A stretch of 32,283 nucleotides of DNA from an uncultured Bacilli bacterium (lineage in GTDB: Bacteria; Bacillota_I; Bacilli_A; RF39; UBA660): the NCBI GenBank assembly GCA_947628485.1, contig CANRAA010000009.1:1-32283 (forward strand), given 5' to 3'. How positions within the stretch are numbered: the stretch's first letter is position 1; every line of letters starts with the position of its first letter. Below the pieces are notes generated by a model. That model saw only the letters and a program-made list of their open reading frames with translations, had not been told where the DNA came from and did no database searches. The position numbers and the translations under genes were made by a program. Below, piece by piece: positions 1 to 32,283 of this stretch.

Positions 1-37
1 AGTCGTTAGAAATCATAGTACAATGCTGTTATAAAAC

Positions 38-55
38 TTTTTATGTGCATAAAAA
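38..55 (-). terminator. Possible terminator hairpin after the XRE/DUF4825 gene
   Basis: A perfect inverted repeat of 8-bp arms (TTTTTATG / CATAAAAA) with a 2-nt centre lies about 65 nt downstream of the minus-strand stop codon at 120. The arms themselves supply the U-rich tract. It is AT-rich and therefore weak. The rest of 1-119 shows nothing recognisable. Confidence 0.35.
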
Positions 56-119
56 CTTTCATAACTTGCTATACATTATAACACTAAATTGCCTTTAAAT
101 ATTGAAATAGAGATAAGTT

Positions 120-1274
120 TTATTCTGAAGTAAATATCTTTTTAAATGTATCTTCAATAAAATTATTATCATTCATTTTATTTTCTAAATATTTATTAAA
201 ATTATCTTGATTAATATCCTTAGCAACTATGTCTTTAAAATGAGGATACAATTCATTTATTTGGCTTCGACTTACGGTATAGGTATTACCACTAAAATTA
301 AAAGTGATTTGTTCAACATTATCTATTAAAGCAAATATTGAAACAGAATTATATAATAAAGATTTTTCTAAATAATGATTTTCATTAACATACCAATCTG
401 TAATATGGTAGTCAATAGTAAGTCTTAAATTTTTAGAATCAATTTCAAAGACATAACCATATTCAGCAAGGGGTAAGTTATCAATTAAATGGCTATCATT
501 ACTATTATTACCCACATACTTATTTTTATATTTGAATATATTTTCAATTCCTGATTTATCTCTATTAAAGGGAGTTATGGGGATATTTTCTTCGGTATAT
601 TCTTTTTTAGTATCAATTATATAATACTCATTTTTTGTATTTCTATTTATTCTATAGACATTATAAAAGGGCGTTTTATAAACAATCATTATATCTCCAG
701 TTTCTTTTAAATAAGAAAATCTAGGAGCAACTTTATTTAATACAACATTAGAATAATCAAGTATTAATAGAGTTATTAAAAACACCGTTACATATCCCAA
801 ATTATATAATATTCTTTTTAAATAAGACTTTTTCTTATGCATTTTAGCAAAACCAATTAAAGATATAACTAAGCCAATTATAGAATAAATTGAACCCCAT
901 GATGATTCACTTGGGAATATTGTAAAAGCCATAAAAGTTAGAAATAGACCTCCAAACATAATAATCATGGCTATATTTTTATTTTTTTCTGATACTTTTT
1001 TATCTGTATAATCTATTGTACCGATAATATTTTGTTCTAACTTTTCTTGATATTCTTTTTCCCTAACTTTTTCTCCACTTAATAAATCATTAACCGTTAT
1101 TTTTAAAATATTACATAATTCCACCATATTGGAGGCATCAGGAAGTCCTTTACCACACTCCCACTTAGATACAGCTTTATAAGTTATTCCTAATTTTTCA
1201 GCCAGTTGTTCTTGAGTTAAATTGGCATCTTTTCTGGTCTTGGCAATAAATTTACCTATTTTTTCTAAATCCAT
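120..1274 (-). CDS. XRE-family regulator with membrane segments and DUF4825-like C-terminal domain
   Basis: 384 residues. The N-terminus (about 1-65) is a classic Cro/CI helix-turn-helix (LTQEQLAEKLGITYKAVSKW). Three hydrophobic helices follow at about 100-121, 126-145 and 155-175, so the protein sits in the membrane with its DNA-binding end inside. The C-terminal part (about 250-345) has the pattern YVGNNS...LIDNLPL...LTIDY seen in DUF4825 domains, which are found at the end of membrane-bound regulators. The start is supported by AAAGGAG upstream of ATG. By family it should be a transcription regulator that senses something at the membrane; ligand and targets are unknown. A 13-bp inverted repeat at 1326-1338 in its upstream region may be its own operator. 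Confidence 0.8.
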   Translation of the reverse strand: MDLEKIGKFIAKTRKDANLTQEQLAEKLGITYKAVSKWECGKGLPDASNMVELCNILKITVNDLLSGEKVREKEYQEKLEQNIIGTIDYTDKKVSEKNKNIAMIIMFGGLFLTFMAFTIFPSESSWGSIYSIIGLVISLIGFAKMHKKKSYLKRILYNLGYVTVFLITLLILDYSNVVLNKVAPRFSYLKETGDIMIVYKTPFYNVYRINRNTKNEYYIIDTKKEYTEENIPITPFNRDKSGIENIFKYKNKYVGNNSNDSHLIDNLPLAEYGYVFEIDSKNLRLTIDYHITDWYVNENHYLEKSLLYNSVSIFALIDNVEQITFNFSGNTYTVSRSQINELYPHFKDIVAKDINQDNFNKYLENKMNDNNFIEDTFKKIFTSE

Positions 1275-1325
1275 ATTTTTCTCCTTTCAAAAACAACTAT
1301 ATAATATTAACCAAAGTTTTAACAC

Positions 1326-1338
1326 CTACTATTAGTAG
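1326..1338. promoter_or_regulatory. Inverted repeat CTACTATTAGTAG, possible XRE operator
   Basis: Perfect 6-bp arms around a single T lie about 50 nt upstream of the XRE start at 1274 and between it and the sirtuin stop at 1371. Its position in the promoter region suggests autoregulation by the XRE protein; this is inference from location and symmetry only. Confidence 0.4.
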
Positions 1339-1370
1339 AGTTAAATAAATTGTAATTTTGTATTATCAAA

Positions 1371-2207
1371 TTAATTTCTAATTTCTTTTATAACTTTAGC
1401 AATATCATCTTGAACTTCTAATGCTTTATCTTCTATATCATTGGGAACAAAAGCATATTTATCATTAACTCTTATAAGAAAAGCATCTTTAAGTTCATAA
1501 GTTAATTCTTCAAATGGATACCTTATAATTCCTGGTGTATTAAATCCTGCTCCTAATTCTAAAAATAATACTTTTTTATCTTTATTTTCATTTATAAATT
1601 TCTTAAAAGATTTTTCATGTTCATGCCAATAATCATCTTCAACAAAGAAATTATCTTTGCAAAGATTTACTTCCATATTACCACCACATACAGGACATTT
1701 TGGAACTAACCTAGAAGGTATCCTACAATCCTTATCTTCTTTTAGCATTTCTTTTATCATCTTAGTATCATCATATAATTTATTATGACAAGCATTCGCA
1801 CATTGAATTTTAGTTAAAGCACCTTGAACTTCAAAAACTTTTTCATCTTTAAAACCTGATGCTAAAAATTGTCTATCAACATTGGTAGTTAAAACGAAGT
1901 AATCTTTATCTTTTACAATTTCAAATAAATCCTTATAAACATTTTCAGCATTTCTTCCTATACATAAATAATTTATATGTTTTGCCCAATAAGACCATCT
2001 TTCTTCTTCCGTCTCAAAATCATAAAAACTTGATGTGTACATATCAGTAAAACCATATTTTTCTACAAGTTCAGGAAATAACTTATCAAAATCTTTAGTA
2101 CCATAGTTTATTCCTGCCGAAGTAGATAAACCTGAACCTGCTCCAATGACAATTGCATCTGCTTCTTCAATTTTCTCTTTAATTTTTAAATAAAGATTTG
2201 TATTCAT
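1371..2207 (-). CDS. Class M sirtuin (SirTM-like), NAD-dependent protein ADP-ribosyltransferase
   Basis: Sir2-fold protein of 278 residues from the ATG at 2207, which has AAAGAGTG upstream; a longer reading from 2231 would overlap the macrodomain gene more. Visible motifs: NAD-binding GAGSGLSTSAG (22-32), TTNVD (107-111), and VQGA with Gln128 where deacetylase sirtuins have the catalytic His. Zinc is held by C136, C140, C171 and C174. The stretch FLELGAGFNTPGIIRYPF is typical of class M. In characterised SirTM enzymes Asn and Asp of TTNVD and this Gln serve protein ADP-ribosylation. The gene overlaps the end of the Zn-macrodomain gene by 29 bp, so the two are translationally coupled. Unlike described SirTM operons, no GcvH-like carrier or lipoate ligase lies alongside. 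Substrate unknown. Confidence 0.87.
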   Translation of the reverse strand: MNTNLYLKIKEKIEEADAIVIGAGSGLSTSAGINYGTKDFDKLFPELVEKYGFTDMYTSSFYDFETEEERWSYWAKHINYLCIGRNAENVYKDLFEIVKDKDYFVLTTNVDRQFLASGFKDEKVFEVQGALTKIQCANACHNKLYDDTKMIKEMLKEDKDCRIPSRLVPKCPVCGGNMEVNLCKDNFFVEDDYWHEHEKSFKKFINENKDKKVLFLELGAGFNTPGIIRYPFEELTYELKDAFLIRVNDKYAFVPNDIEDKALEVQDDIAKVIKEIRN

Positions 2208-2940
2208 TATAATCACTCTTTCTAAAAACATTAAATATTACTTTTATATTAGTATCGTATTTACTTAATACTTCTTTAACGGAATTATAAGCAATCACTT
2301 TAGCTTTTTCGATTGGATAGGCAAATAATCCTGTGGATATACTAGGGAATGCAATCGATTTAAAATTATTTTTTATGGCATACTCTAAAGTTTTTTTATA
2401 ACAGTTAGATAAATCTAATTCATTTTCTTTTGTTACTTTATCAAACACTTGAGGTCCAACAGTTGTAATTACTTTTTTACTAGGTAAATTATAAGCATTA
2501 CATACAATATAATCACCATTAGGAATTTTTTTACCTTTTAGAATATCATTACATTCTAATCTTAATCTCATCCCGGCATTAGTATGAATCACATTATCAA
2601 TACATTTATGACTTGGATTAAAACAACCGAGTCCTTCATTATTACCAGCATTGACAATAGCATCACATTTTAAAGTAGTAATATCTCCCTGCCATAGAAT
2701 AATGTTTTTCTCTATTTCTTTTAAATCATTAACATCTGTTATTTTTTTATCTTGTAATTCTAATTTTAAATATTTATCTTCCAAAGTTAAAATATCTTCA
2801 TTTAATGGTTTTGGTAATCTAATATTAACAAGTGCTTTATATAATTTTTTCAAGTTTTCATAAGTAGATGGTATTTCAATATCATAGTTATTCTCACTTA
2901 TTAAATATTTTATTATTTTTAAAAGTAATTCTTTTTTCAT
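2179..2940 (-). CDS. Zinc-dependent macrodomain protein-ADP-ribose hydrolase
   Basis: 253 residues. Residues 1-80 match the helical N-terminal extension of SirTM-linked macrodomains (IP..YENLKKLYKALVN). The macrodomain starts at GDIT (85-88), followed by NAGN (97-100) and the zinc loop GCFNPSHKCIDN with C106, H111 and C113. TVGP and the SISTGLFAYP loop are also present. Known members of the Zn-macro class remove mono-ADP-ribose placed by the partner SirTM. The start ATG overlaps the HxlR stop as ATGA, and the 3' end overlaps the sirtuin start, so the three genes form one tight operon. The third residue of the NAGN motif is Gly; many relatives have NAAN. The function call is by family, not proven for this pair. 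Confidence 0.88.
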   Translation of the reverse strand: MKKELLLKIIKYLISENNYDIEIPSTYENLKKLYKALVNIRLPKPLNEDILTLEDKYLKLELQDKKITDVNDLKEIEKNIILWQGDITTLKCDAIVNAGNNEGLGCFNPSHKCIDNVIHTNAGMRLRLECNDILKGKKIPNGDYIVCNAYNLPSKKVITTVGPQVFDKVTKENELDLSNCYKKTLEYAIKNNFKSIAFPSISTGLFAYPIEKAKVIAYNSVKEVLSKYDTNIKVIFNVFRKSDYNEYKSLFKN

Positions 2941-3254
2941 TTTTTATCCTTATATTTTATACCAAATTCTTTCATTAAATTAATAATTGGTTTTAATTCA
3001 TTACCTTTTTTTGTTAAAGAATATTCAACTTTTGGAGGAACAACAGGATACACTTTTCTTGATATAATTCCATCACTTTCAAGTTCTCTTAAATTTTCTG
3101 TTAATACTTTAGCTGATATTCCCACAACTGACCTTGTTAGTTCATTATATCTTTTTGTCCCCGTAAGAAGATCTCTTAAAATTAGTATTTTCCATTTATT
3201 GGCAATCATCGATGCTGTATATTCAACAGGACACTCAGTATATACTTTAGACAT
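2937..3254 (-). CDS. HxlR-family winged-helix transcriptional regulator
   Basis: 105 residues, the full length of the family. The sequence carries the HxlR core: IANKWKILILRDLL, RYNELTRSVVGISAKVLTENLRELE, and the wing VPPKVEYSLT. Cys8, in ECPVEYTASMI, sits where redox- and electrophile-sensing HxlR proteins such as YodB keep their sensing cysteine. It is the first gene of the HxlR/Zn-macro/sirtuin operon and overlaps the next gene by 4 bp (ATGA), which also shows that TGA is a stop here. GGTGAT serves as ribosome site. Its promoter carries paired TTAC/GTAA elements (3285-3320) that it probably binds itself. A redox trigger is inference. Confidence 0.88.
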   Translation of the reverse strand: MSKVYTECPVEYTASMIANKWKILILRDLLTGTKRYNELTRSVVGISAKVLTENLRELESDGIISRKVYPVVPPKVEYSLTKKGNELKPIINLMKEFGIKYKDKK

Positions 3255-3271
3255 TTTTTATCACCAATTTA

Positions 3272-3320
3272 ATTATACTATATAACTTACTTTTGGTATA
3301 GTACGCACCTTTTAGTAAGT
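3272..3320 (-). promoter_or_regulatory. Promoter and HxlR-like operator of the hxlR/macro/sirtuin operon
   Basis: TATAAT on the minus strand at 3272-3277. Just upstream, 3285-3320 begins with ACTTAC and ends with GTAAGT and contains TTACTTTTGGTATAG and GCACCTTTTAGTAAG (plus strand). The same two elements, in swapped order, occur upstream of the 121-residue gene at 3782-3820. The block covers the expected -35 position, suiting repression. Confidence 0.55.
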
Positions 3321-3323
3321 ATT

Positions 3324-3346
3324 AAAAAACAAACTCTAAAAGTTTG
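3324..3346 (-). terminator. Terminator after the 121-residue gene
   Basis: On the minus strand CAAACT-TTTAG-AGTTTG makes a 6-bp hairpin followed directly by TTTTTT. It lies 11 nt after the stop codon and separates this gene from hxlR. Confidence 0.75.
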
Positions 3347-3356
3347 CTTCTCATTA

Positions 3357-3722
3357 TTACATTGCTGTTGCAACTATTTTACCTTTCTCATCTTTTAATT
3401 CACCATTTTGAGGGTTTAGAATTAATGGATTAGCACTTTTTAATATTTTAGATGAATTATCTTCATCATACCAATAAATCTTATCAGTATGAAGTGGATT
3501 CATTCCTACTAATGCTTTTTCTGGTACATCAGTTATATAATTGACATTTCCATTTTTAGCATTTTCTTTAATTGTATTAATTTCAATAGATGTGTATGCT
3601 TCAGCAGATGCCGGATTAATAATGCCTTCTCTTTCAAAATACTCTTCGACATAATAAATAGTTCCAACTCCAGCTCCTTCATGATTTAAAGCAAAACCAT
3701 AAGCCCAATTTGATTTGTTCAT
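3357..3722 (-). CDS. Hypothetical protein, 121 residues, likely co-regulated with the HxlR operon
   Basis: I do not recognise the family. The protein is soluble-looking, has no signal peptide, no membrane helix and no cysteine, and contains the segments GAGVGTIYYVEEYFEREG and NPLHTDKIYWYDEDN. A GAGGAT ribosome site precedes the ATG, and the gene is followed by a clean terminator. Its upstream region carries the same two TTAC/GTAA-type elements found before hxlR, which suggests it belongs to the same regulon as the ADP-ribosylation enzymes. Whether it is a substrate, a partner or unrelated cannot be told from sequence. Confidence 0.75.
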   Translation of the reverse strand: MNKSNWAYGFALNHEGAGVGTIYYVEEYFEREGIINPASAEAYTSIEINTIKENAKNGNVNYITDVPEKALVGMNPLHTDKIYWYDEDNSSKILKSANPLILNPQNGELKDEKGKIVATAM

Positions 3723-3781
3723 TGTAATCTATCCTCTCTTTCTTATAATTTAATAATACATAATATTAAATAAAATTGTAA

Positions 3782-3820
3782 GTAGGCACTTTTTTGTAAG
3801 ATAGTTACTTTTAAGTAAGT
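3782..3820 (-). promoter_or_regulatory. HxlR-like operator upstream of the 121-residue gene
   Basis: Contains GCACTTTTTTGTAAG then TTACTTTTAAGTAAG; the latter holds a perfect 14-bp palindrome (TTACTTTTAAGTAA, 3805-3818). A TTACAA/TATTAT promoter with 17-bp spacing can be read just downstream toward the gene. Both elements resemble those in front of hxlR (3285-3320). Confidence 0.5.
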
Positions 3821-3857
3821 TTATTAACAAATTACTATTTATTTCACTAATAATTGT

Positions 3858-3904
3858 ATAGAAAAAGCAAACTTTATACATCGTTTGCCTATACTTAATT
3901 ATTA
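3858..3904. repeat. 47-bp direct repeat, copy 1 (right of the solenoid cassette on the minus strand)
   Basis: 43 of 47 bases match 6721-6767 in the same orientation. The copy includes the terminator downstream of the 501-residue solenoid gene. The two copies bracket the two solenoid genes. Confidence 0.7.
3861..3889 (-). terminator. Terminator after the solenoid gene pair
   Basis: Minus strand: GCAAAC, a 10-nt loop, GTTTGC, then TTTTTC. It lies 12 nt after the stop at 3902. Confidence 0.7.
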
Positions 3905-5407
3905 TTTACTTCTTCTTTTTTGGTAAGTATCTTCAGTAAATAATTGTTCATATTTTTGCCTATTATCTACAATTGTTTCATAACTTTGTTCACTTAATAA
4001 ACTTAATAATTCATTATAATATTTTTTACTTCTTTGTAATTTCACATACTCTAAAGATTGTTTGGCTTTTTCAAGATTAGCCCCTTCAATATCTATAGCA
4101 TATTGTTCAATCCATCCAATATCTTGGGTTTCGATAATAGCGTCTTGTAGTTTTTCGATATCAGCGCCTTTAACATTTTTTGCAAAATTATAAATTTCCG
4201 TGGCATTACTAGTTTCTATAATGGCATCTTCTAACTTTTCAATATTAGCATCTTTTACATCTCTAGCAAATTCATAAATTGCTACCGCATCTTTACTTCT
4301 TATAACAGCCTCTTCTAATTTTGGAATATTTGCCCCTTTAACATTTGCCGCAAAAGAATAAATCCATTCAGCATCACCAATTTGGATAATAATTTCTTGT
4401 AATCTGGAAATATTAGCCCATTTTATATCTCTAGCAAAATAACAAATATATCTTGCATTACCAGTTTTAATAATGGCCTCTTGTAATTTGGAAACATTAG
4501 CATCTTTAATATCTCTAGCAAAAACATAAATTGCAGCCGCATCTTTACTTTCGATTATAGCATCTCCTAACTTAGAAATATTAGCGTCTTTTATATTTTT
4601 AGCAAAATCATAAATATATTTGGCATTACCACATTCAATAATTGCGTTTTGTAATTTAGTGACATTGGCCCCTTTAATATGGGCAAAATCATAAATATAT
4701 TTTACATTTTTTATTTCACATACAGCATTTTCTAATTTTGTAATATTAACCCCTTTAACACTGGCCGCAAATCTACATATTTCTTGGGCATCATGAGTTT
4801 GAATAATCACATCTTCTATTTTTTCGATATTGGCACTTTTAATATTTTGAGCAAAATAATTAATCCATTTAATATCTTGAGTTTGGCATATTGCTTCACT
4901 TAATTTTTCAACATTAGTCCCATATAAAAGAGCAAAATAATATATTTCTTGAGCATTACCAGTTTTAATAATCGCCTCCTCTAATTTAGGAATATGGGCA
5001 CCTTCTACATATTTAGCAAAATAAAATATAGAGTTTGCATCGCGCATTTTACATATAGCTTCTTCAAGCTTTTCGATATTAGCCCCTTTAACATCTCTAG
5101 CAAATTCAAAAATAGCCATTGCATATTTACTTCTTATAACAGCATCTTCTAATTTTGGAATGTTAGCCCCTTTAACATTTTTTGCAAAATTACAAATGCA
5201 GAAACCTTGTTGAGTTTGACATAGAGCATCTTCTAATTTTGCAATATTAACATCTTCAACCTCGCATGCAAAACGATAGATAAACTCTGCCTTTTTACTT
5301 ACGATTACCGCATCACATGCAGTTTCTTTATCAATAATGTCTAATCTAACTAATTCTTCAAATTTTTCAAAATCATCCCATATTAATTTTTTGATATATG
5401 AATTCAT
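3902..5407 (-). CDS. Alpha-solenoid protein with fourteen 28-residue repeats
   Basis: 501 residues from the ATG at 5407, which has GGAGGG 5 nt upstream; the ATG 12 nt further up overlaps this ribosome site and is unlikely. An N-cap of about 48 residues leads into fourteen near-perfect units of 27-28 residues with consensus ANIxKLEDAIIxTGNAxYIYxFAxxVKG. Two units are one residue short. Each unit should form two short helices (KLEDAII and AxYIYxFA) joined by a GN/KD turn, stacking into a superhelix. A different C-cap ends in EQLFTEDTYQKRRSK, shared with the neighbour. No signal peptide or membrane helix is present, so it should be cytosolic and may bind a protein or nucleic acid. The varying residues lie mainly after the turn, as in a binding groove. 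I do not recognise a named family. Confidence 0.85.
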   Translation of the reverse strand: MNSYIKKLIWDDFEKFEELVRLDIIDKETACDAVIVSKKAEFIYRFACEVEDVNIAKLEDALCQTQQGFCICNFAKNVKGANIPKLEDAVIRSKYAMAIFEFARDVKGANIEKLEEAICKMRDANSIFYFAKYVEGAHIPKLEEAIIKTGNAQEIYYFALLYGTNVEKLSEAICQTQDIKWINYFAQNIKSANIEKIEDVIIQTHDAQEICRFAASVKGVNITKLENAVCEIKNVKYIYDFAHIKGANVTKLQNAIIECGNAKYIYDFAKNIKDANISKLGDAIIESKDAAAIYVFARDIKDANVSKLQEAIIKTGNARYICYFARDIKWANISRLQEIIIQIGDAEWIYSFAANVKGANIPKLEEAVIRSKDAVAIYEFARDVKDANIEKLEDAIIETSNATEIYNFAKNVKGADIEKLQDAIIETQDIGWIEQYAIDIEGANLEKAKQSLEYVKLQRSKKYYNELLSLLSEQSYETIVDNRQKYEQLFTEDTYQKRRSK

Positions 5408-5430
5408 AAAACCCTCCATTTTTTTAATTA

Positions 5431-6615
5431 TTATTTACTTCTTCCTTTAGAGTAAGTATCACCAGTAAATAATTGTTCATATTCTCGTCTATTGATTAAA
5501 ATATCATAATAAGTATCAATATCTAGTGAATCTCCTACATTTGGAAAATAACTTTGACATTTTTGTCTTAAAATTTGTTTGGCTTTTTCAACGTTTGCTC
5601 CTTCTACTTTTACCGCAAAATAATAAATATATTTAAAATTTTTGATTTGAATAATAGCATCTTGTAATTTTTCAATATTAGCCTCTTTTATTCTCATTGC
5701 AAAATGATAAATAAATTCGGCATTACCACTTCGAATAACTAAATTTTCCAATTTTTCTATATTAACACCTTGCTTAAATTTAATAAAATCAATAAAACAA
5801 CAAATCCATAATACATCTCGAGTTTGGAATAAAGTTTCCCCTAATTTTTCAATATTAGCGCCGATTATATATTTAGCAAAATGACAAATCCATTCAGCAT
5901 CTCCGATTTGAATAACAGCCTCTTCTAATTCTTTAATGTTAGCTCCTCTAACAAGTGATGCAAAATTATATATATATCTAGCATTCCCACTTTTAATAAT
6001 TGCTTCTTGTAATTTTTCAATGTGGGCACCATTTACACCAAAAGCAAATTCATAAATATACTCAGCATCACCAATTTGAATTATGGCATCTTCTAATTTC
6101 TCGATATTAGCACCTATGACAAATGTCGCAAACTCACAAATATATTTAGCATTACCAGTTTTAATAATAGCCTCTTCTAATTTAGAAATATTGACTCCTT
6201 CCCTGCATCTTGCAAATCCACAAATATATTCCGCATTCCCACTTTGAATAATCGCATTTTGTAAGTTTTCGATATTAGCATCTTTTACATCTCTAGCAAA
6301 TCCATCAATATAGAAAACTTTTCCCGTTTGAATAAGGGCTTTTTCTAACTTGGAAATATTAGCTCCCTTTACATCTCTTGCAAACATATAAATACATTTA
6401 GCATTTCCAGTTTTACATACGGCATCTTCTAATTTAGAAATATTGACTCCTTTTATATCTCTTGCAAGCACATAAATATAATCAGCTATTTTGGTTTTGG
6501 TGGCAAAATCAATAGCCACATCACAAGCAATTTCTTTATTAATTATACCTATTTCAATTAATCTTTTAAATTCTTTAAAATTTTGGTACATTAACATCTC
6601 AATATTTGTATTCAT
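5431..6615 (-). CDS. Alpha-solenoid protein with ten 28-residue repeats, paralogue of the next gene
   Basis: 394 residues; AGGAGGG precedes the ATG. It has the same plan as its downstream neighbour: related N-cap (NIEMLMYQNFKEFKRL...NKEIACD), ten units of the ANIEKLxxAIIxxGNAxYIYxFA type, and the same C-terminal tail EQLFTGDTYSKGRSK. One unit (about residues 253-283) is three residues longer (FIDFIKFKQG). The gap to the next gene is 23 bp, so both are on one transcript. The pair arose by tandem duplication and then differed in repeat number (10 against 14), as expected for unequal recombination between 84-bp units. Function unknown; a scaffold or recognition role is inference. Confidence 0.85.
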   Translation of the reverse strand: MNTNIEMLMYQNFKEFKRLIEIGIINKEIACDVAIDFATKTKIADYIYVLARDIKGVNISKLEDAVCKTGNAKCIYMFARDVKGANISKLEKALIQTGKVFYIDGFARDVKDANIENLQNAIIQSGNAEYICGFARCREGVNISKLEEAIIKTGNAKYICEFATFVIGANIEKLEDAIIQIGDAEYIYEFAFGVNGAHIEKLQEAIIKSGNARYIYNFASLVRGANIKELEEAVIQIGDAEWICHFAKYIIGANIEKLGETLFQTRDVLWICCFIDFIKFKQGVNIEKLENLVIRSGNAEFIYHFAMRIKEANIEKLQDAIIQIKNFKYIYYFAVKVEGANVEKAKQILRQKCQSYFPNVGDSLDIDTYYDILINRREYEQLFTGDTYSKGRSK

Positions 6616-6640
6616 AAACCCTCCTAAAATAATTGTTGTT

Positions 6641-6646
6641 ATTATA
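6641..6646 (-). promoter_or_regulatory. Extended -10 promoter of the solenoid genes
   Basis: Minus strand TGgTATAAT about 25 nt before the start at 6615. No good -35 is seen at 17 bp, which fits an extended -10 promoter. The 103 bp between this and the upstream terminator are AT-rich without other signals. Confidence 0.5.
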
Positions 6647-6720
6647 CCATAGTATTTAAAAAATAGTATAACTTTTTTATTAATATTGAATTTTAATACT
6701 TAATGTTTGAATATGATACC

Positions 6721-6767
6721 ATAGAAAAAGCAAACTTTAAATATCATTTGCTTATACTTAATTATTA
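6721..6767. repeat. 47-bp direct repeat, copy 2 (upstream flank of the solenoid cassette)
   Basis: 43/47 identical to 3858-3904 and in the same orientation. Here it follows the unrelated DUF1848 gene and contains its terminator. Confidence 0.7.
6726..6752 (-). terminator. Terminator after the DUF1848 gene
   Basis: Minus strand: AAGCAAA and TTTGCTT form a 7-bp stem, followed by TTTC. It separates the DUF1848 transcript from the solenoid genes. Confidence 0.6.
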
Positions 6768-6771
6768 ATTT

Positions 6772-7701
6772 TTAATCTAAAAAACTAAGTTGCCCATTTA
6801 TAAAACTTTGTTGTTTGGCATCGGTTATTTTATCTTCCTTTTCTAACTCACCAATTAAAAAAGGCGAATTGGGATTATGTTTTTTAATATTTTCTTTAAC
6901 TAAAGTGGGATTAGCATTAGCATAACAATACTTACATAAATGCATGCATGTATTATAAGCCCCAATGTCACTTCCCAGTAAACAATTACAACCTACTCTT
7001 TTGCTCTTATTTTTGGGGGCATCTAATTTACTACCAATCGCTTTTTCTATTATTTCTTTACTCATACATCCCGTTATATCTAAACCATAATCCTTTAAAT
7101 AATCTTTTTCACAACAAGCATGAACAGTTATGTTATTCTCTTTTCCTATTTTGGCAAAAGAGGTGGCAATTTCTATTTGTTCATCTTTTGTTAAAGGCCT
7201 TAAGTCCGGGGCATTTCTTTTTACTTTTTCATACATATCAATAAAACTAATGGTGCAATCTTCCGTATAACCTTTAAGTTCTTTTAAAAGTTTAGAAAAA
7301 CATATAATATGTTTTTTAACATCAAATTCTTCATTTATAAATATCGGATCATATCTAAGAGCTACACTCTTTTTACCTAAATGATTAGATAAGATTTTAA
7401 AATCCTCTATTACTTGTCTTTTATCTGGTACATTTGGTTCAATGTCTTTACCATATGGCGTAATTGTTATAAACCAAAATTGTTTATATTTGTCTAATTC
7501 TTTTAAATGAGGTATTAAAGGATGCGGATTTTTCGTACAAAAAGCCAGACAATCCACAACCCTTGAATCCAAACTATATTTAGTTACTTGATGTTTATAG
7601 TAAGGATTTCTAACATATACATATCCCTCTTTAATTCTATTTAATAACCACTTTGAATAAAAAGCGGGAATGTCTGTTCTCATACCCGTATTAATTATCA
7701 T
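6772..7701 (-). CDS. DUF1848 family protein with a C-terminal cysteine cluster
   Basis: 309 residues from the ATG at 7701, where AGGAAG is well placed and the protein begins MIINTGMRTDIPAFYS as the family does; a GTG three codons earlier is less likely. Family signatures include VRNPYYKHQVTKYSL, VDCLAFCTKNPHP, ITPYGKDIEPNVP and ALRYDPIF. The C-terminus carries C238, C240, C252, C256 and C259. The last three are spaced CX3CX2C (CMHLCKYC), like the iron-sulphur motif of radical SAM enzymes but at the opposite end of the protein. The enzymatic role of DUF1848 is not something I can name. It ends the gene run that starts with the Ig-like lipoprotein; the 55-bp gap upstream leaves co-transcription open. 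Confidence 0.85.
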   Translation of the reverse strand: MIINTGMRTDIPAFYSKWLLNRIKEGYVYVRNPYYKHQVTKYSLDSRVVDCLAFCTKNPHPLIPHLKELDKYKQFWFITITPYGKDIEPNVPDKRQVIEDFKILSNHLGKKSVALRYDPIFINEEFDVKKHIICFSKLLKELKGYTEDCTISFIDMYEKVKRNAPDLRPLTKDEQIEIATSFAKIGKENNITVHACCEKDYLKDYGLDITGCMSKEIIEKAIGSKLDAPKNKSKRVGCNCLLGSDIGAYNTCMHLCKYCYANANPTLVKENIKKHNPNSPFLIGELEKEDKITDAKQQSFINGQLSFLD

Positions 7702-7756
7702 TTTTCTCACTTCCTAAAATATTTTAATCTTCTTTTTCATAACTTACCTTCATTTC

Positions 7757-8188
7757 TTAATCAATAGTAAATTCACTTGCAACATTAAAACTTTTATCTT
7801 CATTTTCATACCTAATTTTTTTAATAATTCTATAAGTTCCCTTTTTTAGTTTACCATAAATATTTTTCAAATTAACTTCAATTTCGGTACTTCCTTTAGG
7901 GTAAACAACATAAGCCTCTAATGTAAAAGCGGGATTTTTTATTATCCTGTGCCATCCATCAATTCTTTTTATTTCCAATTGATAAGGATTACCATATGAA
8001 ATATTTTTATCGCTATTATTAGTTAAAATTAAAGTAACTTTTTCATTTGTTAATGTATCTTCTTTAACCGTTAAAGTTATATCTTTTGAAGTATTTATTT
8101 TAACATGAGATTTTATTCCTATAAAATAGATTCCTAAACTTACTGTTAAAAATACTCCTATTAAAATGATAATTATTTTCTTCTTCAT
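7757..8188 (-). CDS. Membrane-anchored or secreted Ig-like domain protein
   Basis: 143 residues. A basic start and hydrophobic stretch (about 3-26) form a signal or anchor without a lipobox Cys. The rest is a single beta-sandwich domain with LTVKEDTLTNEKVTLILTNNSDK, ISYGNPYQLEIK and GTYRIIKKI, the pattern of the bacterial Ig-like family I know as Big_14. It is clearly related to the lipoprotein at 9118-9591, which implies duplication within this cluster. AGGGAG precedes the ATG. It should act outside the membrane; partner unknown. Confidence 0.75.
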   Translation of the reverse strand: MKKKIIIILIGVFLTVSLGIYFIGIKSHVKINTSKDITLTVKEDTLTNEKVTLILTNNSDKNISYGNPYQLEIKRIDGWHRIIKNPAFTLEAYVVYPKGSTEIEVNLKNIYGKLKKGTYRIIKKIRYENEDKSFNVASEFTID

Positions 8189-8221
8189 TAATTCTCCCTA
8201 CTTTTTATTTATTAATTATTC

Positions 8222-8827
8222 TTATGAATAATCTTCTATACAAATATAATCCTTTAAAGAACATTTAACATTAATGTTTTTTGTATCAGTATTCTTTGAT
8301 GTTATATTTGCATTAAAATAAATATAATTATTTTCAATATTTTTTATATTATAAATATCTTGAATAGTAGCATCTTCACTAATTTTTGATAAATCAAAAT
8401 TTAAAAATTTTTCTTCTACTTTTTCTTCGTTCAAAATATATTCATTGATAGATGGCCATGTAGCTCGATGAACAAAAAGTTTATATTCGTTAGTTTCAAC
8501 ATCCATATAAAAATAGTTACTTTTGTAATCTAATTCAGGATCACCAGCCCCAATTTCACTAATATATATGTAATCATTATAAGATACTCTATAAAATAAA
8601 GCATCTCTTTCATCCTCACCATTATCAAGATGGGCAATAGCATAAGTTTGGGGATTATTGTTATTCTCAAAAGTATATTTTATGTTTTTAAGAGTATTTA
8701 TATTTATATGTTCGTAATTGCTATATTTATCATAATTATCATTAACTCCGAAAAAGAACAAATACGAAGTAAATAAAATAATACAAGTGACTAAAATAAT
8801 TATTATTATAATATTTCTTTTTTTCAT
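8222..8827 (-). CDS. Hypothetical membrane-anchored extracytoplasmic protein
   Basis: 201 residues from the ATG at 8827, with GGAGGAAT directly before it; the upstream ATG at 8842 overlaps this site. One N-terminal hydrophobic helix (about 4-24), then an acidic domain with many Asn and Tyr (for example EIGAGDPELDYKSNYFYMDVETNEYKLFV, split here as ISEIGAGDPE and DVETNEYKLF). A Cys pair near the C-terminus (VKCSLKDYICIE) could form a disulphide. I do not recognise a family. It lies in a row of four small exported proteins read in the same direction. Confidence 0.7.
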   Translation of the reverse strand: MKKRNIIIIIILVTCIILFTSYLFFFGVNDNYDKYSNYEHININTLKNIKYTFENNNNPQTYAIAHLDNGEDERDALFYRVSYNDYIYISEIGAGDPELDYKSNYFYMDVETNEYKLFVHRATWPSINEYILNEEKVEEKFLNFDLSKISEDATIQDIYNIKNIENNYIYFNANITSKNTDTKNINVKCSLKDYICIEDYS

Positions 8828-8855
8828 AATTCCTCCATACAATTAAAATATTTAT

Positions 8856-9107
8856 TCATTTATTATTGTAACAAACCATACAATTATATTTTGTATTTTT
8901 AAATAATGTTTTTGATTCATTATTACAATTATAATGATTAACTATTATTCCTTTATCTATATAGTCTTTTTCATTACATTTATTTATATATTCTCTTATA
9001 TGTAATATGGGACTATTATTAAATACTATTGCTTTTATTGTATCAATAGCAATAACTCCTATTAAAATTAATAAAACAATTAAAAATATTTTTAAACTTT
9101 TTTTCAT
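8856..9107 (-). CDS. Small single-pass membrane protein with cysteines outside
   Basis: 83 residues: one hydrophobic helix (about 5-25) and a short hydrophilic tail with four cysteines (NKCNEK, HYNCNN, YNCMVC). The spacing suggests a disulphide-stabilised extracytoplasmic domain. It begins 10 bp after the lipoprotein gene, whose end supplies the AAGGAT/AGGT ribosome site. Function unknown. Confidence 0.6.
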   Translation of the reverse strand: MKKSLKIFLIVLLILIGVIAIDTIKAIVFNNSPILHIREYINKCNEKDYIDKGIIVNHYNCNNESKTLFKNTKYNCMVCYNNK

Positions 9108-9117
9108 AAATTACCTA

Positions 9118-9591
9118 TTAATCCTTATCAATATTAAATTCTACTGCAATATTAAAATCCTCATATTTATCTTTTTCATATTCATAACTAATATTTTTAA
9201 TAACCCTATAAGTGCCATTTTCTAACTCACCATATCCTGGCTCCCAAGTAATCTCTATCTCTTTTATTTCTCCTGCTTTAATAGTAAATGCTGGTAAATT
9301 AAAACTCATATCAGCATGTATAACATGCCATTTACCATCTTTTTTGACTTCAATTGAAAATGGAACTCCATATATATAATCTTTATCACTATTATTAGTG
9401 AAAACTATGGTGGCTCCAGCATCAGTTAAAGTCCCTTCTTTAATAGATAGTTCAATCTCTCTATCTGTATCAATTTCAGTAGTAGATTCTTCCCCAATAT
9501 AAGGTTTTTCTAATTCCTCACTTTTACTACAACCAGTTAAGAAAATAATTAAAATGCCACATAATAAAATAGTTAGTATTGTCTTTTTCAT
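9118..9591 (-). CDS. Lipoprotein with Ig-like domain
   Basis: 157 residues. A lipoprotein signal peptide ends in the lipobox LTGC with Cys21 as the lipidated residue. An acidic linker (about 22-48) leads to one Ig-like domain: LSIKEGTLTDAGATIVFTNNSD, shortened here as LTDAGATIVFTNNSD, then YGVPFSIEVKKDGKWHVI and GTYRVIKNI. Close relative of the 143-residue protein at 7757-8188. GAGGAAT precedes the ATG. First gene of a minus-strand cluster of exported proteins, directly after a terminator and an extended -10 promoter. Confidence 0.82.
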   Translation of the reverse strand: MKKTILTILLCGILIIFLTGCSKSEELEKPYIGEESTTEIDTDREIELSIKEGTLTDAGATIVFTNNSDKDYIYGVPFSIEVKKDGKWHVIHADMSFNLPAFTIKAGEIKEIEITWEPGYGELENGTYRVIKNISYEYEKDKYEDFNIAVEFNIDKD

Positions 9592-9611
9592 AATTCCTCA
9601 TTTCTATAATC

Positions 9612-9620
9612 ATTATAGCA
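9612..9620 (-). promoter_or_regulatory. Extended -10 promoter of the exported-protein cluster
   Basis: Minus strand TGcTATAAT, 20 nt before the lipoprotein start. It has the same TGC-TATAAT form as the copZ promoter. Confidence 0.5.
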
Positions 9621-9635
9621 CATCAAATTGCATTA

Positions 9636-9662
9636 TAAAAGCAAGAGAATTTTGCTCTTGCT
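9636..9662 (-). terminator. Terminator of copZ-copA
   Basis: Minus strand: AGCAAGAG, 7-nt loop, CTCTTGCT, then TTTATAAT. It begins 14 nt after the copA stop. Confidence 0.75.
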
Positions 9663-9676
9663 CTAACTTTTAATTA

Positions 9677-11854
9677 TTAATTTTTCTTAAGTCTTAAAGC
9701 ATTAAAAACTACACATAAACTAGATAACATCATGGAAGCACTAGCTATCATTGGACTAATATAAAAACCAACATTTTTAAATAGACCAATCGCTAGAGGT
9801 ATCATTAAAATATTATAGAAGAACGCCCAGAATAAATTTTGTTTGATATTAGTAAGAGTTCTTTTACCCATATTTAAGAAAGTTAAAATCCCACTTAAAT
9901 TATCACTAGTAATAATAACATTAGAAGAATTGGCGGCAATATCAGTACTACTTTTAAAACTAATACCAATACTAGATGTGGCTAAGGATGGAGCATCGTT
10001 AATACCATCACCAACCATGACTACCTTTTTTCCTTTATCTTGCAAATCTTTAATATATTTAGTTTTTTCACTAGGCATAACATTTGATATTATTTCTTCA
10101 ATACCTAGTTCTTTACCAATAATTTTGGCCGTCGACTCATTATCACCAGTAAGCATCACAACTTGATAATTTAATTCTTTTAATTTTTTTATGGTATAGG
10201 CTGCATCTTCTCTTATGATATCTTTAACCCCGATTAAACCAATGATTTGGTTGTCTTCTAAAACATAAATAATACTGCATCCCATGCTTGTGAGTTTTTC
10301 TTCATCTTTTTGGTGATTATTTTTAATATTATCAAGTATCTTGCTATTTCCTAAATAATATCTTTTCTTATTAATATTTCCTTTTATACCCATACCAGAT
10401 ACTTCTTTATAGTTAGTTACTTCTAACTTATTTGTTTTATATTTGGAAAAAGCTAAAGAGATTGGATGCGTAGAATTACTTTCGATATTAGAAACAATAT
10501 TTAATAATTCTTTATCATTATAATTAGAATAATTATAAACTTTACTAACTCTTAATTTACCATATGTAAGAGTACCGGTTTTATCAAAAACAATGGTATC
10601 GATATGAGAGGCTATTTCTAAAGACTCACTTGATTTGACTAAAATATTTTTCTTCGCTAAAGAACCAATGGATACCACAATAGCAAGAGGTGTGGCAAGA
10701 CCTAAAGCACATGGACAAGCCACCACTAAAACTGTTACCATATGAACTAAACTATCATTTAAAGATGTTCCTAAAATTAAATAAATGACGAATGTTAATA
10801 AAGCAATAAGAATAATATTCGGTACAAAATAAGAACTTACTTTATCAGCTACTCTAGATATGGGCATTTTAGAATTACTAGCTTCTAAAACTAAATGAAC
10901 CATTTCGGAAATCGCAGATTTTGGTCCAATTTTTAGAGCTTTATATTCGACTATGCCATCGTAATTTATAGATCCAGCCACAATACTATCGCCTTTACTC
11001 TTTTTAACCGGATTAGATTCACCTGTAATAAATGATTCATCAAAATGCGATTCACCTTTAATTATTTCTCCATCAACAGCCACTTTCATTCCTGGTTTTA
11101 CTATTAGAGTATCTCCTACCTTAACCTCATCAATAGTTACTTCCACATCTCCTTCTTTTGTTTTTAATAAAGCACTTTCGGGAGTAACTTTAACCAGTTC
11201 TTTAATAGCTTCTTTAGTTTTTTCTTTACTATTTTTATCAATAAATCTTCCTAATTTAATAAATAAAATAATCATACAAACAGATTCAAAATAGAGATTT
11301 TCGACTAACATATGATTACCTAATATAATTTTAATCATATTAACAAAACTATAAATAAAACTAACTATTACTCCTAATGATACTAAAGTATCCATATTAG
11401 GAGATTTATGAATTAAATTTTTAATACCTGATGCAATAATATCTCTTCCATATATTAAATAAGGAATAGTAAGAATACACAAAGATAAAGCATAATTAAT
11501 GGGATAATCCATCATATTTAAAAAAGGTATTACGGGCAAGTGTAGCATATGGGACATTGAAATATACATAATTAAAACAATTAAAAGACCAAGGATAGTT
11601 AAATATATTTTACTATTGTCTTTTTTATTTTCTTCTTTTTCGTTATATATCCCACCATATTTATAACCAGAGTCATTAATATAACTACCTAAAGTAGCAA
11701 TATCTAAATCATCTTCATAATGAATTAAGACTTGTCCTAAAACTAAGTTTACAGATACATCAATTATGCCCTTTTGTTTTTTTAAATACTTTTCGACATG
11801 ATTAGAACAAGCCGAACAAGTCATTCCCTCTACTTTTAATATTACTTTTTTCAA
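9677..11854 (-). CDS. copA: Copper(I)-exporting P1B-type ATPase
   Basis: 725 residues, usual for a single metal-binding-domain CopA. In order: GMTCSAC (C13, C16) in an HMA domain; eight predicted membrane helices; actuator motif TGES; CPC in the sixth helix, the copper site; DKTGTLT with the phosphorylated Asp; THP of the nucleotide domain; GDGINDAP. The last two helices keep YN and MxxSS, the signature of Cu(I) transporters. It pumps Cu(I) out of the cytoplasm. Translation starts at a TTG (11854) with AAGGAAG upstream, only 2 bp after the copZ stop. No copY or csoR regulator is visible in the window. Confidence 0.94.
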   Translation of the reverse strand: MKKVILKVEGMTCSACSNHVEKYLKKQKGIIDVSVNLVLGQVLIHYEDDLDIATLGSYINDSGYKYGGIYNEKEENKKDNSKIYLTILGLLIVLIMYISMSHMLHLPVIPFLNMMDYPINYALSLCILTIPYLIYGRDIIASGIKNLIHKSPNMDTLVSLGVIVSFIYSFVNMIKIILGNHMLVENLYFESVCMIILFIKLGRFIDKNSKEKTKEAIKELVKVTPESALLKTKEGDVEVTIDEVKVGDTLIVKPGMKVAVDGEIIKGESHFDESFITGESNPVKKSKGDSIVAGSINYDGIVEYKALKIGPKSAISEMVHLVLEASNSKMPISRVADKVSSYFVPNIILIALLTFVIYLILGTSLNDSLVHMVTVLVVACPCALGLATPLAIVVSIGSLAKKNILVKSSESLEIASHIDTIVFDKTGTLTYGKLRVSKVYNYSNYNDKELLNIVSNIESNSTHPISLAFSKYKTNKLEVTNYKEVSGMGIKGNINKKRYYLGNSKILDNIKNNHQKDEEKLTSMGCSIIYVLEDNQIIGLIGVKDIIREDAAYTIKKLKELNYQVVMLTGDNESTAKIIGKELGIEEIISNVMPSEKTKYIKDLQDKGKKVVMVGDGINDAPSLATSSIGISFKSSTDIAANSSNVIITSDNLSGILTFLNMGKRTLTNIKQNLFWAFFYNILMIPLAIGLFKNVGFYISPMIASASMMLSSLCVVFNALRLKKN

Positions 11855-11856
11855 GT

Positions 11857-12069
11857 CTAATCTTCCTTTACAATTTCATAGCCAAGATTTTTAATTACAT
11901 TCTCAATATCTTTAACATCTACTTCATCTTTGGCACTAATAGTTACTAAGCTTTTTTTATAACTAGCTTTAACTTTGGAAACACCTTCTATATTCATTAA
12001 AGCATTTTTAACTCTATTTTCACAACCATTACAAACCATGCCATTTACTTTTAAATTTATCTTATTCAT
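11857..12069 (-). CDS. copZ: Copper chaperone, HMA domain
   Basis: 70 residues from the ATG at 12069, which follows GGGAGG; the earlier ATG at 12081 overlaps that site. One heavy-metal-associated domain with GMVCNGC (C13, C16) and the usual length of CopZ. It should carry Cu(I) to the ATPase encoded 2 bp downstream. An extended -10 promoter and a 12-bp tandem repeat lie in its leader. Confidence 0.88.
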   Translation of the reverse strand: MNKINLKVNGMVCNGCENRVKNALMNIEGVSKVKASYKKSLVTISAKDEVDVKDIENVIKNLGYEIVKED

Positions 12070-12076
12070 ATTTCCT

Positions 12077-12101
12077 CCCATAATACATTCCCATAATACA
12101 T
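12077..12101. repeat. 12-bp tandem direct repeat in the copZ leader
   Basis: CCCATAATACAT occurs twice with one base between (12077-12088, 12090-12101). The inner copy overlaps the ribosome site of copZ. It could be a slippage product or a protein site. Confidence 0.6.
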
Positions 12102-12105
12102 AAAG

Positions 12106-12135
12106 ATTATAGCACTAAATAGTATCCAAAAACAA
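12106..12135 (-). promoter_or_regulatory. Promoter of copZ-copA
   Basis: Minus strand: TTGTTT (12130-12135), 18 bp, TATAAT (12106-12111), with TGC directly before the -10. No recognisable CopY or CsoR box was seen. Confidence 0.55.
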
Positions 12136-12162
12136 ATAAATTGCTTATATTAGAATTATTTT

Positions 12163-12726
12163 TTATTCATACCACTCCATTATATCTTCTAATTCTTTTC
12201 GTGGTCTAGGAAGAGGATTTTGATTAGGAATACCAAAAGAGACAGCACAATTAAGTTCTAAATCGGAATGATGCAACATTTCAGCAACTTCTTCAGCTAC
12301 ATAAACAATATCTCTAATCCATAAACTTCCTATTCCTAATTCAGTAGCTCTTAAACACATATTTTCTACGCAAGCTCCAATTGAAAGATTATCACCAATT
12401 GTCCAGTTATCATCTTTTTCTTTAAAAATCAAAACTAATACAGGGGCTTCTTTAATTACATTAGCTGTAGGAAGAACACTACTTGGTGAATTTAACTTTT
12501 TGACTTCTTTAGATTCATCATTATTATTAGTATACTCAATCATTAAATCAGCGACTTTATCTTTAATCTCCTGTTTTAAAACAACAAAAAACCAAGGTTG
12601 GCGATTTTTAGCAGAAGGAGCAAGTCTTCCACAATTCAAAATATCTTCTAGTACACTTTTTTTAATATCTTCATTTTTAAATTTTCTTATACTTCTTCTT
12701 AATTCAATAGCCTTTTTGGTTTCCAT
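12163..12726 (-). CDS. Nitroreductase-family flavoprotein
   Basis: 187 residues from the ATG at 12726 (AAAGGAAAC upstream); a longer frame to 12771 would overlap the upstream gene. Features of the FMN-dependent nitroreductase fold: IELRRSIRKF at the N-terminus (FMN phosphate contacts), LAPSAKNRQPWFFVV, the central DNLSIGACVENMCLRATELGIGS region (dimer and FMN), and VSFGIPNQ. It should reduce nitro compounds, quinones or flavins with NAD(P)H; substrate unknown. It follows the aldo/keto reductase gene by 22 bp and is probably on the same transcript. Confidence 0.85.
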   Translation of the reverse strand: METKKAIELRRSIRKFKNEDIKKSVLEDILNCGRLAPSAKNRQPWFFVVLKQEIKDKVADLMIEYTNNNDESKEVKKLNSPSSVLPTANVIKEAPVLVLIFKEKDDNWTIGDNLSIGACVENMCLRATELGIGSLWIRDIVYVAEEVAEMLHHSDLELNCAVSFGIPNQNPLPRPRKELEDIMEWYE

Positions 12727-12748
12727 TCGATTGTTTCCTTTCTCTTTT

Positions 12749-13828
12749 CTAATACCAATCATGTTTTTCATTTCTATCTAAAGCATTAATTTGTCTCATT
12801 TCGGCATCCGTTAATTTAAAACTATAAATATCCGTATTTTCTTTTATATGTTTCGGATTAGAGGAACCAGGAATAACTACTACTCCCTTTTGTAAATTCC
12901 AACGAAGTATTACTTGGGCTGCAGATACATTATGATTTTTTGCTATTTTAACAAGTGTTTCATTATTTAAAAGTTCACTTGTATAACCTCTTCCTCCAAA
13001 GGGATACCAACCTTGCACAACAATATCTAAATTTTGAATATAAGGTATAACATCATTTTCTTGATAATAAGGGTGAATTTCATTTTGGACAAGAGCAGGT
13101 TTAATACTCACCTTGGGAAGAAAATCCTCTAACTCTTCTATATACCAATTAGAAAGACCTAAAGAACAAATTTTGCCACTTTCTACATATTTTTCCATTT
13201 CTTTATATGCCTTAACGTCATTAGTACCTGGATGATGTAAAAGCATCATATCAATATAATCGATATCTAATTTTTTTAAAGCTAGTTCAATAGCACTTTC
13301 GGGATTATCATATTGACTAGGATAAATTTTTGTTATAACAAATATTTCTTCTCTCGGCACTTTAGAGTCTCTAATAGCCCTCCCTATTTCTTCTTCATTT
13401 CCATACATATAGGCTGTATCAATTAATCTTACTCCCGAATTTAAAGCACTAGATACAGCTTCATAACAAGTATCTCCAGTTAAACTATATGTTCCAAGAC
13501 CATTTAAAGGCATAACATAACCACTATTTAAAGTTACTTCTTTTTTATCTAAATCAAAATTAATACTTTTATAATTTGATGTTATATTTCCTTCCACTTT
13601 CTTACTCTCCTTTACATTATCAAATATTTTAATGCCAAATATTTTTATAATTAAACCATTATCATAACCAGACTCAGCATTACTATTTAATTTATGAACT
13701 TTAGTTATTTCATAAAGGGCTGATTTAAATTTAATGGAACCGCCATCTTTTAATTTAAAGGGAATGGGTATTAATAATAAAAGTCCAATTAATACTATAA
13801 ATATTACTATTTTTGTCTTTCTAGTCAT
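12749..13828 (-). CDS. Aldo/keto reductase fused to an N-terminal membrane-anchor domain
   Basis: 359 residues. Residues 1-80 are an anchor module: hydrophobic helix (7-22), then IPIPFKLKDGGS and GLIIKIFGIKIFDNV, a small domain I have met as a separate membrane protein in Firmicutes. Residues from about 85 are a complete aldo/keto reductase with tetrad D137, Y142, K167 and H198 (DTAYMYGN, ITKIYP, LLHHPG) and the NADPH-binding IPGSSNPKHIKEN near the end. By the positive-inside rule the basic start (TRKTK) is cytoplasmic, which would put the reductase outside unless the helix is a re-entrant or peripheral anchor. That is odd for an NADPH enzyme. AAAGGAAT precedes the ATG. Confidence 0.85.
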   Translation of the reverse strand: MTRKTKIVIFIVLIGLLLLIPIPFKLKDGGSIKFKSALYEITKVHKLNSNAESGYDNGLIIKIFGIKIFDNVKESKKVEGNITSNYKSINFDLDKKEVTLNSGYVMPLNGLGTYSLTGDTCYEAVSSALNSGVRLIDTAYMYGNEEEIGRAIRDSKVPREEIFVITKIYPSQYDNPESAIELALKKLDIDYIDMMLLHHPGTNDVKAYKEMEKYVESGKICSLGLSNWYIEELEDFLPKVSIKPALVQNEIHPYYQENDVIPYIQNLDIVVQGWYPFGGRGYTSELLNNETLVKIAKNHNVSAAQVILRWNLQKGVVVIPGSSNPKHIKENTDIYSFKLTDAEMRQINALDRNEKHDWY

Positions 13829-13852
13829 TTTATCTATTCCTTTACTTATATT

Positions 13853-13881
13853 ATTATAAAAATTGTAGAAGAAAAAAGCAA
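13853..13881 (-). promoter_or_regulatory. Promoter of the aldo/keto reductase-nitroreductase operon
   Basis: Minus strand: TTGCTT (13876-13881), 17 bp, TATAAT (13853-13858). The -35 overlaps the upstream terminator. Confidence 0.6.
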
Positions 13882-13905
13882 GTTAAGTTTTTTACTTACA
13901 CTTGC
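13872..13905 (-). terminator. Terminator of the second XRE regulator gene
   Basis: Minus strand: GCAAGTGTAAGT pairs with ACTTAACTTGC (one bulge), followed by TTTTTT. The stem contains the stop codon region of the gene. Confidence 0.75.
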
Positions 13906-14458
13906 CACCATGCGTAATAATATATTTTTTTAAAGTATCTAATGATTTAAAGACCGTTTCTAAATCCCTGCCAGCATAATAAGTTTCTAAATTTCCTTCA
14001 TTTTTATTTTTTTCTTCAAAATAAGTTTCAATATAAAATGATTTATCTTCTTCTTGACTTAATGAAACATAGATAGTTTTATTATCTAATTTACATACAT
14101 ATTCATCTTGATAATAATTTTTAATTTTAAGAAAATAAATTGTTATGAAAATTAAAGTAAATAAGATAATAAAATATAAAGTAATTACGATTATTTTCGA
14201 AATTTTTAAATGTTTTTTGGTTAAATTTTCCGTATTAATTATTTTATTTTCTAAAACATTTTGAATATCATTATCTAATAATTCATCAATACTTACATTT
14301 AAAACTTTACTAAGTAATTTTAATTGTTCGGGATTAGGAGTAGCACCATTTAACTCCCAATTAGATATCGTTTGTCTTGAAACATTTAGAAGATTACCTA
14401 ATTCTTCTTGAGAGTATCCTAATCTTTTTCTTAATTTTAAAATTTTTTCATTTAACAT
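13892..14458 (-). CDS. XRE-family regulator with one membrane helix
   Basis: 188 residues. Residues 1-60 are a helix-turn-helix domain (YSQEELGNLLNVSRQTISNWE). A hydrophobic helix (about 88-110) is followed by an extracytoplasmic tail of about 75 residues with two Cys (YVCKLDN and the terminal GGKCK), possibly a disulphide. Single-pass HTH proteins of this kind are common in Firmicutes and thought to link membrane or outside signals to transcription. AGGTGG lies before the ATG. An 11-bp direct repeat upstream may be its operator. Targets unknown. Confidence 0.8.
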   Translation of the reverse strand: MLNEKILKLRKRLGYSQEELGNLLNVSRQTISNWELNGATPNPEQLKLLSKVLNVSIDELLDNDIQNVLENKIINTENLTKKHLKISKIIVITLYFIILFTLIFITIYFLKIKNYYQDEYVCKLDNKTIYVSLSQEEDKSFYIETYFEEKNKNEGNLETYYAGRDLETVFKSLDTLKKYIITHGGKCK

Positions 14459-14472
14459 ATTATTTCCACCTC

Positions 14473-14496
14473 ATAATAATTATAAATAATAATTAT
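14473..14496. promoter_or_regulatory. 11-bp direct repeat before the XRE gene, possible operator
   Basis: ATAATAATTAT occurs at 14473-14483 and 14486-14496, a 13-bp period. A TATAAT on the minus strand lies within it. Low-complexity sequence makes chance likely, but the exact 11-base match and promoter position are suggestive. Confidence 0.35.
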
Positions 14497-14531
14497 CATG
14501 TAAGTCTACCAAATATATTAGGCAATTTGTC

Positions 14532-14562
14532 CAAAAAATTTGACATTAAATGAAATTTTTTG
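14532..14562 (-). terminator. Terminator of the zinc-ribbon/DUF3592 operon
   Basis: A perfect 10-bp stem (CAAAAAATTT / AAATTTTTTG) around an 11-nt loop, ending in a U tract on the minus strand, 25 nt after the stop at 14588. Confidence 0.6.
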
Positions 14563-14587
14563 TTTTATTAATTATTTTTAAAATAAA

Positions 14588-14956
14588 TTAATAGTAAATT
14601 ATAACCATAATTAGAAAAAAAATACCAGCAAATATCGCAATTAATGATGTTGATAGTTCTAAAGATACAGAATCAACAGGATTATTAATATTATATAGTA
14701 GTTTAATTTTTTTACCTAAACGTTTTTTAATATTAGAACTAGAATTTTCAACATAACGATATAAATAACCATTTACTTCATATTCGATTATAGATGAATA
14801 CGTAGTTGAATCATTATGTTGGCGTGTTTTATAATCAACAATTGTACCAGTTACTTCTTGATAATTACCCGTAAATTTTTTTATATAATACTTTAAAATT
14901 CTATATAAACCATATGCTATAAAGAAAATTGGTAAACCATATAATAATATTCTCAC
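14588..14956 (-). CDS. DUF3592 membrane protein
   Basis: 122 residues: an N-terminal helix (3-19), a beta-rich domain with EVTGTIVDYKTR, YSSIIEYEVNGYLYRY and KIKLLYNINNP, and a C-terminal helix (about 102-121). This is the layout of DUF3592 proteins. The start is GTG (14954-14956), sharing one base with the TAG stop of the zinc-ribbon gene; AAGGAGG is 9 nt upstream inside that gene. Translational coupling is therefore likely. Function unknown. Confidence 0.8.
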   Translation of the reverse strand: MRILLYGLPIFFIAYGLYRILKYYIKKFTGNYQEVTGTIVDYKTRQHNDSTTYSSIIEYEVNGYLYRYVENSSSNIKKRLGKKIKLLYNINNPVDSVSLELSTSLIAIFAGIFFLIMVIIYY

Positions 14957-15801
14957 TATCTTTCCTCCTTAAACAAATTTTGATAATTATTATCAAAAAC
15001 ATTATATTGTATATCGTAATTTAAAATAGATATAGCAATGCATTTATTAGAAACATTTTTGACATACATATCTATCCCTTGATAATTAATTTTTATAAAA
15101 CCTAATTTAGTTAATTCATCAATATAACTATTAATTATATTACTTTCAATAGGTTCATTAAATACAATAAAACTATAACTTACTTTACCTAACTCGGGAT
15201 CAATTTCATTTTTTATATTCATAGAAATTAATACTTTTTTATTATAATTAGTATATTTATATAATGTTGGAATACTTACTCCATCAATAATCAACTCTTT
15301 TTTATTAGAAATATCTTGTAAAGGGGAAAACAAATGAAATAGTAATACTAAAGAAGTCAATATAACACCGGTAATACATAATATTTTACTTTTTTTATAA
15401 AATATAGAAACTAATATTGTCGTAATGCCTATTACCAAAAATATTATTTTACCTACTTCTATAATTTTTACAACATTTAAACTATGGGTTTTTAATAAAT
15501 AAAATAATAAAAATATTAATCCCATAAATAATAAAAATAATATAAGTGATATTTTCTTATATAAATTGACACCTTTAGTTACTTTAGAAGAAATTTCTTC
15601 TATTTTTTCATTATTAGTGATTTCACTATTTTCTAAATCATTTTTATAACCACATTTAGTACATACATCATTAACAATACTATTAACACTATGACAATTT
15701 GGACAACTATTTTCTTGTACTGGTTCGGGATTAACAACTCCACAATATGGACATTTTAACAAATTGCTTGAGTATTCCCCTAAACAATTAAAGCATTTCA
15801 T
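14956..15801 (-). CDS. Double zinc-ribbon membrane protein
   Basis: 281 residues. Four CXXC knuckles (C3/C6, C17/C20, C33/C36, C47/C50) form two zinc ribbons in the cytoplasmic N-terminus. Three to four hydrophobic helices follow at about 85-170, then a C-terminal domain of about 110 residues (GKVSYSFIVFNEPIESNIIN and ISILNYDIQYNVF regions). Zinc-ribbon plus membrane proteins are common in this phylum and mostly uncharacterised. AGGAG precedes the ATG; its own promoter (TTGACT/TATAAT) lies just upstream. Coupled to the DUF3592 gene. Confidence 0.78.
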   Translation of the reverse strand: MKCFNCLGEYSSNLLKCPYCGVVNPEPVQENSCPNCHSVNSIVNDVCTKCGYKNDLENSEITNNEKIEEISSKVTKGVNLYKKISLILFLLFMGLIFLLFYLLKTHSLNVVKIIEVGKIIFLVIGITTILVSIFYKKSKILCITGVILTSLVLLFHLFSPLQDISNKKELIIDGVSIPTLYKYTNYNKKVLISMNIKNEIDPELGKVSYSFIVFNEPIESNIINSYIDELTKLGFIKINYQGIDMYVKNVSNKCIAISILNYDIQYNVFDNNYQNLFKEER

Positions 15802-15823
15802 AAATATATCTCCTATTAAAACA

Positions 15824-15853
15824 ATTATAATTTTTTAATATTAAGTAAGTCAA
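15824..15853 (-). promoter_or_regulatory. Promoter of the zinc-ribbon gene
   Basis: Minus strand: TTGACT (15848-15853), 18 bp, TATAAT (15824-15829). It lies downstream of the omega-RNA-like element, so the gene does not depend on that transcript. Confidence 0.65.
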
Positions 15854-15925
15854 TTTCTAATTTTTTCTAATTTTTTATAATTGTATAGATATGGAACAAA
15901 AGTAAAACTCAATAAATAAATTTAT

Positions 15926-16050
15926 TTCGTTTCACCTTGATAAGCCTCACGGCTTATCTTTCCTGCTTCATTGGATTTTACTCCTCCACAGGCCATATTT
16001 CCGACAGTCGCTGCCGTACTTGTTTTTATTTTTTTATTTTCCCTAGGTAC
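15926..16050 (-). ncRNA. Orphan omega-RNA-like element (right end of an IS200/IS605 tnpB element without tnpB)
   Basis: The 361-bp gap 15802-16162 has no gene. On the minus strand it holds, in order, hairpin CGGCAG-CGA-CUGUCG (16002-16016), GGAGGAGUAAAAUCC (about 15974-15988), the block GAAGCAGGAA (15960-15969) and an 8-bp hairpin GATAAGCC-GTGA-GGCTTATC (15939-15958) followed by AAGGTGAAAC. The order GAAGCAGGAA then hairpin is what I know from right ends of IS605/IS1341-type elements, where the TnpB guide RNA (omega RNA) is made. No tnpB, fragment of it, or tnpA is present. Instead a TTGACA-17-TATAAT promoter sits directly upstream. The sequence after the last hairpin, beginning near 15930, would be the guide. 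It could be a decayed element or a retained guide RNA acting with a TnpB elsewhere. The family match is from memory, not a search. Confidence 0.6.
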
Positions 16051-16056
16051 ATTTTA

Positions 16057-16085
16057 ATTATACTATACAAACAAATGAATGTCAA
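16057..16085 (-). promoter_or_regulatory. Consensus promoter of the omega-RNA-like element
   Basis: Minus strand: TTGACA (16080-16085), exactly 17 bp, TATAAT (16057-16062). Transcription should begin near 16050, about 30 nt before the first hairpin. This is among the best sigma-A matches in the window, and no reading frame follows it. Confidence 0.75.
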
Positions 16086-16124
16086 GACACAATTTCACTT
16101 TTTTGTATGACTTTCTTATTATAT

Positions 16125-16149
16125 AAAAAAGTGATAAGTGCATCTTATC
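16125..16149 (-). terminator. Terminator of the 285-residue membrane protein gene
   Basis: Minus strand: GATAAG, loop ATGCA, CTTATC, then ACTTTTTT. It isolates the omega-RNA promoter from upstream transcription. Confidence 0.65.
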
Positions 16150-16162
16150 TTATTATTCTTTT

Positions 16163-17020
16163 TTATATTTTATACTTTAATTTTTTATTGGCCCTTACTA
16201 TCATATAGATAGACATAGAGGTATTTATAATACACACAACAAATCCCATTATGCTAGTCATTATTATTTTAAATTCACTATCATTGGTGCCAAACTCGGA
16301 AACCATAGCAACTTCCAAAGAAATCATGGAAATCATCGCCACCGTTAAGTTAAGACATTTGCTTGAGGCTAAAAGTGGGCTATGGTCTTTTCTAAATTTA
16401 ATCACATTTATTACAGCACTTATAATTAGATAAAAATCATACATAGCCACAATATAAATAATGAATCCAGCATAGGTTATTCTTTGATTTTGTCTAATTA
16501 TTAAAATAATCATCCCCATTAATATTAAGTTTAGAAATAAAAGGATTATCCCCGTAAGTCTTAGTTTTTTATATTCATCTTTTAAATTTTTACCAACTTC
16601 ATTTTTTAAATCTTTCACAATAGATAATTTCATTAAACAAAGTATTAAATAATAAATGGCAAAAGTAATAAACCACCAAGACATATAATATATTCCTGTA
16701 CCTAATTTAAAAATACCATAAACAAAATGCAATAAAGTAGCAAATGCTAGACTAAATTTTGTTATTAAAAGTTCGTGTTTTTTATACAACTCATAAGTTT
16801 TTGATTTTTTAATAGCATTATTACTAAATTCACATATTTTATAAAACCAAATACAAAATATAATTAGAGCATAAGTAGATAAAAGATAACTTATATAAGC
16901 AAGAGGGGTATCTTCTAAATGACAACTAAAAACATAGATAAGTAAACCAAAATCCAAATTAAATAAAATGAATCCAATTATTTTATTAGGAACAAATAAT
17001 TTACTTAATATCTTTTTCAT
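16163..17020 (-). CDS. Integral membrane protein, about eight helices, unknown function
   Basis: 285 residues with about eight hydrophobic helices (near 14-33, 40-60, 85-108, 110-132, 153-175, 180-204, 220-242 and 250-275) separated by short basic loops. No transporter motif or catalytic signature is visible. AGAGGTG precedes the ATG, a TATAAT lies about 25 nt further up, and clear terminators lie on both sides, so it is transcribed alone. Confidence 0.7.
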   Translation of the reverse strand: MKKILSKLFVPNKIIGFILFNLDFGLLIYVFSCHLEDTPLAYISYLLSTYALIIFCIWFYKICEFSNNAIKKSKTYELYKKHELLITKFSLAFATLLHFVYGIFKLGTGIYYMSWWFITFAIYYLILCLMKLSIVKDLKNEVGKNLKDEYKKLRLTGIILLFLNLILMGMIILIIRQNQRITYAGFIIYIVAMYDFYLIISAVINVIKFRKDHSPLLASSKCLNLTVAMISMISLEVAMVSEFGTNDSEFKIIMTSIMGFVVCIINTSMSIYMIVRANKKLKYKI

Positions 17021-17057
17021 ATCACACCTCTAACTATATATAATTATATCATTAAAA

Positions 17058-17080
17058 GAAAAAAGGAAGAATATTCTTCC
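17058..17080 (-). terminator. Terminator of the 87- and 131-residue gene operon
   Basis: Minus strand: the palindrome GGAAGAATATTCTTCC (17065-17080) followed by TTTTTTC. Confidence 0.8.
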
Positions 17081-17090
17081 AAGTAAATAA

Positions 17091-17486
17091 CTAATCTTTG
17101 TTACTTTTTAAATAAGAATATATTGGGTAGTTAAATACACAAATAAGTAAACCAACAATACCTGTAATAATACCTATAAGTAAATCCGTTTTAGATGGAT
17201 CTTCAACCATAACTTTACTCATACCAAATCCCATTACTAAGGCTCCAACTATTCCTATAACCCAAGTTAGAACTATTCCCCAATTTATAGGTGTGTGTTC
17301 TTTTTTTGGATGATTACTTCTATACACAGGAATAATGCAAAGTAGAATAATAAATCCTAAAATTGCTACAACAACACCTGATGCAAATAAATCCCACTCC
17401 GGTATTAAGCACATCGTCATACCAATTGCAAATACTAAACCACCAATAGTTCCTAAAATAATTTCTAATAAAGTTTCTTTTTTCAT
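17091..17486 (-). CDS. Small four-helix membrane protein
   Basis: 131 residues with four hydrophobic helices arranged as two similar halves: LGTIGGLVFAIGMTMCLIPE plus VVVAILGFIILLCIIPVY, and ITWVIG-type IGIVGALVMGFGMSKV plus IGIITGIVGLLICVFNYPIY. The halves look like an internal duplication. GAGGAGG precedes the ATG. It follows the 87-residue gene by 20 bp, downstream of the divergent TetR regulator, which probably controls both. No function is known to me. Confidence 0.7.
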   Translation of the reverse strand: MKKETLLEIILGTIGGLVFAIGMTMCLIPEWDLFASGVVVAILGFIILLCIIPVYRSNHPKKEHTPINWGIVLTWVIGIVGALVMGFGMSKVMVEDPSKTDLLIGIITGIVGLLICVFNYPIYSYLKSNKD

Positions 17487-17506
17487 AATCTTTTCCTCCT
17501 CAAACT

Positions 17507-17770
17507 TTATAAATTATATTTATCTTTAATATCTTTTTGGATTTCTTCTGCCCTTTTTGAATATTTATGTTGTTCTTGCTCTCTTTCTTCTTGTTCTTTA
17601 TGTAATCTCATCTTTGCTTCTTCTATTGTTTCACCATCTTTTTTTAAGAAAGTATCAACAAATTTATCTTCCACTTTCTTATATCCTCCCACAACAGTAT
17701 CTTCAATTTTTTGGTAACCACCAACTACAGCCTTTTCTATTTTCTTATTAGCATCAACAATTTTAGACAT
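17507..17770 (-). CDS. Small charged helical protein with internal repeats
   Basis: 87 residues from the ATG at 17770 (AAGGAAGTG upstream). The first half repeats an 11-residue unit, VVGGYQKIEDT / VVGGYKKVEDK, preceded by KKIEKA; the second half is strongly charged (EEAKMRLHKEQEEREQEQ) and likely helical. The unit should give an amphipathic helix that could lie on a membrane or self-associate. I have seen similar small proteins in Firmicutes without a function. First gene of a two-gene operon divergent from a TetR regulator. Confidence 0.65.
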   Translation of the reverse strand: MSKIVDANKKIEKAVVGGYQKIEDTVVGGYKKVEDKFVDTFLKKDGETIEEAKMRLHKEQEEREQEQHKYSKRAEEIQKDIKDKYNL

Positions 17771-17793
17771 ATTATCACTTCCTTTCAATAAAT

Positions 17794-17805
17794 AGACACT
17801 TGTCT
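17794..17805. promoter_or_regulatory. Inverted repeat AGACA-CT-TGTCT, candidate TetR operator
   Basis: Perfect 5-bp arms with a 2-nt centre lie between the divergent TetR gene and the two-gene operon, 23 nt before the start at 17770 and just after a minus-strand TATAAT. A repressor bound here could block transcription of that operon. Confidence 0.45.
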
Positions 17806-17890
17806 TTTTATTACAATTATAATATAATCTTTTTGAAAGATAAAAACAATCAACAATTAAAGATGATTTGTCTAATTAAAGGAGTTTTAT

Positions 17891-18427
17891 ATGAATACTA
17901 TAAATAATAAAAGAAGAAAAGAAACTAGAAATAAAATTAGTAAAGTATTTATCAATTTATTACAAAATAAAGAAATAAATGAAATAACTGTTACCGACAT
18001 ATGTAAACTAGCGAAAATAAATCGCTCTACTTTTTATGTTAATTATCTTGATATTTACGATTTAGCAGACAAAATAGGAAAAGATTTAGAACAAGAAGTT
18101 TTTTCTTTATATCAAGAAGAAAGAGAAGCAAATCATAATTCAAATAACTTTTTAAAACTATTTAAACATATAAAGGATAATCAATTATTTTATAAAACTT
18201 ATTTCAAATTAAATATGGATAAAAACCTTATCACTCAAGAATACGATTATCATTTATCAAAAGAATTATATAATGATAAATATATTGATTATCATATGGA
18301 ATTTTTTAGAGCTGGACTTAATGCCATAATTAAAAAATGGTTAGATAATGGATGTAAAGAGTCTCCCGAAGAAATAGAAAATATTTTAATAAGTGAATAT
18401 AACAAAAAAACTAGATACAATATCTAG
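17891..18427 (+). CDS. TetR/AcrR-family transcriptional regulator
   Basis: 178 residues. Residues about 8-60 form the TetR helix-turn-helix (EITVTDICKLAKINRSTFYVNYLD). The C-terminal part resembles the TetR_C_7 type found in many Firmicutes (LFYKTYFKLN, DYHMEFFRAGLNAIIKKWLDNG). AAAGGAG precedes the ATG. Divergent from the 87- and 131-residue genes, which it likely represses. Its TAG stop lies inside the stem of a terminator used by the convergent HD gene. Confidence 0.85.
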   Translation: MNTINNKRRKETRNKISKVFINLLQNKEINEITVTDICKLAKINRSTFYVNYLDIYDLADKIGKDLEQEVFSLYQEEREANHNSNNFLKLFKHIKDNQLFYKTYFKLNMDKNLITQEYDYHLSKELYNDKYIDYHMEFFRAGLNAIIKKWLDNGCKESPEEIENILISEYNKKTRYNI

Positions 18428-18429
18428 TT
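18409..18429. terminator. Bidirectional terminator overlapping the TetR stop codon
   Basis: Perfect 9-bp stem AACTAGATA / TATCTAGTT with loop CAA. On the minus strand it is followed by TTTTT and lies just after the HD gene stop (18437). On the plus strand it is followed by AAAAAGACTATTTTTTT. Confidence 0.8.
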
Positions 18430-18436
18430 AAAAAGA

Positions 18437-19006
18437 CTATTTTTTTAAAAGCAATACTTTGGCTGCTTCATAATTTGGAGTAATTATTTCTTTTCCTTTA
18501 TCGGATAATTTATTATAACTTCTTAATAATTTATTATAGACAAATTCCGCTCCTTCATCTATAGACATATTTTTTTCCACATAGACCATTCGAAGTAAGG
18601 AAGGAACACTGTAAAAATGGGCCATAGCATCAGCATCTGCAAGACATATTTCCTCAGGAGTAGTCTTTTCTTTTAGTCTACTACCGCGATGATTTAAAAT
18701 ACATTTTTTTATTAATGCAATATCTTCTTTAGATACTTTATAATTGGATAATAATTCTTCCGCAATTTGGGCCCCGATTGTATGATGTTCTTCTGTATAA
18801 GATTTATCTGTAACCGATGCTACATCGTGAAGTAAAGCCGCTAAAGCCACAATATCATGCTTTGCTCCATATTCATAACAAATAGTGATAGCAATTTTAT
18901 ATACTAATTCAATATGATGGTCCCAGGCTCCAATACCATAAGCATTTGAGGGTAACATGCACCTTCTTTTAACTTCATCATATATTTTCTTTATTATCTC
19001 ATCCAT
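18437..19006 (-). CDS. HD-domain phosphohydrolase-like protein
   Basis: 189 residues. HD motifs are in place: H31 region (HHIELVYKIA), LAALLHDVAS with the HD pair, HHTIGAQIAEELL, ILNHRGSR and the distal Asp in ICLADADAMAHF. Proteins of this size bind one or two metal ions and cleave phosphoester bonds of nucleotides or similar compounds; the substrate is unknown. AGGGGGA precedes the ATG and TATAAT lies about 30 nt up. Convergent with the TetR gene. Confidence 0.8.
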   Translation of the reverse strand: MDEIIKKIYDEVKRRCMLPSNAYGIGAWDHHIELVYKIAITICYEYGAKHDIVALAALLHDVASVTDKSYTEEHHTIGAQIAEELLSNYKVSKEDIALIKKCILNHRGSRLKEKTTPEEICLADADAMAHFYSVPSLLRMVYVEKNMSIDEGAEFVYNKLLRSYNKLSDKGKEIITPNYEAAKVLLLKK

Positions 19007-19093
19007 AAAAATCCCCCTAAGAAAATTTATTAATTTAATTATACTCGATATTTTATCATATTTTTAAGAATTTTAAAATTGTAATTTACTTAA

Positions 19094-19417
19094 TTACTTA
19101 TTAGTTAATTTATAAATAACTGTTCCTATTACTAAACCAATCAAAGAATCCAAAAAATACCAAACTATATGAATAAAAGCTGTTTCATTATAGTAAATAT
19201 AAATTGATGGTATAAATAATATTGCCACAACTAAAGGATAAAAATATTTTACTTTTTCTTTAGATATACTAGCTATTATTATCGAAAGAATAAATGTTCC
19301 CACTATAAGTAAAAATATTAAACCCATTATATCTGTTGGTCCTATAAATAAAGGGACAATATAAAACAAAAATAATTGTATTGTTAATATTAATATTTCT
19401 TTCCAAAATTTTTTCAT
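19094..19417 (-). CDS. Small membrane protein, four helices
   Basis: 107 residues, almost wholly hydrophobic: helices near 8-26, 28-50, 58-74 and 80-104. No motif is recognised. GGAG precedes the ATG. It may be co-transcribed with nothing else; the next gene is 87 bp away. Confidence 0.6.
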   Translation of the reverse strand: MKKFWKEILILTIQLFLFYIVPLFIGPTDIMGLIFLLIVGTFILSIIIASISKEKVKYFYPLVVAILFIPSIYIYYNETAFIHIVWYFLDSLIGLVIGTVIYKLTNK

Positions 19418-19481
19418 AATTTACTCCGTTCTATAAATTACTATTTGTTTCACTATATATTATAGCATTTTTTACTAAATA

Positions 19482-19505
19482 AAAAAACTAGATACATAAT
19501 CTAGT
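19482..19505 (-). terminator. Terminator of tRNA-Met
   Basis: Minus strand: ACTAGAT, loop, ATCTAGT then TTTTTTT, 11 nt after the tRNA CCA end. Confidence 0.75.
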
Positions 19506-19515
19506 AATAATCACT

Positions 19516-19592
19516 TGGTAGCGAGAGGGGGATTCGAACCCTCGACCGATCGGGTATGAACCGATTGCTCTAGCCAACTGAGCTATCTCGCC
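19516..19592 (-). tRNA. Elongator tRNA-Met (anticodon CAT)
   Basis: 77 nt with encoded CCA. The anticodon loop is TTCATAC on stem ATCGG/CCGAT, so the anticodon is CAT. The acceptor GGCGAGA/TCTCGCT (G1-U72) and the loop context GGTTCATACCC match Bacillus elongator Met. It lacks the three G-C pairs of initiator tRNA and does not resemble tRNA-Ile(CAU). Confidence 0.93.
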
Positions 19593-19603
19593 AAGACAAA
19601 AAT

Positions 19604-19632
19604 ATCTTACCATAATATTAAGAATATTACAA
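19604..19632 (-). promoter_or_regulatory. Promoter of tRNA-Met
   Basis: Minus strand: TTGTAA (19627-19632), 17 bp, TAAGAT (19604-19609) with TGG before the -10. Confidence 0.6.
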
Positions 19633-19642
19633 GTGAAATAGG

Positions 19643-20263
19643 TTAATTTTTCTTTAATGCTTTACTTAAAACTTTAGTATCTTTAGAATAAAAGTCCTCT
19701 ACTCTTTGGATGTATTCTAAAGATAAAGTGTCTATTAATTCAAATTTAATTAAAGATAAAAGTTTTTGATAATAAATGTAAGTGCTTTGTTGATTTTTAT
19801 TTAAATTTTTTTGATTTAGTAAATTTTCTAACTCTTTTAGCCTTTGTTGTCTTTCAAAAACATTATTGGCATTTAAATATTCTTGATTTACTTTATTAAT
19901 TTCTTCATTAAAAGATACTTTGTCTTCTACTTTATAATTTAATATTTCATCTATAACAGTTGCATCTTCTTTTAATAATCTATCAACTAGTTTTATTAAA
20001 GATGGAGGCTCATATTCATCAAATGTATACAAATAAATATCTTTAGTTTCTTCAAAGTATTCTTTTTCAAAAGCAAACATAGACTTAAAATTAAATATTA
20101 AACTTTTATCTGTAAAGTGTGGGGGATAATGATTATAATATTCTCGATGAACTATATGACTACAATTATGAATAATATTCTCTCTTAACTTCTCTATTTC
20201 TTCCTTATTATAATTTACTTGATATTTTTCTACTACTTCATTATCTACTTTAAAATAAAACAT
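19643..20263 (-). CDS. Hypothetical protein, 206 residues, coiled-coil C-terminus
   Basis: Start taken at the ATG 20263 with GGTGAT before it; a TTG six codons earlier is possible but unlikely. The N-terminal half contains MFYFKVDNEVVEKYQVNYNK (20 residues shown) and HREYYNHYPPHF; the C-terminal half (about 115-165) is charged and coiled-coil prone. No signal peptide or membrane helix. Divergent from the large 697-residue gene, with a 145-bp shared promoter region. Family not recognised. Confidence 0.7.
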   Translation of the reverse strand: MFYFKVDNEVVEKYQVNYNKEEIEKLRENIIHNCSHIVHREYYNHYPPHFTDKSLIFNFKSMFAFEKEYFEETKDIYLYTFDEYEPPSLIKLVDRLLKEDATVIDEILNYKVEDKVSFNEEINKVNQEYLNANNVFERQQRLKELENLLNQKNLNKNQQSTYIYYQKLLSLIKFELIDTLSLEYIQRVEDFYSKDTKVLSKALKKN

Positions 20264-20353
20264 ATCTATCACCAATATCAATATAACATAAAAATAAGAA
20301 TGAAATATCTACAATTTGGAGAATTAAAGAATTATTTAGCATAACACTAAATT

Positions 20354-20388
20354 CTTGCCTTAAACTTTAATATATGATAAGATAGACT
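20354..20388 (+). promoter_or_regulatory. Promoter of the large unknown gene
   Basis: TTGCCT, 17 bp, TAAGAT can be read about 25-55 nt before the ATG at 20409. The -10 is one base off consensus and the -35 two. Confidence 0.5.
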
Positions 20389-20408
20389 TTACAAAAAGGG
20401 TTTTGGTT

Positions 20409-22502
20409 ATGAGATTATTTGATATATTTAAAAAACAAGAAACAAAAACTATAACTAAAGAATTAATAAGTTTGAGTTCTTTGGCAAATGTTCCTACAAA
20501 AGATTATTTTAAAGATAATAATCAGGTTTTGATGTTAATAAATTTATATAAAAAAGAATATCTAGAAATCCTAATTAAAGAAAAAGTATTAACAAGCAAA
20601 GAATTAAAAAGTAACAAATTACAAAATGAGTTAAAAATGATTCATAATTTAATTGAACAAAATACTTTAGCGGATGAACTATTTGAAAAAGTTTTCTTTA
20701 ATGAAGAAGATAAAGTAAAAGCTTTAATTAAATTACGAAAATTTGCTATCTATAATGAAAAAATAATTACTTTAGAAGAAGAAATAGTGAGTAGAATAAT
20801 TGCTTTAAAAGAAATATTAAAAAAGACATTTTTAAATAAACAAAAAAGAGCAAGTATTATAAATGAAGTAAATAATTTAACTAATACCTTTGTTATTTTA
20901 ATGAATCAAAAAGAAATATTAAAATTATGTTTAAATAATTATGGTTTGAAATGTTTTGCTATCTTAAAAGAAAAAGATAAAGTAAAAGAAGAAGAATTAA
21001 TCAAAATGCGAAAAAAAGAACTAAATGAATATCAAATACAAGTTTTTGGCAAAACAATTTATAAACTAAATGACTTAAATGATATAGCAAAAGTAGAAGT
21101 TGCTTTAGAAGAATATGTTTATAATTATAAAAGCCAATATGCTTCATTATGGGAAGAAATAAAATTGTTTTGTTATTCAATAGAAAAAGAATTAAGTATG
21201 CAAAGAATCGATTATGATAAAGTTTATAAGAAGATTTTAAAATTTGAAAATAGGTGTAAAATTCTTTATGAATTTGGTAAAAATATTATTGATAAGGAAG
21301 ATTTAAAAAAATTATATCGTTTAAAATTTAAACTTATTATTAATCAATGTGAAAATGTTAAACCAGTGTTAATAAATCCTTTTGTAAATGAAAAAACATC
21401 TAAATTAGAACTTGAAACTTATGAAGAAAAAATTTTTGAATTAATAAATACTTTAAGTGATGAGAAAACTGGGGTTAATACGATATATAAAACTTTTACG
21501 GACAAATCTTTTAAATTAATAAATTTATTAAAAAAAGAATTACAAGTAGATGGCAAATATGATGCTCTAGATATATTAAAAGATAAATATAAATTAAATT
21601 TATTAATTGCTTTTGCCAATCATAAAACTATATCTAAAATAATGGAAATATATAAGTTAATTTATGTTAAAAAATCTGATTATACTGAAATTAATTTTTA
21701 TGAACCAGACTTTATATGGGATGAATATTTACCTTTAGAGACCATTAATGAATTAAAAATAATGCAAAATCAAACGAAAGATTTGGATTTATACTTATTT
21801 TTAAAAAAATATTATTCAAATAATTTTAAGGAAATTTATTATTTGCCAGAAGGATTAAAAAAAGTAGGATATTTGAAAGAAAGTTATAGTGGTGATACTA
21901 AAACTCCGGAAGAAATGAAAGAAATTAATAAATTTGTAGAAAAATTTCGCCAAAATATGACTGGTAAAATTGTAGTTTTTCCTAAATCTTTAAAATATGT
22001 TTGGGGTGATTTAATAGGAGATACTGAATTAAAAGCCTTACGATTAAATGATGAACTAGAATGTTTCAATTTTAATTTTACTCCAACTTCAAATGTAGAA
22101 AAAATGGCAATACCCGCTTCAGTCTTACCCTTTAATTATGATTATCATATGCAATTAAGAAGTAAATTAAAAGAAGTTTATTTCCTAGATTTTAAAAAAT
22201 CATGTTTTTATAATAATATTGAAAATTTAAAAAGTGTCTTAGGACCACATATAAAAATAAAAAGAGACAAATGGTGTTCGGCTTTTAATTATGAATTAAC
22301 TATTGATAGAATAATTATTCTTGATAATAGTTATCCTAATAAAATAATATTAGAAAAAGAAGAATGTCAGATGACTATTTCTGATTTTAAAGAAACTGAT
22401 TGGAAATATCAAGTAATAAAACATATAAATAATTTAATATTGGAAAAAATTGCGGAATATCCACGCAACTACTATACGAAAAAATTATTTGGTAGAAATT
22501 GA
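20409..22502 (+). CDS. Large coiled-coil protein with LRR-like C-terminal region, unknown function
   Basis: 697 residues from the ATG at 20409, with AAAAAGGG 8 nt upstream; a TTG two codons earlier is less likely. The protein is helical and Lys/Glu rich over about 1-450 with several coiled-coil stretches. From about 500 the composition changes: FPKSLKYVWGDLIGDTELKA and AIPASVLPFNYDYH recall degenerate leucine-rich repeats of the BspA type, and more strand-like sequence follows to the end (KIILEKEECQMTISDF). No signal peptide or membrane helix is visible. It stops at TGA. Divergent from the 206-residue gene. No homologue is recognised. Confidence 0.75.
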   Translation: MRLFDIFKKQETKTITKELISLSSLANVPTKDYFKDNNQVLMLINLYKKEYLEILIKEKVLTSKELKSNKLQNELKMIHNLIEQNTLADELFEKVFFNEEDKVKALIKLRKFAIYNEKIITLEEEIVSRIIALKEILKKTFLNKQKRASIINEVNNLTNTFVILMNQKEILKLCLNNYGLKCFAILKEKDKVKEEELIKMRKKELNEYQIQVFGKTIYKLNDLNDIAKVEVALEEYVYNYKSQYASLWEEIKLFCYSIEKELSMQRIDYDKVYKKILKFENRCKILYEFGKNIIDKEDLKKLYRLKFKLIINQCENVKPVLINPFVNEKTSKLELETYEEKIFELINTLSDEKTGVNTIYKTFTDKSFKLINLLKKELQVDGKYDALDILKDKYKLNLLIAFANHKTISKIMEIYKLIYVKKSDYTEINFYEPDFIWDEYLPLETINELKIMQNQTKDLDLYLFLKKYYSNNFKEIYYLPEGLKKVGYLKESYSGDTKTPEEMKEINKFVEKFRQNMTGKIVVFPKSLKYVWGDLIGDTELKALRLNDELECFNFNFTPTSNVEKMAIPASVLPFNYDYHMQLRSKLKEVYFLDFKKSCFYNNIENLKSVLGPHIKIKRDKWCSAFNYELTIDRIIILDNSYPNKIILEKEECQMTISDFKETDWKYQVIKHINNLILEKIAEYPRNYYTKKLFGRN

Positions 22503-22592
22503 AACAGTTAAGAATAGATTTCTCTAGATAACTTAATAATTTTGCTATGAACAAAAAAGTATTATAATATTTAAAAGAAAGGTTTTAATTTT

Positions 22593-23063
22593 ATGGATGG
22601 AATGGTTTATATTAATTTAGAAACGGGAGAAATAAAAGATACAATTGAAGGATATATCCATTGTGATAGAGAAATTAGTAAAGCTATATATAACTTAAAC
22701 AAAAAAGGTTATTTAACTAAAGCCTCTTGTGCTGGACATACCCGTTTTGCTATTTATGAAGAAAATAATTGTGATATTGATTTTTTAGAAGAAGTTAAAA
22801 ATAATCCTTTATGTGAAATAATTGAAGTTAGAGAAAAAGATTTTGACTATTATTGGAAAGCTCAAATAACTTCTATTTATGTGATGTTTAAAGAAAACTA
22901 TCAATTTTCTACTCTACCTGAAGGTTTTGAATTAGAAAGTGATGGTATAATTGAACATATTGTTTATTTTTATCATGATGGAAAATTGCGAAGAAGAAAA
23001 GATATTCAAAGAGAACTTGATAAATATCAAAACATTTTAACGGAATGGACCGAAAATTTATAA
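22593..23063 (+). CDS. TYW3-like small protein (GYxTxxSCxGH motif)
   Basis: 156 residues. The motif ISKAIYNLNKKGYLTKASCAGH resembles the conserved GY.T..SCSGH element of TYW3-like methyltransferase-related proteins and of a small bacterial family of unknown function; it is given here in two parts, ISKAIYNLNKKGY and LTKASCAGH. The C-terminus is helical (LRRRKDIQRELDKYQ). GAAAGG lies 11 nt before the ATG; an ATG three codons on would also fit. TATAAT sits about 20 nt before the ribosome site. A methyltransferase role is not supported beyond the motif. Confidence 0.65.
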   Translation: MDGMVYINLETGEIKDTIEGYIHCDREISKAIYNLNKKGYLTKASCAGHTRFAIYEENNCDIDFLEEVKNNPLCEIIEVREKDFDYYWKAQITSIYVMFKENYQFSTLPEGFELESDGIIEHIVYFYHDGKLRRRKDIQRELDKYQNILTEWTENL

Positions 23064-23095
23064 AAAATACATTGCATGAAATTAAGCTAGCATAA

Positions 23096-23123
23096 TTGAC
23101 AAATTTAATAAATATAGTATAAT
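23096..23123 (+). promoter_or_regulatory. Promoter of rpsD
   Basis: TTGACA (23096-23101), 16 bp, TATAAT (23118-23123). It predicts a leader of about 155 nt before the rpsD ATG. Confidence 0.75.
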
Positions 23124-23129
23124 AATTAT

Positions 23130-23286
23130 GCAATTAATTTGGCAGTGAGTTATTTAAATTGTAATGTGTTATAAAAGTTAAAAGTAATTAAAGACTGCCT
23201 TTAGTGAAATTAGAAAAATATAACTCCCTACAACTATAAATAATTCAAAAACAAATATTGTAAATAAGAAAGAAAGGAGAAATATT
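23130..23286 (+). promoter_or_regulatory. Structured rpsD leader, candidate S4 autoregulatory element
   Basis: GGCAGT (23141-23146) can pair with ACTGCC (23194-23199), and the adjacent GAGTTAT (23147-23153) with ATAACTC (23220-23226). The two helices cross, so they form a pseudoknot or exclude each other. rpsD of Bacillus subtilis is known to be autoregulated by S4 binding to its structured leader. AAAGGAG precedes the ATG outside these helices. Confidence 0.6.
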
Positions 23287-23889
23287 ATGGCAAGATATAC
23301 AGGCCCTAGTTATAAGAAATCTAGAAGACTTGGCTTCTCTACTTTAGAAAATGGTAAAGAATTAGCTCGTCGTCCTTATGCTCCAGGTATTCATGGTAAA
23401 GATAGAAAAAAGAAATCTAGTGAATATGGTGTCCAATTACAAGAAAAACAAAAAGTTAGATTTATGTATGGCTTAACTGAAAAACAATTCCATAAAGTTT
23501 TTGAAAAAGCCCAAAAAATGCCAGGAATCGCTGGAGAAAATTTACTTATGTTACTCGAAAGTAGATTAGATAATATTGTTTATCGTTTAGGTATGGCTAG
23601 AACTAGAAGAGCGGCTCGTCAAATTGTTAATCATGGACATATTTTAGTTAATGGTAAAAAAGTTGACATCCCATCATACAGAGTTATGCCTGGAGATACA
23701 ATAAGTGTTAAAGAACATTCTTTAAATCATGCTGGTATCTTATCAGCGGTTGAAGAAAAAATAACTGTTCCAGCATACTTAGAATTTGATGCTAAAAAAC
23801 TTACAGGAAAATATGTTAGATTCCCTGAAAGAAGCGAACTAAATTCAGAAATTCAAGAACAACTTATTGTTGAATTCTACAACAGATAA
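23287..23889 (+). CDS. rpsD: 30S ribosomal protein S4
   Basis: 200 residues, the standard bacterial length. It starts [16 protein letters not shown] and carries the S4 RNA-binding domain with [20 protein letters not shown] and [20 protein letters not shown]. The N-terminal zinc cysteines found in some S4 proteins are absent (C-minus form). S4 binds 16S rRNA early in small-subunit assembly and, in Bacillus, represses its own mRNA. It stands alone here, as in Bacillus, rather than in the alpha operon. Confidence 0.97.
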
Positions 23890-23900
23890 TAAGTGTTTTA

Positions 23901-23928
23901 AAAGGCTACCGTTTGGTAACCTTTTTTT
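23901..23928 (+). terminator. Terminator of rpsD
   Basis: AAGG-C-TACC, loop GTTT, GGTA-A-CCTT followed by TTTTTT. On the minus strand it may also serve the convergent gene ending at 23927. Confidence 0.8.
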
Positions 23929-24718
23929 ATTTGTTTTTATATCTTCTTAAAGATATAACATTCAAATTACTTAATTCACTAACTAAATCTTTATGAAAGT
24001 TATTTATTTCTTCTGAAGAAATTTCTAAAGAAGATAAAACATCTAGTTCTTTGACAAAGGAATTAATAGTAATTTCTTCTTTTTTATCGGCAATAGCTAA
24101 AGATAAAGTTTTCATTAAAACCATTTCTAATATTTGTTCTAATTTAGTTTCTTTATCATGAAGTTTTAAAAAATTATTTAGATTATTAAATAAAACATTC
24201 CATTCTTTATCTTCAATATTTATGGGTGGCATATTATAGATTTTTTGATAATTCTCTAAATTAATAAAGAAACTATTAATTACTTCATCATAACTTGAAT
24301 ATAATTTTACTACTTTATTTTTTTGTTTTTCTAAAGCTTTTTGATATTTAATTTCTTCAATACTTTTTTTAGGAATACCTTCTTCTAAAACTTTTTTAGC
24401 TTCTTTAGTATATAAATCATCATCGTCTAAAATTTTACTATTTTCTTTTATTTTATCTAAAAAGTGTTTATTTTCTAATTTATTAATATTTAAAGTATCA
24501 TAAGTAAGAGTCCCCACGGATACTAAACAAGCGATAATTAAGAATATTAATTGATGTGTTGTAATAAAAATACCCATAGGAATTAGAAAACACCCTAAGA
24601 AAATAAATGCCTTTTTTAAGGCTTTTTTAGACCTTTCATTTAAATCTTTACTAGTTTTGGCAATATAAGAATTTATTTGATTTATTCTTATATTTTTATC
24701 TAAATCATGCATTTTCAT
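23927..24718 (-). CDS. Hypothetical two-helix membrane protein with coiled coil
   Basis: 263 residues. Basic N-terminus, then two hydrophobic helices (about 36-53 and 57-73) as a hairpin, then a long cytoplasmic helical domain (about 75-263) with repeated Lys/Glu runs. No family recognised. Last gene of the AAA/DUF1653/HD/M16 run, 43 bp after the M16 peptidase. The ribosome site GAGGGGG lies in a CUCCUC-GAAA-GAGGGG hairpin that could limit its translation. Confidence 0.7.
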   Translation of the reverse strand: MKMHDLDKNIRINQINSYIAKTSKDLNERSKKALKKAFIFLGCFLIPMGIFITTHQLIFLIIACLVSVGTLTYDTLNINKLENKHFLDKIKENSKILDDDDLYTKEAKKVLEEGIPKKSIEEIKYQKALEKQKNKVVKLYSSYDEVINSFFINLENYQKIYNMPPINIEDKEWNVLFNNLNNFLKLHDKETKLEQILEMVLMKTLSLAIADKKEEITINSFVKELDVLSSLEISSEEINNFHKDLVSELSNLNVISLRRYKNK

Positions 24719-24725
24719 TTAAAGC

Positions 24726-24741
24726 CCCCTCTTTCGAGGAG
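24726..24741 (-). promoter_or_regulatory. GNRA-capped hairpin covering a ribosome binding site
   Basis: Minus strand CUCCUC (24741-24736), GAAA tetraloop, GAGGGG (24731-24726). The 3' arm is the Shine-Dalgarno of the 263-residue gene. Confidence 0.5.
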
Positions 24742-24761
24742 TTATTATACTGCAAAATACC

Positions 24762-26042
24762 TTATTTGTCAAAATCTAGAGGATTTAAAATTAAAATACT
24801 TTGTTCTTTAGTATCCAAATGTTTTAAAAATTCCTTTGTTTCTTTATAAGTAATACTTTCATATATTTCTTTTAAATTAGGAATAATATCGCCATAAGAT
24901 AAGATTTCTCTTTGAATAAGACTATTGACCCCTTCGACATCTTCATAATCTAATATCAAAGTAGCAATATTGGCATTTTTCGTTCTATTAAAAGTTTTTT
25001 CATCTATTCCTAAATGATTTAATTTATCTTTAAATAATTCTAAGACCTCTTCTTTTAATTCACTATCAATCGTAAACATTAAAGTGACATAATCATCAAA
25101 GATATCACATGTATAATTTAACTCACTAATAATTTCTTTTTCAAGGAGATAATCCCGAAAATCACTAGTGACTCCAAAGTTAGCCTTTAAAATTAAAGAC
25201 ATCATAATCCGAATATGTAAATCGTCATAGCCTTTAAAATTACTTTTAGGTATTTTTAGACCGACTTTAATCTTTTTATTCGTAACATTGATATTTACTT
25301 CTTCATATTCTACTCTAACCTTTTTGCTTTCCTTAGGAATTATTCTTTCGGGATTTAGATATTTAGGAAATTCTTTTTTATTTTGATTTTCTTTTAGGGC
25401 ATCTAGTAATTCATAAGGATTAAAATTACCGGTTACCACTAAAAAAATATTTTCTGGATGATAAAAATTATTAAAAACTAACTTAATATCTTCTAAAGTT
25501 ATCTTTTTAACATCTTTAGCACTTCCGGTAATTAAATCTTTATAAGGGTATTCATTAAAGATATTATCTAAATGTTTAAAAAGCATAACTGTATAAGGGT
25601 CATCTTCCCCCATTTTGGCTTCCTCTACAATTATTCCTTTTTCATTTTTGACAATACTTTTGGTAAAATAATCATTTTGGACAAAATCCACTAAATGAAT
25701 AACATTATCTTTAGGATTAGAGGTGCCTAAAACTTGATAATTGGTATAATTAAAAGTCGTAAAAGCATTGGAATCACTTCCCATTTTAAAGAAATAATCA
25801 TGGGCGGTGGTATCTTTACTTTCATTAAATTTAATGTGTTCTAGAAAGTGGGCTACTCCTTTGGGTACTTCATAAGTTTTACCATTCATTTGAAATTTAT
25901 TAAATATAGAACCATATTTAACTGATAAAGTTCCATAAAAAGTATTAACATCTTTTTTTACCCACATATAAACTTTTAAACCATTAGGAAGTTTTTCATA
26001 ATAAATGGTTTCATTTAAACCTTTAAGATTTATTTCTTTCAT
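24762..26042 (-). CDS. M16-family zinc peptidase, catalytic partner (YmfH-like)
   Basis: 426 residues with the inverted zinc motif HFLEH (H65, E68, H69) and the distal Glu in IVEEAKMGEDDP (about 140-141). This makes it the catalytic half of the pair, like YmfH of Bacillus. M16B enzymes act as two-subunit clamshells that degrade or process peptides in the cytoplasm; substrate unknown. The start codon shares one base with the stop of the upstream M16 gene (TAATG), so the subunits are made together. Confidence 0.9.
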   Translation of the reverse strand: MKEINLKGLNETIYYEKLPNGLKVYMWVKKDVNTFYGTLSVKYGSIFNKFQMNGKTYEVPKGVAHFLEHIKFNESKDTTAHDYFFKMGSDSNAFTTFNYTNYQVLGTSNPKDNVIHLVDFVQNDYFTKSIVKNEKGIIVEEAKMGEDDPYTVMLFKHLDNIFNEYPYKDLITGSAKDVKKITLEDIKLVFNNFYHPENIFLVVTGNFNPYELLDALKENQNKKEFPKYLNPERIIPKESKKVRVEYEEVNINVTNKKIKVGLKIPKSNFKGYDDLHIRIMMSLILKANFGVTSDFRDYLLEKEIISELNYTCDIFDDYVTLMFTIDSELKEEVLELFKDKLNHLGIDEKTFNRTKNANIATLILDYEDVEGVNSLIQREILSYGDIIPNLKEIYESITYKETKEFLKHLDTKEQSILILNPLDFDK

Positions 26043-27319
26043 TACTCCTCACCCCCATTATCACTAGCATCTTGAATATATACCGTATTTAAACTTAAGC
26101 TTTTGGCACATTTAATCACATCATCTCTTTTGACCTTTTGAATTAAAGCACTTCTTTCTTCAAGTAAAGGAACATTATCAAAAACATGAAAAATATAATT
26201 ACTTAAAATAGATACATTATTGTCATTACTCATTTTTAAAGAAACCGCTAAATTCTTCTTGGCATCTTCTAAAGTAGTATCTAAAAATTTTCCTTTAACC
26301 ATTTCACTCACCGCTTTTTCAATTAGTTTTCTGGCGGTATTAACATTCTTTTTATCTAAAGATACTTCAATTACTAATAATTCATCATATTTTAAATATA
26401 AACTTCTGACAGCATAACATAAAGAATTTTTCGAACGCAAGCTTTCATAAAGTTTACTCGTAATACCACCCGAACCAAATATATAATTAAAAACATAGAA
26501 AGCACTATTCCGCATCTCTTTCGTTAAATCTCTAATATTATAAACCATAACTAAAGTACTTTGGACAAAATTAGATTTTTCTTTTACTACTAGAGGTTTC
26601 TTTCTTAATTTATTATTCACAATTAATTTAGGTTTACTTATTTTTATTACTCTATTTATATAACTATCTTTAATTATTTTGACTATTTCTTCCATATTAT
26701 AATTACCAATAACAAAGATATCACAATTAGAAGTCTTCAATAATTCTAAGTAAGCTTCATATAGAGTATGGGGCGTAATATTTAAAACTTCTTCTCTTTC
26801 CCCAAAAACTTTAAAAGAACTAGGAGAAGTACTATCCATTTTTTCTAAAGCCTTAATAATGGCGAGTCTATCAGAAGACTCTTTTAAACTTTCAATTTCT
26901 TCGAGTAATCTTTTTCTAATAATATTAAAGTTAGTTAAATCAAATTCTTTATTTTTAACTTTCGGATTGTTAATAACTTTAAAAGGGAAAGAAACAGCTT
27001 CTTTTAAATATTCAGCATCATTTATATATTCCGGATCAATAAATTCAAAAATAAAGGAAACAGTATATAAATTACCGGTTTTGTTAGTAACACCATAAAA
27101 AATAGATTTATATAATTCTTCTAAACGTATGGCCATATCTTTTCTTCTTTGGTAGTCTTTTGAACAATCAGTTAAAATATCACTTAAAAAAGTAAAAAGA
27201 GGTAATTCTTCTTTTTTTACTTCTCTTCTAAAAATTATTTCCATTCTAATTGTTTTAAATTTGTCAGTTTTAATGGTATGAATATTATAAGAATCACAAT
27301 CATATTTTTTATATTCCAT
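26042..27319 (-). CDS. M16-family peptidase homologue lacking the zinc motif (YmfF-like)
   Basis: 425 residues with the M16 fold. At the place of HXXEH the sequence reads LFTFLSDILTD, with no His pair, so zinc binding is lost. The C-terminal half keeps FGSGGITSKLYESLRSKNSLCYAV, given here as FGSGGITSKLYESLR, the substrate-clamp segment with the conserved Arg/Tyr pair. It is the non-catalytic subunit of the heterodimer with the next gene, as YmfF is with YmfH. GAGGTG precedes the ATG. Confidence 0.88.
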   Translation of the reverse strand: MEYKKYDCDSYNIHTIKTDKFKTIRMEIIFRREVKKEELPLFTFLSDILTDCSKDYQRRKDMAIRLEELYKSIFYGVTNKTGNLYTVSFIFEFIDPEYINDAEYLKEAVSFPFKVINNPKVKNKEFDLTNFNIIRKRLLEEIESLKESSDRLAIIKALEKMDSTSPSSFKVFGEREEVLNITPHTLYEAYLELLKTSNCDIFVIGNYNMEEIVKIIKDSYINRVIKISKPKLIVNNKLRKKPLVVKEKSNFVQSTLVMVYNIRDLTKEMRNSAFYVFNYIFGSGGITSKLYESLRSKNSLCYAVRSLYLKYDELLVIEVSLDKKNVNTARKLIEKAVSEMVKGKFLDTTLEDAKKNLAVSLKMSNDNNVSILSNYIFHVFDNVPLLEERSALIQKVKRDDVIKCAKSLSLNTVYIQDASDNGGEE

Positions 27320-27353
27320 AAGTCACCTCTTTACTAGTTATTATAACATAAAT

Positions 27354-28472
27354 TTAGTTATTTATGAGTTTCTTATATTGTTTTAATAAAAATTCATCTG
27401 TCATTCCCGCTAGATAATCTAAAACAATTCGCTCCGGACTATTTTTTTGATATTCTTCATTCATACTAACTAAATAATGTTTATAAATAATTGATTTATG
27501 ATTACCTTTCTTTAAATCATCTAAATAATAATCAAATAATTTATTAAAGGCATCTTTAACCATTTCTTTTTCTTCATCACTCGCCGCTTTATTATAAATA
27601 TATTTGTAATTAAATGTTTTTAAGTCCTCTAGAGCTTCATAAACTTCTTTACTTAATTTAATATAATTTTTACCCATACTATTTTTAATAATATCAATTA
27701 TTAAAGTATTAACTACTTCTTTATTCGTGCATCCTAAAACATCAGTAATTTTTTTCGGTACCATCTCTTTGGTAATGATATTATTTCTAATGGCATCTTC
27801 CACATCTTTTCCAATGTAGGCAATTAAATCACTAATTCTTACCACACAACCTTCTAAAGTCATGGGACGCATTTTTAAAATAACTTCTTTATCTTGATAA
27901 GACTTATGGTATTCTTCTAAAAATTCTTCCTTCGTTTTCTTTCTTGGTTCATATTTATTTAAAGCGATTTCGCCATTATGACACATAATCGCATCTAAAA
28001 CGGGAATCGTTATATTTAACCCTTCCCCATGTTTTTCAATTTCCATTAAAAGTCTCACACTTTGAATGTTATGATTAAAATAACCTAAATGATGTTTTAA
28101 ACTTATTTCATTTAGAATAGATTCTCCTAAATGGCCAAAGGGAGCATGACCTAAATCGTGGCCTAATGAAGCGGCCTCGATTAAGTCTTCATTTAAAGAT
28201 AAAGCTCTCCCAATAGTTCTCGCAATTTTACTGACATATTGCACGTGAGTCATTCTTTTTTGTAAATGATCATTTCCGGGATGTGTAAATACTTGGGTTT
28301 TATCAATATAACGCGTATAGGCTAAAGAATATAAAATACGGTCAATATCTCTATAAAATGTCGGTCTTAAATCCGGTTCTTCAGGAATTATTCTTTCCCC
28401 CTTTTCATAAGGACAAGCAAAAGGCCCTAAAGATTTTATTTCCATTGATTTTCTTATTTCATCTTCATTCAT
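27354..28472 (-). CDS. HD-superfamily dGTPase-like triphosphohydrolase
   Basis: 372 residues. Motifs of the dGTPase group: GNDHLQKRMTHVQYVSKIAR, GHDLGHAPFGHLGE, CHNGE and VVRISDLIAYIGKDVEDA, giving the metal-binding H...HD...D set. Such enzymes hydrolyse dNTPs to deoxynucleosides and triphosphate and help balance dNTP pools; substrate preference is not predictable here. The ATG overlaps the TAA stop of the DUF1653 gene (TAATG), and its ribosome site GGAGG lies inside that gene. Confidence 0.88.
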   Translation of the reverse strand: MNEDEIRKSMEIKSLGPFACPYEKGERIIPEEPDLRPTFYRDIDRILYSLAYTRYIDKTQVFTHPGNDHLQKRMTHVQYVSKIARTIGRALSLNEDLIEAASLGHDLGHAPFGHLGESILNEISLKHHLGYFNHNIQSVRLLMEIEKHGEGLNITIPVLDAIMCHNGEIALNKYEPRKKTKEEFLEEYHKSYQDKEVILKMRPMTLEGCVVRISDLIAYIGKDVEDAIRNNIITKEMVPKKITDVLGCTNKEVVNTLIIDIIKNSMGKNYIKLSKEVYEALEDLKTFNYKYIYNKAASDEEKEMVKDAFNKLFDYYLDDLKKGNHKSIIYKHYLVSMNEEYQKNSPERIVLDYLAGMTDEFLLKQYKKLINN

Positions 28473-28690
28473 TATTCTACCTCCGTAAATCTAAATTCTT
28501 CCTTAACATCCGGATATTTATCTTTATCAACCTTGGATAAAAACATCGCATAATCTCTTACCCAATTATGTTCTCCGTCAGTATAAACAACTACTTTATG
28601 TTTATCTTCACTATCTAATGCTACACATATAACTTTATAAATATTTCCTTTAAAATGGCGATAAGTACCACCTACTTTAACTTCACGCAT
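28472..28690 (-). CDS. DUF1653 protein
   Basis: 72 residues, the usual size. Family pattern: VGGTYRHFKGNIYKVICVAL, VVVYTDGEHNWVRDYAMFL. DUF1653 is a small beta-barrel-like domain of unknown function. Overlaps the dGTPase-like gene by one base and lies 10 bp after the ATPase gene, so it is part of one operon. A GGAG-type site is weak; AGGAG sits in the ATPase stop region. Confidence 0.85.
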   Translation of the reverse strand: MREVKVGGTYRHFKGNIYKVICVALDSEDKHKVVVYTDGEHNWVRDYAMFLSKVDKDKYPDVKEEFRFTEVE

Positions 28691-28700
28691 AAATCTCCTA

Positions 28701-29897
28701 CTAATCCATATCTTCTAAAGAAGCCATAAGTAAAAAATCTTTTAATTTTAGATGCTTAACTGTACTCGTTGAATAATCAATATCATCATTAGTAATTAAT
28801 ATTTTTTGATTGTTATTATCAAGTTTAGTAAAAGCCCCAAATTCTCGATTATAAGTACTTTCATTTTCCACACTATAAGCAACTTGGATATAATATTCTT
28901 TACCTTCTTTACTAGCTATAAAATCTATTTCTTTATCCTCATCACTTTTATTAAATACTTTTAATTCATAACCCATGTATATAAGTTCATTGTAAACAAT
29001 ATTTTCTAAATTATGAGTTAAATCATAACGATTATTTATACTTCTTAAGGAATTAAATGATACATCCTCATCATATATTTTAAAATAATAAGTAAGTTCA
29101 CTCTTCGTTTTAGAAGAATATGGTTTAATCCGATTAATAACATAGGCTTTTTCTAAATATCCTAAATATTTAATTATGGTATTTATGGAACATTTAATAT
29201 GTTCGTTTTTTAAATAATCTTCAATAGAACGAGAAGAAAAAATCCTAGAGTTAGACTTTAAGACATAATTTACTATTCTTCTAAATAATTCTTCATTATT
29301 TATTTTAAAACGAATAATTAAATCACGAAATATTATAGACTCATTTAAATCTTTTAAATAAGTTATCATATCTTTTTCATTAAATTCCAATCTTTTAGGA
29401 AATCCACCCCAAACTAAATAATCCGCAATACTACATTCTTTTTTTAATTCTTTGGTATACTCTAATATTTCTTTATAAACAAATGGCCTTATTCTAAATG
29501 ATACATAACGGCCACTGAAAGCATCCGTATACTCTTTAGCTAAAAGTTTAGAATTAGAACCTGTTATAAAAACAGAATTATCATGAAGTCTTAATGTTTT
29601 TACGGCTTTGTTCCAATCTTTTACTTCTTGTATTTCATCTAAAAAGATATAACATTTCCCATCTTTACGATTATTATTTACATATTCAATTAATTTTTCA
29701 CTATTATAAATATTTGCGGAAACCTCTTCATCTTCAAAGTTTAAATAAATAATATTATCAGTTTTCTTACTTATTTCCTTTTTTATTTGTTCTAAAATTA
29801 TTGATTTACCACATCTTCTAACTCCCACAATTATTTTAATTAAATCACTATCATAAAATCCTCTTATTTCTTTTAAATAATGTTCTCGGTTAATCAT
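28701..29897 (-). CDS. AAA_14/DUF4143-type ATPase
   Basis: 398 residues. Walker A VGVRRCGKSIILEQI, Walker B CYIFLDEIQEV, sensor FITGSNSKLL, then the LSGRY-like AFSGRYVSFRIRPF, a winged-helix part (about 190-250), and the C-terminal DUF4143 nuclease-like domain (YNELIYMGYELKVF...EIDFIAS). Conserved Glu/Asp/Lys of the PD-(D/E)XK-like fold are visible at DKEIDFIAS and YYIQVAY. Such proteins are widespread, patchily distributed, and of unsettled role. First gene of a likely six-gene transcript. Its promoter is covered by repeated AGTGAACAATT-type half-sites. GAGGTG precedes the ATG. Confidence 0.88.
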   Translation of the reverse strand: MINREHYLKEIRGFYDSDLIKIIVGVRRCGKSIILEQIKKEISKKTDNIIYLNFEDEEVSANIYNSEKLIEYVNNNRKDGKCYIFLDEIQEVKDWNKAVKTLRLHDNSVFITGSNSKLLAKEYTDAFSGRYVSFRIRPFVYKEILEYTKELKKECSIADYLVWGGFPKRLEFNEKDMITYLKDLNESIIFRDLIIRFKINNEELFRRIVNYVLKSNSRIFSSRSIEDYLKNEHIKCSINTIIKYLGYLEKAYVINRIKPYSSKTKSELTYYFKIYDEDVSFNSLRSINNRYDLTHNLENIVYNELIYMGYELKVFNKSDEDKEIDFIASKEGKEYYIQVAYSVENESTYNREFGAFTKLDNNNQKILITNDDIDYSTSTVKHLKLKDFLLMASLEDMD

Positions 29898-29918
29898 TTT
29901 TTATTCACCTCTATTTAA

Positions 29919-29947
29919 ATTATAGTGAACAAATTTCTCAAAGTCAA
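29919..29947 (-). promoter_or_regulatory. Promoter of the ATPase-led operon
   Basis: Minus strand: TTGACT (29942-29947), 17 bp, TATAAT (29919-29924). One operator half-site (29924-29935) lies inside the spacer. Confidence 0.75.
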
Positions 29948-30001
29948 TCAAATTGTTCACTCGAGTGAACAATTTTACAAAACCCAAAAAATTGTTCACT
30001 C
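29924..30001. promoter_or_regulatory. Operator array: four AATTGTTCACT half-sites with a 24-bp perfect palindrome
   Basis: Half-sites: 29924-29935 (AGTGAACAAATT), 29951-29962 (AATTGTTCACTC), 29963-29974 (GAGTGAACAATT) and 29990-30001 (AATTGTTCACTC). The middle two join into a perfect 24-bp palindrome centred on CTCGAG. Centre to centre the sites are about 27, 12 and 27 bp apart. The array overlaps and extends upstream of the promoter, a clear sign of specific regulation. Confidence 0.8.
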
Positions 30002-30026
30002 AAAAAAAGAGAAAATTACTTCTCTT
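30002..30026 (-). terminator. Terminator of the two-TM coiled-coil gene pair
   Basis: Minus strand: AAGAGAA, short loop, TTCTCTT, then TTTTT. It begins in the stop codon of the 348-residue gene. Confidence 0.7.
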
Positions 30027-31071
30027 ATTTTCCTAAACTTAAAGTTCTCTCTAATTTTTTATCTTTAGTATTATCTAAATTACCTAAAGTTGTTAAATAA
30101 TCTTCACATAATAACTGAGCATTTTTATTTTTATATAAACTACTATCTATTTGCATTTCAATATAGGCTATTTGTTTTAATATACTCATTTCCAATTCTA
30201 GTTCCTCTTTACTATGAACTCGGCCATGTTTTAAAATAATTCTTTCTTTTTCTCTTTTATATAATTCGGTTAATTTTTCTATAGTATTTAAATATTTATC
30301 TCTATCACTTCCTAGTGGTAATTCTTTTACTTTATCTACTAATTTATTAATTTCTAATAAATATAAATCTTTTACTTCTTTGCCTTTAATTATATTTTCC
30401 GTTACTTCTGATTTTTCTGGACTATTTAAATATTTTAAATAATCCTCATATTGTTCACTAAAATTTCTATATTCTGTTTCTAACTTTTCTAACTTTCTAA
30501 TAGTTTTTACAAAAGAATAACGATTATTAAAAGGAAGAACTCCAATGATAAGTTTAATTACTTTATTAACACAAAGGCCATATTCATCAAGTATTAATAA
30601 ATCGGCAAAAAATAACATAAATATAGATGATGGTAGTAAAAACTTTAGAGGAATAGTAACCTTAAACATTAACTTAACAAATAATTCCAAAATTGCCAAC
30701 ATTCCAATTGTTATTGTTGATATTAAGCCAAATTTCTCATAAATATCACTTAAATATTCTCCGTAATTTTTAAATATACAAACTTTTTTATTTTCATTAA
30801 GTAAATTGCTTTTTAAATCATTGATAGCTTTTAAATTTTTATTAATGTCATCTCTAACTGTTTCCTTATCTATAGAATTAACACTATTTTTAAGAACTTC
30901 TAAATATTCTTTTAATTCTAAACATTGTTGAATAGTATCTTCATTTAATTTATATCTATGAATTTTATTTTCTTTCTTTTTTTGCTTTTTTAATCCTTTG
31001 TTTTTTTTCTTTTCTTCATCTTTTAATTCACTATAATTAGCACTATAATCTTTAAAATTTAATTTAGACAT
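30025..31071 (-). CDS. Two-TM coiled-coil protein, paralogue of the upstream gene
   Basis: 348 residues. N-terminal motif LNFKDYS, a Lys-rich stretch (about 20-40), a helical segment, two hydrophobic helices (about 112-135 and 141-161), then a long conserved coiled-coil region (about 180-330) and the tail LERTLSLGK. It is closely similar to the neighbour over both ends, but the membrane core and the segment before it have diverged. AGGAGG precedes the ATG. Family unknown; likely a membrane-tethered helical protein with both ends in the cytoplasm. Confidence 0.75.
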   Translation of the reverse strand: MSKLNFKDYSANYSELKDEEKKKNKGLKKQKKKENKIHRYKLNEDTIQQCLELKEYLEVLKNSVNSIDKETVRDDINKNLKAINDLKSNLLNENKKVCIFKNYGEYLSDIYEKFGLISTITIGMLAILELFVKLMFKVTIPLKFLLPSSIFMLFFADLLILDEYGLCVNKVIKLIIGVLPFNNRYSFVKTIRKLEKLETEYRNFSEQYEDYLKYLNSPEKSEVTENIIKGKEVKDLYLLEINKLVDKVKELPLGSDRDKYLNTIEKLTELYKREKERIILKHGRVHSKEELELEMSILKQIAYIEMQIDSSLYKNKNAQLLCEDYLTTLGNLDNTKDKKLERTLSLGK

Positions 31072-31084
31072 AAATAAACCTCCT

Positions 31085-32122
31085 TTATTTTCCTAAACTC
31101 AAGGTTCTTTCTAATTTTTTATCTTTAGTATCATCTAAATTACCTAAAGTTGTTAGATAATCTTCACTTAATAACTGAGTACTTTTAGTTTTATATAAAC
31201 TATTATTTAAATCCATTTCAATATAAGCTATTTGTTTTAATATACTCATTTCCAATTCTATTTCTTCTTCACTATGAACTCTTCCATTTTTTAAAATAAT
31301 TCTTTCCTTTTCTCTTTTATATAATTCTGCAAGTTTTTCTATAGTGTCTAAATATTTATCTCTATCACTACCCAAAGGTAGTTCTTTTACTTTATTTACT
31401 AATTTATTAATTTCTAATAAATATAAATCTTTTACTTCTTTACCTTTAATAATGTTTTCCGTTACTTCGGATTTTTCAGAACTATCTAAATATTCTAAAT
31501 AATCCTCATATTGATTACTAAAATTATTATATTCTTTTGCTAATTTTTCTAACTTTCGAATAGTTTTAATAAAAGAATAACGATTTTTAAATGGAAGACT
31601 ACCAATAATTATTTTAATTAATTTACCAAGACAATGATCATAGTCAAGAGAATCAAAACAATCTAAGCCAATAAATGTAACTATAAAACCTAGGAAATAA
31701 ATTTTTAGAGGAAGCTCAATCATTAAACCGATAAGGAATTTCAAAATTGCTATTGGTATTAATACCGAAATTGATAATAGAACAAAATTTACATAAACAT
31801 CTTTTAATTTTTGCCAACTGTCCAAAATATTTATTTTTCCATTTTCATAAAGTAAATCACGTTTTAATTTTTGAATAATATCTATATTTTTATCAAGATT
31901 ATTTATCATTTCTTCTCTATCTATAGAATCAACACTATTTTTAAGAACCTCCAAATATTCTTTTAGTTCTAAACATTGTTGCATAGTATCTTCGTTTAAT
32001 TTATATCTATTATTTTTTTCTTCCAATCTTTTTTGCTTTTTTAATTGTCTATTATTTTTAATTTTTTCATATTTTAATTCATCATAATTATCACTATAAT
32101 CTTTAAAATTTAATTTAGGCAT
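31085..32122 (-). CDS. Two-TM coiled-coil protein, first of a tandem paralogous pair
   Basis: 345 residues. Same order as the downstream copy: LNFKDYSDNYDELK, Lys/Arg-rich segment, LNEDTMQQCLELKEYLEVLK, two membrane helices (about 114-135 and 140-158), KNRYSFIKTIRKLEKL, EVTENIIKGKEVKDLYLLEI and LERTLSLGK. The ends are nearly identical to the copy, the core is not. AAGGGGG precedes the ATG, and 13 bp separate the two genes. Function unknown. Confidence 0.75.
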   Translation of the reverse strand: MPKLNFKDYSDNYDELKYEKIKNNRQLKKQKRLEEKNNRYKLNEDTMQQCLELKEYLEVLKNSVDSIDREEMINNLDKNIDIIQKLKRDLLYENGKINILDSWQKLKDVYVNFVLLSISVLIPIAILKFLIGLMIELPLKIYFLGFIVTFIGLDCFDSLDYDHCLGKLIKIIIGSLPFKNRYSFIKTIRKLEKLAKEYNNFSNQYEDYLEYLDSSEKSEVTENIIKGKEVKDLYLLEINKLVNKVKELPLGSDRDKYLDTIEKLAELYKREKERIILKNGRVHSEEEIELEMSILKQIAYIEMDLNNSLYKTKSTQLLSEDYLTTLGNLDDTKDKKLERTLSLGK

Positions 32123-32151
32123 AAGTATTTATCCCCCTTAGATAAGTTAAT

Positions 32152-32180
32152 ATTATATATTATTTTAAATATAAAGTAAA
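32152..32180 (-). promoter_or_regulatory. Promoter of the paralogous pair
   Basis: Minus strand: TTTACT (32175-32180), 17 bp, TATAAT (32152-32157). Confidence 0.55.
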
Positions 32181-32181
32181 T

Positions 32182-32207
32182 AAAAAAACTTAAGGTTCTC
32201 TCACCTT
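32182..32207 (-). terminator. Terminator of a gene entering from the right edge
   Basis: Minus strand: AAGGT, loop, ACCTT followed by AAGTTTTTTT. It lies at the stop of an open frame running in from the window edge. Confidence 0.5.
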
Positions 32208-32282
32208 CTTACTTGGACAAGTAAAAGCAATTATCATAAAGTCAGTTGCATTTACATGTCCAAAACAAGTTGCATTAAGTTG
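32190..32282 (-). CDS. Possible 3' end of a gene cut by the window edge
   Basis: A 30-codon open frame with no start inside the window ends in TAA at 32190-32192, inside a terminator hairpin. Stop codons in or beside terminators are frequent in this region, which supports it. The peptide ends CPSKKVREP. The same bases form inverted and direct repeats, so it may equally be the end of a mobile element or not coding at all. Confidence 0.3.
   Translation of the reverse strand, partial: QLNATCFGHVNATDFMIIAFTCPSKKVREP
32215..32261. repeat. Imperfect 16-bp inverted repeat at the right edge
   Basis: GGACAAGTAAAAGCAA (32215-32230) and TTGCATTTACATGTCC (32246-32261) match at 14 of 16 positions as inverted copies, with 15 nt between. 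A third partial copy in direct orientation (TTGCATTAAGTTGT) runs into the window end. Confidence 0.55.
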
Positions 32283-32283
32283 T

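Follow-up and report, generated by a model that had tools for sequence, protein, structure and literature searches.

A 230-bp IS200/IS605-type element from an uncultured Bacilli bacterium that joins a tnpB promoter to an omega-RNA scaffold

Standalone omega RNAs have already been reported. Altae-Tran et al. are said to have described them in 2021 for the IscB of Ktedonobacter racemifer, with the nuclease thought to be served in trans, and standalone or trans-acting omega RNAs reportedly also feature in the 2023 work of Meers et al.; the TldR study is said to concern nuclease-dead TnpB proteins with guide RNAs. The family of short elements presented here resembles the standalone omega RNAs in having no adjacent nuclease gene, and goes beyond them in that an origin by promoter-RNA deletion fusion, an empty site and apparent selection on the promoter are documented for a TnpB family. 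With the TldR guide RNAs it shares a TnpB-derived guide RNA located away from an active transposon, but neither a nuclease-dead TnpB nor a conserved off-site target was seen for this family.

In IS1341-like IS200/IS605 elements and in ISDra2, tnpB is followed by an RNA that extends to the right tip and has a flank-derived guide, the left end is preceded on its 5′ side by a T-rich motif, the target is not duplicated, and TnpB carries the catalytic residues D, E, D (PMC8612924, PMC10097598); the present family is like them in all of these respects. Unlike them, the copy studied here is without tnpB, the target is TTTTR rather than TTGAT, and no tnpA was found with the family. For ISDra2, cutting of the vacated site and restoration of the copy have been proposed (PMC8612924), and for elements of this kind carried on plasmids an RNA-guided gene drive has been described (PMC11870625).

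Palindrome-associated elements (PATEs), such as those of Haloquadratum walsbyi, are short IS605-derived elements without a transposase, some of which arose via core deletion, according to a paper that predates omega RNAs (PMC3119063). As described there, PATEs and the present elements are alike in being short, in having no transposase gene and in leaving the target unduplicated; a near-terminal palindrome and the lack of terminal inverted repeats may be shared as well. The difference is that the present family fuses the tnpB promoter to a complete, covarying omega RNA, both apparently constrained. No description of a miniature element made of a tnpB promoter and an omega RNA was found in the openly accessible literature searched.

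Extent, insertion site and guide of the window element

The window is a stretch of 32,283 nucleotides on contig 9 of a draft genome (G000; 1.30 Mb, 90% complete). Empty-site and multicopy alignments show that the locus, on the minus strand (16123-15894), is a non-autonomous element of the IS200/IS605 type (tnpB-only), present here as a copy of 230 bp. It is too short for a transposase gene and has its ends in common with three intact tnpB elements. Its features, with those that border it, are as follows.

16133..16149, minus strand: hairpin GATAAG-ATGCA-CTTATC, then a T-tract; from its sequence the probable terminator of the upstream minus-strand gene (16163-17020)
16124..16129, minus strand: target/TAM motif TTTTTA, directly 5′ of the left end, doubling as the T-tract of the upstream gene's terminator
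15894..16123, minus strand: complete MITE/PATE-like element, from left tip TATAATAAG to right tip TTGTTC, defined by sister-species filled/empty-site and multicopy alignments
16098..16123, minus strand: left-end tip TATAATAAGAAAGTCATACAAAAAA, kept in short and full-length elements
16080..16085, minus strand: −35 hexamer TTGACA, the tnpB promoter in the parents, homologous in L030, L031 and L032, conserved over 20 copies
16057..16062, minus strand: −10 hexamer TATAAT, the tnpB promoter in the parents, conserved over 20 copies
16021..16056, minus strand: leader, a degenerate tnpB 5′ UTR plus a variable A-rich spacer
15894..16020, minus strand: scaffold of the omega RNA (right-end RNA), 127 nt up to and including the right tip; same RNA directly 3′ of tnpB in full elements, with covariation and fold
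16002..16016, minus strand: scaffold stem 1, CGGCAG/CUGUCG, in which two of the pairs show compensatory changes
15962..15992, minus strand: scaffold stem 2, CCUGU/GCAGG, enclosing the GAAGCAGGAA block and an inner 3-bp stem; covariation
15939..15958, minus strand: scaffold stem GATAAGCC-GUGA-GGCUUAUC; fold and covariation
15900..15937, minus strand: right-end long stem GUGAAAC...GAGUUUUAC; covariation, and also a stable single-stranded-DNA hairpin
15878..15893, minus strand: guide, CATATCTATACAATTA, 16 nt of the flank; found without a mismatch behind TTTTTA in the G020 empty site

The sister species G020 lacks the insertion at the orthologous site, where its flanks are 89-96% identical. With a slash at each junction, the empty site reads ...ACTTATCATACTTTTTA/CATATCTATACAATTAT... 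(around the junction, CTTTTTA/CATATCTATAC) and the filled site of the window ...CTTTTTTA/TATAATAAG ... TTTTGTTC/CATATCTATACAATTAT...; the insertion is clean, lies 3′ of TTTTTA in the T-tract of the upstream terminator, and leaves no target duplication. Because the empty site fixes both borders, the element is assigned to 16123-15894 and the guide to 15893-15878. The unit as first delimited in a reading of the sequence alone was therefore too short, and the guide, which had been placed near 15930, lies about 35 nt away, since 15930 falls inside the last stem of the scaffold. A second filled/empty comparison, between the short element L112 of G020 and window positions 19011-19359, is not clean because the region differs otherwise: opposite L112 the window (19012-19358) has some 350 bp of different sequence, which includes a 107-aa ORF, and the two alleles are not related by a simple insertion.

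A terminator upstream, part of the same sequence-only reading, does exist as a weak hairpin and T-tract (16149-16124). A similar hairpin is present in the empty site; the probable terminator thus predates the insertion, and the unit looks insulated upstream because the element landed in the T-tract of that terminator.

An RNA that continues past the right tip would in each copy include the next 16 nt or so of flank as its guide. The coordinates of this flank are established by the alignment, and its use as a guide would follow from ISDra2 biochemistry; the match between guide and empty site is likewise what would be expected, by analogy, if a TnpB omega RNA is compared with the site it was donated from (PMC8612924). 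Across five genomes the 16-mer matches exactly only its own flank and the empty site of G020; all other hits have two mismatches, so that no target at 0-1 mismatch was found elsewhere in these genomes. The guides differ at every complete copy. No match to the scaffold was found in viral contigs.

These data bear on the proposal that the locus is a domesticated, trans-acting guide RNA that regulates a target in the chromosome or in a phage, with TnpB or a TldR-like, nuclease-dead TnpB as its partner. An independent promoter, an isolated unit and the precedent that TldR reportedly provides would fit such a role, but the window insertion is absent from the sister species, the guide is flanking DNA that matches nothing beyond its own empty site at 0-1 mismatch, guides vary among copies, and every TnpB copy that covers the active site retains its motifs, with no dead one seen. 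We consider domestication scarcely credible.

Similar guides do occur in three species, at the tip-less copies L004, L114 and L122, and are followed there by TTTATTGTC repeats (TTGTC..TTTATTGTC). These are promoter-driven omega-RNA copies inside a repeat array, and those in G020 and G027 occupy the orthologous place beside a yvcK-like gene. A conserved, domesticated guide was considered for them and rejected because the repeats are bound to that locus (found in 3 of 38 genomes, essentially there alone, with one extra two-mismatch hit in G020) and because the promoters of those full-length AlbA_2-like homologues that were inspected (about 52-54% identity) have 12-bp-type tandem repeats that differ in sequence. 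Most likely, the element at L004 inserted into the operator array of the downstream AlbA_2-like gene, which accounts for the like guides against domestication. Genes for AlbA_2-like ATP-binding/HTH regulators (L219, at G000:C70:3134-4438; L220; L222-L227) have 10-13-bp tandem repeats just upstream, lineage-specific in sequence (TTTATTGTCCAG, TTTCTTACGACA, TTTACTAGGAAA), which are probably their own operator arrays. Self-targeting or binding by the L004, L114 and L122 guides is conceivable, since they partly match neighbouring repeat units behind TTTA.

Parent elements, promoter and omega RNA

The locus had been taken for an orphan, a description that does not hold: the source genome contains 32 whole or partial matches to the element, and the window copy is one of many that are nearly identical. 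Eight short copies (L001-L003, L005-L009) have both ends and the promoter, L004 has the promoter and lacks the left tip, and L016 is shorter and promoter-less, which makes at least ten short copies; three full-length elements with an intact tnpB share the left end and the guide-RNA right end, and other copies are cut by contig ends. At the left end of the full-length elements TTGACA or TTGGCA, 17 bp and TATAAT are followed by GGAGG and tnpB, and at the right end the same RNA comes directly after tnpB. Neither a tnpA nor a tnpB ORF adjoins the window element, as had been noted from the sequence; the intact tnpB parents reside elsewhere in the genome.

The full-length elements encode a TnpB of 386 aa with OrfB_IS605 and TNB domains. 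It matches ISDra2 TnpB (8h1j) with an E value of 3.6e-59; the marginally better top match is an AI-designed nuclease. The RuvC residues D, E, D are kept in every TnpB copy covering the active site, and no nuclease-dead TnpB was seen among these.

Since it shares the tnpB promoter and the omega RNA with the full-length elements, the window copy is an internal-deletion derivative, in which loss of tnpB joined the left-end promoter to the right-end RNA. Its TTGACA-17-TATAAT promoter (16085-16057, minus strand) matches the consensus at 12/12 positions; the sequence-only reading was right about its presence at the locus, although what it took for a promoter of the unit's own derives from the tnpB promoter of the parent. 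In the leader the ribosome site GGAGG is gone, with CCTAGGGA in its place, and from the promoter transcription would be expected to start near 16050.

Such deletions fall into at least five classes, and all but one kept promoter and scaffold. Short forms with different internal junctions in the sister species measure 256-262 bp (G028, G011), 435-528 bp (G007) and 732 bp (G012), and those of G001 measure 540-543 bp, with tnpB residues 11-58 and 281-334 remaining; each has a promoter-like site and a whole scaffold, the G007 promoter (TTGAAT-17-TATAAT) having been read by eye. The G007 left ends have only about 26 bp in common with the window family. The sister genomes with the element were binned from metagenomes and belong to uncultured Bacilli; the names of their samples ("Lapin") suggest a rabbit origin. 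In G000 (C24), the 155-bp copy L016 has no promoter and a left end trimmed to about 26 bp, and despite this loss sits behind a terminator-like hairpin and a T-rich tract.

The minus-strand hairpins and the GAAGCAGGAA block are present as had been described, and 15900-16050 folds at −39 kcal/mol (z −4.5), with no equally stable shuffle. An omega-RNA-type scaffold from a tnpB element, also part of that reading, was borne out by its homologues beside tnpB in the same and related genomes. In a genus-wide alignment of 56 distinct right ends, with the structure drawn from the window copy, 96.9% of cells are paired and 11/37 pairs show two-sided changes. There are 49 cells with such changes, against 9.0 in shuffles (0/500) and 2-11 in slid controls, counts that derive from a reference structure of one aligned sequence and are inflated by kinship. 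The compensatory changes map to stem 1 and stem 2, both of which precede the end hairpins. In three short copies (L009, L107, L123) the same replacement, GGCTTATCA-AGG to GGCAAAACATAGG, breaks the lower half of the GATAAGCC stem.

An Rfam covariance match, which had been set out as a check on this identity, was not obtained: the window RNA gave no match at the gathering or even the permissive threshold, and for that reason Rfam membership is not claimed. Rfam holds only part of the TnpB-type RNAs and a match is not strictly defining; despite the negative result, the identity of the RNA as the 3′ RNA of a tnpB element is clear.

Mean diversity was compared across 20 complete short copies drawn from four genomes. 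It is 0.045 in the −35 and 0.017 in the −10 hexamer, while the 17-bp spacer between them reaches 0.26 (Fisher p 0.006). The part of the scaffold that lies upstream of the end hairpins has a value of 0.088 and the A-rich spacer one of 0.24 (Fisher p 0.0004-0.006); these p values are approximate and indicative only, because the copies share recent ancestry and are not independent. Promoter and omega RNA of the short form both appear to be under constraint.

The same figures argue against an inert MITE, that is, against the short copies being passive deletion derivatives with no RNA function in trans, in which promoter and scaffold persist through youth or as DNA ends needed for transposition. 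Y1 transposases need a single-stranded-DNA hairpin, and in single-stranded-DNA folds the right-end hairpin is strong (z −4.8) and the left-end one weak (z −1.1); no inverted repeat between the tips was seen by eye. The right-end hairpin is likely a transposase signal, and some of the scaffold conservation could reflect what the right end needs for transposition and not an RNA. The existence of the promoter-less L016 also suits an inert MITE, as does the account of PATEs as degenerate derivatives (PMC3119063). Yet in the same copies whose spacers diverged, the −35 and −10 hexamers and the scaffold upstream of the end hairpins did not; compensatory changes maintain RNA stems 1 and 2 outside those hairpins; and because the G007 left ends share only about 26 bp with the window family, the promoter region is not a required end. 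We therefore regard the inert MITE as unlikely.

Mobility, target choice and significance

The preferred reading, which we hold to be probable, is that the locus is a non-autonomous copy of the IS200/IS605 group (tnpB-only, IS1341-like) carrying a promoter-omega RNA fusion, the omega RNA probably serving TnpB in trans. The element would have been moved by a Y1 transposase (TnpA) supplied in trans, and the window RNA would be transcribed. It could be used by a TnpB encoded at another locus, as the sequence-only reading had suggested: the intact TnpB of the full-length elements probably binds the omega RNAs of short copies in trans. On excision, TnpB would probably cut the vacated site, and repair from the sister chromosome would then restore the copy. 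One observation against this reading is that the promoter-less L016 still adjoins a T-rich target.

No Y1 transposase with window-family ends was found in 38 genomes of the genus. The only one in the source genome (L033 1380-2000; G000:C50) is IS200-like, with ends unrelated to the tnpB family, and none was seen in G020 and G027, both rich in short copies and incompletely assembled. An IS607-type serine recombinase was considered as mobiliser and rejected, as the genome gave no Resolvase match.

The 41 insertion sites collected from G000 and the sister genomes are T-rich at −7 to −1. By a simple script, 29 of them directly follow a terminator-like hairpin and T-tract; the corresponding share is 19% for all T-run sites (p 2e-12) and 29% for T5+ runs in intergenic DNA (p 8e-8). 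Examples of terminator-linked insertions are the left flanks of L005, L026, L117 and L142. A preference of this kind would explain insertion without harm to genes.

That the promoter of the element matters mainly through read-through into the downstream gene (14956-15801) is highly unlikely. Read-through is possible because the stretch from the right tip to the start of that gene showed no terminator, but the gene has, as the sequence-only reading proposed, a separate promoter-like site (15853-15824, 11/12), which exists in the empty-site allele as well, and other copies of the element adjoin unrelated genes.

A broader form of the preferred reading, to which we give an even chance, is that these are "guide-only" transposons composed of two ends, a promoter and a guide RNA, of which dozens of copies, no two with the same guide, share a few TnpB proteins in trans for RNA-guided retention. 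Their settling behind intrinsic terminators would follow from the use of the T-tract there as the target motif, and independent internal deletions within a single genus, each sparing promoter and guide RNA, would have produced them more than once.

The family lends itself to a direct test, since it provides some 20 naturally occurring copies, a predicted TAM and an exact empty site. If its omega RNAs load TnpB in trans, RNA-guided retention would explain the persistence of non-autonomous IS200/IS605 derivatives. A genome would then host a few nucleases together with a scattered set of guides for them, which may represent an intermediate between guide systems tied to transposons and stand-alone ones such as CRISPR.
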